From assembly GCA_013792135.1 (NCBI GenBank), contig VMSP01000023.1, positions 1 through 64,000 of the forward strand: a stretch of 64,000 nucleotides of DNA, given 5' to 3'. Positions within the stretch are counted from its first letter, which is position 1. Each line of letters opens with the position of its first letter. The notes under the pieces are model-generated. The model ran no database searches, was not told the origin of the DNA, and saw nothing but the letters and a program-made list of their open reading frames with translations. Made by a program: the position numbers and the translations under genes. The DNA comes from Desulfocapsa sp. GTDB lineage: Bacteria; Desulfobacterota; Desulfobulbia; Desulfobulbales; Desulfocapsaceae. Below are positions 1-64,000 of the stretch, piece by piece.

Positions 1-320
1 GAAAGCTCGCTTGACCTGAAACCCGACAATAGAGTATTCAACAAAAAACAGCGTCGCTACGCTCCGACACCTTGGCCGGAATCAATGGAATGAGTGATCG
101 GAATGGCGTGGAATCGGTGATCGGATTCAGTGGAATACGCAATAACATATTGAAAATGCACAAGATGAACAACATGAACACCTTTCATTAACTTTCTATA
201 GGTGAAAAAGGTGTATCCAGTTTCGTCGAAGATGATATTTCCGACCACAGAAGGGAGAATGCTTGAAATTGTCAAAGGGGATCATCAAGCAGATGGGAAT
301 GGGGGGGGGGAAGCCTTGTG

Positions 321-650
321 CTATTTCTTCTTTGTCTTGCAAGTTTTTGATGCACAGTCGCCAGGATTCTTTGGCTTAACATAGATTGCATCTTTCAAAT
401 TCTTGCCAGCCCTGAATTTAACGATTTTTTTCTCGGCTATTTTAATTTCTTTGCCGGTCTTCGGGTTGCGACCGATACGGGCAGCCCGAGTAGTCACTGA
501 AAAAGAGCCAAAGCCAATGAAGACAACGCTCTCATCGTTCGCCAGTGCCTTGGCAATAGCTCCCAGTGTTGATTTCAGGGCTTTCTCTGCTGTGGTCTTA
601 GTAATATCTGCTGATTCGGCAATTTTGCTGACGAGTTCGGGCTTATTCAT
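321..650 (-). CDS. HU/IHF-family DNA-binding protein
   Basis: ORF translation MNKPELVSKIAESADITKTTAEKAL...FGSFSVTTRAARIGRNPKTGKEI is the canonical HU fold with the GRNPxTG motif. Confidence 0.95.
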   Translation of the reverse strand: MNKPELVSKIAESADITKTTAEKALKSTLGAIAKALANDESVVFIGFGSFSVTTRAARIGRNPKTGKEIKIAEKKIVKFRAGKNLKDAIYVKPKNPGDCASKTCKTKKK

Positions 651-682
651 GATTACTCTCCAGTAGATTTGATGGAAAAGGA

Positions 683-1204
683 TTATGCCTTGTTTTTTTG
701 GTCATTATAATAATTGGATAGATCGTTTTGCCATATTTGGATTTTTTCGCTAAGCTCTTGCATCATCAGCCTAAGGTCTTGTTCTTCAAGGTTCTTCATG
801 GCGTCACTCTCCATGGCTTGATAATAGGATTGTATATTTTCAGAGAGAAATTTTTGATACACGCTATTGCTTTGAAGAATCTGGGCCGCCATTTCCATCA
901 GGCTTAGAGCAGACTTGCCAGTGTTAGTTGCCTGTTTTTGACCCAACGAGGTGTTGTCGATTATCTCCTTGCTTGCAAGAATGCGCCTGCCAAGGGTAAG
1001 CATTTCTTCAACGGTAGTACCCAGTCCCTGGGCAAAGCGTTCCTTTAATTGTTGTCCGGCATTTCGACGCATTGCCAATATATCACTCAGGTGATTGGGT
1101 GATACTTCTGCGTGGCGAACCAATTGCTTCTTGGAGCCACGGCCTTGCTCTTGTAATCTATATTGGAGTGCTGCAACAAAGCAGTCATTTGAAGTATTAT
1201 TCAT
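683..1204 (-). CDS. XRE-like helix-turn-helix regulator (island-borne)
   Basis: N-terminal HTH-like segment (KKQLVRHAEVSPNHLSDILAMRRNAGQQLKERFAQGLGTTVEEML) and a helical C-terminus. Confidence 0.65.
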   Translation of the reverse strand: MNNTSNDCFVAALQYRLQEQGRGSKKQLVRHAEVSPNHLSDILAMRRNAGQQLKERFAQGLGTTVEEMLTLGRRILASKEIIDNTSLGQKQATNTGKSALSLMEMAAQILQSNSVYQKFLSENIQSYYQAMESDAMKNLEEQDLRLMMQELSEKIQIWQNDLSNYYNDQKNKA

Positions 1205-1376
1205 GGTCTATTTTTAAGCAATTAGCTTAAAAATGGCAAGAAAAATCCGTTATATAATCTTGTCTCTATACATTTTCCAACTACTTGCCACCAAAAACAC
1301 ATTGTAACTTTCTATATGGTCTTCATTTGATAGTTAAAGCAGCTCAATGACTGTCATTTTTACACGTTAATTGCTT

Positions 1377-2606
1377 TTAAGCCGTCATTTTTATCTGTAT
1401 AATCACCGCCCCTGCTTTCAGCTTATCCAGATAGTCACTCCATGCCTGCATCATCTTCTTGCGTTCTGGTAGAAACTCAGCGTAGTTATATGCAGCCCTC
1501 ACACTGTTTCGTTCGCTGTGGGCAAGTTGCCGCTCTATGGCGTCACGGTTCCAACCTTGTTCGTTCAACAGGGTGCTGGCTATACCTCTAAATCCATGAA
1601 CACACATTTCGTCCTTGGTGTATCCCATGCGCCGCAAGGCCATTAATAGGGTTCCATCACTCATGGGCCTGGTGCCAGTCCGTAAGCTGGAAAAAACATA
1701 TCGTCCGTGTCCGGTCAATGCTTGAAGCTCTCGAAGTATGGTTATGGCTTGCCGTGATAATGGGACAATGTGCATGGATGATGCTTTCATCCGTTCAGCA
1801 GGTATGCGCCATTCCGCGTCTTCAAAATTGATCTCTGTCCATTCCATCAACCTCAATTCCCGCCCAGGTCGAACAAAGACCAAGGGGGCAAGTTGCAGGC
1901 CACAACGTGCAACAATTCCGCCTTGATAATCATCAATGTCACGCAGTAGGGCCGCAACCTTTTTCGGGTCGGTTATAGTCGCCAGGTGTTTTTTGTTTGG
2001 CGATTGGAGCGCGCCTCGTAAATCAGGAACGGGATCACGTTCAGCTCTGCCGGTTGCAATCGCGTACCGGAATACTTGCCCACAATTTTGTTTTAACCTG
2101 TGAGAGGTGTCAAGGGTTCCTCTAGCCTCAACTCTACGCAGTACCGCCAACAATTCAGGGGCCGTGATCTCTTTGATCGGTCTTGCTCCCATCCAGGGGA
2201 AGGCGTAAAGCTCAAATTGTCTGATAACTTTGACGGAATGACTCTCAGCCCATGATGGTTTTTTTTGTGTATGCCATTCACGTGCAATGATTTCAAAGGT
2301 CTCTGTAGCTTCGGTGCCTGCTGCGTCTTGTGCTTTTTTAATATTTCCAGGGTCAACGCCATTGGCCAGCAGGTTTCTTGCCTGTTCGCGCCTGGTTCTG
2401 GCCTCGCTCAAGGAAAGGTCAGGGTATGCGCCAAAAGCAAGTGCCTTTTCTTTTTCTTTGAAGCGATATTTGAACCGCCATAACTTGCCGCCTGATGGTG
2501 TGACTAATAGAAAAAGACCCCCACCATCAAAAAGCTTTTGGGGTTTCTCTGTAGTTTTAATCGTTCTGATCTTGGCATCCGTAAGCGGTGCAATCCTTTT
2601 GGCCAT
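1377..2606 (-). CDS. P4-type tyrosine site-specific integrase
   Basis: ORF 1377..2675; likely start at MAKRIAPLTDAKIRTIK. DUF4102-like N-terminus (LFDGGGLFLLVTPSGGKLWRFKYRF...LSEARTRREQARNLLANGVDPG), HGFRGIASTLLNE box and LAHSERNSVRAAYNYAEFLPERKKMMQAWSDYL C-terminus; next to a tRNA 3' end. Confidence 0.92.
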   Translation of the reverse strand: MAKRIAPLTDAKIRTIKTTEKPQKLFDGGGLFLLVTPSGGKLWRFKYRFKEKEKALAFGAYPDLSLSEARTRREQARNLLANGVDPGNIKKAQDAAGTEATETFEIIAREWHTQKKPSWAESHSVKVIRQFELYAFPWMGARPIKEITAPELLAVLRRVEARGTLDTSHRLKQNCGQVFRYAIATGRAERDPVPDLRGALQSPNKKHLATITDPKKVAALLRDIDDYQGGIVARCGLQLAPLVFVRPGRELRLMEWTEINFEDAEWRIPAERMKASSMHIVPLSRQAITILRELQALTGHGRYVFSSLRTGTRPMSDGTLLMALRRMGYTKDEMCVHGFRGIASTLLNEQGWNRDAIERQLAHSERNSVRAAYNYAEFLPERKKMMQAWSDYLDKLKAGAVIIQIKMTA

Positions 2607-2841
2607 GGGATTTTCCTCCTTTTTGGGGGTATCCGTTTTGGTTTGGGGGTATTTCGGCTTCAAATATACCCCCAAAATGATTGGCTTGCAATAGATACTA
2701 ATGGACTTTATCAGACAAGAAAGAAAAAAAAGAGGTGATTCGTCGATATGAGATGAATTGTGTTGTTGCTGGATATATTATTGAAAATACATGAATATTG
2801 AGACTGTTCTGGACGGTATTGGAAGATGCTGGAAACAAAAA

Positions 2842-2874
2842 AGGCCAGTTTTGGGATTACCCCAAAACTGGCCT
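2842..2874 (-). terminator. Rho-independent terminator downstream of tRNA-Lys
   Basis: Inverted repeat AGGCCAGTTTTGGG/CCCAAAACTGGCCT; T-run on the minus strand (A-run at about 2836-2842 on plus). Confidence 0.8.
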
Positions 2875-2886
2875 GAAATGTAATAC

Positions 2887-2962
2887 TGGTGGGCCGTCCC
2901 GGGATCGAACCGGGGACCTACTGATTAAGAGTCAGTTGCTCTACCAATTGAGCTAACGGCCC
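2887..2962 (-). tRNA. tRNA-Lys(CTT), CCA encoded
   Basis: Reverse complement GGGCCGTTAGCTCAATTGGTAGAGCAACTGACTCTTAATCAGTAGGTCCCCGGTTCGATCCCGGGACGGCCCACCA folds as a cloverleaf; anticodon loop CTCTTAA. Confidence 0.97.
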
Positions 2963-3065
2963 ATATTGCGACAAAGTAAAGACTATCTAGCATAAGGGAG
3001 TGCTTCCGTCAAGGCTCAGGCGAGGAAAATACAAGAATATCTCTTTATCTTGTCTTACGACTCTG

Positions 3066-3281
3066 TTAGAGACCGGCAAGTTTTTCACCACTCATATGGG
3101 TGAAGTTGTCACATTCCCTTCTGTTGATAAAGGGACAGACATCCGCGACAAACCATTTCTTTTTAGGACACCAGTAGCGGTCTTTGAAAGGCTCGTTGCA
3201 GCCTCTGGGAGTTAAAAGCCTGCGATTGTGGGTGCCGTAAGAGACGTCCTTGTCGTTTACCGTAAATTTCCAGATTGCCAT
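3066..3281 (-). CDS. Small Cys-rich hypothetical protein (71 aa)
   Basis: MAIWKFTVNDKDVSYGTHNRRLLTPRGCNEPFKDRYWCPKKKW..., preceded by a strong RBS (GAGGAGGTGCGTCATG on minus strand). Confidence 0.6.
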   Translation of the reverse strand: MAIWKFTVNDKDVSYGTHNRRLLTPRGCNEPFKDRYWCPKKKWFVADVCPFINRRECDNFTHMSGEKLAGL

Positions 3282-3379
3282 GACGCACCTCCTCAGTCCA
3301 TTGAGAATCATGTACGCTGTACCCGATCTATTTCACTTAATACTAAATCGGCACATTCGGCAAAAAACTTGAATTTTTT

Positions 3380-5650
3380 TTATCGGTAATAAAGGTGAGG
3401 GCTACCCATGGTCATAAGGGATTTGTACAGATTACGTCTGAATTCCCGGCGATCCCATATTCCCTGAATGTGCCCGCGTTTGAGGGCATTTCTGGCTGAA
3501 TGATAATCGGGTGCAATGTCAATTCCTGTCGTTTCGCGAATGACCCGGTGACCGGCAAAGCCAATACGGCTTGAGCGAATGGCAAACTGATACGGTGAGC
3601 AGCCTAAGAAACTGGCAACTGGCCCTGCATAGGAATTGTTGTCATAGATGACGATGTAGAGTCCACCGGCATCAATATATTCACGGACCGCCATGGTACA
3701 TTTTGGCATCTGGGTGACCCCCAGAGTCCCTTCCTGAATACGGATGCCCCCTGTGGTGTGGACGTAGGATATCAAGGGACGTTTTTTCCGTTTGGCGATG
3801 GCGCAGGCCTGGATGAATTTTTCTCCTTCTGCGGAGCCCACTGTGCCATTTCTGAAATCGGAGTAGAGCATACTGACTACAACCTGAATATCCATGACCC
3901 GGGCATGGAAGGTCATGTTGCCGGCATTCCGTCCTGTCTTCTTTTTTGATAATTGTAAACGCTCGTCATACCCTGTATAGCCAAGAGGATTTCCAGCTGT
4001 AAAATCGGCATTGAAGATCCGGATTGAGTCGGGATCAAAGATGTTTTTCAGATACCACTTGTACTCCAGAGGGAAGTGGTGGCCGCAGGTCTCGCAGACT
4101 CCTGCAAATTCACCGAACAGGTCCGGGACCCAAAGATCTTTGCAACCGTATTTCTCACTGTTGGGACAGGTGATGGTGCGATCGACATTGGCCAGTGGAC
4201 TGGTATAGGTGTCAGTCAGCTCCAGTGGATCGGGAATATTGCCTGGTACAGGAGTCCCGTCTGAGGAGCTGAGCAGGGGGCGAATTGTTTTTTTATCTTT
4301 TTGCTGGGAGAAAAAATCAATGGCAGTCGTAATGGGTGATGTTACCCGTTTGAGGATAACCGTTCCTTCACCGGAGACATCCTTGAAGACTTTCTGCACC
4401 TGTTTCTGGTGATTCTTCAGGATATCATAACGTACGGTATAATATACTTTTTCGGTCTTCTCCTGAAGTCGCTGGAAGAATTTTGCCGTGGGAGTGGGCA
4501 GTCCACTGAAACCCTGGGTGGCCATTTTCCGATATTTTCTTGATCGGCCGGCAAGAAGACGTTTTATCTCATCCTGATTGAGATCCCAGGAGACGTCAAC
4601 CTGGAGTTCCTGGGCTTCTGTCTCTGCCTTTTTACGTTTGATTTCATAGGAACGGAAGGCCCTGAAACTTTTGGTGCCCAAGACCACTTTGTCGGTAGCC
4701 CGCATGACTTCAGCGCGAAGCTGGGCAAAAAAAGCGAAGTCATCTCTTCTGGCGCCAAGGGGCGGTTCCTGGATAATATGATCGATGGTGCCAAGGGCCA
4801 GATTGTCTGTTGCCGTCAATTTGAGCCGTTCGGCGCAGACTTCAATGAGTTCTTTCGGGACTTTGCAGCCCTCTTTCACCTTCCCCTCTATGGCGGCGGC
4901 GCCTTCCGGAGAGATAACTGAATAGTAACCATGGGAGCACATCATCCGAAAGTCGGAGAGTCCGATAGCCTCGGCCCCACCTGAGCCACCCTCGGAAATC
5001 ATTGACACCATGGGGACCCGCAGCTTGGTCATGGCGTAAATATTCCGGGCGATCTGCTGCGCAGCACCGGGATATTCTTCCACTGGAAAGGAACCAGGGG
5101 TGAAGACGTAGAAGTGGATGGGGATACCTTCGGTCTCTGCGACCTTCATATAGCGAAGAGCCTTTTCGTTGCCCTCTGGTTTGCAGGATCCACCATTACG
5201 GAATTCTTCTCCATGTCCTGTTTCCTGACCGATGACCATAACCGAGGCAGTGTAGGGCTTGTTCTTGATACGCCTGACGATGGTGGCCTTTGCGCAGACC
5301 ATGGCAGGATCGATATTGGCATCCCCTTCACCGCCAAGTTCGGTATAATCTTCGTAGACGTTTTCCAGAATGTCTTTGAGACTGAAACGCTGGATGCTGC
5401 GGACGATCCGTACCCGTTCCATGGGCGTAAGCTGCTCTTCTGCCCGCTCTTCGAGAAAGCAGATAGCTTCGTGCAGTTTATTGATCTCGCTGGAAAATTG
5501 CTCTTCATCATGATCGTAAACCGTCTGTTTCAGCTTGTCGCAAGTCTCTTTAAACCCGTCCAGGTTGCCCCAGTTGGAGTAGTCCTTGAGCTGAATCAGA
5601 TAATTGATCCGTTCTTCGATTTTATGGAGCTGCTTGAGTAATATGTTCAT
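3380..5650 (-). CDS. Acetyl-CoA/acyl-CoA carboxylase carboxyltransferase, AccA-like and AccD-like halves in one polypeptide
   Basis: N-terminal AccA-like region (SEGGSGGAEAIGLSDFRMMCSHGYYSVISPEGAAAI) and C-terminal AccD-like region with Zn-ribbon cysteines (CPNSEKYGCKD...CETCGHHF) and TTGGIRIQEGTLGVTQMPKC. Confidence 0.9.
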   Translation of the reverse strand: MNILLKQLHKIEERINYLIQLKDYSNWGNLDGFKETCDKLKQTVYDHDEEQFSSEINKLHEAICFLEERAEEQLTPMERVRIVRSIQRFSLKDILENVYEDYTELGGEGDANIDPAMVCAKATIVRRIKNKPYTASVMVIGQETGHGEEFRNGGSCKPEGNEKALRYMKVAETEGIPIHFYVFTPGSFPVEEYPGAAQQIARNIYAMTKLRVPMVSMISEGGSGGAEAIGLSDFRMMCSHGYYSVISPEGAAAIEGKVKEGCKVPKELIEVCAERLKLTATDNLALGTIDHIIQEPPLGARRDDFAFFAQLRAEVMRATDKVVLGTKSFRAFRSYEIKRKKAETEAQELQVDVSWDLNQDEIKRLLAGRSRKYRKMATQGFSGLPTPTAKFFQRLQEKTEKVYYTVRYDILKNHQKQVQKVFKDVSGEGTVILKRVTSPITTAIDFFSQQKDKKTIRPLLSSSDGTPVPGNIPDPLELTDTYTSPLANVDRTITCPNSEKYGCKDLWVPDLFGEFAGVCETCGHHFPLEYKWYLKNIFDPDSIRIFNADFTAGNPLGYTGYDERLQLSKKKTGRNAGNMTFHARVMDIQVVVSMLYSDFRNGTVGSAEGEKFIQACAIAKRKKRPLISYVHTTGGIRIQEGTLGVTQMPKCTMAVREYIDAGGLYIVIYDNNSYAGPVASFLGCSPYQFAIRSSRIGFAGHRVIRETTGIDIAPDYHSARNALKRGHIQGIWDRREFRRNLYKSLMTMGSPHLYYR

Positions 5651-5821
5651 AGAAAGTGCTGTTACAGGTTGCAGGTGATTGATCTCTCGCGAAGTGCTAA
5701 TAAGAATAAAAAATCTTTCCTTTGCCTCTCTGCGCCTCTGCGGGAAAAATTACAGGGATTTTAAGTCACAAAATGAATGCTTTTGCTGAATAGTTTTTTC
5801 CATGTATTTTTTATTGACGGC

Positions 5822-7237
5822 TTAGAAGGTCAGCAGGCGGTCCAGGTTGTCTTTCAGGTATTCCAGATTGGTGATAATGGGGTTGCCCTTTGAATCTTTG
5901 CCACGAATGACAGTTTCATCAAGAAACTGTCGCGCCTTTTTTTTGGTCTCATCCATAGACTCTCCCCATACCAGAGCCAGGGCCAGGTTAGGGTCAAAAT
6001 CGCTGGGGATTTGGTACTCCCGGTCAGAAGGGACATGGGAGTAGACGGTTGACCAGTCGTGCTGGGGAAAATGGAAGTCGGTGATGGTGCCGATCCAGGG
6101 TGCAAAGCCGCGGCGGGTGTCTTCGGCCACTATGCGCAGTTCAATGGATGCCCCTTTAAATTCTATGGCTTTCTGCTTGTAGCCAATCTTTTCACCCAGG
6201 CCCAGTCTGATTTGTTCGCGGATCAGATTGGGGTGCTGATTGTTATGATAACTGATGCGGGCGGAGACGTCATTCTCTACCTGGATTCTGGTGTTCACCT
6301 CCAGCAGATAGGGGCGTCCGGATCTGCTGACAATCCATTCCCATGTGCCGACGTTGTCGTAGCGGACATGGGCTGCCAATTTCAGCGAATAGTCAACGAT
6401 CTGCTCCAATACCTTCTGTTCGTCGAAATCATAGGTAAAGCAGGAGCTATGGAATCCTGGCGCTGCCTCTACCCGTTTCTGCCGACCGGTTGACTGGATA
6501 GTACAGTTTCTGGAGCCGAAGTGGATGCGTTCGCCATGACGGGAGCAAACCAACTGCACCTCAAGATGGTTATAGTCGCGCAGGCATTGTTCGATAAGGA
6601 CGCCGCCGTCTCCGAACTGGCGCTTGGCATAGTTTTGAACCTGACGGTAGATACGGCGGAACTGCTCGATTTCCGTAACCTCTTCAATACCCATGCCGCC
6701 GCCGCCTGCCGCGGCCTTGACCAGGATGGAAGGAGATTTTATATCCTGGGCCAGTTGATCATCCATGAGTCTCTGGGCGATCTCTTCTGCCTCCATCTCG
6801 TTGTAGATTGGGCTATCGGTGCCTGGAATGGTGGGAATTCTCAGCTGGTTGGCGACCCGTTTGGTGTTGATTTTATCGCCAAGACTTTTGATGACCTCCC
6901 AGCTTGGACCGATAAAGGTAAGAGGCCGGTCGCGGAGTGTTGCCCGTCTGGCAAAACGATAATCTTCAGAGAAAAAACCATATCCCGGATGGATGGCCGT
7001 GCAATGGGTGTGGTCGGCAACTGCAAAAATATCATTGGGTTCGGTGTAGCTGGTAATTCGCCAGGCGTTTTGATCGGCGCCGCTGGTCCTGTTGCGACGG
7101 ACGTGTTCAGAGTCCTTGTCGGCATCGGTATAGACCACCGTATATTCCAGGCCCAGATCCGTGCATGCATTCATGATGCGGATTGCGATCTCCCCCCGGT
7201 TGGCTATGAGAACCTTTCCTTGCAAACTGTTAGCCAT
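5822..7237 (-). CDS. Biotin carboxylase (AccC-like) subunit
   Basis: VLIANRGEIAIRIMNAC, KAAAGGGGMGIEEV, YLLEVNTRIQVENDVSARIS motifs. Confidence 0.93.
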   Translation of the reverse strand: MANSLQGKVLIANRGEIAIRIMNACTDLGLEYTVVYTDADKDSEHVRRNRTSGADQNAWRITSYTEPNDIFAVADHTHCTAIHPGYGFFSEDYRFARRATLRDRPLTFIGPSWEVIKSLGDKINTKRVANQLRIPTIPGTDSPIYNEMEAEEIAQRLMDDQLAQDIKSPSILVKAAAGGGGMGIEEVTEIEQFRRIYRQVQNYAKRQFGDGGVLIEQCLRDYNHLEVQLVCSRHGERIHFGSRNCTIQSTGRQKRVEAAPGFHSSCFTYDFDEQKVLEQIVDYSLKLAAHVRYDNVGTWEWIVSRSGRPYLLEVNTRIQVENDVSARISYHNNQHPNLIREQIRLGLGEKIGYKQKAIEFKGASIELRIVAEDTRRGFAPWIGTITDFHFPQHDWSTVYSHVPSDREYQIPSDFDPNLALALVWGESMDETKKKARQFLDETVIRGKDSKGNPIITNLEYLKDNLDRLLTF

Positions 7238-7562
7238 ATTATCTTCGTAGTATAATGTCTAAATTGACGTCCAAGAGAAAGGCTGATGGACGCAGGTTGA
7301 GTCAGGGAAAATGATGCCAACTATCCTGATGCTATTTTTACCATTTTTTATTTTTGTAAAAGAATAAATACGCATTACTATAGTCATATCATAGCAATTA
7401 GAAAAGAAAAAATGTATTTTCTTTTTTTAACCTTTTGTTGTTATGGCAGGTTGTGGTAATAATTACAGTTGATGAGAAGATTCTTTCTCTTTGATCTTTC
7501 ATTGAAATATTTAAGAAGCGCTGGGCGAGAGAGTAATATTAATAGAATGACGATAGAAAAGA

Positions 7563-8438
7563 ATGAATAAGGAAAAGATATCTGAGCAGTCTGAAACAGT
7601 AGAATACAAAGGTGTCTTTAAACGGTTGGCTGCCTTGTTGCCCGGACGAACCCCGGATACCACCGAGTCCCTGGAACATGAGATTCAGGAACTGCTGGAA
7701 GGAGGAGAAGAACAGGGGCTGATTACCAGCCTGGAAGAGAGAATGATAAATTCTATCTTTGATTTTCGAGATACCAGGGTTGGTGAGATCATGACCCCGG
7801 CAGTAGAGATTGAGGCGGCGGACGAATCCACTTCCCTGGCCGAACTGGTGGAGCTCTTCATCGAGAAGGGATTTACCAGAGTTCCAGTGTATAGAGATAC
7901 TTTAGACCACATAATCGGCATCCTCCATGTCAAGAATTTGTTAAAGATCTTTTCACCGGCGTCAAAAGATGTCCCGCTTTCAGAACTTTTGAATCCGTCT
8001 TATTTTATTGATGAAAAAAAACTGATTGTTGACCTGCTGGTGGAATTCCAGAAACGGAAGATCCATATGGCCCTGGTGACCGATGAGTTTGGATCTATTC
8101 GCGGTCTTGTCACCCTTGAGGATGTTCTGGAGGAAATCGTCGGCGAGATTGATGATGAACATGATGTCGATGATCACGATGAAATTCAGGAGCTTGGTCA
8201 GGAAGCCATTCTGGTTCAGGCCAGGGTGGACATAGAAGAGGTTGAGGAGCGTTTTGGTGTGGAAATGCCGGAGGGCCCATACGAATCAGTGGGTGGACTG
8301 GTGGTCCATCTCCTGGGCAGGTTGGCTGTGCCCGGAGATCAGGTGGATGTCGGGGGACTGCGTTTCCTGGTGCAGACGGCGAGTAAACGGCACATCAAGG
8401 TGGTACGTATTACTCGGCTGACCAATGATGAGGGATGA
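7563..8438 (+). CDS. CBS-domain transporter-associated protein (CorC/HlyC-like)
   Basis: MINSIFDFRDTRVGEIMTP, two CBS domains, C-terminal CorC_HlyC domain (YESVGGLVVHLLGRLAVPGD). Confidence 0.92.
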   Translation: MNKEKISEQSETVEYKGVFKRLAALLPGRTPDTTESLEHEIQELLEGGEEQGLITSLEERMINSIFDFRDTRVGEIMTPAVEIEAADESTSLAELVELFIEKGFTRVPVYRDTLDHIIGILHVKNLLKIFSPASKDVPLSELLNPSYFIDEKKLIVDLLVEFQKRKIHMALVTDEFGSIRGLVTLEDVLEEIVGEIDDEHDVDDHDEIQELGQEAILVQARVDIEEVEERFGVEMPEGPYESVGGLVVHLLGRLAVPGDQVDVGGLRFLVQTASKRHIKVVRITRLTNDEG

Positions 8439-10038
8439 TTCCAATGCGCTGATAGACGCAGGCATTGCTTTTTGGATGAGGATGCTGGTGCCATTTATGA
8501 CCGCAGGCCTTCTCTGGCTGGCCTTTCCTGGTGGTGGCGAATTCTGGCCTCTGCTCTTTGTTGTTCTGATTCCGTTTTTATTGGCTGTTTTGGGTGCTGG
8601 AACAGTACGTCAGGCTGGTGTCTGCGGGCTGTTGACCGGTCTGTTGCATTTTCTTGTACTGCTTTATTGGATTACCACGGTTTTGGGCCGCTACGGTGGC
8701 CTGCCGCCATATCTGTCCGTTCCGGCCCTTGTGCTTCTTGCCCTCTATATGAGTTTGTATATGGGGTTTTTTGCGATGGCCGCCCGCCTCTTTGTGGTCA
8801 GACTGCCTTTGCCGCTTGTTCTATGGGGTATTCCTGCGGCATGGGTCGCGCTCGATTGGTGCCGCTCTTTTCTGTTTACCGGTTTTCCCTGGATGGATCC
8901 AGGTTATGCGCTGGCTCATGTGCCGTGGATGATTCAGACGGCAGATCTGTGGGGCCATTACGGTCTGACCTATTTGCTGGTCTTGATCAATACCCTGGCG
9001 GCCATGTTGTTGATGTTGGGTACTCAAAAAAGAGGGCAGTTTGCCTTAATCGTGCCTGTTGTCTTGATATGCTGCACTGTCGCCGTGTATTCATTTCTAC
9101 GCTGGCAGCAGGTCGGACGACAGATGGCGGTCAGTAAAACCATGAGTATTGGCGTGGTTCAGGGGAATATCGCGCAAGATCTGAAATGGTCTCCTGAATT
9201 GCAGGAGGAAACTCTGACGAATTACAAAGACCAGAGCTGGGGGCTTGTTGATCGTCATCACCCTTTGCTTTTGGTATGGCCTGAAACAGCCCTGCCGTTT
9301 TATCCTGTTGCAGCTCATCCGTTGCTGCCAATGGTACGTGATCTTGCGGTCGCTGGACATACCTCCCTGCTCACAGGAGCGCCTTGGGTTGAACAGTTTG
9401 CGGGCAGTGCTAGCGGTGGTGGACCCGAGGTGACACGTTATTATAACAGCGCTCTTCTCTTTGATACTGATGGCCAGATCACGAGCAGGTATTCCAAAAG
9501 CCATCTGGTGCCCTTTGGTGAATATGTGCCCTTGAAAAAAATGCTGCCATTTCTGGCCCCGCTGGTAGAGGCAGTGGGAGACTTCAGTCCCGGTACGATT
9601 GAGCAGGCTCTTGCTTGTCATAATGCCAGGATTGGGGTATTAATCTGCTTTGAATCCATCTTTCCGGATATTGCCAGAAAATGGGTGGGAGCTAAGGCTA
9701 ATGTCCTGGTGAATCTGACCAATGATGCCTGGTATGGTAGATCCAGTGCCCCGCATCACAGCTTGGCCATGACCGTGTTGCGGTCGGTGGAGACCAGGCG
9801 CAGTCTGGTGCGGGCAGCAAATACCGGCTTCTCAGGATTTATTGACCCCTTGGGCCGGATGCAGGTTGTCTCGCCGTTATTTGAACCCTGGGCTGAGAGT
9901 GCCGAGGTCGTCCTCATGGAGGAAGAGACCTGGTTTGTACGTTGGGGGTATCTTTTTTCACCTTTTTGTCTGGGAGTAACGATTCTTTTACTGGCCTGGA
10001 TTGTCCTTCGTAATCCTCGAATGAGAAGTCTTTCATAA
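8425..10038 (+). CDS. lnt: Apolipoprotein N-acyltransferase
   Basis: N-terminal TM segments then nitrilase-like domain (VVQGNIAQDLKW, VWPETALPFY, LICFESIFPD, LVNLTNDAWYG). Confidence 0.94.
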   Translation: MMRDDSNALIDAGIAFWMRMLVPFMTAGLLWLAFPGGGEFWPLLFVVLIPFLLAVLGAGTVRQAGVCGLLTGLLHFLVLLYWITTVLGRYGGLPPYLSVPALVLLALYMSLYMGFFAMAARLFVVRLPLPLVLWGIPAAWVALDWCRSFLFTGFPWMDPGYALAHVPWMIQTADLWGHYGLTYLLVLINTLAAMLLMLGTQKRGQFALIVPVVLICCTVAVYSFLRWQQVGRQMAVSKTMSIGVVQGNIAQDLKWSPELQEETLTNYKDQSWGLVDRHHPLLLVWPETALPFYPVAAHPLLPMVRDLAVAGHTSLLTGAPWVEQFAGSASGGGPEVTRYYNSALLFDTDGQITSRYSKSHLVPFGEYVPLKKMLPFLAPLVEAVGDFSPGTIEQALACHNARIGVLICFESIFPDIARKWVGAKANVLVNLTNDAWYGRSSAPHHSLAMTVLRSVETRRSLVRAANTGFSGFIDPLGRMQVVSPLFEPWAESAEVVLMEEETWFVRWGYLFSPFCLGVTILLLAWIVLRNPRMRSLS

Positions 10039-10071
10039 TCATTCATATTATATTTTTTGTAGGGAGTTATC

Positions 10072-11182
10072 ATGTCAACAGAAACAGGTGCCGCAGTATC
10101 CAGACAAAGGCTTCAGGAGCTGAAGGGACGACTGCTGGCCTTGAAGGAGCATCTTTGACTTAGATCACAAAAAAGACGATCTGGAACGGCTTGAACAGCA
10201 GACCCTGGCCCCCAATTTCTGGAATGATGCCAATGTTGCCAAGAAGGTGCAAAAAGAGCATGGACAGCTTCAGGATATCATCAAGAGCTGGGAAGGTAAG
10301 TGGGAAGAGTTGGAAGAGATGGAGATGCTTCTGGATCTGGCCATGGAAGAGAATGACGCCGATATAGAGAACGAAGTGGCCGCTGCTATAGATCCGTTAC
10401 AGGAACGTATTGCCCTTGCTGAGGTGGAGTGCATGCTCAGCGGAGAACATGATGCTAATAATGCCATCATGGATATTCATGCCGGTGCCGGCGGCACCGA
10501 GGCCCAGGATTGGGTGAGTATCCTTATGCGTATGTATCTGCGCTGGGCTGAGCTGAAAGGTTTTAAGACGGATATCCTTGATTACCTGGCCGGTGATGAG
10601 GCCGGGGTCAAGAGTGTGACCATAATGGTCACGGGACATAATGCTTATGGCTATCTGCGTTCAGAGGTGGGAATCCATCGCCTGGTGCGGATCTCGCCCT
10701 TTGATGCCAGTGGTCGGCGTCACACCTCCTTTTCTTCGGTCATGGTCATGCCTGAGCTCGATGACACTATTGAGGTGGATATCCTGGATAAAGATCTGCG
10801 TATTGATACCTACAGGGCCAGCGGTTCCGGTGGGCAGCATGTCAATAAAACCGATTCGGCCATCCGGCTTACCCATCTGCCCACCGGCATTGTGGTGCAG
10901 TGTCAGAATGAACGTTCCCAGCATCGGAACAAAGATACGGCCATGAAGATGCTGACGTCCCGTCTCTATGAACTGGGGAGGGAAAAGCAGGCTGAGGCCA
11001 AAGACGATCTGCACGGAGACAAAAAGGGGATATCCTGGGGCAGTCAGATTCGCTCCTATGTCCTTCAACCCTATCGTTTGATCAAGGATCATCGTACAGA
11101 TGTTGAGGTCGGCAATGTGGATGCCGTGCTTGATGGAAACCTGGATCCCTTTATCAAGGCCTACTTACTGTGGGAAAAATGA
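10072..11182 (+). CDS. prfB: Peptide chain release factor 2 with programmed +1 frameshift (10072..10155 joined to 10157..11182)
   Basis: ATG at 10072; in-frame TGA at 10156-10158 in the context AAGGAGCATCTTTGAC; +1 frame continues into ORF 10247..11182 with the GGQ motif (RASGSGGQHVNKTDSAIRLTHLPTGIVVQCQNERSQ). Confidence 0.95.
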
Positions 11183-11189
11183 TGGCGCC

Positions 11190-11440
11190 GCGAAAAGGCC
11201 CAAATACTGCGTTGCGCTGCATCCTTCGTCACTGCGACGTACCCAAAAGTACGCGTAGGGCATGGACGCCCCAGTGCCGCTTGCTCCATGGATGGTTAAA
11301 GAGCGGCCCTCATTCCTCAGGATTCGGAGTCTCGCAACCTCGCTTACCTGCGCGCCTTGTCTTTGGGCCTTTTGGCTTAGCCATCCTCATTGTGACTTTG
11401 GCCTTGCAGCAAAGTTTTATAGACTTTGCTGCAAGGCCAT
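11190..11440. repeat. Intergenic palindromic element with nested inverted repeats
   Basis: AAAAGGCCCAAA (11193-11204) pairs with TTTGGGCCTTTT (11362-11373); separate 16-bp perfect IR GGCCTTGCAGCAAAGT (11400-11415) / ACTTTGCTGCAAGGCC (11423-11438). Confidence 0.75.
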
Positions 11441-11453
11441 CCGATTTTAATTC

Positions 11454-12680
11454 GTGATCTCCTGTGCCAAATGCGGGGCTTGTTCCGTGGTCTGCCCGGT
11501 TTATCGGGTCACTGGTCAGGAGGCCCATACCGCTCGGGGCAAGATTCATCTGACCCAAATTCCGGAGTTGCCTGGCAAAGGAGTGGTGTTTGAAGATATT
11601 TTTTCCAAATGCCTGCTCTGCGGAGCTTGTTCCGCTGTCTGTCCGCGGGGTATAGATGTGTGCCGGGAGGTTGTGCAGGCCCGTTCAGCTTTTCCTGCCG
11701 TTTATGGTGCCCATGGTTACAAGAAGTATTTGGCCCGCAAGGCTCTTGCTCATCCTGAGATCCTCGCGCCATTACGGGTGCTTGGCCGGGCCGGGGCAGA
11801 GTTTGTGTCGAGATATCTTCCGGAAGAGAGTGGGCTCAGATTGAGTCTGGCCCTGTTTAAGCAGGAGGTGGAAGGATCGCCGGCTCAGCAGGATGGAGTT
11901 TCTTCAGGTCTTTCACAAAAAGGGGTGTTGACCTATTTCCCCGGATGCACTGGCCGCTATCTTTTTCCTGAAATTGTCACATCCTGTCAGTGTCTTGCTG
12001 TCTCTCTCGGCTACTCCTTGCATGTCCCTGACGGCTTGTCCTGTTGCGGCCTGGCGGCCCTGTCCGCAGGAGACAAGCGGGAAGCACAGAACTGTGCCCG
12101 GAAGAATATTACCGTACTGGAACAGAGTAGTGGACCTGTCCTGATTTCCTGTGCCTCGTGTTATGCGCATCTACGCAGATATAGAGAGCTTTTTGAAGAT
12201 GATTCGGTCTGGCGGATCAAGGCGGATGCTCTGGTTGCGCGTCTGGTGGAACTCAGTTGTTTTCTTGACCAGCATCTGCCGCAAGAACTTGCGACTCAGG
12301 AATCCGGAAAAAAGAAGCTGCGTGTGTATTATCATGATCCCTGCCATTTTCATCATGGCTTAGAGGGGATGAAAATCATGACAGAGCCGCGCAAGGCGCT
12401 TGGCCGGAATCCGAATATCGACTTGCTTGAACTTCCTGATGGTCCGGAGTGCTGTGGTCAGGGCGGGCTGTTTCATATCGGTGCTCCAGATATCTCGGTA
12501 CTGATTCGTGACGCTCTGGCGGCAAAGGTGTTGGCCTTGGCTCCTGATGTGATTACCAGCACCTGCTCCGGTTGCCTCATCCAGTGGCGTCTGGCGATAG
12601 AGGCTTCGGGAATGCCGGTGAGAGTGTTGCATATGGCCGAATTGTTAACGTCTTCCCCCGTTTGTGGCAGCGAAAAATGA
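11454..12680 (+). CDS. Fe-S oxidoreductase, glycolate oxidase iron-sulfur subunit-like (GlcF/CCG domain)
   Basis: Two 4Fe-4S motifs (CAKCGACSVVCP, CLLCGACSAVCP) and CCG-type cysteine motifs (YFPGCTG, SCCGLAAL, ECCGQGGLF, CSGCLIQW); GTG start. Confidence 0.85.
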   Translation: MISCAKCGACSVVCPVYRVTGQEAHTARGKIHLTQIPELPGKGVVFEDIFSKCLLCGACSAVCPRGIDVCREVVQARSAFPAVYGAHGYKKYLARKALAHPEILAPLRVLGRAGAEFVSRYLPEESGLRLSLALFKQEVEGSPAQQDGVSSGLSQKGVLTYFPGCTGRYLFPEIVTSCQCLAVSLGYSLHVPDGLSCCGLAALSAGDKREAQNCARKNITVLEQSSGPVLISCASCYAHLRRYRELFEDDSVWRIKADALVARLVELSCFLDQHLPQELATQESGKKKLRVYYHDPCHFHHGLEGMKIMTEPRKALGRNPNIDLLELPDGPECCGQGGLFHIGAPDISVLIRDALAAKVLALAPDVITSTCSGCLIQWRLAIEASGMPVRVLHMAELLTSSPVCGSEK

Positions 12681-12717
12681 TAAAATAAATTTTTACCATT
12701 TTTCGCTGCCACAAACG
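12659..12717. terminator. 21-bp perfect inverted repeat, probable bidirectional terminator overlapping the stop codon
   Basis: CGTTTGTGGCAGCGAAAAATG (12659-12679) / CATTTTTCGCTGCCACAAACG (12697-12717). Confidence 0.65.
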
Positions 12718-12952
12718 AGTCAAAACTGACAAATATAAAGGGCGTAGTTTTAGGTGGTTATTGTAAAAAATCCTGTAAGAGTGGTTTCTTTCCCTCTTGC
12801 AGGAACAAGGCGGGATGTGTAAAGAGAAGGGTGAAAAAAAAGTCGCGTTTAACACTCTAGGGATTCTGCCTTGGGGTGCATTCATTCATGGAAGTATCCT
12901 TGGGGCGTTTATGCCCTGTGAGTTGTTTTCCGTGTGTTCAAAGAGATGCATC

Positions 12953-14044
12953 ATGGCTTATGCACCAGTTGTAGGAATTTCGATTCGGTACCAGTTAGAG
13001 GACAGGGAGGAAGAAATACTTTCCCCTTATGCTACCCTCAATAAAAATTCCCTGGGACGTCGGTCTGAGGAAGAGGACGAAGGCTGCGATATCCGGATGC
13101 CATTTCAGCGGGATCGGGATCGTATTACCCATTCCAAGACTTTTCGGCGCTTGAAGCATAAGACCCAAGTCTTTCTGGCCCCGGCGGGGGATCATTATCG
13201 GACCCGGTTGACCCATGTCCTTGAGGTTTCCCAGATCGCGCGGACCATTGCTGCCGCCCTCTGTCTTAATGAGGCCTTGACTGAGGCCATCGCCCTTGGT
13301 CATGATCTTGGGCATACCCCTTTTGGTCATGCCGGCGAAGCGACCTTGAATGAACTGCATCCGGGCGGGTTCCGCCATTATGTGCACAGTCTGCGGGTGG
13401 TTGATTTTCTGGAGAATCGAGGCAAGGGTTTGAATCTTACCTTTGAGGTCAGAAACGGGATTATCAAACACTCCAAGGGCCGCAATGATATCCTGCCGGA
13501 TAATAGCTCAGAGCTTCCGGCAACCATGGAAGGGCAGGTGGTGCGGGTGGCGGATATCATTGCCTATGTCAATCATGATATGGATGATGCCCTGCGTGCC
13601 GGAATTATTCATGAAAGCGATCTGCCTGCGGATATAAAAGCGGTGATCGGAGATCGTCATTCCAAAAGAACCGGCGCCATGGTCCGGGATCTGATTGTGG
13701 AAACCCTGGCTGCAGGGGATGGCAGACTGCACCTCAGCCATAAAATGCTCAGGGCGATTACCGATCTGCGGACCTTTCTCTATGAAAATGTGTATCGATT
13801 TTATAAGGTCCATAATGAATTTGAGAAGGCCCAGCGAGTTATCCGGGATCTGTATCATTATTTCCTTGAAAATGGCTTGATGGAGCGCGACGGGACCTCA
13901 TGGCAACCCAAGACCCAGAAAAATGTCTGGGCCAGTGAAAAGATAGCACATAGAAGGGTCTGTGATTTTATTGCCGGGATGACCGACCGTTATGCCCTGA
14001 GCCTTTATGAGTATATTTTTTTACCTAAACCTTGGAATGTATGA
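12953..14044 (+). CDS. dgt: Deoxyguanosinetriphosphate triphosphohydrolase-like HD protein
   Basis: ORF 12797..14044, likely start 12953; [54 protein letters not shown]. Confidence 0.93.
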
Positions 14045-14097
14045 TAAAAGACAGAAAAATGTCTTGTCAGAATATTAACTTTTAAATCGTAAAACGT

Positions 14098-16755
14098 ATG
14101 AACGATATATTGAGCAAGGGCTACGAGTTTGCCGGCGTCGAAGAAAAGTGGCTTCAGCGCTGGACCGAGGAAAAATGTTTTCAGGCCACCATGGTAGAGG
14201 GCAGGCCGTCGTTTTCCATCGTGATTCCACCGCCCAATGTGACCGGAGTCCTGCATGTGGGTCATGCCCTGAATAATACCATGCAGGATGTGCTGGTACG
14301 CTATCACCGGATGTGTGGAGACAATACGGTATGGGTACCGGGCACGGACCATGCAGGTATTGCCACTCAGAACGTGGTGGAACGGCAACTGGCAGCAGAA
14401 GGCTTGAGCAGGCATGACATTGGCCGTGAGGAGTTTATCAAAAAAGTCTGGGCCTGGCGGGCGGAGAAGGGCGGGACGATTATCCGTCAGCTCAAACGGC
14501 TGGGTGCCTCCTGTGATTGGGACCGGGAACGGTTCACCATGGATGAAGGCTTGTCGACTGCCGTACGCGAGGTCTTTGTCCGTTTGTATCATGAGGGGCT
14601 GATCTATAAGGGGGATTATATCGTCAACTGGTGTCCCCGCTGCCAGACGGCCCTGGCCGATGATGAGGTGGAGCACGAGGAGAAGAAGGGTAAACTCTAT
14701 CATCTTCGCTATCCCTTTGCCGATGGCAGTGGTTATGTGGTAGTGGCTACCACCAGGCCCGAGACCATGCTTGGCGATACTGCCGTGGCTGTCCATCCTG
14801 AGGATGAGCGCTATGCCCATCTGGCAGGGGTTGGCATCAAGTTGCCCTTGAGTGATCGGGTCATTCCTATTGTCTTTGATCATCATGTACAGAAGGATTT
14901 CGGCACCGGTGCCTTGAAAGTGACGCCGGCCCATGATCGGGATGATTATGAGATTGGCAGGCGCCATGATCTTGAGATCCTCAAGGTCATGGACAGCAGT
15001 GGCCATATGAACGAAAATGCCGGTGTCTATGCCGGTCTTGACCGTTTCGCCTGTCGGAAGAAGATTGTTGAGGATCTGGAAGCTCAGGGTATTCTTGACC
15101 GAATCGAGGAACATGATCACGCGGTGGGGCAATGTTATCGCTGCCAGACCGTAGTTGAGGCCACCACCTCCCTGCAGTGGTTTGTTTCGGTAAAACCCTT
15201 GGCTGCCAAGGCGGTAGCGGCGGTACGTGACGGGCGGATCAATATCTATCCAAAGACCTGGTATAATACCTTTTATAACTGGATGGATAATATCCGGGAC
15301 TGGTGTATCTCGCGGCAGATCTGGTGGGGCCATCGGGTTCCGGCCTGGACCTGTCAGGAGTGTGGAGAGATGATCGTCGCCTCGGTTGATCCCACCAGTT
15401 GTCCGAAGTGCGGTTCAACAGAGCTGCTCCAGGAAACAGATGTACTCGACACCTGGTTTTCTTCGGCACTCTGGCCCTTTTCCACCCTCGGCTGGCCGGA
15501 GCAGACCAAAGAACTGGCCATGTTTTATCCCACCTCAGTGCTGATCACCAGTTTTGACATTCTCTTTTTCTGGGTGGCCCGGATGATGATGATGGGGCTG
15601 CACTTTAAGGATGAGGTGCCCTTCCACGATGTCTATCTCCATGCCCTGGTACGAGACAAGCATGGCAAGAAGATGTCCAAGTCCACGGGCAACGTGATTG
15701 ATCCTCTCGAGGTGATTGATAAATATGGGACCGACGCCCTGCGCTTTACCCTGACCGCCTTTGCCGCTCAGGGACGGGAGATTAAGCTTGATGAGGAGCG
15801 GATTGAGGGCTATCGTTTTTTTATCAACAAGATCTGGAATGCGGCCCGTTTTGCCCTGATGCATGTGGCCGATGGTGAGGAGTCTGTCAAAGCATGGGCT
15901 GGCAATGCGGCTGATCTGTCCCTGGTTCATCAGTGGATCCTCAGCCGTACCGCCGCAACCACGGCTGAGGTGCGGGCAGCCCTCGATAGCTATCGCTTCA
16001 ATGATGCGGCTTCTGCCCTCTATCAGTTCGTCTGGCATGAGTTCTGTGACTGGTATCTGGAGTGGATCAAGCCCGACCTGTTCAGCAAAGATTTGATTGT
16101 CCGCGATCAGGCCCGTGGGGTACTCTTGTTGGTTCTGGAGACTATTCTCAAACTGATTCATCCTATCACTCCCTTTGTCACCGAGGAGATTTGGAGTGTC
16201 CTGCCGGGTGAGCGCAAGACCCTGATGACCAGTGCCTATCCTGAGGTCAATGAGAGCTGGCTGAACAGCGAGGCTGAAGGACAGGTGGAGATGCTTATGG
16301 GGATTATTACCGGGATCCGTAATATCCGGGCGGAAGCTGATGTCCACCCCTCCGTAAAGATAGAGGCCTTTGTCCTCTGTCCAACTCCTGCGCAGATTAC
16401 CTTTCTTCAGTCTTTTGCAGCCACCATTGCGGATATGACCCGGCTCAGTTCTCTGGTGGTCTCAGGCGAAGGGGAAAAACCGGCAGATGCCGCCACCTAT
16501 CTCTACAAGGATATGGAGATTTATGTCCCCCTCAAGGGGCTGGTCGATGTGGAAAAAGAAACGGCAAAGCTTGCCAAAGAGCGGCAGAAGGTTGAGGCAA
16601 AGCTTGCTCAGATTAGTGCCAAGCTTGTCAGTGAAAAATTTCTCAATAATGCTCCGGCAGATGTGGTGATGAAGGAAAGAGAGAAAAAAGAGGAGCTGGA
16701 TGCCACCTTGGTCAAGATTTCTGAAGCTGAACAACGGTTGAAAAATCTTGGATAA
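14098..16755 (+). CDS. valS: Valyl-tRNA synthetase
   Basis: VIPPPNVTGVLHVGHALN (HIGH), DKHGKKMSKSTGNVIDPLEVI (KMSKS), C-terminal coiled coil. Confidence 0.98.
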   Translation: MNDILSKGYEFAGVEEKWLQRWTEEKCFQATMVEGRPSFSIVIPPPNVTGVLHVGHALNNTMQDVLVRYHRMCGDNTVWVPGTDHAGIATQNVVERQLAAEGLSRHDIGREEFIKKVWAWRAEKGGTIIRQLKRLGASCDWDRERFTMDEGLSTAVREVFVRLYHEGLIYKGDYIVNWCPRCQTALADDEVEHEEKKGKLYHLRYPFADGSGYVVVATTRPETMLGDTAVAVHPEDERYAHLAGVGIKLPLSDRVIPIVFDHHVQKDFGTGALKVTPAHDRDDYEIGRRHDLEILKVMDSSGHMNENAGVYAGLDRFACRKKIVEDLEAQGILDRIEEHDHAVGQCYRCQTVVEATTSLQWFVSVKPLAAKAVAAVRDGRINIYPKTWYNTFYNWMDNIRDWCISRQIWWGHRVPAWTCQECGEMIVASVDPTSCPKCGSTELLQETDVLDTWFSSALWPFSTLGWPEQTKELAMFYPTSVLITSFDILFFWVARMMMMGLHFKDEVPFHDVYLHALVRDKHGKKMSKSTGNVIDPLEVIDKYGTDALRFTLTAFAAQGREIKLDEERIEGYRFFINKIWNAARFALMHVADGEESVKAWAGNAADLSLVHQWILSRTAATTAEVRAALDSYRFNDAASALYQFVWHEFCDWYLEWIKPDLFSKDLIVRDQARGVLLLVLETILKLIHPITPFVTEEIWSVLPGERKTLMTSAYPEVNESWLNSEAEGQVEMLMGIITGIRNIRAEADVHPSVKIEAFVLCPTPAQITFLQSFAATIADMTRLSSLVVSGEGEKPADAATYLYKDMEIYVPLKGLVDVEKETAKLAKERQKVEAKLAQISAKLVSEKFLNNAPADVVMKEREKKEELDATLVKISEAEQRLKNLG

Positions 16756-17584
16756 AGCTACCCTGCATACTTGTATTCGCTCTTTTCTGGCCGAGGACAT
16801 CGGGCGCGGTGATCTTACCAGTGAATCGATCTTTGATAAGGGCGAGGTAGGTCGCGCCCGGATTGTGGCCAGAGAGTCTTTTGTTGTGGCTGGTGGTGAT
16901 TCGGTGGCCGCTGAGGTCTTTCTGGTGCAGAATCCAGCCATTGTGGTCGAGGGGCTGGTGACAGATGGTGTCAGGGTTGGCGAAGGTGATATCCTGTTTA
17001 CGGTATCAGGTCCGGTTGTCGATCTGTTGAAGGCCGAACGGGTGGCGCTCAATCTTTTGCAGCGACTTTCGGGTATTGCCACCTTCACCGCCCAGTTTGT
17101 GGAGCAGGTGCAATCCTGCCCGGTCCGGATCACGGATACCCGTAAGACAACCCCAGGATTGCGCATGCTTGAAAAATATGCAGTCCAGGTTGGCGGTGGT
17201 TATAATCACCGTTTTAATCTTGCCGACGGTATCCTGGTCAAGGATAATCACATTGCTGCCTGCGGATCCATTACCAAAGCAGTAGCCCTGCTGCGCCGGA
17301 AAATACCCCATACCTTGCGTATTGAGGTGGAAACCGATACCCTGGATCAGGTGCGTGAGTGTCTGGCCTGTGGGGTCGATATCATCATGCTTGATAATAT
17401 GGATGCTGCCATGATGCAGGAGGCGGTCCGCTTCATTGACCACCGGGCGCTCGTTGAGGCCTCGGGTGGTGTTACCCTTGAGTCGGTGCTGGCTGTGGCT
17501 CGAAGCGGGGTGGATATCGTTTCCATTGGCGCCCTTACCCATTCGGCCCCATCGTGTGATATCGGTATGGATTGGATTCCCTGA
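16748..17584 (+). CDS. nadC: Nicotinate-nucleotide pyrophosphorylase (carboxylating)
   Basis: EDIGRGDLTSE, RKTTPGLRMLEKYAVQVGGGYNHRFNL, VEVETDTLDQ, IMLDNM, EASGGV motifs. Confidence 0.96.
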   Translation: MDKATLHTCIRSFLAEDIGRGDLTSESIFDKGEVGRARIVARESFVVAGGDSVAAEVFLVQNPAIVVEGLVTDGVRVGEGDILFTVSGPVVDLLKAERVALNLLQRLSGIATFTAQFVEQVQSCPVRITDTRKTTPGLRMLEKYAVQVGGGYNHRFNLADGILVKDNHIAACGSITKAVALLRRKIPHTLRIEVETDTLDQVRECLACGVDIIMLDNMDAAMMQEAVRFIDHRALVEASGGVTLESVLAVARSGVDIVSIGALTHSAPSCDIGMDWIP

Positions 17585-17715
17585 ATTATTTCTTGATTCT
17601 CAAGGGGTGAATGTGCAATACTGAATGCAACTTGTTGAAGGTTCCAACTTGGATGGTCTGAATAGTTAAAGGGAATTTTGAAGAGTAGAGCTCTTTTTAG
17701 AAAGGAAAAGTGATT

Positions 17716-18555
17716 ATGCGTTGTTCTAAATGTGGATATATCTCGTTTGATCATCAGGAGAGTTGTCGAAAATGCCATAAGCCAATGGCTGGTGGTGAAT
17801 TTAAAGGAACAACATATGCCGTTGCTGTTCCTCTTTTTCTGCAATTTTCTTCTGAAATGGATGTCAGTAGTGGGCATAAAGAGGATATGGACATGGTGAA
17901 TGTCCTTGATCCCGATCTGGATCTGCTGGCAGTCGAGGATGAGGATGTGATCGACTTTGAGGACAACGAGGTTGATAGTCAGGAAGTTGTGATGACGGGC
18001 AATATGCAGTCGTCAGGCATCAGTGAGAGCTCTCTTGACGATGATTTTGGAATTGAATTTAATCCTGGTACTAAAGATAACGATCTGTCTTTTGATGAAG
18101 ACGACTTGTTATTAGACACCAGCCGTTTTGAAGATGTGCCGATTAATGTTCAAGCGGTACAAGCCGCACAGACTGCCCGGCCTGCACCGTTTGAAATCCC
18201 GGAAGGGTTGGCCGATATCTCTGATCTTGCGCGTCCGGCTGCCGCTAAAGCTGAGGAGACGAGTAATCTTGAAATTGACTTTGATTTTGATGATCTGGAT
18301 CTGTCCTTTGGTGGGGAGAAAGAAAGTGACTCAGCCTCCCCCGCTGAGGAGACTGATCTTGCCGATCTGTCGCTTGATGAGCTGGATCTTTCTGATGCCT
18401 TGGAAGTTGCAGCTCCTTCTCAGCAATCGTCTTCTCATCCTGTCGATGATGACCTGGACTTTGACCTTGATCTGGGAGACGTGGGTGCAGGGACCGAAGC
18501 ATCCCAGAAGAAAGGATCCGACGATCTTGCCAATCTTTCGCTCTCACTAGATTAA
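17716..18555 (+). CDS. Zinc-ribbon, highly acidic low-complexity protein
   Basis: N-terminal CSKCGYISFDHQESCRKCHKP, then D/E-rich repeats (DFDFDDLDLSF, DLSLDELDL, DDDLDFDLDLGD). Confidence 0.75.
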   Translation: MRCSKCGYISFDHQESCRKCHKPMAGGEFKGTTYAVAVPLFLQFSSEMDVSSGHKEDMDMVNVLDPDLDLLAVEDEDVIDFEDNEVDSQEVVMTGNMQSSGISESSLDDDFGIEFNPGTKDNDLSFDEDDLLLDTSRFEDVPINVQAVQAAQTARPAPFEIPEGLADISDLARPAAAKAEETSNLEIDFDFDDLDLSFGGEKESDSASPAEETDLADLSLDELDLSDALEVAAPSQQSSSHPVDDDLDFDLDLGDVGAGTEASQKKGSDDLANLSLSLD

Positions 18556-18780
18556 GTCGTTGTCACCAAATAATGATCTTATCCGGACTGGAAACCCCGA
18601 AAAAATCAGGAAAGGAGTGATCGTTTCCTTGGGGGCATCCGATAAGTAATGGAAGAACTCAGGAAGAGTCTCACTTGCTTGGGGGCGAGGACTCTGTGTG
18701 GGGAGGATTGTTGGGTTGAAAGAGAAATTTATTGACAAGAAAAAAAATGTCGTGTAATTAACCACCGTTGTTAATGATGT

Positions 18781-18856
<76 letters not shown>

Positions 18857-18866
18857 CTGAATTTAA

Positions 18867-18904
18867 AGGGGTTAAGCGATTTTTTTTTTGCTTACCCCTT
18901 TTTT
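18867..18904 (+). terminator. Terminator downstream of tRNA-Phe
   Basis: AGGGGTTAAGC/GCTTACCCCT stem followed by a T-run. Confidence 0.7.
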
Positions 18905-19319
18905 CGTTTGCCCTGCATGGTAGGCAAACTCAGCCTGCGTTAAGCAGGCGTTCTCGACCAAGGGGAAGATAATCCGAATCGAAGGTAAGGGAAGACTCCG
19001 GGAGTAGGGGCTGATTGTGCTGGACGCAAGCACGTTGGCATGTTGATGAACTGCATGGGTATTAAGGTACTTTAGAGAAAGCCGATCACAAACCAAAAAT
19101 AGACTGGCCTTGAGCTTTTTCCAATTATTGCCGATTAATTGACAGTAATATAAAAAAAATGTATTATTATTATCTTGAGTTTAAGCTATGGAAAGAATCG
19201 TTTTTTTTATCTGTTTTTTTTGTAAAAAACTTAATAAGTTAGCCGCTGGCGTTGATGACTTGATCAAAGCTGCGCCCTGCTGATAGGGCTTTTATCCAAT
19301 GAATTAGAAAGGAGGGTGT

Positions 19320-20060
19320 ATGAGAACAAGATTAAGGAATGTGTCGTTGGGTCTTGTGTTAGGTTTTGGAATGGTAAGCTCTGCAGCGCTTGCAGCCCAG
19401 GGTGGAAGTATCGGTCAAGGTGATTTTTCGGTTATGAAAGGTGATCAATTGGTTGATAAGCTTTCCGGCCAGAATCCACTTAAAGATGAGTCCATGCTGG
19501 TCTGTGATGGTAAATGTATGATCAAGTCAGAGGGAATCTCCCTTGTGGCTGCTGATCAGGCAAAATTTGCCATCAAAAATGAATCTGACACCTTCAGGTT
19601 GTTTTTACGTGAAGGCAGTGTTGATTATGTTATCACTGACAAGGCCCGTAAGATAGCCTTTCATACCCCGGAAGGTGTGTATAGTGTTGCTGAAATAGTT
19701 TTTAACGCGGCAAGCAACCCTGTTGTGCGTGGGACTGTTCAGGTAAATGCAGATGGTAAAACGGAAATCAGCGTCAAGGAAGGACGTTTGGTTTTTGCAA
19801 CGGCGGACGGCATGAAGGCTGTTGGCGTTAATGAAAAAATTGTATTGGCCGCAATTGGAGACACTCTTGGCGGTGGTGCGAGTACTGGTACCTTTACTAA
19901 TGGTGTGTTTATAGCTAGTGGATTGGTCCTGGCGGGGGGGACAACAATGGCTTTGATGCAACGGGACGATCCTACTCCTGCTCCAACACCCACTCCAACA
20001 CCAACTCCAACTCCAACACCAACTCCACGCCCTGCTCCGACTCCTAGTCCAAGCACTTAG
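19320..20060 (+). CDS. Secreted FecR-like protein with (PT)n C-terminal tail
   Basis: Signal-peptide-like N-terminus, FecR-like beta region (VDYVITDKARKIAFHTPEGVYSV...VVRGTVQVNADGKTEISVKEGRLVF), C-terminal TPTPTPTPTPTPTPRPAPTPSPST; RBS AGGAGGGTG. Confidence 0.7.
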   Translation: MRTRLRNVSLGLVLGFGMVSSAALAAQGGSIGQGDFSVMKGDQLVDKLSGQNPLKDESMLVCDGKCMIKSEGISLVAADQAKFAIKNESDTFRLFLREGSVDYVITDKARKIAFHTPEGVYSVAEIVFNAASNPVVRGTVQVNADGKTEISVKEGRLVFATADGMKAVGVNEKIVLAAIGDTLGGGASTGTFTNGVFIASGLVLAGGTTMALMQRDDPTPAPTPTPTPTPTPTPTPRPAPTPSPST

Positions 20061-20084
20061 GCTTAAGAGGTTGGTCTAGCGAGA

Positions 20085-20117
20085 AAGAGGGTTGCTGATT
20101 TAATTGGCAACCCTCTT
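20085..20117 (+). terminator. Rho-independent terminator
   Basis: AAGAGGGTTGC/GCAACCCTCTT followed by AGCTTTT. Confidence 0.8.
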
Positions 20118-20180
20118 AGCTTTTGTGCAAGATAAGTAATTGTATAATTTTAATTCTTAAATGGTAGTACTGGAATATCA

Positions 20181-21212
20181 ATGTCATTTACGAGAATGGT
20201 TCGTTTTCTATTATTGATTTTTGTTGGTCTCTTTCTCTTCGGATGCGCTGAAGAACAATTTGAAGCTAATACCGACCTCAAACAGTTTCAGCAAGTCAGC
20301 CAAAACATAGAAAAAGAAAAGGCCACGACAGATAGAAATATACAAAAACCATCAGCTGCGGTCCTGACAACAGACGATATCGGGGATTATCTCCTGGGAC
20401 CAGGAGATCTCCTTCAGGTTACAGTGTTTGAAACTCAAGATTTGAATGCTGAGGTTCGTGTATCCTCAAGAGGGGTTATCAGTTTACCACTTCTCGGTAA
20501 TGTTGATGTCCGTAACCTCACAGCAGCAGAGGCAGAAACAAAAATAGAAACAGACCTTAAGGTTAAATATCTGCAGGATCCTCACGTCTCCATCTATATT
20601 AAAGAGCATGTCAGTAAACAGATAACCTTGGTTGGTTCGTTCAAAAAGCCGGGAACATACGATTACGTCTCTAAAAGAAAACTTCTTGATGTTATCGCCA
20701 TTGCCGAAGGTCTGTCAGAGAAGGCAGGATCGTCAGCATATATTACCCGTTTTGATGACAAAACTAAAAAAAATATAAATTATTTCATAGACCTGGATGA
20801 ACTTGTCAGAAGGGGGAATATGGAGCAGAACATCGTGGTCATGGGTGGGGATGTCGTTTTTATTCCAGAAACCGGCCAATGTTTTGTTGATGGGGCGGTA
20901 CGTAAACCCGGAACCTATCCTCTGAGAAACGGTATGACCATTACTGAAGTCATCACTCTTGCCGGTGGCTTGGCAGGGTATGCGGATAGTGATAAAATTA
21001 AGCTCATCCGTCGTGTTGAAAATGGTAAGGAAAGGCAAGTGCTGAGCTTGAGCTTTAATGACCTTCAGGGCGGAGTCGGTGATAGCCTTTTGATCAAGGA
21101 TCAGGATATAATCTTTGCCGAGTCCAGTACCAGTGGGACCCTTTTCTCTGGCTCAGGTTTCACAATTGGCTTTTTGGGAACAGGTGTGAGTTTCAAGGAC
21201 CCAACGCAATAA
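20181..21212 (+). CDS. Polysaccharide export outer-membrane lipoprotein (Wza-like)
   Basis: Lipobox LFGC, YLLGPGDLLQVTVFETQDLNAEVRVSSRGVISLPLLG (Poly_export), SLBB-like repeats. Confidence 0.92.
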   Translation: MSFTRMVRFLLLIFVGLFLFGCAEEQFEANTDLKQFQQVSQNIEKEKATTDRNIQKPSAAVLTTDDIGDYLLGPGDLLQVTVFETQDLNAEVRVSSRGVISLPLLGNVDVRNLTAAEAETKIETDLKVKYLQDPHVSIYIKEHVSKQITLVGSFKKPGTYDYVSKRKLLDVIAIAEGLSEKAGSSAYITRFDDKTKKNINYFIDLDELVRRGNMEQNIVVMGGDVVFIPETGQCFVDGAVRKPGTYPLRNGMTITEVITLAGGLAGYADSDKIKLIRRVENGKERQVLSLSFNDLQGGVGDSLLIKDQDIIFAESSTSGTLFSGSGFTIGFLGTGVSFKDPTQ

Positions 21213-22666
21213 TGTTACCTGTAGTATCTCTTCAGCTCATAAACAGGTTGCTGCAACCTGAAAAATTAGCACAATCACTGGTTTTTTTCCTTCTGGCCAC
21301 ACTTCCCTTAATCTTTGGTGCTGTTCATCCCATCGTTCAAGGTGTCTATACTCTTCTGATCCTGGTTGGGCTTGGAGGCTGGATGCTCTATGTCCTACCG
21401 GAATTGTCGTGGAAAGATTGGTCCTGGTACTGGTTAATTGTTCCTCTTGTCCTCATTGTCTATATAATCCTACAGTCACTGCCCTTGCCATTGTCGGTTG
21501 TTGAGCTTCTCTCCCCTGTCAGGGCAACCAGGATTACTATGGTTAATACCCTGGCTCAGACCAGTTTGACCACTGCTTCTTTAAGTGATAATGGCATTGC
21601 CGGCTTGCGCGAGGCAATTTTTGTTTTTTCTCTGCTCCTCTATTATATCGTTCTCACAACACTGCTGAGAAGAAACAAAAAAATGGTATCAGGATTACTC
21701 TATGTGATTGCAGGTGTCGGCTTATTTGAAGGAATTTATGGACTGCTGCAGGTGATGAATCCGCCTATGGGAATTTTGTGGTTACCGGTAACAAGTAAGG
21801 GCGCAGCACATGGCACTATTATTTATAAAAATCAATATGCTTCTTTGCTGAATATGTGCTGGCCTCTGGCACTTGCGGGAGGGATATTGTTTCTTGATTC
21901 TTTAAAGGATATAGTCAAAGAAAAGGCCAGAAAAAGTACCTTCAAAACTTTATTTCTGGCTTTGTCGCAGTTGAATATTCAGGTTCCTTTGTTCTTTTTC
22001 GCTGCTGGTATTATGATTCTCGCCGTTGTGTTCTCATTTTCCCGGGGCGGGATACTGACAATGTTATTGTTAATTGTTTTTCTTAATATCTTTATGCCCT
22101 GTTCCCGCAAGATAAAGCTGTTATTGACTCTATTATTGATTTTATTTCTCGCGGGATATGGTTCGATGTTAGGGATAGATGGAGTTATTAACAGGTTCTC
22201 TACTATAGATGATTCTGGTTTGAATCGATTTCATATTTATTTTTCCAGTCTTCCCATGTTGTTTGATCACTGGTTGACTGGTATTGGCCTTGGTTCATTC
22301 AAATTGCTGTCTGGAGTATATCTGAAAGGTTTTCCAGAAAATCTTCTGTTTGATAGAGTGCACAACGATTATATCGAATTGGCCATAGAAATCGGCTTGC
22401 CCATGGTGCTTCTTTTTTTAGTTTGGCTCTTGAGCGGAATTCTGGTTGCCGGAAAAAAACTGGTTCAAAAAAGCCGTATTATTCACGAAGAGTGCAGGGT
22501 ATCGATGCTTGTGGGGAGTGCTGCATTCTGCTCGCTGATAGGTTTTTTGATCCATGGTCTGGTAGATTTCGGCTGGCGGCTCCCGGCCAATGCCTTGTAT
22601 GCAGTAACCTTGGTGGCGTTGATTTCTTATGCGCTAAAAGATTCTCCTCTACCAGCAAAAGACTGA
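21212..22666 (+). CDS. O-antigen ligase/polymerase-like membrane protein
   Basis: Multiple TM segments; FSFSRGGILTM and VHNDYIELAIEIGLP motifs typical of the Wzy/WaaL family. Confidence 0.82.
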   Translation: MLPVVSLQLINRLLQPEKLAQSLVFFLLATLPLIFGAVHPIVQGVYTLLILVGLGGWMLYVLPELSWKDWSWYWLIVPLVLIVYIILQSLPLPLSVVELLSPVRATRITMVNTLAQTSLTTASLSDNGIAGLREAIFVFSLLLYYIVLTTLLRRNKKMVSGLLYVIAGVGLFEGIYGLLQVMNPPMGILWLPVTSKGAAHGTIIYKNQYASLLNMCWPLALAGGILFLDSLKDIVKEKARKSTFKTLFLALSQLNIQVPLFFFAAGIMILAVVFSFSRGGILTMLLLIVFLNIFMPCSRKIKLLLTLLLILFLAGYGSMLGIDGVINRFSTIDDSGLNRFHIYFSSLPMLFDHWLTGIGLGSFKLLSGVYLKGFPENLLFDRVHNDYIELAIEIGLPMVLLFLVWLLSGILVAGKKLVQKSRIIHEECRVSMLVGSAAFCSLIGFLIHGLVDFGWRLPANALYAVTLVALISYALKDSPLPAKD

Positions 22667-22825
22667 ACTCGTGCAGAGCCGCAGAGCCGCAGAGAAGGTC
22701 GCTTTTACGCCGTCCATGGCGTCCGCGACACTGGACCATCCATGGCCTGCGGACAAAAAATCTTTTCTCAGCGTCTCAGCGCGAGAAAAAAATCTTTATC
22801 GTTAATAATTACTAAAATAGGTTCA

Positions 22826-23563
22826 ATGTCTCTGAAACTCTCAAATTTTATAGATATCCATACCCATATTCTTCCAGGTATTGATGATGGTCCAAAAAAC
22901 CTGGAAGAAAGTGCTGCTTTGGCACGATGTTATACCGATCTGGGTATTACGCAGATCATTGCTACCCCCCATTATATTCCTGGTACAGCCTGGTCTACTT
23001 CCAGCCAGCGTATTGTGGAGAAAATTACCGAGTTACAGGGCTATCTGCAGAGCAAGGATATTCCTCTAACAATATTTCCAGGGATGGAAATTGCATTTCA
23101 TAAAAAGTTTCAGGAACACCTGAAGAGTGACACCTTTTTGCAGCTGGGAGCAAGTTCCTATTATTTACTTGAGCCATCCTTTACTGATTCTGCTGAGGCT
23201 CTTCTGCATTGTCTTGACCAACTGCTGGAGCAAGGTCGAAAAATCATTCTGGCCCATCCGGAAAGAATTCCCGAATTACGGGAAACGGCAAACGTCTTTG
23301 AGGAATATGTCCGAAATGGCTTGAAGATTCAGCTCAATATTGGCAGTTTGCTTGGCAAATTCGGTTCTGAAAGTAAAAACATTGGCTTCAATCTCATTGA
23401 GAGAAATTGTGCCCATTATCTTGCTTCTGATGCTCATGGTATCAACTCACGTAAACCACCTACAGAAAAAGAATGGTTGGAGTTAGAAACAAATCTTGGT
23501 CCCGATGTACTTGAACAACTGTGCTGTATTAACCCCGCACAACTCCTTGTAGATAAGAATTGA
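22826..23563 (+). CDS. CpsB/CapC-type tyrosine-protein phosphatase (PHP domain)
   Basis: Likely start at MSLKLSNFIDIHTHILPGIDDGPK; DIHTHILPGIDDG, HPERI and YLASDAHG motifs. Confidence 0.9.
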   Translation: MSLKLSNFIDIHTHILPGIDDGPKNLEESAALARCYTDLGITQIIATPHYIPGTAWSTSSQRIVEKITELQGYLQSKDIPLTIFPGMEIAFHKKFQEHLKSDTFLQLGASSYYLLEPSFTDSAEALLHCLDQLLEQGRKIILAHPERIPELRETANVFEEYVRNGLKIQLNIGSLLGKFGSESKNIGFNLIERNCAHYLASDAHGINSRKPPTEKEWLELETNLGPDVLEQLCCINPAQLLVDKN

Positions 23564-23586
23564 GAAATCTGCAGCATAAAAACTGA

Positions 23587-23652
23587 TCTCGCGCAGAGAC
23601 GCAGAGAAAGACAACAAAATAAAAAGGTTGTTCTCATCGTCTCTGCGCGAGA
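23587..23652. repeat. Palindromic intergenic repeat CTCTGCGTCTCTGCGCGAG family
   Basis: Perfect 15-bp IR TCTCGCGCAGAGACG (23587-23601)/CGTCTCTGCGCGAGA (23638-23652); related copies near 5681-5750, 22665-22790, 29428-29490 and 30198-30231. Confidence 0.85.
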
Positions 23653-23683
23653 AAATAATGTCAGTAGTTATAAAATTAGATAG

Positions 23684-23890
23684 CAGTGTCCGGTTGGGTA
23701 TTTGCATGATTAAAAAAAGTGATGAATTCAGTCCCCCCTCCTTGTGTTTAAGGAGGGGCCGGGGGTGGTTTTTCAGTTTTCAGCGCTGATTATGGATATT
23801 GCTTTTGACGAAAATCAAAGACAACCACCCCTAACCCCTCCTTAAAAGTAAGGAGGGGAACTTTTGTAAAAACTAAACCGGACAATACTG
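23684..23890. mobile_element. MITE-like palindromic element, copy A
   Basis: Ends CAGTGTCCGGTT...AACCGGACAATACTG; internal CCCCTCCTT...AAGGAGGGG arms and TTAGGGGTGGTT segment shared with copy B at 59050-59244. Confidence 0.75.
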
Positions 23891-23926
23891 AAACTTAGAA
23901 GCATAAATATAAAAATCAAAAACAAA

Positions 23927-26221
23927 ATGATTGAGAATAAAGACGAAAAATTTTCTGAAGCGGATAACAGTCTGGTGATTAGAGAAGATGCCCAAAAACA
24001 TCTTCCCAGTGCTGAGGTTCGAGAGCTGGTTCCTGAACTCCAAGATGAAATTGATCTGCGGGATTATCTGGATACATTGATTCGCAGGAAAACAGCAATT
24101 CTGTCAGTAGCACTGATAGTTTTTATCTTGTCTGCTTTTTATACCTTTCTGGCAACACCGCAGTTTAAAGCGAAGGGAACAATCCGAGCTTCGGCTCAGA
24201 ACTCATCGGTAACCAAATTCGACAATCTTGAATCAAATGTTTTGCAGACGAGAGAATTTCAACAAACTCAGGTGAATCTTCTGCAAAGTAATCAATTGGC
24301 AAACAGGGTTATTGACAAGCTTGACCTGACCAATAACCCGGTATTTAATCCTCAAGCCGGTGGTTCAGAAAAAGGCAATCAATCCATGTCCTTTCTTGAT
24401 CCTATTAAAAATTTTATTCGATCGGATCAGGCACAAGATCAAATCAGCGTCTTGCAGGAAGATGCCCAGAGTCAGCTCTTGGCCTATAGTATCCTGGGAT
24501 CTTTTCACAAAAGACTTAATGTCGCACCGGTCAAAAATAGCGAGTTGGTTGAGATTACATTTTCGTCTCCTGACCCGGCCTTGGCGTCCAGTGTCACGAA
24601 TGCCGCTATGGATGAGTTTATTCAGATGCATATGGATAGTAATCTGGATGCATCCAAGACTGCCAGTAAGTTTCTTGAGAAACAGATTCGGGGAGCGCAG
24701 ATCAAACTTGAGGAATCAGAGCTGCAACTCAACGAATTCGCCAGGAAAATAGGTATCGTCTCCTTAAACCCGGAACATAATCTGGTGATGAAACAGTTGG
24801 AGGAAGTGAACAACGCATTGGCCAAGGCGTCTTCCGATAGAATCAGCAAAGAGGCGATGTATAAACAAAACATGGCGCTTGACGAAAAGTCCTTGGATCA
24901 GGTGGTGAATAATGTGCTCATACAGAGTTTAAAGACTCAATATTCAACACTTGAAGCAGAATACAGGGATTTGAGTGTTACCTTCAAGGCGGGCTACCCT
25001 AAGCTGCAGCAGTTGCAGGCGAAAATGGATGAGATCTCGGCACGGATCACCAAGGAAAAACAACAGATCATCAACTCCATCAAAAACACCTATGAAACAG
25101 CCCTGAAAACCGAACAATATTTAATCGTAAACGCTGAACTGCAAAAGGGAAAAGCGCTGGAATTAGGAGAAAAATCTACACAATATAAAATTCTGGAGCG
25201 GGAGGTAGATACCAACAAGTCTATTTATCAGAGCCTCCTTCAGCGCTCCAAGGAAATTGAGGCAACGGTCGGCGCTGCGGTTACCAATATCCAGATCATT
25301 GATCGAGCGACGACTCCTCTTTTTCCCTTTAAGCCGCAAGTGGCCAAGAATCTGCTACTGGCTCTTGTTCTTGGTTTGATGCTGGGAGTCGGCACTGCCT
25401 TTACTCTCGAGGCCTTTGACAACACCATAAAAAATCCGGACGAGTTGGCTGATCGTTTCCATATCCCTGTCCTTGGTCTTATTCCCTACGATAAGGAAAG
25501 TATTGATAATCGAATGAAAATGGCCATGAAATCCTTTGATGAACCACGATCACCGGTTGCTGAGGCCTTTCGGACAACTATGACTTCCGTGCGGCTCTCT
25601 GTTGCTGATAATCCCCCTAAAACAATCCTGCTTACCAGTATCTTGCCGGGAGCCGGCAAGAGCTCATTGGCTACGAATACAGCTTTTTCCTACCTGGCAG
25701 AAGAGGAAAGGTGTCTGATTATTGATGTAGACCTGAGAAAGCCAAGTCTGCATAAAATATTTCAGACATCAAAGAAAAAAATGGGCCTGAGCAGTGTGTT
25801 GAGTGGTATGGCTAAACTTGATGATGTGATCACAAAAACCGAATATGCGGGCCTGGATTATATCTGCAGCGGTCCATTGCCACCTAATCCGGCAGAACTG
25901 TTGAGCTCTAAACGTATGCGGCAGCTCTTGGCAATCGTCTCACAACACTATGATCGTGTCATTCTTGATGGTCCTCCGTACCAGGGCTTTGCTGAGATCC
26001 TGGTGCTGTCGCATATGGTTGATGGTGTTATTCTTGTTGCTGTAGAAGGAGAAACGCCACGTGAAGGTGTCAAGCATTTCAGAAAAGCCATAGTCAATGT
26101 TGGTGGTCGGATCCTTGGCGCCATCATTAATAAGTCGGGACGTAAGAAGGGCTTCACCACATACGGCAGTTATAAATATTACGCCTATAATTATAAGTAC
26201 GGCGAAGAGAATGCAGAATAA
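23927..26221 (+). CDS. Wzz/Wzc-type chain-length determinant with BY-kinase domain
   Basis: N-terminal Wzz domain, coiled coil, Walker motif LPGAGKSSLATNTAFSYL, DVDLRKPSLHKIF, C-terminal tyrosine cluster YGSYKYYAYNYKYGEE. Confidence 0.93.
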   Translation: MIENKDEKFSEADNSLVIREDAQKHLPSAEVRELVPELQDEIDLRDYLDTLIRRKTAILSVALIVFILSAFYTFLATPQFKAKGTIRASAQNSSVTKFDNLESNVLQTREFQQTQVNLLQSNQLANRVIDKLDLTNNPVFNPQAGGSEKGNQSMSFLDPIKNFIRSDQAQDQISVLQEDAQSQLLAYSILGSFHKRLNVAPVKNSELVEITFSSPDPALASSVTNAAMDEFIQMHMDSNLDASKTASKFLEKQIRGAQIKLEESELQLNEFARKIGIVSLNPEHNLVMKQLEEVNNALAKASSDRISKEAMYKQNMALDEKSLDQVVNNVLIQSLKTQYSTLEAEYRDLSVTFKAGYPKLQQLQAKMDEISARITKEKQQIINSIKNTYETALKTEQYLIVNAELQKGKALELGEKSTQYKILEREVDTNKSIYQSLLQRSKEIEATVGAAVTNIQIIDRATTPLFPFKPQVAKNLLLALVLGLMLGVGTAFTLEAFDNTIKNPDELADRFHIPVLGLIPYDKESIDNRMKMAMKSFDEPRSPVAEAFRTTMTSVRLSVADNPPKTILLTSILPGAGKSSLATNTAFSYLAEEERCLIIDVDLRKPSLHKIFQTSKKKMGLSSVLSGMAKLDDVITKTEYAGLDYICSGPLPPNPAELLSSKRMRQLLAIVSQHYDRVILDGPPYQGFAEILVLSHMVDGVILVAVEGETPREGVKHFRKAIVNVGGRILGAIINKSGRKKGFTTYGSYKYYAYNYKYGEENAE

Positions 26222-26223
26222 GC

Positions 26224-27534
26224 GTGTCTGAATATTCTTCATATAAAAGTCACTGGATTTTTCGTGCCGTCTGTTTTCTCATGCTCGTGGGTTTGGCAGT
26301 ATTACAGCTTTTTATTGCCCGACAGGAACAAACGGAATACACCAGCACGAGCGGTTCTACGGCACTTATTGAGTCTCTGCGCAGTCCTTATCTGCTCACC
26401 TGGCATGCCAAACGTTTTCATCTGATCGAAGGTGATATGGTACAGGCAGAAGGGCTGTTCCAGCGAGCGTTGATCTATAATCCTTTATTTATTCCTGCCT
26501 GGCTGGGGCTGGCAGAGTTGTATAATGATCAGGGACAAAAACCTGAGAGTCAGGCTGTCATGGAATATGTGGATCAACTCAGCACTGATATCAGTCGCTG
26601 GCGTTGGGATAAGGCCTTGCTTGCCTATCAGTTGGGCAGGCTTGACATCCTGTCTCGTGATCTTGCTTATGTCATAGAAAAAATGCCTGATAAGAGACAG
26701 AATGCCTTGAAAATGGCATTTTCCCTTTGGGAAGATCCGCAGGAACTTCTTACCAGGATGGGTACACAGAACGTCCTCCATTTGTTTAATTATGCGTCAC
26801 AGACAAAACAGACTGATACAGCCCTGCTGTTTTGGCCATATATTGAAAATATGGGGGTGGGTAGCCATAAAAATGACATTTTGGCATTTTTAAATACCCT
26901 GATTGTCAACGGAGAGATAGATCAAGCGACACCAATCTGGAAAAAATATTTTAATGACGACACATTGCTCTACGATGGCAGTTTTCAGGAAGAGCCGATG
27001 AATACAGCCTTTGGTTGGCGAGTGGACAAGCCTAAAGGGAGTATCTGGCGGATCGAAAGTGGTCATGAAAAAGAGACGTTTCAGGCCATGCGGCTCCATT
27101 TTTCAGGAACCGAGAATATTGCCTTCAATCATTTATCGCAGATAGTCCCTCTCAAGCCAGCCAAAAAATATAGCCTTACTGGACTTTTGAAAACAAAGAA
27201 TTTGACAACAGATAAACGTCCTTATCTGGAAGTCGTGGGCTACAAATGCAAGATCCCGCCGGCCAAAACTGAGATTATGGCCGAGAACCAACCTTGGACT
27301 CCGTTTACTCTATTTTTCAATGTTACTGAAGATTGTGAAGCCGTTCAGGTACAAGTGCGTCGAGATCCCAGTAACCATCTTGACAACCTCCTGGCTGGAG
27401 ATCTCTGGCTTCGTGATCTCAATATAGAGGATACAGGAGAGAGCTTCTCAATTTTAGATACGAATCTCAAGCTTCACGATTTGCAGATACGTGAATCAGC
27501 GGCGACACATTCTTCTTCAGGTACGAAACCATGA
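26224..27534 (+). CDS. TPR-like membrane-anchored protein of the polysaccharide locus
   Basis: N-terminal TM; TPR-like segment (AEGLFQRALIYNPLFIPAWLGLAELYNDQGQKPES); beta-rich C-terminus. Confidence 0.65.
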   Translation: MSEYSSYKSHWIFRAVCFLMLVGLAVLQLFIARQEQTEYTSTSGSTALIESLRSPYLLTWHAKRFHLIEGDMVQAEGLFQRALIYNPLFIPAWLGLAELYNDQGQKPESQAVMEYVDQLSTDISRWRWDKALLAYQLGRLDILSRDLAYVIEKMPDKRQNALKMAFSLWEDPQELLTRMGTQNVLHLFNYASQTKQTDTALLFWPYIENMGVGSHKNDILAFLNTLIVNGEIDQATPIWKKYFNDDTLLYDGSFQEEPMNTAFGWRVDKPKGSIWRIESGHEKETFQAMRLHFSGTENIAFNHLSQIVPLKPAKKYSLTGLLKTKNLTTDKRPYLEVVGYKCKIPPAKTEIMAENQPWTPFTLFFNVTEDCEAVQVQVRRDPSNHLDNLLAGDLWLRDLNIEDTGESFSILDTNLKLHDLQIRESAATHSSSGTKP

Positions 27535-29387
27535 TTGCCGTAAAAGACAAGACCAATATCTCACGATTGCTGAAGCAGCTTTCACGGAATTCTTCTACAG
27601 AGAATACCATTGCCTTTGTTGCCGATAATGGCGGTATGCTCCAATCCTGCAAAAGAATTCTGGCTCTGTGTCGGGAAGGAAAGGAAGAGCCTCTGGAGTG
27701 GTTGCAAAAAGAATGTGTCGAGTATGGCGTACCATACCCATATTTCCTGCAGGAAGTAGGGCAAATTGTCGAGCTTTTCCAGTCTGACGATGAAAAGGAC
27801 GATAGCTATGAGATACTTGGTCTTTCTCCCTCTGCCAGTTTAGCCGAAGTCAAGCGCGCGTACCGTAAAATGACAGTCCAGTATCATCCGGATACTGCCG
27901 GAAATGCAGACAAAAATACCACAGAAAAATTTATTGAGATTAACAAGGCCTACCATACCATCAGTAATACCAAAAATCAGGAACCAGATGATGCAGTTCC
28001 GATCAATACAGATCATTCCTGGCACTATGGAAAGACAGAACGTATTGCCGGCCGCATAAACAAAAAAGTCATACTCTGGATGTTGGCCCTGATCCTGGGG
28101 GCAGTTTTAATCTGCGCCCTGGTCGCTCAGATATATTCTCAAAAAGTGATGATTGCAACGCTGCAGAGAAGTGGCTCTGCATTTGTTCCTCCTGCTAAAA
28201 AGTCTTTAGCTGGTGCTCCGACAGTGGCAATGACCTTTGCCGAAAAGATGAAAATTGCCGATACCAAAGAAAAGGATCAGCAGGCCACCAGACAAAAAGA
28301 ATCTGCACCTGCGCTTGTTCCGGCAGAAATCAGTAGTAATCAGCCTGAGCAGAAACTTGTCAAGGCTGTTATTCCTGAAGAACAAGAGAAGAATGTTGCA
28401 CTTCCTCCACAGGAACCGGTACAGGCTCCTGCGGAGGAAACTGAGGTTAAGTCCCCGGTCTCTCAACTTGCTGAGGCAGTCCAAAAGACGCCAGCCCCTC
28501 AACCTCCGGAAACTAAGAAAGAAATATCCACAACGAAAACCACAAAATCTCCAGTGCTGAAGAGAGATGATCCTGCTGCACAACATGAGCCGGCGTCGCT
28601 TGAAAGCAAACACATAGCCAAGAATGATGAACCAGTCACTGTAGCAACATACGACACAGTGAAACAAGAAATTGAGGCCCAAATTGGTGTAGAAACACTA
28701 CCGGTGCTGGTGCCTGCGGAGGGAGCTGAGGTTACATCTTCAATCACTCAACTTGCTGAGGATGAAAAAAAGACGCCAATTTCTCAACCTCCTGAAACGA
28801 AGGTAGAGAGCTCCACAACGAAAACCACAAAATCTCCAGTGCTGAAGAAAGATGATTCTTCTGCACAACATGTGGCGGTGGCGATTGAAAGTAAACACAT
28901 AGCCAAGCATAAAGAAAAAGTTGAGCCAACATACGACACAGTGAAACAAGAAATTAAGGCCCAAATTGTTATAGAGCAACTGCCGGAGCAAGAACCACCT
29001 CAGGTTGATCTATCTATTGCAGATGACATGCAACAGCGTATTAATACATTCTTGGCGGGATATTGTCGTACCTATGGAGAAAAAAACTTTGTGGCGTTTA
29101 GTCGTTTTTTTGAACCGAATGCCACAGAAAATGGTGAAGCATTTACTGGGGTCATCGACACCTATACTGATCTGTTCAAAGCCACTCAAAATATCGGACT
29201 GCAGATCTCTTTACTGAAATGGGAGGAGTCCCCAAAAGGTCAGATTGTGCTGAATGGCAGATTCAAAATCGATCTGGTATATCAGAATAAAGAATCTGTT
29301 CATGGCCAAGGTAAAATTGATTTCCTGCTCACCGATGACCATGGACAATTGCTTGTGCAGAAAATGGATTATACTTTTGATCAGTAA
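27531..29387 (+). CDS. Membrane-anchored J-domain protein with duplicated linker and SnoaL-like C-terminus
   Basis: YEILGLSPSASLAEVKRAYRKMTVQYHPDTAGNADKNTTEKFIEINKAYHTI (HPD motif), TM ILWMLALILGAVLICALVAQIY, tandem linker repeats, C-terminal segment IADDMQQRINTFLAGYCRTYGEKNFVAFSRFFEP. Confidence 0.8.
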   Translation: MIAVKDKTNISRLLKQLSRNSSTENTIAFVADNGGMLQSCKRILALCREGKEEPLEWLQKECVEYGVPYPYFLQEVGQIVELFQSDDEKDDSYEILGLSPSASLAEVKRAYRKMTVQYHPDTAGNADKNTTEKFIEINKAYHTISNTKNQEPDDAVPINTDHSWHYGKTERIAGRINKKVILWMLALILGAVLICALVAQIYSQKVMIATLQRSGSAFVPPAKKSLAGAPTVAMTFAEKMKIADTKEKDQQATRQKESAPALVPAEISSNQPEQKLVKAVIPEEQEKNVALPPQEPVQAPAEETEVKSPVSQLAEAVQKTPAPQPPETKKEISTTKTTKSPVLKRDDPAAQHEPASLESKHIAKNDEPVTVATYDTVKQEIEAQIGVETLPVLVPAEGAEVTSSITQLAEDEKKTPISQPPETKVESSTTKTTKSPVLKKDDSSAQHVAVAIESKHIAKHKEKVEPTYDTVKQEIKAQIVIEQLPEQEPPQVDLSIADDMQQRINTFLAGYCRTYGEKNFVAFSRFFEPNATENGEAFTGVIDTYTDLFKATQNIGLQISLLKWEESPKGQIVLNGRFKIDLVYQNKESVHGQGKIDFLLTDDHGQLLVQKMDYTFDQ

Positions 29388-29554
29388 TGTAATGTGGCTG
29401 TCGGTATCCTCCGTTTAAGGCAAATTAGGCCATCCATGGCCTGCGGACCAAAAAAGTTTTTCTCAGCTCCTCTGCGTCTCTACGTGAGACCTAATACGGC
29501 CAAAAGAATGAGTGAAATCTCAGGTGAATAGTTGCGAAGGATGAAGGTAAAAGG

Positions 29555-30148
29555 ATGAAGGATGAAAAGAAGCTGATCCGCAACAGTACGGCAGAATTTC
29601 TGATATTTACCGGGCAAAGCGGTGGGCAGAGCATTGAAGCCCGTTATGAGGACGAAACCATCTGGTTGACACAAAAGTTGATGGCCACCTTGTTTGATGT
29701 TAGCGTTCCCACCATCAATGAACACTTGAAAAATATCTTATCCAGCGGTGAATTGGTACAGGATTCAGTTATTCGGAAATTCCGAATAACTGCTGCGGAT
29801 GGTAAGCAATACAACACAAACTTCTACAATCTAGATGTCATTATCTCTGTAGGTTACCGGGTCAACTCGGTGCGGGCAACCCAATTTCGCCAATGGGCCA
29901 CTCAGGTATTGCGGGAGTTCGCCATCAAAGGTTACGTGCTGGACAAGAAACGCATGGAGAATGGATCCTTTCTTGGTGAGGACTATTTTGAGCGTTTGAA
30001 GGGACTAACAGGCTCCGTCTCCAATTTTTCGATGGATCTTGACGAACTGTCATTACCTTATAAATTTGATGTGAAATCTATTACTGGAATTCATAATCCC
30101 ACTCTAGCCGATCATGTCGCCAGGGTTGGAGTGGATATTTATCCATAA
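29555..30148 (+). pseudogene. RhuM-family virulence/defence protein, C-terminally truncated
   Basis: FLIFTGQSGGQSIEARYEDETIWLTQKLMATLFDVSVPTINEHLKNIL...NTNFYNLDVIISVGYRVNSVRATQFRQWATQVL is RhuM-like; ends after 197 aa (family members as I know them are longer). Confidence 0.7.
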
Positions 30149-30270
30149 TGCAATCCGGGTCGAGCGTGAGTCGCTCTGAGCAATTCTTTTTTGGTTTTTC
30201 TCAGCGCCTCTGCGTCTCTGCGCGAGATCAGTTTTTATTAGTAATGTTTCAGAATATATCAGGATAACAA

Positions 30271-30873
30271 ATGACAATCTCCCCTAATGTAATTCGACAT
30301 AAGGCCGCAGTCACCCGGCCTCGGCGCGAGACCTTAAACGGCCATAAAAGCGTCAACCTTTGGTTTACCGGTCTTTCCGGTTCCGGCAAGTCAACTCTGG
30401 CCCATGCCGTTGAAGAACGGTTACACCTTCAGGGCAAAAGGACCTATGTCTTTGATGGTGATAACGTCCGACACGGGCTGTGCGGTGATCTGGGTTTCAG
30501 TATGGAAGATCGAAGGGAAAACCTGCGGAGAATTGCGGAAATGACAAAACTGTTCCTCGATTCCGGGGTTATCTCACTTACCGCTTTCATCTCACCCCTG
30601 GCCGAAGACCGGGCTCGAATCAGAGATATTATCGGCCCCGATGATTTTATTGAAGTCTACTGCAACTGCCCTTTGGAAATCTGTGAACAACGCGATGTCA
30701 AAGGGCTCTACAAAATGGCACGCGAAGGTAAGATTAAAAATTACACCGGGGTTTCCTCACCCTATGAACCACCGGCCGACCCGGACATTGAGCTGAATAC
30801 AGGAACGCAACCCTTAATGGAATGTGTGAATATGATTGTGGACGCTCTTCGTGCCAGGGGTATTATTTTTTAG
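30271..30873 (+). CDS. cysC: Adenylylsulfate kinase
   Basis: NLWFTGLSGSGKSTLAHAVEERL, FDGDNVRHGLCGDLGFSMEDRRENLRRIAE. Confidence 0.95.
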   Translation: MTISPNVIRHKAAVTRPRRETLNGHKSVNLWFTGLSGSGKSTLAHAVEERLHLQGKRTYVFDGDNVRHGLCGDLGFSMEDRRENLRRIAEMTKLFLDSGVISLTAFISPLAEDRARIRDIIGPDDFIEVYCNCPLEICEQRDVKGLYKMAREGKIKNYTGVSSPYEPPADPDIELNTGTQPLMECVNMIVDALRARGIIF

Positions 30874-31028
30874 GGGTTTAGAAAACTATCACTTTCTTAA
30901 TTTTGCTTCCTACGTCCTTAAAGTAATTTGAAAATATTTTTCGTAACTTTATCGTATAGCTCCCGAGAGGGGTCTTTGCGAATTTCTGGTGGACTGTACG
31001 CTGCTGTTCAAAAACAAAGAGACCAAAA

Positions 31029-31352
31029 ATGACCCGACCAAAATCTCAGACCTCAGCACTTACTCCTCAGCCCTCGTCGCAACCGAAGGTTGCGTTAATC
31101 ACCGGTATTACCGGTCAGGATGGCGCTTATCTCGCCGAGTTCCTTCTGAAAAAAGGCTATGAGGTCCACGGCCTCAAACGCCGTACCTCGCTTTTTAATA
31201 CGTATCGTATCGACCACCTCTACCAGTATCCTCACGAGAAAGATCGTCGTTTCGTCCTCCATCACGGCGACATGACTGACTCCAGCAGTCTGATCTGCAT
31301 TGTTCAACAAGTACAGCCGGATGAGATCTACAACATGGCTATTCGGTCCTGA
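31029..31352 (+). pseudogene. gmd: GDP-mannose 4,6-dehydratase, N-terminal remnant
   Basis: [47 protein letters not shown]...[25 protein letters not shown] then IRS-stop; 107 aa only. Confidence 0.85.
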
Positions 31353-31370
31353 ATTGATAGGGATTTGATT

Positions 31371-32333
31371 ATGAATCTACAAGATAAGATCTACATTGCC
31401 GGCCATCGTGGCCTGGTTGGCTCAGCTCTGATGCGGCAACTACAAGCCAAAGGATACAATAACCTCATCACTCGCACCCATGATGAACTGGATCTAACTG
31501 ATCAAAGTGCTGTGCGTGATTTCTTTGCTGCTGAAAACCCTGATTATGTCTTCTTGGCTGCAGCTAAAGTCGGTGGCATTCATGCCAACAATACCTATCC
31601 GGCAGAATTCATCTACTCCAATCTGACCATCCAGTCCAACGTCATTCATGAGGCTTACCGCGGTGGCGTTAAACGCCTGCTGTTCCTCGGCTCAAGCTGT
31701 ATTTATCCACGTGACTGTCCACAGCCGATGAAGGAAGAATACCTCCTTACCGGCCCGCTGGAGTCCACCAATCGTCCCTATGCCCTGGCCAAGATCGCGG
31801 GCATCGAGATGTGCTGGGCCTACAATCGGCAATATGGCACCAGGTTCATGGCCGTGATGCCCACCAACCTGTATGGCCCAAACGATAATTACGATCTCAA
31901 CAACTCCCACGTTCTGCCTGCGCTGATCCGCAAGATGCATGAAGCGAAACAGCGTGGCGATAAGGAAGTTGTGGTGTGGGGTACCGGCACACCGAGGCGC
32001 GAATTCCTCTACAGCGACGACATGGCGGAAGCCTGCCTCTATCTGCTGGAACAGCCGGAAGAAAAGCTGCAATCGTTGTTTAGGGACAAACAACCGCCGC
32101 TTGTAAATGTTGGTTGCGGTGAAGACCTAACCATCCGAGAATTGGCGGAGCTGGTTAGGGATGTGGTTGGCTTTCCTGGCAACCTTACTTTTGATCCCTC
32201 CAAACCGGATGGGACGATGCGGAAGTTGCTGGACGTCTCCCGCATCAACGCACTCGGCTGGCAACGCAAGGTGCCGTTGAAGGAAGGCATCGCCTTCTCC
32301 TATCAGGACATGTTGGGCAAAGAAGAAAAATAA
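31371..32333 (+). CDS. fcl: GDP-L-fucose synthase
   Basis: [62 protein letters not shown]. Confidence 0.95.
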
Positions 32334-32390
32334 ATGAGAACCAATAATTTAGCTTAACCCCTACTACGACTACGAGACGCATCAACGTAA

Positions 32391-33350
32391 TTGAAATCGG
32401 TGTGTAACTTAATGAAAAATAATATTCATCCCTTAGCAGATGTCCAAAGCCAAGATATAGGCGCAGGTACCTGCATCTGGCAATTTTGCGTAGTGTTGGC
32501 AGGAGCCAAAATTGGTTCGAACTGCAACATCTGCGCGCAGGTATTGATTGAAAACGATGTGGTGATTGGTGACAAAGTTACGATCAAAAGCGGAGTGCAA
32601 CTTTGGGATGGCATACGCATTGAAGACAATGTCTTCATCGGGCCAAACGTCACTTTTACCAATGACTTGTTCCCTCGCTCCAAGGTGTATCCCGAGCAGT
32701 TTTTGCAGACCTTCATCAAGACTGGTGCCTCGATTGGTGCGAATGCCACCATCTTGCCGGGTGTGACGGTGGCTGAAGGAGCGATGATTGGAGCCGGCGC
32801 AGTGGTGACACGTTCTGTGCCACCCAATGCAATTGTGGTGGGCAACCCAGCGCGGATTGTTGGTTATACCAATACCAAACTGGAAGAAAGCATTAAACAG
32901 CAACTATCGAAAGATGATCGCAAGCCGCCATTCTCGGACACCACAGTTGTGCGAGGTGTCACAACACATAAATTCCCACTGATACCCGACTTACGTGGCA
33001 GCCTCACGGCGGGTGAATTTGAACAGCATATACCCTTCGCGCCTCAGCGCTACTTCATGGTGTTTGATGTGCCAAGCAAAGAAACGCGCGGTGAACATGC
33101 TCATCGCACCTGCCATCAATTTTTGATTTGCGTGCGTGGTAGCTGTGCGGTCTTGGCGGATGATGGTGTGAATCGAACAGAAGTGTTGCTGGATTCCCCC
33201 GACAAAGGCATCTACCTGCCACCGATGGTTTGGGGTGTGCAATACAAATATTCAGAAGATGCTGTGTTGCTGGTCTTTGCGTCGCATCATTATGAATCAT
33301 CCGATTACATCCGAAATTATTCGGATTTTCTAAACGAAGTAGCGAAATAA
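32391..33350 (+). CDS. Bifunctional left-handed-beta-helix acyltransferase + WxcM/FdtA-type 3,4-ketoisomerase (FdtD-like fusion)
   Basis: Hexapeptide repeats at N-terminus ([38 protein letters not shown]) and cupin ketoisomerase C-terminus ([33 protein letters not shown]). Confidence 0.88.
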
Positions 33351-33357
33351 AATTAAA

Positions 33358-34467
33358 ATGAAAGTTCCTTTTCTCGATTTAAAAGCGTCCTATCTCGAAC
33401 TTCAACCGGACATTGATGCCGCGATCAAGCGCGTGCTTGACTCGGGGTGGTACATTCTCGGCAAAGAAGTGGATGGCTTTGAGCAAGAGTATGCGGCCTA
33501 CTGCGAAGCGAAACATTGCGTGGGGGTGGCGAATGGCCTGGATGCCTTGCATCTGGCACTGTTGGCGCTAGGAGTAGGTGCCGGCGATGAAGTCATCGTG
33601 CCGAGCAATACCTATATCGCCACTTGGCTGGCAGTCAGTCAGTGCGGCGCAATACCGATACCAGTCGAACCCGATGCCGCGACCTATAACATAGATCCGG
33701 CGCGCATTGAAACAGCGATTACCCCGCGCACCAAAGTCATCCTGCCCGTTCATTTGTATGGTCAGCCAGCCGATATGGACCCGATTTTGGCGATTGCGTG
33801 CAAGCATGGCTTGAAAGTGCTGGAAGACGGCGCCCAGGCGCACGGCGCCCGTTACAAAGGTAAGCGGCTCGGTGCGCATGGCGATGTGGTGGCGTGGAGC
33901 TTTTACCCCGGTAAGAATCTTGGGGCGTATGGCGACGGTGGGGCAATCACCACCGATGATGCAGAAGTCGCAGAGCGCATCCGTGTACTGCGCAACTATG
34001 GTTCACGGGTGAAATACGTCAATGACGTGCGTGGTTTCAATAGTCGGCTGGACACCCTGCAAGCGGCGTTGTTGCGCGTCAAATTGCAACACTTGGATCG
34101 CTGGAACGAGGCGCGCCGAAAAATTGCTGCCCAGTATCTGACTGGCCTATCAGGTATCGATTTAATACTTCCATTCGTTCCCAATTGGGCAGATCCGGTG
34201 TGGCATTTGTTTGTCGTACGCAGCAAGGCGCGTGAACGATTCCATCAGCAGCTCAACCAAGCGGGTGTTGGCATCCTGATTCATTACCCGATTCCGCCGC
34301 ATCTTCAGGGGGCGTATGCCGACCTTGGGTTTGGCAAAGAGGCATTCCCCATCGCTGAGCGAATTCATGAGGAGGTATTGAGTCTGCCCATGTTTCCGAG
34401 CATGTCGCGGGAGCAAACCAACCAAGTGATAGTGGCCTGTTGCAAAGTACAGGGTGCTGCCGAATGA
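33358..34467 (+). CDS. DegT/DnrJ/EryC1/StrS aminotransferase (FdtB-like)
   Basis: [90 protein letters not shown]. Confidence 0.93.
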
Positions 34468-35735
34468 CTTTGGTCAAGACTAGCCTGCTCAACGGTATTG
34501 CTGTTGCCGTAAAAGTTGCAAGTGCTCTCGTGCTTAACAAGATATTGGCGGTCTATGTTGGCCCCGCCGGATATGCCCTCATCGGTCAGTTTCAGAATGC
34601 AGTTTCCATTATAGTCAGCCTTGCCGGTGGCGTGGTGGCGACGGGGGTCACCAAGGCGACCGCTCAACATTTTGATGATGAGGCAAGGCAACATGCAGTC
34701 TGGCAAACCGCGATACGATTTTCTTTGGGGGCATCATTATTCGCGGCTGTCATCCTGTTGTTTATTGGTAATGATCTGGCTCAATGGCTGTTGCATCGGG
34801 CGGACATGTCCAGTGTCTTTGTCTGGTTGGCACTCACCTTACCTGCTTTGGCCGCCAACAACCTTTTGATGGCGATCGTCAATGGCAAAAAAGAAGTTGG
34901 TATTTATGTTACGGTTAACATTCTCGGCAGCTTGCTCAGTATGCTGGTGACAGGGTTGATGGCCTTCAACTTTGGCCTGTATGGTACGCTAGTTGCCTTT
35001 ACGATTAACCCCGCCATCGTGTTGCTGTCCACAGCGGCGATCGTCGCGCGACGCGATTGGTTCAAGGCCAGATTCCTTTGGGGCCAGATGAATCGCCCCG
35101 TCTTGCGTGAGCTGTCTGGATTTGGCTTGATGGGGCTGACTTCTGCCCTAACCATGCCCCTCACTTTCATGTTAATTCGCGATCATCTGGCAACCAACCT
35201 GGGTTTAACCGCCGCCGGCTATTGGCAGGCTTCATGGAAGATTAGCGAGATTTACTTAATGCTGGTGACCACCACGCTGTCGGTTTATTACCTGCCACGC
35301 CTGTCAGAAATTAGAACTGCACCTGAACTGAAGGCAGAGATTATCAAAGTTTATCGCTTTGTTTTACCTGTCGTCGTAGTGGGTGCATTGACAATTTTTG
35401 TATTGCGTGATTTCATCATCCACACCCTGTTCACCCCAGACTTTTTACCTATGCGTGAGTTGTTTCCTTGGCAGCTTGCGGGAGATGTGATCAAGATCGG
35501 CTCTTGGATACTCGGTTACATAATGCTTGGGCGAGCGATGGTGAAGTTTTTTGTGATCACGGAAATCGCTTTTTCCATTTCATTTGTTTTATTGAGTTGG
35601 TTATTGGTTGGCGTCTTTGGCTTGGTTGGGGTGTCCATGGCCTATGCGATAAACTACTTCTTGCACTGGGTCGGCATGTGGTACTTGGTGAAATATGAAA
35701 TGCGGCGGATGGAGATGGTGCATGGTCAATCCTAA
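34464..35735 (+). CDS. O-antigen/lipopolysaccharide flippase (Wzx-like)
   Basis: Multi-[45 protein letters not shown] overlap with the upstream gene. Confidence 0.85.
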
Positions 35736-36366
35736 GCCATCCTTGCTGTGTCGTTTACGACGCCGATTGCAGTTATTGCCAATCCGGATGTATCAGCGAT
35801 TGCGGGTCTGGGGGTACAAATTCGTTTCGAATATTCATCATTGCGACAGCCTGGCCTGTTTCAACCAGCCCGTGGTGATGACTGGTCGGGGAAGGGTTCA
35901 ATTAGGGCGCTGCAACCTGGGAGTTTGGCCATCCCCCTATTATTTGAACGGCTATATTCATATCGAAGCGCGCGATGCTACCTCAAGCATAGAAATTGAA
36001 GATGGTGTATGGGTCAACAACAATGCGGTAATTATTGCCGAGCGCAGCAGTATCCGCATCGGAGCCAACACGCTGATAGGTACAGAGTTTACTGTTTATG
36101 ATTCCGATTTTCATGATCTGCATCCAGAAAACAGAATGTCCGGAATTCACAAATGTGCGTCAGTGAGTATTGGCAAAAATGTATTCATTGGATCACGGGT
36201 AATGGTGCTGAAAGGCGTGGATATTGGTGATAATTGCGTGATTGCTAGTGGGGCTGTTGTTACAAATTCTGTACCCGCGAATTGCATTGCAGGGGGTGTG
36301 CCCGCACGAGTTATCAGATATCTGAGAAACGACGAAAAACAAGAGAATATTTTGCAAGGTAGATGA
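35722..36366 (+). CDS. Hexapeptide-repeat O-acetyltransferase
   Basis: LbH repeats: ...VWVNNNAVIIAERSSIRIGANTLIGTEFTVYDSDFHDLHPENR...VSIGKNVFIGSRVMVLKGVDIGDNCVIASGAVVTNSVPANCIAGGVPARVI. Confidence 0.88.
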   Translation: MVNPKPSLLCRLRRRLQLLPIRMYQRLRVWGYKFVSNIHHCDSLACFNQPVVMTGRGRVQLGRCNLGVWPSPYYLNGYIHIEARDATSSIEIEDGVWVNNNAVIIAERSSIRIGANTLIGTEFTVYDSDFHDLHPENRMSGIHKCASVSIGKNVFIGSRVMVLKGVDIGDNCVIASGAVVTNSVPANCIAGGVPARVIRYLRNDEKQENILQGR

Positions 36367-37355
36367 TGGAAATCTTTCTAACTTTCTTGATTATTACCTA
36401 TCGTCGACCTGAAAAGGTTGCGCGGCTACTGCGTTTATTTTTGGATGATCGTTGGCAGCATCTTAATCATTTGAAGTTCGAAATTGTGATTGCGGACGAT
36501 CATGGTGAAGATGGTACTTACGAGATTATCAGTCCAATAATTAATCAGCTTGAAGAAAATGGCTGGCGGGTTAAGTACATTTATCGTGAAACGAATTTAC
36601 GGGGTGATCGCAATTTGTATTATGGGTATACACGGGATTCCTCAGGCAAGTTTGTTTGGTTCTTGTGTGATGATGATGTGATAGACGTCGGGTTGGCGAT
36701 CCCTTACATTGAAATGGTACGTCAAGTAAACCCTTTGGTCAGTATTTGTGGTTTTGTGCAAGGCAGCGATAATCATTCTGGAAATTTTTTCGGAGGTGAT
36801 GCTCGACTCGTTCAGGATTTTCCGGAGGCTGTCAATTATTTGATTAAGTTTCCCAAAACTACGGCCTATCTTATGCGGCGTTGTCCGGGAATAAATCTTG
36901 ATCATGTGTTTGAACGGTGGGATCGTACATTGTTTTCTTGGATTGGGATTCCTATTTGTTTGTTAGCCCAGACAAAAAATGAAGGTGTTTTAATATATCC
37001 TGCTGTTGTGGCATGCGCTGATGATGATTATGGACTATTGCAATATAGCTATAGGATTTTCGGAAAATTGGCTTTTGTTATTGAGGATAGCATTAAACTT
37101 TCTGGAAAATCTTTTCAGAAAATTAGACCCAGTCTGGTTAATTTGACTGATAATGACGAAATAAAACTATGCCTTAATGGTTTACAAGCACACTACAGTT
37201 GGCGATGTCCCATTGGATATACGACAGACGTTCTTAATCAAGAATTAATTTTCATACAAAAAAATTGGTTGGCCATTTTTCGCTCACAACTGCGTATGGT
37301 GTCATTTATGAAGTTTATTATTTACTTTTTGGGGTCCTATGTCTTTCATTCGTAA
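36363..37355 (+). CDS. Glycosyltransferase family 2-like
   Basis: FLTFLIITYRRPEKVARLLRLFL, FEIVIADDHGEDGT, KFVWFLCDDDVI. Confidence 0.82.
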   Translation: MMEIFLTFLIITYRRPEKVARLLRLFLDDRWQHLNHLKFEIVIADDHGEDGTYEIISPIINQLEENGWRVKYIYRETNLRGDRNLYYGYTRDSSGKFVWFLCDDDVIDVGLAIPYIEMVRQVNPLVSICGFVQGSDNHSGNFFGGDARLVQDFPEAVNYLIKFPKTTAYLMRRCPGINLDHVFERWDRTLFSWIGIPICLLAQTKNEGVLIYPAVVACADDDYGLLQYSYRIFGKLAFVIEDSIKLSGKSFQKIRPSLVNLTDNDEIKLCLNGLQAHYSWRCPIGYTTDVLNQELIFIQKNWLAIFRSQLRMVSFMKFIIYFLGSYVFHS

Positions 37356-37530
37356 ATGCTATTTTTTATTAAGCGCCCAATTTGGCATTGACCCAAGAAA
37401 AACATTTCGCTCTTTGTGGGGCCTGCCCCGATATGTGCGCGATTTCTTCAGCTTCAACTACACCGGCCGCCTTGAATTGCTGCCCTGCCTGCATGACTGG
37501 TATGAAGATGAAGTGGCGGTGAAAATCTGA
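37339..37530 (+). pseudogene. Short truncated ORF, remnant of a longer polysaccharide-locus protein
   Basis: 63-aa MSFIRKCYFLLSAQFGIDPRKTFRSLWGLPRYVRDFFSFNYTGRLELLPCLHDWYEDEVAVKI; looks like a methyltransferase/DUF268-type N-terminus only. Confidence 0.4.
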
Positions 37531-39011
37531 TGGATGCAGCTAGCGCAAGGAATGCTATTTCCCGTGAAAAAAGAAGCGTAAGTATACCCAAGGGTCAGGT
37601 TGCCCTTTTGATCTTATTGTTAGGTGTTGGTAGTGCACTCATATTAGCCACGATCCAACAGGCTTCGTTTAATTCTGTTTTTCTCCTTGGCTTTGTTGCT
37701 ATTGGCGGTCTCGTGCTCTGCCAGAACACACAAATCAGGCTAAATGACCAATCTCTCAAGATTCTTGGTTATTTTTGGCTAATAAAGCTTGGGTTAAGCC
37801 TTTTACTGCTTTATGCGGGTTGGATGCCGCAGTTAGACGAATCTTCAAGTGCGTGGGGCTATGATCCTCAACGATACTATTTTCAAGCGCAGGAGCTGAT
37901 TGACTATGGCTGGTCGACAGACTTTATCTCGCTCAATTATGTGGGCATCCTCTACTACTACGGCGCGATATTTTATGTCCTTGGTCACAATCCGGTCATA
38001 CCGGCTTTAATCAATGCATTCGTGACGCTTGTCGCAAGCTTGTATTTGGTCAAGGTAGGTTATGAGATCAAGCGGCAGAAAGGGCCTCGTGATTGGACGC
38101 TGGCCTTTGCCTTGTTGTTACCAGAGTTGCTTTGGTTCGATGTAATGACATCTCGCGAGACATTGGTGGCGGCTTTGCTATTGTTCGCGATGTTGACCAC
38201 AGGTCGTTACCTTGCACGAACGGCACCGCTTTCTTTCTTCAAGGTTTTGGCTATTGTCGGCTTGTCTGTGCTCGCCATTGCCGCCGTGCGTACCAGCATG
38301 GTATTTCCGGTGTTCATTTCAGTTGTGTTAATGATACTGCTGGTCAAACCGCAACGCGGATCGCGGGTTGTACAAAGGGCGATCTTGGTCGTTGCTGCTG
38401 CTGTGATACTCATTGTTCTACCAGGTATATCCGGTTATCTGGGCGGATACGATTTCGATATGGGCAAAGCCCTTCAGCAGGCGAGTTCAGCAACAGGAAA
38501 CATCGCGCTAAGTGCCGATATGGAGTGGAGTGAGAACTCCATTGGCATGCTGCTCATGCCCGAGGGCGTGCTTCAGTCTATCCTGTTTTTGCCGCCGCGC
38601 ATGGTGCTCTATCTGGTTGCACCTCTTCCAAATATTTGGTTATCTGTTAGTGATTTGCTGGCGGGCAGCTGGGGGAGTTGGCAAAAGCTTTTCACTCTAC
38701 TTTCATCTGTGATCAATGTGCTTGCAATACCCTATGCGTTGGCTTCTTTTGCTCAATCTATTAAGAGGCGAAAAGAGAACGTTGCGACGCTTGTGTTCCA
38801 TGTTTCATACTTGGTTACGTTTGTGGCGATTGCCGGTGGGAATTTGATTATTCACGAGCGTTACCGTGTTATGGCAACGCTTCTGCTTTGGGGGTGTGCG
38901 TGGTTAGGGGCGACCACATGTTCAAAACGGTTGATAGTTAGTGCGTCATTGCTTTGGTATGGTCTGCTCACCTTTGGAGCATTGTTTTATCTCGGTTATA
39001 AATTGCTATGA
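37530..39011 (+). CDS. Polytopic membrane protein, candidate polysaccharide polymerase (Wzy)
   Basis: Many TM helices, position between flippase/GT and fucosyltransferase genes. Confidence 0.6.
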   Translation: MDAASARNAISREKRSVSIPKGQVALLILLLGVGSALILATIQQASFNSVFLLGFVAIGGLVLCQNTQIRLNDQSLKILGYFWLIKLGLSLLLLYAGWMPQLDESSSAWGYDPQRYYFQAQELIDYGWSTDFISLNYVGILYYYGAIFYVLGHNPVIPALINAFVTLVASLYLVKVGYEIKRQKGPRDWTLAFALLLPELLWFDVMTSRETLVAALLLFAMLTTGRYLARTAPLSFFKVLAIVGLSVLAIAAVRTSMVFPVFISVVLMILLVKPQRGSRVVQRAILVVAAAVILIVLPGISGYLGGYDFDMGKALQQASSATGNIALSADMEWSENSIGMLLMPEGVLQSILFLPPRMVLYLVAPLPNIWLSVSDLLAGSWGSWQKLFTLLSSVINVLAIPYALASFAQSIKRRKENVATLVFHVSYLVTFVAIAGGNLIIHERYRVMATLLLWGCAWLGATTCSKRLIVSASLLWYGLLTFGALFYLGYKLL

Positions 39012-39352
39012 ATAAAATCATCACCTGCAACAAAGGAGGTCTCGGCAACCAATTTTTCTGCTACGCCGCTGCGTGTCGGCTGGCTCAGACCAATAGCGCC
39101 GAACTGGTCATTGATGACGTCACCGGCTTTGCGTGCGACCTGCAGTATCGCCGGCAATACGCGCTGGATCATTTTCATGTCCCGCGGTGCGGAAGGTAAC
39201 GCCAGAGAAGCGGATGGAGCCATTCGAGCGCCACCGGCGGGGTCTTATGAAATGGTTGTTCTGCATGCGGCCTTTTCGCGGAAAGGCGCTATCTGGAACA
39301 GGAAGGGCTGGATTTTGATATGTGACTTCTTACTTCAAAAGTAAAAGAGACA
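39008..39352 (+). pseudogene. Truncated GT11 fucosyltransferase (decayed paralog of 40589..41488)
   Basis: MNKIITCNKGGLGNQFFCYAAACRLAQTNSAELVIDDVTGFACDLQYRRQYALDHF aligns to the downstream gene; frameshift near 39190; homology ends at AAGTAAAAGAGACA (39352). Confidence 0.88.
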
Positions 39353-39610
39353 TGATAACGTTCACAACATCGTTTACTCGCTATTTTAGCAGATTGACAA
39401 TTCGTTCATATGATCGTTTCTAAATCTATACAGTTTAAAAGAGATTGCAACTAAGCACAGCACCAACTGTTTGATTGTGGACGATGTCTTGAATGCGAAA
39501 TTAGTGAACGATGTCCTGAACTTTATCAATTAGCGGATTGACATATGACTAATGAGATTACATTCAGGGCAGGTGAGGCTTTACACAAATGTGTCAGATG
39601 AGGTAAAATT

Positions 39611-40468
39611 ATGGCTAAAATATTCAATGATTACAGTTTTTTGGCAAAACATCAGGTTGAATCTCCTGTAATTCCGTTTAGGCATAAAATAGCCATTAAG
39701 ATTGTAAATGTTTTGGACTTATCTCACCACTCGTTGCTTGATGTTGGGGGGGGGACGAGTAGTTATCTGAAGTATGTAAAGGGTAGGCATAGGGCAGTTT
39801 GTGATATGGAACCTTCCTCTATTGAAAGTTCGTTATACGAGGAGTCCTTCCAGGCAGCACTACCATCCTTGCAGTTAGAAGACTGCTCTTACGATGTTGT
39901 GTCAGCTTTTGAGGTCTTGGAACACATGTCACTTGATATGTATCTCGCAAGTGTTAAGGAGCTTGGTCGAATTACCAGCGATATCACTATCGTTTCAGCG
40001 CCATTTATGCAAGATCTGACAGGATCGTATTGCAAATGTGCATCATGTGGGTGCATATTTCAATGCGAAGGACATTATCGCTCTTTCAATATTGAGGATC
40101 TCAAGGCTATTCAGGAGCACTTGGGTACCCTAGCAGAAGTATATTTTTGTTGCCCAAGTAATACTGAAAAGATGGGTATATCGTACGGAATCGGATTGAA
40201 ACTTAAAAAAATTGTAAAGGCTCGTGTACGCTTTGCTTACCAATTATTCGGAAAGAAATTCGCTAAGCCGCCTTTTACAAAATGCCCATCCTGCAATACT
40301 GAATTATTTCATGATTACGCGCAATATAAGGAGGCTATTCTTAATAAAGTTTCCGAAAAAACATATGCAATTGGCTACCTTAAAACCCATAGGGTGAGTA
40401 TTGGGACGTTTGTTGCGATCTATACTAAAAAGAACACTATTGTCCCATATGTTGGAGATGACACTTAA
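39611..40468 (+). CDS. Class I SAM-dependent methyltransferase
   Basis: HHSLLDVGGGTSSYLKYVKGRHRAVCDMEPS, CSYDVVSAFEVLEHM. Confidence 0.85.
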   Translation: MAKIFNDYSFLAKHQVESPVIPFRHKIAIKIVNVLDLSHHSLLDVGGGTSSYLKYVKGRHRAVCDMEPSSIESSLYEESFQAALPSLQLEDCSYDVVSAFEVLEHMSLDMYLASVKELGRITSDITIVSAPFMQDLTGSYCKCASCGCIFQCEGHYRSFNIEDLKAIQEHLGTLAEVYFCCPSNTEKMGISYGIGLKLKKIVKARVRFAYQLFGKKFAKPPFTKCPSCNTELFHDYAQYKEAILNKVSEKTYAIGYLKTHRVSIGTFVAIYTKKNTIVPYVGDDT

Positions 40469-40588
40469 TCAAATTTTGTTGCTGCCTGTAGTGTAGAAGA
40501 TACCAACAAAGGAATTGGTAAACATAGTTCACTTTAACAGTTTTAATATATTGCCTAAAATTAGCTGATCTCTTGGGACTAAACATCT

Positions 40589-41488
40589 ATGAAAGGATCC
40601 AATAAAGTCATTACTCGTATAAAAGGCGGCCTCGGCAACCAACTCTTCTGTTATGCAGCAGCCCGCCGCCTGGCTATGGTCAATAATAGTGAACTGCTCA
40701 TTGACGATGTGACTGGTTTTGCTCGTGACCGCCAATACAGCCGCCAGTATGCGCTTGATCATTTCCTGATCCCGGTTCGCAAGGCGACGCCTGCGGAGCG
40801 ACTGGAACCTTTTGAGCGCTATCGGCGGGGTGTGATGAAATGGTTGTCCCGGCGGAAGCCGTTCGCGGAAAGGCGCTATCTGGAACAGGATGGGCGGGAT
40901 TTTGATAAGCGACTTCTTGCCTTGCAAGTAAAAGGGACACTCTATTTAGATGGCCTTTGGCAGAGCGAAGGTTACTTTAAAGATGTGGAGCAGACCATCC
41001 GCGAAGACCTGCGAATCATTCCACCCAAGGATACAGACAACCAGTACATGGCTGAGAAGATTCAAAACAACAATTCCGTGGCTTTACATGTGCGCTGGTT
41101 TGACCAGCCAGAGGATACGGCGATCCACAATGTTTCGGCTGACTACTACCAGCGCGCCATTGCCCTGATAGATGAAAAGATAGAATCGCCCCATTACTTC
41201 TTGTTTTCCGATGACCCGGAGGCTGCCCGAGCGAAGCTTACCCTGCCCGAAGACCGGGTGACTTTTGTTTCCCACAACCAAGGTGATGTAAACGCCTATG
41301 CTGACCTGTGGTTGATGACCCAGTGCCGGCACTTTATTACGGCCAACAGCACATTCAGCTGGTGGGGGGCATGGTTAGGGGGGAAAGACGGGGCCATTGT
41401 AATTTGTCCAAGCACGAAACTTACTTCAGGCACAATTACTTCGTGGAATTTTGAAGGGCAAATACCTGATGGTTGGCAGAAAATATAA
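40589..41488 (+). CDS. GT11 alpha-1,2-fucosyltransferase-like
   Basis: KGGLGNQLFCYAAARRLA, SVALHVRW, FFLFSDDPEAA-type segment, FITANSTFSWWGAWLGG. Confidence 0.92.
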   Translation: MKGSNKVITRIKGGLGNQLFCYAAARRLAMVNNSELLIDDVTGFARDRQYSRQYALDHFLIPVRKATPAERLEPFERYRRGVMKWLSRRKPFAERRYLEQDGRDFDKRLLALQVKGTLYLDGLWQSEGYFKDVEQTIREDLRIIPPKDTDNQYMAEKIQNNNSVALHVRWFDQPEDTAIHNVSADYYQRAIALIDEKIESPHYFLFSDDPEAARAKLTLPEDRVTFVSHNQGDVNAYADLWLMTQCRHFITANSTFSWWGAWLGGKDGAIVICPSTKLTSGTITSWNFEGQIPDGWQKI

Positions 41489-41526
41489 TGCGCGGTCTGG
41501 TGGGTGTTATGAGTTGGGGGCGTTGA

Positions 41527-42576
41527 ATGGATCGACAAAACATTAAAGTTTCGGTCATTATGGCCTGCTATAATTCGTCGGAGTATCTGGACGATGCGAT
41601 AAGCAGTATTTTAAATCAAACGCTAAGTGATCTTGAACTGATACTGATCGATGATTGCTCGACTGACAACACTATCGACATTGCAAGGCGTTACCAGATG
41701 CAGGATGATCGAGTAAATGTTTTATCAATGCCAGTAAATAGTGGCCCGGCAAGTACTCGCAACACTGGTATACGCATTGCGAGAGGAAAATGGCTTGCCA
41801 TCCTGGATTCTGATGATGTTGCGCTGCCCTCACGTTTTGAGGAACAGCTTAGGCTGGCCGATAGCGATAACAACCTGATCATGATTATGAGTAATTTCAT
41901 CTCCATGGACGCAACAGGTCGTAAAATAAAAGAGCACACATATCCTACAAAACATAAAGATCTAACGGAAAGATTATATTCCATGCGGGCATTTCCACCG
42001 CATTCTTCAATGATGTATAGAAAAAGTGCAGTTGAAAAAATGTTAGTTTTTAACCCGAAATATGCATTATCCCAAGACTACGATTTATGGTTGCGGTTAT
42101 CGGAAATTGGAAGATTGGCATCTATTGATAAACCATTGGTGAGAGTAAGAAAGCATAATCAGAATATATCGAATTTGGAAGGAGGCAGGCGACAGGCTTG
42201 TTATGGCTTCGCAGCAGCTGTCTGCCATTATCTGCGTATAAATCATTGTCCTGATCCTTCAGCTGTTTATGATGAAACGCACTGGCGAGCGTTTATATTA
42301 TGGATTGAACAGCAACTAATTGCGGCAGATTATTTTGAAAAGCAAAAAGCGTGGACCGAGGCGCGCGTCAAGTATTTTGCAACAAGGAATAGGTTGTTGG
42401 CTATACTTCGATTCGGAAACCACCTCCTAAAAACTGGCCACTTCAGCGGGTTGATGTGGAATAAATTTTTTGGTTCGTCGCTGCCAAAATGCTTGGCTCA
42501 GGAGTGGATGAAACGGCCCAGAGCGGTGCAAGTTTCAGATCCGGATTATCAAGAAAGCGAAACAATGTCTTTATGA
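41527..42576 (+). CDS. Glycosyltransferase family 2
   Basis: VSVIMACYNSSEYLDDAISSILNQTLSDLELILIDDCSTDNT, ARGKWLAILDSDDVALPSR. Confidence 0.94.
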   Translation: MDRQNIKVSVIMACYNSSEYLDDAISSILNQTLSDLELILIDDCSTDNTIDIARRYQMQDDRVNVLSMPVNSGPASTRNTGIRIARGKWLAILDSDDVALPSRFEEQLRLADSDNNLIMIMSNFISMDATGRKIKEHTYPTKHKDLTERLYSMRAFPPHSSMMYRKSAVEKMLVFNPKYALSQDYDLWLRLSEIGRLASIDKPLVRVRKHNQNISNLEGGRRQACYGFAAAVCHYLRINHCPDPSAVYDETHWRAFILWIEQQLIAADYFEKQKAWTEARVKYFATRNRLLAILRFGNHLLKTGHFSGLMWNKFFGSSLPKCLAQEWMKRPRAVQVSDPDYQESETMSL

Positions 42577-43736
42577 TTGTCGGTATTGATGCATCAAATA
42601 TACGTGCCGGTGGTGGAGTAACCCATCTGGTCGAACTGCTCCGGGCGGCTGATCCTCAGGTTCACGGCTTCTCACAAGTTATTGTCTGGAGTGGTTTGGC
42701 AACCTTGAACCGAATCGATGACCGTCCATGGCTGGTGAAAATCCATCAGCCGATACTCGATAAGAGCCTGCCGTATCGCACCTTCTGGCAATGTTTCAAG
42801 CTTTGCAACCAGGCTCGAATGGTTGGATGTGATGTGCTGTTTGTACCTGGTGGGTCGTATGCAGGTAACTTTCATCCGATAGTGACTTTCAGCCAAAATC
42901 TGCTGCCGTTTGAGTGGCGAGAGTTGCGGCGCTATGGGTGGTCTTTTTTTACGATCAAGATGATGTTTTTGCGCTGGACTCAGTCTCGCACTTTCCGTAA
43001 GGCAGATGGGGTGATTTTTCTAACTCAATATGCTCAGGATGCTGTGATGCGGGCAATCGGGTCCATCAATGGACAATCATCGATTGTTCCGCACGGCATT
43101 GACGGACGATTTTCCTGCCCGCCGCGTAAGCAGTTAGCTGTTAACCACTACTCTGATGATAGGCCCTTTCGCCTTCTCTATGTCTCCGTCATAGATCAGT
43201 ATAAGCATCAGTGGCATGTTGCGGAGGCGGTAGTACAACTGCGGAAGAGCGGTTTGCCGGTAGAACTGGATCTGGTGGGGCCAGCCTCTCCTCCTGCCTT
43301 AAAACGGCTACGAGATAAGCTTGAACGGGTAGACCCGGCTGGCCATTTTGTTCGTTATACAGGGGCAGTCCCCTATGCTGAACTGCATACACGCTATACG
43401 GAGGCGGATGCTTTTGTCTTTGCCTCAAGCTGCGAGACCTTTGGACAGATTCTGATTGAGGCGATGTCTGCGGGATTACCAATCGCCTGTTCAAAACGGT
43501 CGGCCATGCCTGAGTTGCTCGGTGATGCGGGTGTATATTTCGATCCGGAACGCCCGGGTGAGATAGCGGAGGCATTGCGGTCTCTCTACAATCAGCCTGT
43601 ACTGCGACGCCAACTTGCCGGACGGGCTTATACTGCTGCACAAGATTACTCCTGGGAGCGCTGCGCCCAAGAGACTTTTTCATTTATCGCGCAAGTTGCT
43701 GGCCACAGGCAAACTGCTGCTTCGTTACTTAAATAA
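42573..43736 (+). CDS. Glycosyltransferase family 4 (GT-B)
   Basis: Start at MIVGIDASNIRAGGGVTHLVELL (ATGA overlap); VPHGIDGRF, EADAFVFASSCETFGQILIEAMSAGLPIACSKRSAMPELLGD. Confidence 0.92.
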   Translation: MIVGIDASNIRAGGGVTHLVELLRAADPQVHGFSQVIVWSGLATLNRIDDRPWLVKIHQPILDKSLPYRTFWQCFKLCNQARMVGCDVLFVPGGSYAGNFHPIVTFSQNLLPFEWRELRRYGWSFFTIKMMFLRWTQSRTFRKADGVIFLTQYAQDAVMRAIGSINGQSSIVPHGIDGRFSCPPRKQLAVNHYSDDRPFRLLYVSVIDQYKHQWHVAEAVVQLRKSGLPVELDLVGPASPPALKRLRDKLERVDPAGHFVRYTGAVPYAELHTRYTEADAFVFASSCETFGQILIEAMSAGLPIACSKRSAMPELLGDAGVYFDPERPGEIAEALRSLYNQPVLRRQLAGRAYTAAQDYSWERCAQETFSFIAQVAGHRQTAASLLK

Positions 43737-43755
43737 ATCAACTGGATGGGCTAAT

Positions 43756-44784
43756 ATGTTTACGGATAAAACACTATTAATAACCGGCGGGACCGGTTCC
43801 TTCGGCAATGCCGTCCTCCGCCGCTTTCTCGATACCGATATCAAAGAAATCCGCGTCTTTTCCCGAGATGAAAAGAAGCAGGAAGATATGCGGATTGAGC
43901 TGAAGAATTCAAAAGTAAAGTTCTACATTGGCGATGTACGCAATTATGACAGTCTGTATTCCGCCATGCGCGGAGTTGATTACGTCTTCCACGCCGCAGC
44001 CCTGAAACAGGTTCCTTCCTGCGAGTTCTACCCCATGGAGGCGGTTCGTACCAACATCCTCGGCGCGGAAAACGTCATGAATGCGGCTATTGCCAACGAC
44101 GTACAGCAGGTGATCGTTCTCAGCACCGACAAGGCGGTCTATCCGATAAACGCCATGGGTATGTCCAAGGCAATGATGGAGAAGCTGATGGTGGCAAAGG
44201 CACGGATGGTCGATCAGCGCGCCACTAAGCTCTGCGGCACCCGTTATGGTAACGTTATGGCCTCGCGCGGCTCGGTTATTCCTCTCTTTGTTAAACAGAT
44301 CAAGGAGGGAAAACCACTGACTGTGACCGATCCCAATATGACTCGCTTTCTTATGTCCATAGATGATGCGGTGGATTTGGTGATTTATACTTACACCCAT
44401 GCCAGGCAGGGAGATATCTTTGTGCAGAAATCTCCTGCATCTACGATCATCGACCTGGCCATTGCCATGAAGGAACTCTTTAATGCCGATAACGCGATCA
44501 GGGTTATTGGCACCCGGCATGGGGAAAAACTGTATGAAACATTGCTGACTCGGGAGGAAATGGTAAGTGCCGAGGATTTGGGCGGCTACTATCGCATCCC
44601 TTGCGACGAACGGGATCTGAACTACGGCAAATATTTCACCGAAGGGCAGGAAAAGGTCTCCCAGTCGGAGGATTACAACTCTCATAATACCCAAAGGCTC
44701 ACCATCCCTGAGATCAAGGAGAAGCTGCTCGGTCTTGATTTTATCCAGCAGGAACTCAAGGGAGGGGTCGGGTGCGCCTATTGA
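43756..44784 (+). CDS. UDP-GlcNAc 4,6-dehydratase/5-epimerase (FnlA/WbvB/CapE family)
   Basis: MFTDKTLLITGGTGSFGNAVLRRFLDTDIKEIRVFSRDEKKQEDMR, ALKQVPSCEFYPMEAVRTNILGAENV. Confidence 0.92.
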   Translation: MFTDKTLLITGGTGSFGNAVLRRFLDTDIKEIRVFSRDEKKQEDMRIELKNSKVKFYIGDVRNYDSLYSAMRGVDYVFHAAALKQVPSCEFYPMEAVRTNILGAENVMNAAIANDVQQVIVLSTDKAVYPINAMGMSKAMMEKLMVAKARMVDQRATKLCGTRYGNVMASRGSVIPLFVKQIKEGKPLTVTDPNMTRFLMSIDDAVDLVIYTYTHARQGDIFVQKSPASTIIDLAIAMKELFNADNAIRVIGTRHGEKLYETLLTREEMVSAEDLGGYYRIPCDERDLNYGKYFTEGQEKVSQSEDYNSHNTQRLTIPEIKEKLLGLDFIQQELKGGVGCAY

Positions 44785-45611
44785 TTCTCGGTGGTGATGG
44801 CATGCTTGGCCACCAGCTCCTGAAATCCCTTGCTCCGGGGCATGAGGTAAAAGTGACGCTCCGCCAGGACCTTGAGGCCTATGCTCCTTACAGGCTGTTC
44901 GATAATGATAATGCCTACACAGGTATCGATGTCCGCTCCCTTGAACGGCTGGCAGAGGTGTTTGCTGATTTTCGGCCCCAAGCGGTCATCAACGCCGTGG
45001 GTATTGTGAAGCAGCGTCCAACTGCCAAGGAGAGCATCCCCAGCCTGGAGATCAATTCGCTTTTGCCCCATCGACTGTCCATACTCTGTAGAGCTGTCGG
45101 TGCGCGTCTGATTCACTTGAGCACTGACTGTATTTTCTCCGGTCGGAAAGGGAACTACCAGGAGGATGACCCTTCCGATGCCGAGGATCTCTACGGTAAA
45201 ACGAAGTTCCTGGGTGAAGTGCATGACAGCCACTGCCTGACCCTGCGTACATCTATTATCGGTCGGGAGCTTTCCCGACACAAAAGTCTTCTCGAGTGGT
45301 TTCTGGCCCAGACCGGGACGGTCAAGGGTTTTACCAAGGCAATTTACACAGGGTTCACCACCATGGAAATGGGCCGGATCATAGAAAACATGCTCGTAGA
45401 TCATCCAGAAGCTTCGGGAGTCTACCAGGTTTCCAGTGACCCCATTAACAAGTATGACCTGCTTCTGCTGTTCCGGGAAAAGCTTAGTCACCAAGTCGAG
45501 ATACTTCCGGATGAGACGTTCTGTTGTGACCGGAGTCTCGATTCTACCCGGTTCCGCAAAGAGTTTGTCTATACCCCCCCGACTTGGGAAGCAATGATTG
45601 AGGAGTTGTGA
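44772..45611 (+). CDS. RmlD-like SDR sugar reductase (WbvR-like)
   Basis: MRLLILGGDGMLGHQLLKSLAPGHEV, RLIHLSTDCIFSGRKGNYQEDDPSDAEDLYGKTKFLGE; 279 aa with no room for a CapF-type cupin extension. Confidence 0.85.
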   Translation: MRLLILGGDGMLGHQLLKSLAPGHEVKVTLRQDLEAYAPYRLFDNDNAYTGIDVRSLERLAEVFADFRPQAVINAVGIVKQRPTAKESIPSLEINSLLPHRLSILCRAVGARLIHLSTDCIFSGRKGNYQEDDPSDAEDLYGKTKFLGEVHDSHCLTLRTSIIGRELSRHKSLLEWFLAQTGTVKGFTKAIYTGFTTMEMGRIIENMLVDHPEASGVYQVSSDPINKYDLLLLFREKLSHQVEILPDETFCCDRSLDSTRFRKEFVYTPPTWEAMIEEL

Positions 45612-45613
45612 GT

Positions 45614-46741
45614 ATGACTTTAAAGGTTATGACCATCGTCGGCACTCGGCCTGAAATAATCAAGCTTTGCTGTGTAATGCAAGAATTGGATCAGCATACC
45701 AAGCATATCCTTGTGCATTCGGGCCAGAACTATGATTATGAGCTGAATGAAATTTTCTTCCAGCAGCTCGGAATCAGAAAACCTGATTATTTCCTTAATG
45801 CCGTTGGCGAATCCGTTGCCCAGACCATCGGTAACGTGATTGCTAAATCAGACGAAGTAATGGAGCGGGAGAAACCGGATGCGATCCTGCTCCTGGGGGA
45901 TACCAACAGCTGTCTGTCCGCCATCCCCGCCAAGCGTCGCAAGATCCCTATCTTCCATATGGAGGCGGGAAACCGCTGCTTCGACTTACGCGTGCCGGAG
46001 GAGATCAACCGCAAGATCGTCGACCATATCAGCGATATCAACATGACCTATACCGAGCATGCTCGCCGCTACCTGCTGGCCGAAGGGCTGCGACCCGAAA
46101 CGGTTATGAAGACTGGCTCCCCCATGAAGGAGGTGCTTGGTCACTACCTGCCGCAGATTGAGTCGTCCGATGTTCTGGAAAAACTGGGAGTGGAGGCCGG
46201 GAAATACTTCGTTGTTAGTGCCCATCGGGAAGAGAATGTCGACAGCGAGGAAAATTTTACCGATCTGCTCGCCTCGTTGAGTGCTATCTCAACAAAATAC
46301 GGTCACCCAATTATATTTTCCACTCACCCTCGTACCAGAAAGAAACTTGAAGATCGCGGGGATACCCTGGACCCACGCATCCGTTTTTTGAAGCCGCTTG
46401 GCTTTTTTGAGTACGTGAAACTCCAGATGCATGCTAAATGCGTCATTTCGGACAGCGGCACCATAACGGAAGAATCATCCATCCTCAACTTTCCGGCTGT
46501 CACTATCCGTCAGGCTCATGAGCGTCCAGAGGGGATGGACGAGGGGACCTTGATCATGTGCGGCCTGCAAGCTGATAGGATTATTGAGTCTATTGAGGTT
46601 GTTATTTCCCAGTTTTCGAAGGAACCGCGTCGCTTCAGACTGGTACAGGACTACGATACGGATAATGTGTCCCAAAAGGTATTGCGGATCATCTTGAGTT
46701 ATACGGACTATGTGAACCGGGTCGTTTGGAAGAAGTCTTGA
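45614..46741 (+). CDS. UDP-N-acetylglucosamine 2-epimerase family (WecB/FnlC/WbvD-like)
   Basis: MTIVGTRPEIIKLCCVMQELD, HMEAGNRCFDLRVPEEINRKIVDHISD, SDSGTITEESSILNFPAVTIR. Confidence 0.93.
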   Translation: MTLKVMTIVGTRPEIIKLCCVMQELDQHTKHILVHSGQNYDYELNEIFFQQLGIRKPDYFLNAVGESVAQTIGNVIAKSDEVMEREKPDAILLLGDTNSCLSAIPAKRRKIPIFHMEAGNRCFDLRVPEEINRKIVDHISDINMTYTEHARRYLLAEGLRPETVMKTGSPMKEVLGHYLPQIESSDVLEKLGVEAGKYFVVSAHREENVDSEENFTDLLASLSAISTKYGHPIIFSTHPRTRKKLEDRGDTLDPRIRFLKPLGFFEYVKLQMHAKCVISDSGTITEESSILNFPAVTIRQAHERPEGMDEGTLIMCGLQADRIIESIEVVISQFSKEPRRFRLVQDYDTDNVSQKVLRIILSYTDYVNRVVWKKS

Positions 46742-46743
46742 GG

Positions 46744-47946
46744 ATGGACAATGTAATGCGTATTGCGTTAATCGCCGATGCCTTTCCGCCCATGCGTTCA
46801 TCCGGGGCGGTCCAGCTTAGGGATTTGTCTTTGGAATTCGTAAAGCAAGGCCACCAGCCAACCGTGATGATTCCAGACTCGGATATTGATCACCCGTGGT
46901 TGCTGGAAGACATGAAGGGCGCACAGGTGCTCAGATTGAAGGCACCGCGCACTAAAGATATTGGTTATGTGTCGCGTACGATCAACGAATTTTTGATGCC
47001 CTTTGCCATACTGCGCAATCTTCGGAAAAGTCCATTCGCGGATGTTCGATGGCACGGTGTAGTGTGGTATTCACCGACGATTTTTCTTGGGCCGATTGCG
47101 AATGCTTTGAAAAAGGCCAGTACTTGTCGGAGTTATTTGATCATCCGGGATATCTTCCCTGAATGGGCAGTCGATATGGGGCTGCTCAGTCGTGGTTTGC
47201 CTTATTGCTTTTTCAAGCTCATTGAGCGCTACCAGTATTCTGTGGCGGATATTATTGGTGTACAGACACCGGCAAATCTCGCTTATTTTGATGATTGGGC
47301 GAAGCAGCCAAGGCGGCGAGTTGAAGTGCTGCAGAATTGGCTGGCTGACGCACCCGATGTTGGCTCAAGTATTTCGGTGGCTGATGGGCCGCTGTCGGGA
47401 CGGACAATTTTTGTCTACGCTGGCAACATGGGGGTTGCCCAGGGCGTGGATGTCCTGATTGACTTGGCCGAGCGTTTGCGTAACCGACGCGATCTCGGTT
47501 TTCTGTTTGTTGGTCGCGGCAGTGATGTCCAGCGTTTGCGTGGCGATGTCAAAGCCCGTGGACTAGACAATGTGGCTTTTCATGACGAGATTGATCCCTC
47601 GGAAATTCCCGGCCTGTACGCCCAATGCCATGTCGGCATGGTGGCACTGGATCCGCGCCACAAGACGCACAATATTCCCGGCAAGTTCCTTTCCTATATG
47701 CAGGCAGGCTTGCCGGTTCTGGCAAGCATTAACCCCGGTAATGATCTGGCAGAAATAATTGAGCGCGAAGGTGTTGGGCGAGTCTGCACGGATCACTCGG
47801 TAGATACATTGCAGCGACTGGCGGAGGAACTTGTGGACGAAATCATTCCTAGAAAAAGCGTGGCGGCCCATTGCTGTGCATTGTCGGCAAAGCTCTTTTC
47901 GCCAGAGGTGGCAGTGAAACAAATCGCTGCGGCATTAGAAAGCTGA
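46744..47946 (+). CDS. GT4 glycosyltransferase (WbuB-like)
   Basis: RIALIADAFPPMRSSGAVQLRDLSLEFVKQGHQPTVMIP, IFVYAGNMGVAQGVDVLIDLAERL. Confidence 0.9.
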   Translation: MDNVMRIALIADAFPPMRSSGAVQLRDLSLEFVKQGHQPTVMIPDSDIDHPWLLEDMKGAQVLRLKAPRTKDIGYVSRTINEFLMPFAILRNLRKSPFADVRWHGVVWYSPTIFLGPIANALKKASTCRSYLIIRDIFPEWAVDMGLLSRGLPYCFFKLIERYQYSVADIIGVQTPANLAYFDDWAKQPRRRVEVLQNWLADAPDVGSSISVADGPLSGRTIFVYAGNMGVAQGVDVLIDLAERLRNRRDLGFLFVGRGSDVQRLRGDVKARGLDNVAFHDEIDPSEIPGLYAQCHVGMVALDPRHKTHNIPGKFLSYMQAGLPVLASINPGNDLAEIIEREGVGRVCTDHSVDTLQRLAEELVDEIIPRKSVAAHCCALSAKLFSPEVAVKQIAAALES

Positions 47947-48080
47947 ATGCACATATGAAAGAGCCGCTCCTCATAAATGTCCTGGAACTGGACCGGCTGT
48001 TGTGGTGTGTTTGCAATATAGCCAATTCCACACCAAATAGAGAACTCACAATCCATGCATGCGTCAGGGATATTTTGTAA

Positions 48081-49445
48081 ATGAAAACACATATTCAAGA
48101 AAAGGCCGCGCTGCTGCTGATAAGTGATAGTGTGGCGATGTCGTTCTCGTTCGTCATTGCCCTCCTCCTTGGTCATAAGGCCCATTTAACCCTTGGCCTC
48201 CTTTGTCGCCATCTCTGGGGCTTTGCGGCCCTCTTTGTTCCCACGCTCCTCATTTTCTTTGTCCTTGACGGATATGCCCTGCACAAAGTCCGGCAACGTT
48301 TTGGCCAGCAGGCATTGATCCTCGGCTGTGGGTTGCTGGCAAGTTCGATTTTGTCGACGTTTATATTCTTTTTCTTCCGGGACCCGGTTCCGCGTGCAGT
48401 ATTCCTTATTTTTTATGGAAGCGCATTCATTCTTGTTGTCTACTTCCGTAAAATCCTCAACCAACGTATGCTTACATCGACCCAATGGCTGACCCTCATT
48501 GTCGGTGACGGAAAAAGAAGTTCGGAAGTGGCGCAGTTCATCAATGCCAGTGCCTATCTTCGCACAGAAGTCGTCGGCTATGTGTCTGAAGGAAACGGGA
48601 GCCAGGCGCAGGACCACCTGCCTCACCTGGGGCACATAGACGATCTGGTTTCGATTGCCAGAGAAATGGCTGTTGATCAGGTCATCGTCGCAGTTCCCTC
48701 CCGGGACGATAACCTGATTAAATTGTTGCTGGAATGTATGCAAAGCAAGATCAAGGTTTCAGAATTCAGAAGAGTGATCGAGGAAATAACCGGCAGGGTG
48801 CCGATCGACCATCTCAATGACAACTGGTTCCTTCTTGAATTAAGCAGTTCAAATAAACGATATTTCTGGTACACGAAACGCTTAGCCGATATTGCGGTCT
48901 CCTGTATCGGGCTCTGCCTGGCATTGCCCCTGTCTCCCTTCATTGTCTTGCTGATCAAGATCGACTCACGGGGGCCGGTATTTTATTCCCAGCAACGCAT
49001 GGGAAGGGGGAGTAAGCCTTTTGTCGCCTGGAAACTGAGAACTATGGTCGATGGTGCTGACCGTAACAACGTCCACTGGACCACGGACAATGACGACCGC
49101 ATCACCCGAGTGGGCAGGATTGTGCGCAAGACGCGGCTGGATGAAGTGCCGCAGTTGCTCAATATCTTCAAGGGAGAAATGAGCCTGATCGGTCCGAGGC
49201 CGGAGGCGCTCAGCCTGGTGGAGATGTACACCAGAGAGATTCCCTATTACCCGGAACGGCATATGGTAACGCCCGGAATCACGGGCTGGGCGCAGATCAA
49301 TTATCCCTACGGCAATTCCATCGAAGATACGCGCCAGAAGCTGATGTATGATTTCTACTATATCAAAAACCGAAGTGTAATCCTTGATCTTATGATCTTT
49401 TTGCGGACGATCCGGATTGTTCTAACAGGGAAGGGGGCGATGTAG
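48081..49445 (+). CDS. Undecaprenyl-phosphate sugar phosphotransferase (WbaP/WcaJ-like polyprenyl glycosylphosphotransferase), full-length copy 1
   Basis: N-terminal TM region, ...KRLADIAVSCIGLCLALPLSPFIVLLIKIDSRGPVFYSQQRMGRGSKPFVAWKLRTM..., RLDEVPQLLNIFKGEMSLIGPRPE. Confidence 0.95.
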   Translation: MKTHIQEKAALLLISDSVAMSFSFVIALLLGHKAHLTLGLLCRHLWGFAALFVPTLLIFFVLDGYALHKVRQRFGQQALILGCGLLASSILSTFIFFFFRDPVPRAVFLIFYGSAFILVVYFRKILNQRMLTSTQWLTLIVGDGKRSSEVAQFINASAYLRTEVVGYVSEGNGSQAQDHLPHLGHIDDLVSIAREMAVDQVIVAVPSRDDNLIKLLLECMQSKIKVSEFRRVIEEITGRVPIDHLNDNWFLLELSSSNKRYFWYTKRLADIAVSCIGLCLALPLSPFIVLLIKIDSRGPVFYSQQRMGRGSKPFVAWKLRTMVDGADRNNVHWTTDNDDRITRVGRIVRKTRLDEVPQLLNIFKGEMSLIGPRPEALSLVEMYTREIPYYPERHMVTPGITGWAQINYPYGNSIEDTRQKLMYDFYYIKNRSVILDLMIFLRTIRIVLTGKGAM

Positions 49446-49487
49446 AGTTTTGTTGGGTTACGCTGGCGCTAACCCAACCTACGTGAC

Positions 49488-49516
49488 TTGACACTATTGT
49501 CACTATCCAGTACAGT
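49488..49516 (+). promoter_or_regulatory. Promoter of the Phd/PIN operon with operator-like palindrome
   Basis: TTGACA (49488-49493), N17, TACAGT (49511-49516); palindrome TGACA-CTAT-TGTCA (49489-49502) overlaps -35. Confidence 0.55.
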
Positions 49517-49565
49517 CATATCAGTTGTATTAATCATGCTAATCATATTGGTCGCAGGGGGAGCT

Positions 49566-49826
49566 ATGTTAAAAACCGTATCCGCTATAAAGGCACGCCA
49601 GAATCTCGGGCAGGTAATGAATGAGGTTTTTCTCAAGGATGATGAATATATTGTCGAGCGTTCCGGCAAACCACTGGTGGCGATTATTCCCATCGAAAAG
49701 TATCTGAATATGACAGGCAAGCGCAAAGAATTTTTCAGATTGTATGATTCGCTTCAGGGAACTGCAGATAACTCTTCATCTGTTGATGACGATATTACAG
49801 AAGCCCTGACTGCCGCACGTCGATGA
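49566..49826 (+). CDS. Phd/YefM-type antitoxin
   Basis: MLKTVSAIKARQNLGQVMNEVFLKDDEYIVERSGKPLVAIIPIEKYLNM. Confidence 0.88.
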   Translation: MLKTVSAIKARQNLGQVMNEVFLKDDEYIVERSGKPLVAIIPIEKYLNMTGKRKEFFRLYDSLQGTADNSSSVDDDITEALTAARR

Positions 49827-50254
49827 TCCGTATTGTTCTGGATACGGACCTGTTTGTCAGTGCTTTGCTCAAACCTGACTCAAATCCTGACATAATTTTA
49901 CATTTGGTCAAAGATGAGAAGGTTCTCTTACTCATGTCAGATTCTATTTGCCATGAGATCTCCAGGGTTCTGACCTATCCCAAAATCAGAAAGCGGCTTA
50001 CTGTTTCTGACGAAGAGCTAAAAAACTTTGTGCAATTGCTTGGTACTGTTGCCATCATAACCCCAGGCACCCTTAATCTACCGCCGATAGATGCTGACCC
50101 AGACGATACGAAATATCTGGTCTGTGCCGTCGAAGGGCATGCCGATTATATTGTTTCCGGCGATCATCATCTAACCGACCTGGTGATGTACCGAGGCATA
50201 CGCATCGTCACTCCGGTAGACTTCATTCAAATAGTATCCACACTCTCAGACTAA
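49823..50254 (+). CDS. PIN-domain toxin (COG1569-like)
   Basis: IRIVLDTDLFVSALLKPDSNPDIILHLV..., DPDDTKYLVCAVEGHADYIVSGDHHLTDL. Confidence 0.9.
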   Translation: MIRIVLDTDLFVSALLKPDSNPDIILHLVKDEKVLLLMSDSICHEISRVLTYPKIRKRLTVSDEELKNFVQLLGTVAIITPGTLNLPPIDADPDDTKYLVCAVEGHADYIVSGDHHLTDLVMYRGIRIVTPVDFIQIVSTLSD

Positions 50255-50269
50255 AGAAAATTTTGATTA

Positions 50270-51146
50270 TGGCTTGCTGGCAAGCTCGGTTTTGTCGACG
50301 GTCATCTCTGTTTCTTCCGGGATCCGGTCCCGCGTGCGGTGTTCCTTGTTTTTTATGGAAGCGCATTCGCTCTTGTTGTCTACTTCCGTAAAGTCCTCAA
50401 CCAACGGATGCTTGCATCGATCCAGTGGCAGACCCTCATTGTCGGTGACGGAAAAAGAAGTTTTGAAGTGGCGCAGTTGATCAACTCCAGTGCCTATCTT
50501 TGTACAGAAGTAGTCGGCTATGTGTCCGGGGGAAACGGGAGCCAGGCGCAGGGTAAGCTGCCTCGCCTGGGTGGCAGGACCTGATCACGATTGCCAGGGA
50601 AATGGCTGTTGATCAGGTCATCGTCGCCGTTCCCTCCCGGGACGATAACCTGATCAAACTTCTGCTGGAATGCATGCAAAACAAGATCAAGGTCTCAGAA
50701 TTCAGAAGAGTGATCGAAGAAATAACCGGTAGGGTGCCGATCGACCATCTCAATGCGCTGACCGTAACAACGTCCACTGGACCACGGACAATGATGACCG
50801 CATCACCCGTGTGGGCAGGATCGTGCGCAAGATGCGGCTGGATGAAGTGCCGCAGTTGCTCAATATCTTCAAGGGCGAAATGAGCCTGATCGGTCCGAGG
50901 CCGGAGGCGCTCAGCCTGGTGGAGATGTACACCAAGGAGATTGCCTATTATCCCGAACGGCATATGGTAACGCCCGGAATCACCGGCTGGGCGCAGATTA
51001 ATTACCCCTACGGCAATTCCATCGAAGATACGCGCCAGAAGCTGATGTACGATTTCTACTATATCAAGAACCGGAGCGTGGTCCTTGACCTCATGATCTT
51101 TCTGCGGACGATCCGGATTGTTCTGACAGGCAAGGGTGCGATGTAG
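50270..51146 (+). pseudogene. Sugar-transferase partial copy 2 (5'-truncated, internal deletion, frameshifted)
   Basis: Homology from GGCTTGCTGGCAAGCTCG (aligned to 48331) to the stop codon; internal deletion joins CATCTCAATG directly to CGCTGACCGTAACAACG; three ORF fragments 50339..50584, 50602..50883, 50811..51146. Confidence 0.93.
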
Positions 51147-51294
51147 AGGGATTGTTTAGGTCAACTTTGCCATATTGTTTCACCATCGTATCTGGCAATC
51201 CACTAACCCCCCTTCATCCCCCCTGAATCAGGGGGGAGACTTTGTCCCCCTCCTTGGCAAGGAGGGGTTAGGGGTGGTCGAGTGTTGCTATCTA

Positions 51295-51433
51295 GTGTCT
51301 GTCCATAAATGGTCTTTCTGCCTGATCTCTGCGTTATGCTTAATAAATAATGCTTGGAATATCATACATATGCCTGCTCTTTTTTTCCGCAGTCCTTGAT
51401 ATCGAACAAAAATCCTTATTTATGGACAGGCAC
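51295..51433. mobile_element. 139-bp MITE with 16-bp TIRs and target-site duplication
   Basis: GTGTCTGTCCATAAAT...ATTTATGGACAGGCAC flanked by TATCTA on both sides; paralogous site at about 57231-57242 (GCTATCTAAGTA) is empty. Confidence 0.88.
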
Positions 51434-51563
51434 TATCTAAGGAAATATGACAAAGTAGAATTAGTTACGGTACAAAAAAGACGTGCCTGGCCCAACCTTG
51501 TGACTTTATCCTTTTATGTGGTGAAAACTTGACCATGCGGAGAATGCACTGTATAATCTCCGC

Positions 51564-52676
51564 ATGAATAGCGGAAATAACATCTATCTCTGGCAACAGC
51601 CGGACTGGCCCCATTGGCGCTATGACACCCTGCGCCTGGCCGGATTGTTGGGCCGGGTGCACCATGCGCAAGGACACCTGCTCGGCCGCATGCGCGACTT
51701 GGGACTGGGCCTGCGCGATCAGGCCACTTTGCAGGTCTTGAGCGAGGATGTACTTAAAACCAGCGAGATCGAGGGGGAACGGCTGAACCCGGATACGGTG
51801 CGCTCTTCCATTGCACGCCGCCTGGGTGTTGATGCCGGCGCTCTGGCGCCCGCTGACCGGCATGTGGACGGCGTGGTCGATATGGTGCTGGATGCGACTG
51901 GCCGCTTCGATCAACCGTTGACCGCTGAGCGATTATTCGGCTGGCATGCCGCATTGTTTCCCACAGGGTATAGTGGCCTGGCCAGGATCCGTGCCGGTGG
52001 TTGGCGCGATGATGCCTCGGGCCCGATGCAGGTGGTTTCAGGCCCGATCGGACGGCAAAGGGTACACTTTGAGGCGCCGCCTGCTCATCGGCTGGAAGCC
52101 GAGATGGCGGATCTCTTGGACTGGTTTAATGGACGCCAGGAAGCCGATCCGGTGCTGGAGGCGAGCCTGGCCCATCTTTGGTTTGTCACTATTCATCCGT
52201 TTGACGATGGCAATGGCCGCATGGCGCGTGCGGTGGGTGACATGGCGCTGGCACGTGGAGAACAATCAACTCACCGCTTCTATAGTCTGTCGGCGCAAAT
52301 CCAGAGCGAGCGTAAAGACTATTATGACAGGCTCGAGCGCACGCAGAAAGGTTCGCTTGATGTAACCGGTTGGCTTGAATGGTTTCTGGGTTGTCTGTTG
52401 CGCGCGATAGAGGGTGCAGAGGTCACACGGTGCGCCGTGCTGATCAAGGCCCGGTTCTGGCAGCGCTGGGCAGGCATGCCGTTCAATGACCGACAAATCA
52501 AACTGCTCAATCGGCTGCTGGACGGCTTCGAAGGGAAGCTGACCAGCAGCAAGTGGGCGGCTATTGCTAAGTGCTCGCCTGATACGGCGCTACGCGACAT
52601 CACCGATCTGCTGGACCGGGGCGTGCTGAGCAAATCCGCCGCCGGAGGACGCAGCACCAGCTACCAGTTGAGTTAG
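51564..52676 (+). CDS. Fic/DOC-family AMPylase-like protein (DUF4172 N-terminus)
   Basis: Fic motif HPFDDGNGRMAR; inhibitory-helix-like TSEIEGE near N-terminus; C-terminal winged helix (KWAAIAKCSPDTALRDITDLLDRGVL). Confidence 0.93.
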   Translation: MNSGNNIYLWQQPDWPHWRYDTLRLAGLLGRVHHAQGHLLGRMRDLGLGLRDQATLQVLSEDVLKTSEIEGERLNPDTVRSSIARRLGVDAGALAPADRHVDGVVDMVLDATGRFDQPLTAERLFGWHAALFPTGYSGLARIRAGGWRDDASGPMQVVSGPIGRQRVHFEAPPAHRLEAEMADLLDWFNGRQEADPVLEASLAHLWFVTIHPFDDGNGRMARAVGDMALARGEQSTHRFYSLSAQIQSERKDYYDRLERTQKGSLDVTGWLEWFLGCLLRAIEGAEVTRCAVLIKARFWQRWAGMPFNDRQIKLLNRLLDGFEGKLTSSKWAAIAKCSPDTALRDITDLLDRGVLSKSAAGGRSTSYQLS

Positions 52677-52926
52677 ATGCTCTTAAAAGGGGACGCTACC
52701 CTTATTGAGGATATTCTTCAGCTATGCCAAAACCTTAGTCCCCCTCCTTCAGTTTAAGAACACGAAAAGTGCGAAAAGGGGACGCTACCCTTTTCATTCT
52801 TTTCATCAATGCCCTTTTCATGAACAAGCCAGCCGGCAAAAATACCGGCATAATTTTTATGATAAATAGTTAAAAATATATTATATACAGTTAGATAAAA
52901 CTGCATATAAACCGGCAACAACGATT

Positions 52927-54135
52927 TTGCATCTTGGGATGCTTATGGATATGACTTCTTCGCTTTACTCTTTCCCGCATCAATTTGAGCCTCTGCTGCC
53001 GCAGAAGGAGATTGACGCGTTGCGCGCTAAGGCAAGCCAGGTCGTGGAGCAGTCTCTGCGTCTCGGTGCGATGGCACATGCAGCCACTCTGACGGAATTG
53101 CGTGTGTTACTGCGAGAGATGAATAGTTATTACAGCAACCGTATCGAGGGGCAGGGTACGCATCCCTATAGAATTCGTCAGGCACTGCTCAAAAATTTCT
53201 CGGATCAGCCTGACATCGCGCGCTTGCAGCGTGTCGCGGTGGCCCATATCCAGGCGGAAATTGAGTTGGAGTTGCTGGTTGAGGCTGGCGAGTCTCCTTA
53301 TCCGGCCGCCTTTGTTCAGCGGGCGCACGCGGCTTTGTATGGCCGGTTGGCTGAAGCGGACAGAACCACTGCCGACGGTCTTCTTTTGGAGCCGGGGGGG
53401 CTGCGCCGTGACTTGCGGAGTGTGGGACACCATGTGCCGCCGACTGCGGAATCACTGCCCGCGTTTTTCAAACGATACGATGAGGTGTATGCAGCGTCTC
53501 GATCCTGGGAAGAGCGCCTTATTGCTATTGCTTGCGCGCACCAGCGTATGGCCTGGATTCATCCCTTTGCCGATGGCAACGGTCGGGCGGTGCGTTTGCA
53601 TACGCATGCGGCGCTGTTTCCCCTGACCCAGGGGCTCTGGTCAGTAAACCGGGGGTTGGCCCGGCGACAGCAGGACTACTATGCCAGGTTGGCGGATGCC
53701 GATGAGCCCCGGCTGGGGGACCTTGATGGGCGTGGCAATTTGAGCGAGCAGGGTCTGCGCAACTGGTGCCATTTTTTTCTTGATCAGTGTCTGAATCAGG
53801 TTGGATTCATGGCTCGTATGCTGGATCTGGGGCAGATGAAGGAGCGGATTCGAGGGTTGATTTCGTTCCGCATGGCGCAAGACAAGGCTTTACGACCGGA
53901 GGCGGTGTTGCCGTTTTATCACCTTTTCGCAGCAGGGCCTGTTTCCCGTGGAGAGTTTCAACAAATGACCGGGTTGGGTCAACGGGTCAGCCGGGCGTTA
54001 CTTTCCCGGTTAATCAGCATTGGTCTGGTCAAATCCGCCAGCCATGTGAGCCCGGTGAGTTTCGCCTTGCCGCTGGATGCTCTACAGTTTCTGTTGCCGG
54101 AGCTCTACCCGGAGGCGGCGACACGAGTCGAGTAA
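52927..54135 (+). CDS. Fic/DOC-family protein
   Basis: Fic motif HPFADGNGRAVR; N-terminal YYSNRIEGQ. Confidence 0.92.
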   Translation: MHLGMLMDMTSSLYSFPHQFEPLLPQKEIDALRAKASQVVEQSLRLGAMAHAATLTELRVLLREMNSYYSNRIEGQGTHPYRIRQALLKNFSDQPDIARLQRVAVAHIQAEIELELLVEAGESPYPAAFVQRAHAALYGRLAEADRTTADGLLLEPGGLRRDLRSVGHHVPPTAESLPAFFKRYDEVYAASRSWEERLIAIACAHQRMAWIHPFADGNGRAVRLHTHAALFPLTQGLWSVNRGLARRQQDYYARLADADEPRLGDLDGRGNLSEQGLRNWCHFFLDQCLNQVGFMARMLDLGQMKERIRGLISFRMAQDKALRPEAVLPFYHLFAAGPVSRGEFQQMTGLGQRVSRALLSRLISIGLVKSASHVSPVSFALPLDALQFLLPELYPEAATRVE

Positions 54136-54183
54136 CAAGAAAAGGATACAGGAATTACAAATTTACCGTTTTTGAACATGTAG

Positions 54184-54244
54184 GTCGGACTTCAGTCCGA
54201 TAACTGCGGTAGTATTAAGCCCTGCTGTCGGACTGAAGTCCGAC
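54184..54244. repeat. Inverted repeat GTCGGACTTCAGTCCGA / TCGGACTGAAGTCCGAC
   Basis: Arms at 54184-54200 and 54228-54244. Confidence 0.8.
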
Positions 54245-54431
54245 TTACTCCTATGGCCAACATCTGGTAATTCAGCAATTTCCGAGTCCCTAACAAGAAA
54301 AGAACAAGAAAAGGGGACGCTATTATGACAATCTGGACTTTTGCGAGATTGTCAACTTTGTGACTTCTCTGCAGGGCTCTTGGCTATCACGCTTAGTGTG
54401 ATATGTTGTGTTATAGGTATGGAGTGGTGGC

Positions 54432-54839
54432 GTGAAGGTTTTTAAAAATGCATGGTTTGGGCGTTTCGTCCGGAAAGAGAAAATTTCAGCCGATGCGCTA
54501 TGGGATGCTGTCAAGCGTGCGGAAAATGGGCAGATCGATGCTGATCTTGGTGGTGGTGTTATCAAACAGCGGATTGCCCGTCCGGGAAAAGGTAAGTCTA
54601 AGGGGTATCGCACTATAGTTCTGTTTCGCAAGAGTGAAAAGTCGTTTTTCGTATATGGTTTTGCTAAAAGTGAGCTCAGTAATGTCGGCGAGGCTGAAGA
54701 AGAACAGTTCAATTCCAATTTGCATTCAAGCCGGCACCTTCGTCGGCTGCCCTGTGCGGCTCCTCACCGTACTGCCCGTACTGCTTCGTCGCCGCTCGTT
54801 TGCCTTCTCGGTGTCAACTTGAATGCTTTTTGGAATTAG
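54432..54839 (+). pseudogene. HigB/RelE-type toxin gene interrupted by a ~126-bp element
   Basis: MKVFKNAWFGRFVRKEKISADALWDAVKRAENGQIDADLGGGVIKQRIARPGKGKSKGYRTIVLFRKSEKSFFVYGFAKSEL is toxin-like; the last ~36 residues come from inserted DNA; toxin C-terminus KKMAKYVLALTDEQLSELVASGPFEEVA resumes at about 54838. Confidence 0.82.
54712..54837. mobile_element. ~126-bp TIR-bearing element inserted in higB
   Basis: Ends ATTCCAATTTGCATTCAAG...CTTGAATGCTTTTTGGAAT are imperfect inverted repeats; removal restores ...EEEQFKKMAKYVLALTDEQL... in frame. Confidence 0.75.
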
Positions 54840-54924
54840 AAAATGGCCAAGTATGTTTTGGCCCTGACGGATGAGCAGTTAAGTGAGTTGGTTGCAAGTG
54901 GACCGTTTGAGGAGGTTGCATAAG

Positions 54925-55242
54925 ATGGCCAGGAAATATCGCAGTGATGCCTTTGCCGCTATCCATGAAACGATGGAGGCGCTGCATGAGGTGGGCGCCA
55001 TTGAAAAGAAGACGATGCGCGAGTTCGATGATGCGTGCCTGACCCCAGTGCAAGAACTCAGTCCTGAAGAGATAAAGTCTCTTCGGTTACGTGAGCACAT
55101 CTCCCAGCCTGTTTTTGCCCGTTATCTGAATGTTTCCAGGAATCTGGTTTCCGATTGGGAGCGGGGTGTGAAGAAGCCTGGTGGGCCGGCTTTGCGTTTG
55201 CTGACCGTAATCCAGAAGAAAGGGCTCATGGCGATTGCGTAG
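54925..55242 (+). CDS. HigA-type XRE antitoxin
   Basis: MARKYRSDAFAAIHETMEALHEVGAIEKKTMREFDDACL...SPEEIKSLRLREHISQPVFARYLNVSRNLVSDWERGVKKPGGPALRLL. Confidence 0.9.
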   Translation: MARKYRSDAFAAIHETMEALHEVGAIEKKTMREFDDACLTPVQELSPEEIKSLRLREHISQPVFARYLNVSRNLVSDWERGVKKPGGPALRLLTVIQKKGLMAIA

Positions 55243-55265
55243 CAGCGGGTTCCCCTCTCTGCTGA

Positions 55266-55593
55266 GATCGTGCGCAAGTCGCGGCTGGATGAAGTGCCGC
55301 AGTTGCTCAATATCCTCAAGGGCGAAATGAGCCTGATCGGTCCGCGGCCGGAGGCGCTTAGCTTGGTGGAGATGTACACCAGAGAGATTCCCTATTACCC
55401 GGAACGGCATATGGTAACGCCCGGAATCACGGGCTGGGCGCAGATTAATTACTCCTACGCCAATTCTATCGAAGATACACGCCAGAAACTGATGTACGAT
55501 TTCTACTATATCAAGAACCGGAGCGTTGTCCTTGACCTCATGATCTTTCTGCGGACGATCCGGATTGTTTTGACAGGCAAGGGTGCGATGTAG
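55266..55593 (+). pseudogene. Sugar-transferase partial copy 3 (last ~107 codons)
   Basis: KSRLDEVPQLLNILKGEMSLIGPRPEALSLVEMYTREIPYYPERHMVTPGITGWAQINYSYANSIEDTRQKLMYDFYYIKNRSVVLDLMIFLRTIRIVLTGKGAM. Confidence 0.95.
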
Positions 55594-55706
55594 GGGGATT
55601 GTTGGGTTGTTGGGTTACGGCACAAAAAAGACGTGCCTAGCCCGATCTACGTGACTGCGAGACTTTGGGCTTGCTGAAACAGCGTTGGCTGGGGTGGGTG
55701 TAAATT

Positions 55707-55743
55707 ATATTCCATTGACGGAATATTCCATTGAGGCTATAGT
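55707..55743 (+). promoter_or_regulatory. higBA promoter/operator
   Basis: ATATTCC-ATTGAC-GGAATAT palindrome (55707-55726) overlapping TTGACG (55715-55720), N17, TATAGT (55738-55743); ATG at 55750. Confidence 0.6.
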
Positions 55744-55749
55744 TGTGTT

Positions 55750-56115
55750 ATGATTTGGGAAGTCGAATACACCGATGAGTTCGGTGATTGGTGGAACAGC
55801 CTGACAGAAGAGGAACAGGAGTCGCTGGATGCCTCTGTCCGTTTGCTCGAAGAGCGAGGACCGGCCTTGGGCTTTCCGCACAGTAGCGGGATCAACGGGT
55901 CCAAGCATGGTCATATGCGAGAACTCCGAACTCAACACGACGGCAGGCCATTGCGTACGCTGTATGCGTTCGATCCGCAACGGTCGGCTATTTTGCTGAT
56001 TGGTGGTGATAAGACGGGTGACGACCGCTGGTATGACAAGCACGTTCCCATCGCCGATCGACTCTACGATGAACACATGGAGCAACTTCGAAAGGGAGGA
56101 CTAATCGATGGCTAA
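55750..56115 (+). CDS. HigB/RelE-family (phage Gp49-like) toxin
   Basis: MIWEVEYTDEFGDWWNSLTEEEQESLDASVRLLEERGPALGFPHSSGINGSKHGHMRELRTQHDGRPLRTLYAFDPQRSAILLIGGDK. Confidence 0.9.
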   Translation: MIWEVEYTDEFGDWWNSLTEEEQESLDASVRLLEERGPALGFPHSSGINGSKHGHMRELRTQHDGRPLRTLYAFDPQRSAILLIGGDKTGDDRWYDKHVPIADRLYDEHMEQLRKGGLIDG

Positions 56116-56434
56116 GAAATTTTCTGAACTCCGCGCACAAATGTCGCCCGAGTCACGGGCACGGGTAGAGGCCAAAGCTCAAGCCATGTTGGCTGAGATG
56201 CCTCTTAACGAACTGCGCCAAGCGCGCGGACTGTCGCAGAAGATGCTGGCAGAGGTGCTGCATGTCCAACAGCCCTCCATCGCCAAACTGGAGAAGCGGA
56301 CGGACATGTACCTGTCCACACTGCGCAGCCATATCGAGGCAATGGGCGGCCAGCTTGAGGTGGTCGCGCGTTTTCCGGATGGTGCGGTCAAGATCAGCAA
56401 TTTCTCTGACCTTGGGAAAAAAGTCACGGCGTGA
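56108..56434 (+). CDS. HigA-type XRE antitoxin
   Basis: MPLNELRQARGLSQKMLAEVLHVQQPSIAKLEKRTDMYLSTLRSHIEAMGGQLEVVARFPDG. Confidence 0.92.
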   Translation: MAKKFSELRAQMSPESRARVEAKAQAMLAEMPLNELRQARGLSQKMLAEVLHVQQPSIAKLEKRTDMYLSTLRSHIEAMGGQLEVVARFPDGAVKISNFSDLGKKVTA

Positions 56435-56540
56435 CCTGCTATAAGGAAAACTAGCATGTAGGTTGGAATAACGGCAGCGTAACCCGACCTCCACAATCCA
56501 CACCGAAGCCAAAAGGCCTTGCTCTGCAGGTGTGTACCCT

Positions 56541-57092
56541 TGGCCTCCTGTATTGGGCTCTGCTTGGCATTGCCCCTGTTTCCCTTTATTGCCCTACCGA
56601 TCAAGCCGCGATTCGCGGGGGCCGGTATTCTATTCTCAGCAACGCATGGGGCGAGGGAGTAACCCTTTTATCGTCTGGAAGCTGAGGACCATGGTCGATG
56701 GCGCTGATCGCAATAATGTCCACTGGACCACGGATAATGACGACCGCCTTACCCGGGTGGGCAGGTTCATACGCAAGACGCGGCTGGATGAAGTGCCCCA
56801 GCTGTTGAATATCTTCAAGGGCGAAATGAGCCTGATCGGTCCGAGGCCGGAGGCGCTCAGCCTGGTGGAGATGTACACCAAGGAGATTGCCTATTATCCC
56901 GAACGGCATATGGTAACGCCCGGAATCACCGGCTGGGCGCAGATCAATTACCCCTACGGCAATTCCATCGAAGATACGCGCCAGAAGCTGATGTACGATT
57001 TCTACTATATCAAGAACCGCAGCATAGTCCTTGATCTCATGATCTTTCTGCGGACGATCCGGATTGTTCTGACAGGCAAGGGTGCGATGTAG
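56541..57092 (+). pseudogene. Sugar-transferase partial copy 4 (catalytic domain only)
   Basis: Homology from TCCTGTATTGGGCTCTGC (aligned to 48901) to the stop; ORF 56532..57092 carries RGPVFYSQQRMGRGSNPFIVWKLRTM...GKGAM. Confidence 0.95.
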
Positions 57093-57429
57093 GAGATTGT
57101 TTAGGTCAACTTTGCCATATTGTTTCACCATCGTATTTGGCAATTCACTACCCCCCTTCATCCCCCCTGAATCAAGGGGGAGACTTTGTCCCCCTCCTTG
57201 GCAAGGAGGGGTTAGGGGTGGTCGAGTGTTGCTATCTAAGTAAATATGACAAAGTAGAATTAGTTACGGTACAAAAAAACCTGCCTGGCCCAACCAACGG
57301 TGGGCTGATCCTGTTTGATAAAACTGCTTATCGGAAAAATATATTCCCTGACGCCAGGGTAAGCTGTGCCCGATTTAGGGGAAGCGATAAAGTAGAGTTC
57401 AATGTGATTCCTTGTGATCAATGCAACCA

Positions 57430-57489
57430 TTGACAATCTGATTTTTTTGGTCTACATAAAGTTATATTAACTGTAACTTTATGTAGACC
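57430..57489 (+). promoter_or_regulatory. abiE promoter with overlapping 16-bp perfect inverted repeat (candidate AbiEi operator)
   Basis: TTGACA (57430-57435), N17, TACATA (57453-57458); GGTCTACATAAAGTTA (57449-57464)/TAACTTTATGTAGACC (57474-57489). Confidence 0.75.
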
Positions 57490-57499
57490 ATGGTGGCTT

Positions 57500-58048
57500 A
57501 TGCAACCGATTAAACAACTGGCAAAGATTCTTGCTGGACTTGCGGATGATGAACATTACCTGTTTTCCCTTGCCGACCTGAAGGGTGCAATGCCCGAACA
57601 AAGTCAGGGTGGATTCAAGGCGCTGGTATGCAGAGGGGTAAAGGATGGTTTGCTTAAGCGTATCTGCCGCGGGTTATACCTGTATCCGTCGGTTGAGTAT
57701 GCCGGCGGATTGGTGCTCTTTCACGCGGCGGCGAGATTGCGGGCCGATGCGTTTAATTATATCAGCCTCGAGACGGCGCTCAGCGATGCCGGCGTGATTT
57801 CTCAGATTCCTATGAACTGGGTCACCTTGATGTCTTCCGGGCGTAGTCACATTGTAAATTGTGGTGAATTCGGTCGTATTGAGTTTGTTCACACCAAGAA
57901 ACGGCCGGAGAATTTGATAGATCAGCTGATCTACGATTCACGTTGCCGTTTGTGGCGTGCATCCGTTGCCTTGGCAATAAAGGATATGTTGGCCACCAAA
58001 CGGAGTACCGATTTAATTGACTGGAATGCAGCCAATGAACTTGTTTGA
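57500..58048 (+). CDS. AbiEi-type antitoxin/transcriptional regulator (type IV TA)
   Basis: MQPIKQLAKILAGLADDEHYLFSLADLKGAMPEQSQGGFKALVCRGVKDGLLKRICRGLYLYPS; followed by an AbiEii-like gene. Confidence 0.88.
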   Translation: MQPIKQLAKILAGLADDEHYLFSLADLKGAMPEQSQGGFKALVCRGVKDGLLKRICRGLYLYPSVEYAGGLVLFHAAARLRADAFNYISLETALSDAGVISQIPMNWVTLMSSGRSHIVNCGEFGRIEFVHTKKRPENLIDQLIYDSRCRLWRASVALAIKDMLATKRSTDLIDWNAANELV

Positions 58049-58931
58049 TCAACTCGTCCTTCAGGCAATGAAAAATAAGGCTGAACTTGCGCCGTTGCTT
58101 GTGGTGGTTGAGAAAGAACTTCTTCATCACGATATCATTCGCGAAATGAGTGCAGCCGGGCTTCTCGATAGCCTGACCTTTATCGGCGGGACTTGCCTGC
58201 GGGCCTGTTATGGCTCTAATCGGTTGAGTGAGGATCTGGAATTTACGGGGGGAAAGAACTTCAACCGTGCGACGCTGAGCGATTTGGCTTCTATTCTTGT
58301 TGACAGGCTGGAAGCGAAATATGGTTTGCATGTTACGGTGGGTGAGCCGAAGAAAGATACGGGGAATGTTGATACCTGGAAGATGAGCATTGTCACCCGA
58401 CCGGAACAAAAATCGCTGCCTTCCCAAAGAATAAATATCGATATTTGTACCCTGCCCAGCCATGATAGGCGTCCTATGATGTTGCGCAACCATTATGGTG
58501 TCGAGATGGGAACCTCCGGCCTGATCATTCAGGCGCAAAGCCGGGAAGAAATCCTGGCTGATAAACTTGTTGCCCTGGCCTTACGAGCAAGCCGGCTTAA
58601 AAATCGTGATCTTTGGGATATTGTATGGCTTAAGCAGCAAGGTGTTGATCTGCCGCTTGCTTTGATCCCGAAAAAGATTCTGGATCGTCATCGGAGTACG
58701 GCAGAATTTCTGGATTTGCTGAATGAACGTAAGTCCAAATTACAGATGGATGCAGTGTTGCGCACTGATTTTATTCAAGAAATGAGAAGATTCCTGCCAG
58801 CTCACATCGTGGTGGAAACGATTGAGAAGGAAGCGTTCTGGTCTTATCTGACCAGCGTTGTCTGCGCGGAATGTGAACAGGTGGCGCAGTCGCTCGGGAA
58901 CGTTTCTGAACCACCCAGGTTTAAGATGTAA
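58035..58931 (+). CDS. AbiEii/AbiGii nucleotidyltransferase toxin
   Basis: LTFIGGTCLRACYGSNRLSEDLEFTGG and RINIDICTLPS...EILADKLVALALRASRLKNRDLWDIVWL. Confidence 0.93.
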   Translation: MNLFDQLVLQAMKNKAELAPLLVVVEKELLHHDIIREMSAAGLLDSLTFIGGTCLRACYGSNRLSEDLEFTGGKNFNRATLSDLASILVDRLEAKYGLHVTVGEPKKDTGNVDTWKMSIVTRPEQKSLPSQRINIDICTLPSHDRRPMMLRNHYGVEMGTSGLIIQAQSREEILADKLVALALRASRLKNRDLWDIVWLKQQGVDLPLALIPKKILDRHRSTAEFLDLLNERKSKLQMDAVLRTDFIQEMRRFLPAHIVVETIEKEAFWSYLTSVVCAECEQVAQSLGNVSEPPRFKM

Positions 58932-59049
58932 GCTATGGAGAGAGGCGGTTCCTGTCTTAGCGATCTGAGGCGGGGTTCAGGTGCTGTGGCCATTTCCGTG
59001 ATGTGAGAAAGGCACGATTCTTGTAAACGTGTAAACGCATACTCGATGG

Positions 59050-59244
59050 CAGTATTGTCCGGTTTAGTTTTTGCAAAAGTCCCCCTCCTTCCTTTTAAGG
59101 AGGGGTTAGGGGTGGTTACTTTTGATCTTCATCAATCTTAACCACCCCCAGCCCCTCCTTAACAACAGGAGGGGGGCCAAAACCTTCATCCACAGAGTTG
59201 ATCACCAAGTTTTTGGAATTTGTGAAAACCTACGGACAACACTG
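59050..59244. mobile_element. MITE-like palindromic element, copy B
   Basis: CAGTATTGTCCGGTTTAGTTTTTGCAAAAGTCCCCCTCC...GGACAACACTG; opposite orientation to copy A at 23684-23890. Confidence 0.75.
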
Positions 59245-59486
59245 AATTTTTTCAGGATATGTGTTCAAGGAGAGCGGGAGTATAAAAGATTCTTGAAGGG
59301 GCCACTTCGAGGGACGCTACCCTTTATCACATTTGTTCACAATGTAGCCGGATTTTTGGATGAGCCTGCAAAGCAGCTACGATGTAAAGGTAGCATGGGC
59401 AGCAGTAGGCAAAGATATTGAGAAAAGCGTAAAGCCCAGAGAATTGCTGGGGCTTAATTAAAAGAAAAGGGTGGACAGGGGGGGGG

Positions 59487-59548
59487 TTGAAATCTTTTTG
59501 TCTCTTTGATATAGTAAGATACATCTTAGTCGAGGTCTGATATATCAA
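59487..59548 (+). promoter_or_regulatory. hipBA promoter with two operator-like palindromes
   Basis: TTGAAA (59487-59492), N17, TATAGT (59510-59515); TTGATATA...TATATCAA (59506-59513/59541-59548) and TAAGAT-AC-ATCTTA (59515-59528). Confidence 0.65.
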
Positions 59549-59557
59549 GGAGCATAA

Positions 59558-59869
59558 ATGAGTGTCATCGAATACCTGACAAAATCGCTGAAGTCAGCTC
59601 GCCAGGAGAAAAATCTGAGCCAAAGGGCGTTAAGCCTGAAAACAGGAATACAGCAGACTCAGATATCCAGAATTGAGAGCGATCAAGCCGATCTCAGAGT
59701 CTCTACACTGGTAGCGCTGGCCAGGTCACTTGAGCTGGAGCTTGTGCTGATACCTCGTTCACTGTTGCCCGCAGTCAACAGTATCACTCAGAAAAAGAGC
59801 AACAGCGACAACAGTTCAACGGCGCCAGAGCCAGCCTACCAGCTAGGCAGTGGAGTCGATGATGAGTAG
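59558..59869 (+). CDS. HipB-like XRE antitoxin
   Basis: LKSARQEKNLSQRALSLKTGIQQTQISRIESDQADLRVSTLVALARSLELELVLIPRSLLPAV; RBS AAGGAG. Confidence 0.92.
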   Translation: MSVIEYLTKSLKSARQEKNLSQRALSLKTGIQQTQISRIESDQADLRVSTLVALARSLELELVLIPRSLLPAVNSITQKKSNSDNSSTAPEPAYQLGSGVDDE

Positions 59870-61091
59870 CCCGCTGGTGCTGGACGTTGCACTTTATGGC
59901 AGGCGTATCGGCACACTCACACTCCTGCCGGGAGATCAGACACTCTTTGTCTTTGAACAGGAGTATGTGGGTGATCAGCAACGACCTGCATTGAGCCTCT
60001 CATTCAAGGATGTGATGGGAGAACTCATCACCGATATTCGACGGACCCGATCTCGCCTTCCTCCCTTCTTCTCCAATCTGTTGCCGGAAGGAGCGTTGCT
60101 GGAATATCTGGCAACGAAAACCGGTATCAATCCAAGGCGTGAGTTTTTTCTGCTTTGGATGTTGGGAGAAGATCTTCCAGGAGCCATTACCATCCGTGCT
60201 GCTGATGGGACGACTCCGATTCTGGAACGGGAGGAAAACAAAGAGAGTGAGGAGCAGTCGCAGGGGGCTGAGTATCACTTCTCCCTGGCCGGTGTCCAAC
60301 TTAAATTCTCCGGTATGGTGAATGCTGCAGGGGGAGCAACCATTCCGGCGGCAGGAGTCGGTGGCTCCTGGATCATCAAGTTTCCTTCTGCAATTTTTGA
60401 TAGGGTTCCGGAAAATGAATTTGCCATGATGGAGCTGGCCCGGGCAATTGGGATTAATGTTCCTGAGGTGCGCCTGATTCCATTGCCGGCAATCCAGGGA
60501 GTCCCGCAAAGCCGCCGGCAACAGGGTGGAAATCAAGCGCTGGCAGTGAAACGGTTTGATCGAAGCGACAGCGGCGAAAGAGTACACATTGAGGATTTTG
60601 CCCAGGTATTCGGGGTCTACCCGGAAAAGAAATATGAAAGGGCCAGTTATCGTAACCTTGCAGAGGTCATCTGGCTGGAGATCGGAGAGAGCGGCCTGAC
60701 GGAATTCATCCGCAGATTGGTATTCAATACTCTGATCGGAAATGGAGACATGCACCTGAAAAACTGGTCACTGATCTATCCAGACAGAAGAGCGGCTCAA
60801 CTCTCTCCGGGCTATGATTTCGTTTCAACCATCGCCTACCTCCCTGATGAAAAACTTGCTTTGAAACTGGGACATTCCAAACAAATGACAGACCTTGGTC
60901 TGGATGAGCTCGCCTGGTTTGCCGCCAAGGCACGGCTACCAGAGAGGCTGGTACTGGATACCGCAAAAGAGACTGTGCGGAGGTTTCTTGAGGTGTGGCA
61001 TCGCTCTCAAACTGCTGAACAAATAGACGAGAGCGTGAGAGTACCCATTCAACAACTGCTTAAGCATATACCTCTTGTCAGAGAGTTATGA
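59862..61091 (+). CDS. HipA-family serine/threonine kinase toxin
   Basis: MSSPLVLDVALYGRRIGTLTLLPGDQTLFVFEQEY, GGSWIIKFPS, ALAVKRFDRSDSGERVHIEDFAQVFG, NTLIGNGDMHLKNWSLIYPD. Confidence 0.95.
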   Translation: MSSPLVLDVALYGRRIGTLTLLPGDQTLFVFEQEYVGDQQRPALSLSFKDVMGELITDIRRTRSRLPPFFSNLLPEGALLEYLATKTGINPRREFFLLWMLGEDLPGAITIRAADGTTPILEREENKESEEQSQGAEYHFSLAGVQLKFSGMVNAAGGATIPAAGVGGSWIIKFPSAIFDRVPENEFAMMELARAIGINVPEVRLIPLPAIQGVPQSRRQQGGNQALAVKRFDRSDSGERVHIEDFAQVFGVYPEKKYERASYRNLAEVIWLEIGESGLTEFIRRLVFNTLIGNGDMHLKNWSLIYPDRRAAQLSPGYDFVSTIAYLPDEKLALKLGHSKQMTDLGLDELAWFAAKARLPERLVLDTAKETVRRFLEVWHRSQTAEQIDESVRVPIQQLLKHIPLVREL

Positions 61092-61189
61092 AGAAAGGGC
61101 AGGGGCAATGGGTGACCCTGAAATGCCTGACCCTGAAAACGCCGAAAATGTTGAGAATGCAATTTCTTCGGTTCAGACACCTGAGTCTT

Positions 61190-61675
61190 TGATGTGACAA
61201 AGTTCGTAACTTGTGCTTCTTCCTTTTCCGGGACATTTTTGAAGAATATGTTTTTCGACAAGATCGCTTAGATCACGACTGGCTGTTACTTTGCTGCACT
61301 TCGTCAATCCTGCATATTTTCGAGTTGTCATCCCTCCTGCAAATCTTTCTCCGGCATCCAGCAGTACGGAAATAAGGCCATCCGCCTGGGCGTCCCACTC
61401 TGCGCATCTCCGGACAGACCGAGTCGCCTGCGGATTGATGCCCGAACTGAACTGCGGCGAAGGACTTCTCCTTCAATGGCAGATGTTTCCATAGCATCAT
61501 CTGCCAGCACCTGCTCCTGAACGGTCAGCTGTTCTTCGTTGTTCAGTGTGCGATAGATCGTATCCAATCTGCCTGCCAGTCGAGAAACAGCGCCTATGTC
61601 TGCGAGCAAGACACTGGCATCATACGAAAATTCTGGCCAGTTGCTATTTTGCCATATCCAATGATTTGTTTGCAT
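61190..61675 (-). pseudogene. DUF4172-Fic remnant lacking the Fic catalytic core
   Basis: N-terminal MQTNHWIWQNSNWPEFSYDASVLLADIGAVSRLAGRLDTIYR...METSAIEGEVLRRSSVRASIRRRLGL, then in another frame the C-terminal winged helix (AGERFAGGMTTRKYAGLTKCSKVTASRDLSDLVEKHI); no HPFxDGNGR box between. Confidence 0.85.
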
Positions 61676-61886
61676 GGGTTAATCGTATCAATTCCTTTAT
61701 GAATACGCAGGGAGATGAAATGTCTTCTTCCACCTATCTCATATGGTATGCGAACTTACGCGCTGCCTGACCCGCGTTACTGTATGAGGTGATAGAAAAA
61801 TGAGGGAACATTACTCGACGCGGCTTCTCAGTGTACTTCACCGTCAGGCATGTATGGAAGGAGCTAATTCGATGGATGTAAAAGAC

Positions 61887-61917
61887 TTGCCATATGTAAC
61901 AATGCGCGTTACATTGT
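61887..61917 (+). promoter_or_regulatory. higBA promoter/operator (third pair)
   Basis: TTGCCA (61887-61892), N17, TACATT (61910-61915); overlapping TGTAAC...GTTACA and ACAATG...CATTGT palindromes; ATG at 61922. Confidence 0.6.
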
Positions 61918-61921
61918 GACC

Positions 61922-62218
61922 ATGATAAAAAACTTTCGGGATAAATGGTTAGAAATTTTTTTTGTTGAGGGGGCAAAAAGCAAGAAGATACCTTCGACGA
62001 TCAGCGAAAGGCTTTTCAGAAAATTACAGATTCTTGATGATTCTACCTGCGATGCGGATTTACGATCCCCGCCGAGCAACCATTTTGAAAAATTGACCGG
62101 AAACCTTAACAACAGGTACTCAATCAGCATCAATGGCCAATGGGGGCTGATTTTCCAGTGGGACAATGACAGGGGAGAAGCTGAAAGCGTGTATCTTGAC
62201 AATCACAGCTACAGATGA
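61922..62218 (+). CDS. higB: HigB/RelE-type killer toxin
   Basis: MIKNFRDKWLEIFFVEGAKSKKIPSTISERLFRKLQILDDSTCDADLRSPPSNHFEKLTGNLNNRYSISINGQWGLIFQWDN. Confidence 0.93.
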   Translation: MIKNFRDKWLEIFFVEGAKSKKIPSTISERLFRKLQILDDSTCDADLRSPPSNHFEKLTGNLNNRYSISINGQWGLIFQWDNDRGEAESVYLDNHSYR

Positions 62219-62228
62219 GGAAGCAGAT

Positions 62229-62573
62229 ATGATCACGACAAAACAGCAACCGGTAACGGTTGGAGAAATGATAGTTACAGAGTTCCTGGAACCCTTAAGT
62301 CTTACCCAGGATGAACTGGCAAAGGCTATGATGGTAAGTCGAAAGACGGTCAACGAACTTTGCAACAACAAGCGGACGATTACTGTTGATACTGCTTTGA
62401 TTATGGCAAAAGTTTTCGGGAATACTGCAGATTTTTGGCTGAATCTGCAAAAGAGAAACGATATATGGAACGCAATGCACACCCCCAAACGCAAAGCAAG
62501 GATAGATCGTGTTCAGCCAATCCAAAGGAATACCGGGGAAGTCTTACCTAATTCCAACAGCTCCCTACTCTGA
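62229..62573 (+). CDS. higA: HigA antitoxin
   Basis: VGEMIVTEFLEPLSLTQDELAKAMMVSRKTVNELCNNKRTITVDTALIMAKVFGNTADFWLNLQ. Confidence 0.94.
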   Translation: MITTKQQPVTVGEMIVTEFLEPLSLTQDELAKAMMVSRKTVNELCNNKRTITVDTALIMAKVFGNTADFWLNLQKRNDIWNAMHTPKRKARIDRVQPIQRNTGEVLPNSNSSLL

Positions 62574-62669
62574 TAATGACTTGAAGGGTACCCTGAAAAG
62601 AATAAGAGTACGCTACCCTTTTTTTGTCTCTTGAAGAATTTCCCCTTAGCCGGATATTGCTGAAATAAT

Positions 62670-64000
62670 ATGGTCAAATCTGTAACTATTTGCATATTCT
62701 TAATCATCTTTTGCTATGCAGTGGTTCCCTGCCAGGCAGAGACTGTTCGTGGAATGTACGGGGTCTCTTCTGGTGACCATGGAAAAGATGTGCAACAGCT
62801 TCAGGCTGCTCATGTGACCGCTGTTTTTGTTCCTCCTGATCTGCAGACAATTCAATATTTCAAAAATGCTGGATTTCAGGTCTATCTGACCCTGAATGTT
62901 TTCGGTGGGTCAGAGGCCTGGAAGAAATATCCGGATTCTGTGCCCCTTACTGCCTCCGGTACGGCTGTTTCTTCTCATCATGGGGGCATCTGTCCGACCC
63001 ATTTCCCCTGGCGTGAAGAACGCCTGGCCCTTTTGGCCTCCTGGTTGAAAGAGTATGGGACGGCTGAGGGTATTGACGGCGTATGGCTGGATTTTCTCAG
63101 ATATCCAGGGCGCTGGGAAGAGAAACAACCAGAAATCCCTGACACCTGTTATTGTCCACGTTGTCTGGAACTCTTTCAGATTGAAAAGGGTGTTGATATC
63201 CCTGATTCGTTATCTGTTTCAGAAACGGCAGACTGGATACATACGCATGCCGAAGCAAAATGGCGGCAATGGAAACAGGAACAGATCAGTTCCTTTGTTC
63301 GTGATGCGCGTTCCGTGGTGGACAAGGCAGAGGGCAGAAAAAAAATCAAGCTTGGTGTTTTCCTGGTCCCCTGGACTCAAGGAGAACGACAGGGGGCCGT
63401 GCTAACACATCTGGCCCAGGACGCAAGCCGGATTGCAAGATACGCGGATGTCTTGTCGCCTATGGTCTATCATGAAATGGTGGGTCAGCCTGTGGAATGG
63501 GTCAGGGATATCAGCGAATATTTTCTGGAGATGACGAAAAAGTCTGTCTGGCCGATTATTCAGGCAGGTGATGTCACAGCGGATGAATTTGCCCAAGCCG
63601 TGCAATCTGTTTCCCAAAGCGGAGCTGAAGGTCTTCTTGTTTATAGTTTCTCTCACATGCAGGAGCGTTTGTGGCCGTTGCTGAAAAAATTTGAGGCAAG
63701 GAAAAACCTTCTTGTAAATTCGGCATTGATGATCGATCCCGCTGGCAAAAAGCAGGTGCCGGCCTCATGGCAACAAGGTGATGCTGCTGTTTATGACAGC
63801 AAGGTTCTCTTTCAACCTGGGACAGAAAAAAACAGTGGCATGCTGGGGATTACTGCCGGCCTTGATCGTCGGGGAGTATGGAAGACAGCGTTGCCTACGT
63901 GTGACCCCGGGGAAACATACCGGTTCTCAGCAGACTTCTTTCGAGAAGAGCTTCAGGGGACTGCTTATCCGGAGATTGAGGTATGGGGCCGTCACTATCT
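62670..64000 (+). CDS. Secreted glycoside-hydrolase-like (TIM-barrel type) protein, 3' end outside the window
   Basis: Translated by hand from ATG 62670: MVKSVTICIFLIIFCYAVVPCQAETVRGMYGVSSGDHGKDVQQLQAAHVTAVFVPPDLQTIQYFKNAGFQVYLTLNVFGGSEAW...GIDGVWLDFLRYPGRW...LSPMVYHEMVGQ...; no stop before 64000, so missing from the ORF track. Confidence 0.75.
   Translation, partial: MVKSVTICIFLIIFCYAVVPCQAETVRGMYGVSSGDHGKDVQQLQAAHVTAVFVPPDLQTIQYFKNAGFQVYLTLNVFGGSEAWKKYPDSVPLTASGTAVSSHHGGICPTHFPWREERLALLASWLKEYGTAEGIDGVWLDFLRYPGRWEEKQPEIPDTCYCPRCLELFQIEKGVDIPDSLSVSETADWIHTHAEAKWRQWKQEQISSFVRDARSVVDKAEGRKKIKLGVFLVPWTQGERQGAVLTHLAQDASRIARYADVLSPMVYHEMVGQPVEWVRDISEYFLEMTKKSVWPIIQAGDVTADEFAQAVQSVSQSGAEGLLVYSFSHMQERLWPLLKKFEARKNLLVNSALMIDPAGKKQVPASWQQGDAAVYDSKVLFQPGTEKNSGMLGITAGLDRRGVWKTALPTCDPGETYRFSADFFREELQGTAYPEIEVWGRHY

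Follow-up and report, generated by a model that had tools for sequence, protein, structure and literature searches.

The window, by which we mean the whole 64,000-nucleotide stretch of a Desulfocapsa sp. contig (VMSP01000023.1, positions 1 to 64,000) analyzed here, contains a non-autonomous DNA transposon of 139 bp, i.e., a MITE, which has the 16-bp ends of ISNCY-family insertion sequences (ISs). Its core is common to elements bearing IS5-type, DUF772/DDE_Tnp_1-type, or IS1182-like ends, and the length of the target duplication follows the type of the ends. The explanation that we consider best, with a probability of roughly 85%, is that several transposases have moved one hairpin core and that its two ends have been exchanged together, as a matched pair. 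The usual practice is to class MITEs by their ends and to see in them the decayed remains of a single transposon. In the present family, it appears to be the ends that are exchanged and the core that endures, and a likely helper IS was identified for four end types.

The inserted element and its empty site

The features discussed below are as follows, in positions of the window.

51289-51294, no strand: left TATCTA copy of the 6-bp target duplication
51295-51433, no strand: 139-bp MITE with type A tips
51295-51310, + strand: left terminal inverted repeat, GTGTCTGTCCATAAAT, the same ends being found on ISNCY-family ISs
51311-51417, no strand: core common to elements with five end types; in the folded element, it makes up the upper portion of a long imperfect hairpin
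51353-51376, + strand: best-conserved stretch of the core, located at the apex of the hairpin, CTYGGAATATCnnnTATATGCCTG
51418-51433, - strand: right terminal inverted repeat, GTGCCTGTCCATAAAT on the - strand
51434-51439, no strand: right TATCTA copy of the 6-bp target duplication
57233-57238, no strand: empty site of the pre-insertion type, with a single TATCTA, in a paralogous copy

The initial annotation of this DNA had proposed a 139-bp MITE with 16-bp terminal inverted repeats (TIRs) differing by one mismatch and an empty site preserved in the tail of a paralogous copy, and all of these proposals are borne out. The left and right TIRs indeed differ at one position, and when the MITE and one TATCTA were removed in silico, the flanks aligned to the paralogue, which has a lone TATCTA, without a gap at the junction (94.8% identity over 540 bp on the left and 95.4% over 65 bp on the right). 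The element is short, lacks coding capacity, is repeated, possesses TIRs and a target duplication, and has its ends in common with autonomous ISs of related genomes, as is expected of a MITE. Searches with the TIR pattern gave 21 matches in the genome of origin at up to two mismatches, against 3 for a reversed control pattern, and 180 matches in four relatives at up to one mismatch, against 0 for the control. For the target duplication, the alternatives of TATCTA and a 4-bp ATCT had been left side by side; the former stands and the latter is ruled out for type A, because an exact 6-bp duplication surrounds 47 of the 90 type A members (permutation mean 2.7, largest 9) and a 4-bp one is seen in just 1.

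The region from 48081 to 57092 holds the 3' part of a sugar-transferase gene in one full and three partial copies, a 300-nt stretch of which is 93-96% identical among the four, and the short genes between the copies resemble toxin-antitoxin and Fic-type genes, names that were assigned by eye alone. The tails of the two remaining sugar-transferase copies are different and uninformative on the empty site. That the insertion occurred later than the segmental duplication, as had been proposed, is retained as the simplest reading of the filled and empty sites. The transposase would have been of the ISNCY type and provided in trans by an IS that has since been lost or was never resident; it would have bound both ends and joined the element to the TATCTA site with a 6-bp stagger once the sugar-transferase segment was already duplicated. 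If, instead, the insertion predated the duplication and copy 4 regained its empty site by precise excision or gene conversion, the same sequence picture would be left, but precisely 145 bp, one copy of the duplication among them, would have to have been lost, and we regard such a history as very unlikely.

The expectation that the element is repeated elsewhere was confirmed with the 139-bp query, which gave 19 matches in the 4.2-Mb assembly of origin and many more in relatives. Seven of the former are full copies with type A ends (139-141 bp), most of which have exact 6-bp duplications, and one is a fragment; the others match the core alone (positions 13-127) or part of it and are bordered by different ends, either GGGTACCTTGAAAAAT (end type B) or, in one copy, GAGCCTCTTGCAAAAT (end type C), with 4-bp duplications. 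One B-ended copy is found with the same flanks in this genome and two other species of the genus (L010, L055, and L056), so the insertion was probably inherited or else transferred with its surroundings. A solitary C-type end, GAGCCTCTTGCAAAAG, lies without a nearby partner just beyond the end of the window (contig positions 66536-66551; L094 2537-2552).

Distribution in Desulfobacterota

Matches to the element were found in 29 of the 38 related genomes searched. A scan for the central motif, with one genome per species, revealed at least 118 stretches from Desulfobulbaceae, Desulfocapsaceae, Desulfobacteraceae, Desulfosarcina, other Desulfobacterota, and bins broadly labeled as deltaproteobacterial or proteobacterial. 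The family is large and is found in sulfate reducers and related bacteria. In Desulfobacterota, the core of about 109 bp recurs with five end types, A to E, and the two ends of one copy are nearly always of the same type: the copies classed by both ends comprise 91 AA, 50 BB, 27 CC, 13 EE, and 7 DD. Roughly two dozen copies fall outside these classes, mostly because they are truncated at contig ends, nested, or decayed, and a few of them have a further variant end. The alignment used below consists of 164 distinct full-length copies, many of which were gathered via the core motif, so that the sampling favors conserved cores; this bias is smaller for the B copies found by the type A query in the genome of origin. 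Searches of IMG/VR, plasmids, and phages gave no match to the family, and thus no vector was identified.

One relative (G014) has about 40 closely similar type A copies, and no ISNCY partner was found in it, which looks like a recent burst without a visible helper. In another (G032), three copies (L086 3178-3336, L087 3085-3244, and L088 3014-3172) keep the type A ends and the outer arms and have an unrelated hairpin, GAAAGTGCTCACGGAC..GTCCGCGGAGTTTATACCCGTCAGGGTGC, in place of the central one, suggesting that the center can be exchanged too.

End types, target duplications, and partner ISs

The duplication length goes with the end type, being 6 bp for A, 4 bp for B and C, and 6 bp for E. In addition to the type A counts given above, exact 4-bp duplications were found for 35 of 50 B elements (permutation mean 2.7) and 21 of 26 C elements (permutation mean 1.3). 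Exact 6-bp duplications were found for 8 of 12 E elements with GAG..CTC taken as the boundaries (permutation mean 0.9), although those of E become 4 bp if the boundaries are set as TGAG..CTCA. The usual target of A elements is TANNTA, and the duplications in the family are thus 6 bp of the form TANNTA, 4 bp, or 6 bp of the form ANNNNT. Four of the end types match the ends of distinct ISs, i.e., an ISNCY IS for A, an IS5 IS for B, a DUF772/DDE_Tnp_1 IS for C, and an IS1182-like IS for E.

The initial annotation had suggested a search for a transposase-bearing IS with the ends of the MITE, and such ISs, also with 6-bp duplications, were found in related genomes but not in the genome of origin, which gave no match to the ISNCY partner transposase. 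They were located with the model of the ISNCY family, after end matching had disclosed no partner IS in G014, G037, and G032. These ISNCY-family ISs are about 1.69 kb in length, have 6-bp TANNTA duplications, and encode a DDE_Tnp_1 transposase of ~455 aa. The 1691-bp IS in G187, for example, has the ends GTGCCTGTCCATAAAC and GTGCCTGTCCATGAGG, a TACCTA duplication, and a broken transposase gene, and its relatives of 1.67-1.85 kb have open transposase frames and the duplications TAGCTA, TAACTA, AACCTA, and TAGTTA. Three of the A-partner transposases were scanned and scored 414-480 bits with NF033593 (ISNCY), the cut-off of which is 325. The terminal 12-16 bp are common to the type A elements and the ISNCY ISs, and near matches to the variant A ends, GTGYCCATCCAGAAAC, are found on IS variants, GTGTCCATCCGGAAAC. 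We presume that the A partners might belong to the ISDol1 subgroup of the family. A decayed ISNCY candidate exists in the same genus (L179).

The partner of type B is an intact 1302-bp IS5-family IS with a TATA duplication in the genome of origin (L140), and many copies of a 1334-bp relative are present in G020; the transposases exceeded the NF033581 (IS5) cut-off of 140 bits, with scores of 276 and 280. Type C has a broken partner IS in the genome of origin (L093) and intact partners in G026 and others, with the 4-bp duplications ATTT, TTAA, or CTTA. The partner of type E is a 2.1-kb multi-copy IS in G144, whose transposase is encoded in two overlapping reading frames. The C- and E-partner transposases scored 86 and 79 bits with NF033551 (IS1182), far under its cut-off of 270, and are therefore regarded as related to the IS1182 family but not as members of it by that test. 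Elements with end type D, CTAGGAGGYTGTCCRAGAATG, have a more diverged core (L066 302-406, L202, L212, L215, L261, and L289), and neither a partner IS nor a clear duplication was found for them.

A single core that carries the ends of several transposons, with the matching duplication lengths, would be explained by movement by several transposases, and the duplication length would then be a built-in readout of the acting helper.

Proposed replacement of the ends

The identity of the cores does not track the type of the ends. Mean core identity is 0.72 between A and B and 0.77 within A, whereas mean end identity is 0.79 within A and 0.36 between A and B. Closely related cores occur across end types, with identities of 94.5% for an A-B pair, 94.5% for an A-C pair, and 95.4% for a B-C pair, and A/E pairs from the same genome have cores that are 93% and 91% identical. 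In the most striking pair, A_L232 and E_L193, the cores are 97% identical and the ends 46%, which suggests that the ends were replaced rather than drifted. Where the cores are 94-97% identical, the pairs differ at both ends and the change does not extend beyond about the last 16 bases. Such near-identical core pairs support the view that both ends were replaced abruptly. On the core tree, the forks of which are weak, 14 changes of end type are needed where 3 would suffice, and none of the bootstrap core trees keeps any end type together; in AU tests, a single origin per end type was not rejected (p 0.06-0.20).

The ends might instead have changed stepwise as the transposases, all of one DDE superfamily, diverged, with the core changing less and no exchange taking place. 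The similarity of the A, D, and E ends (mean identity 0.55-0.60) and of the C and E ends (0.63) agrees with such gradual drift, as does the fact that all four partner transposases have DUF772 and DDE-type matches, some of which are just under the Pfam cut-off. Drift is, however, difficult to reconcile with sharply different ends on 94-97% identical cores and with duplication lengths that differ among end types, and it is particularly strained by the 97% A/E core pair; we consider it improbable. If the ends were replaced as matched pairs, the most plausible route would be that a new end was acquired on one side and then duplicated on the other through template switching or hairpin-templated repair, and pairwise replacement of this kind seems plausible because both ends sit together at the base of one hairpin.

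The hairpin core

The whole element can be folded as one imperfect hairpin, with a fold z-score of -3.28 relative to shuffled sequences. Pairing was found in 91% of the alignment cells for the ends, 89% for the arms, and 95% for the center, as compared with 35-56% when the partner was slid by one or two columns, though the structure was derived from E copies of the same alignment and the comparison thus leans towards it. Pairs changed on both sides, i.e., compensatory changes, account for 12 of 15 in the ends, 10 of 18 in the arms, and 10 of 18 in the center. The apex is nearly invariant and the two arms retain fixed differences, which argues that the core is not merely a palindrome undergoing homogenization. 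The conserved pairing, together with these conserved asymmetries, suggests that the core has been retained as a structure.

The compensatory changes and the nearly invariant apex might also be expected if the core were a functional host or RNA element, for instance a hairpin with a role in regulation or processing, and had been captured by different transposons because it benefits the host. Six loci that represent A, B, and related copies, however, gave no Rfam match over the gathering score, the wobble-pair counts, used to look for a strand-specific RNA, showed just a mild strand bias, and the center has been replaced in the G032 copies that have the same ends and arms, so that a host function seems unlikely. 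As for the preferred reading of one core moved by several transposases, it may be carried a step further: what endures could be the hairpin core itself, acting as a selfish structured chassis that is widespread in Desulfobacterota, exchanges matched pairs of ends again and again, is mobilized by one IS family after another, and outlives each helper. We would put even odds on this extension.

Relation to known elements

The conserved interior with differing TIRs has one precedent that we found, the coral CMITEs, within an incomplete coverage of the literature. CMITEs are small MITE families with different TIRs and a highly conserved interior, for which cross-mobilization by several transposons has been proposed (PMC2872659). 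They are eukaryotic and piggyBac-like, and all have TTAA duplications and a common CC[C/T]T end motif (PMC2872659). The present family likewise has an interior that is more conserved than its TIRs, but it differs from CMITEs in having the ends of four distinct IS types, differing duplication lengths, and a conserved hairpin core, and lacks their TTAA duplications and piggyBac-type ends. Classical bacterial MITEs (Correia/NEMIS, ERIC, RUP, Chunjie, and QMITE2) are described in the passages considered from two reviews as gene-less elements of ~100-240 bp with TIRs, target duplications, and the potential to form long stem-loops, and as being mobilized in trans by an IS (PMC2229807, PMC10969869), and the family resembles them in being gene-less and in its TIRs, target duplications, and stem-loop potential. 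The same passages (PMC10969869, PMC2229807) gave no bacterial case of one core with the ends of several ISs, which is weak evidence of novelty given the incomplete coverage of the literature. The ISNCY ISs (NF033593) agree with the type A MITE in their terminal 12-16 bp and 6-bp TANNTA duplications; in contrast to the MITE, they encode a transposase, and beyond the ends, nothing of the MITE core was seen in them, indicating that the MITE did not arise from the IS by a simple internal deletion.

Classification by ends alone would split the present family into five. The family also opens two questions to testing, namely by what route non-autonomous elements obtain new helpers and whether selection acts on MITE cores.

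A tiny palindrome of ~23 nt, GGAGTCTCGnAnnCTCGCTTACC, occurs both within MITE copies, at varied positions, and elsewhere (L077-L085, L120, L128, L191, L195, L207, L213, and L272), and once in the window, at ~11325. In the window and 1.66 Mb of retrieved sequence combined, it was found at 30 distinct sites, as compared with 0 for the reversed motif.
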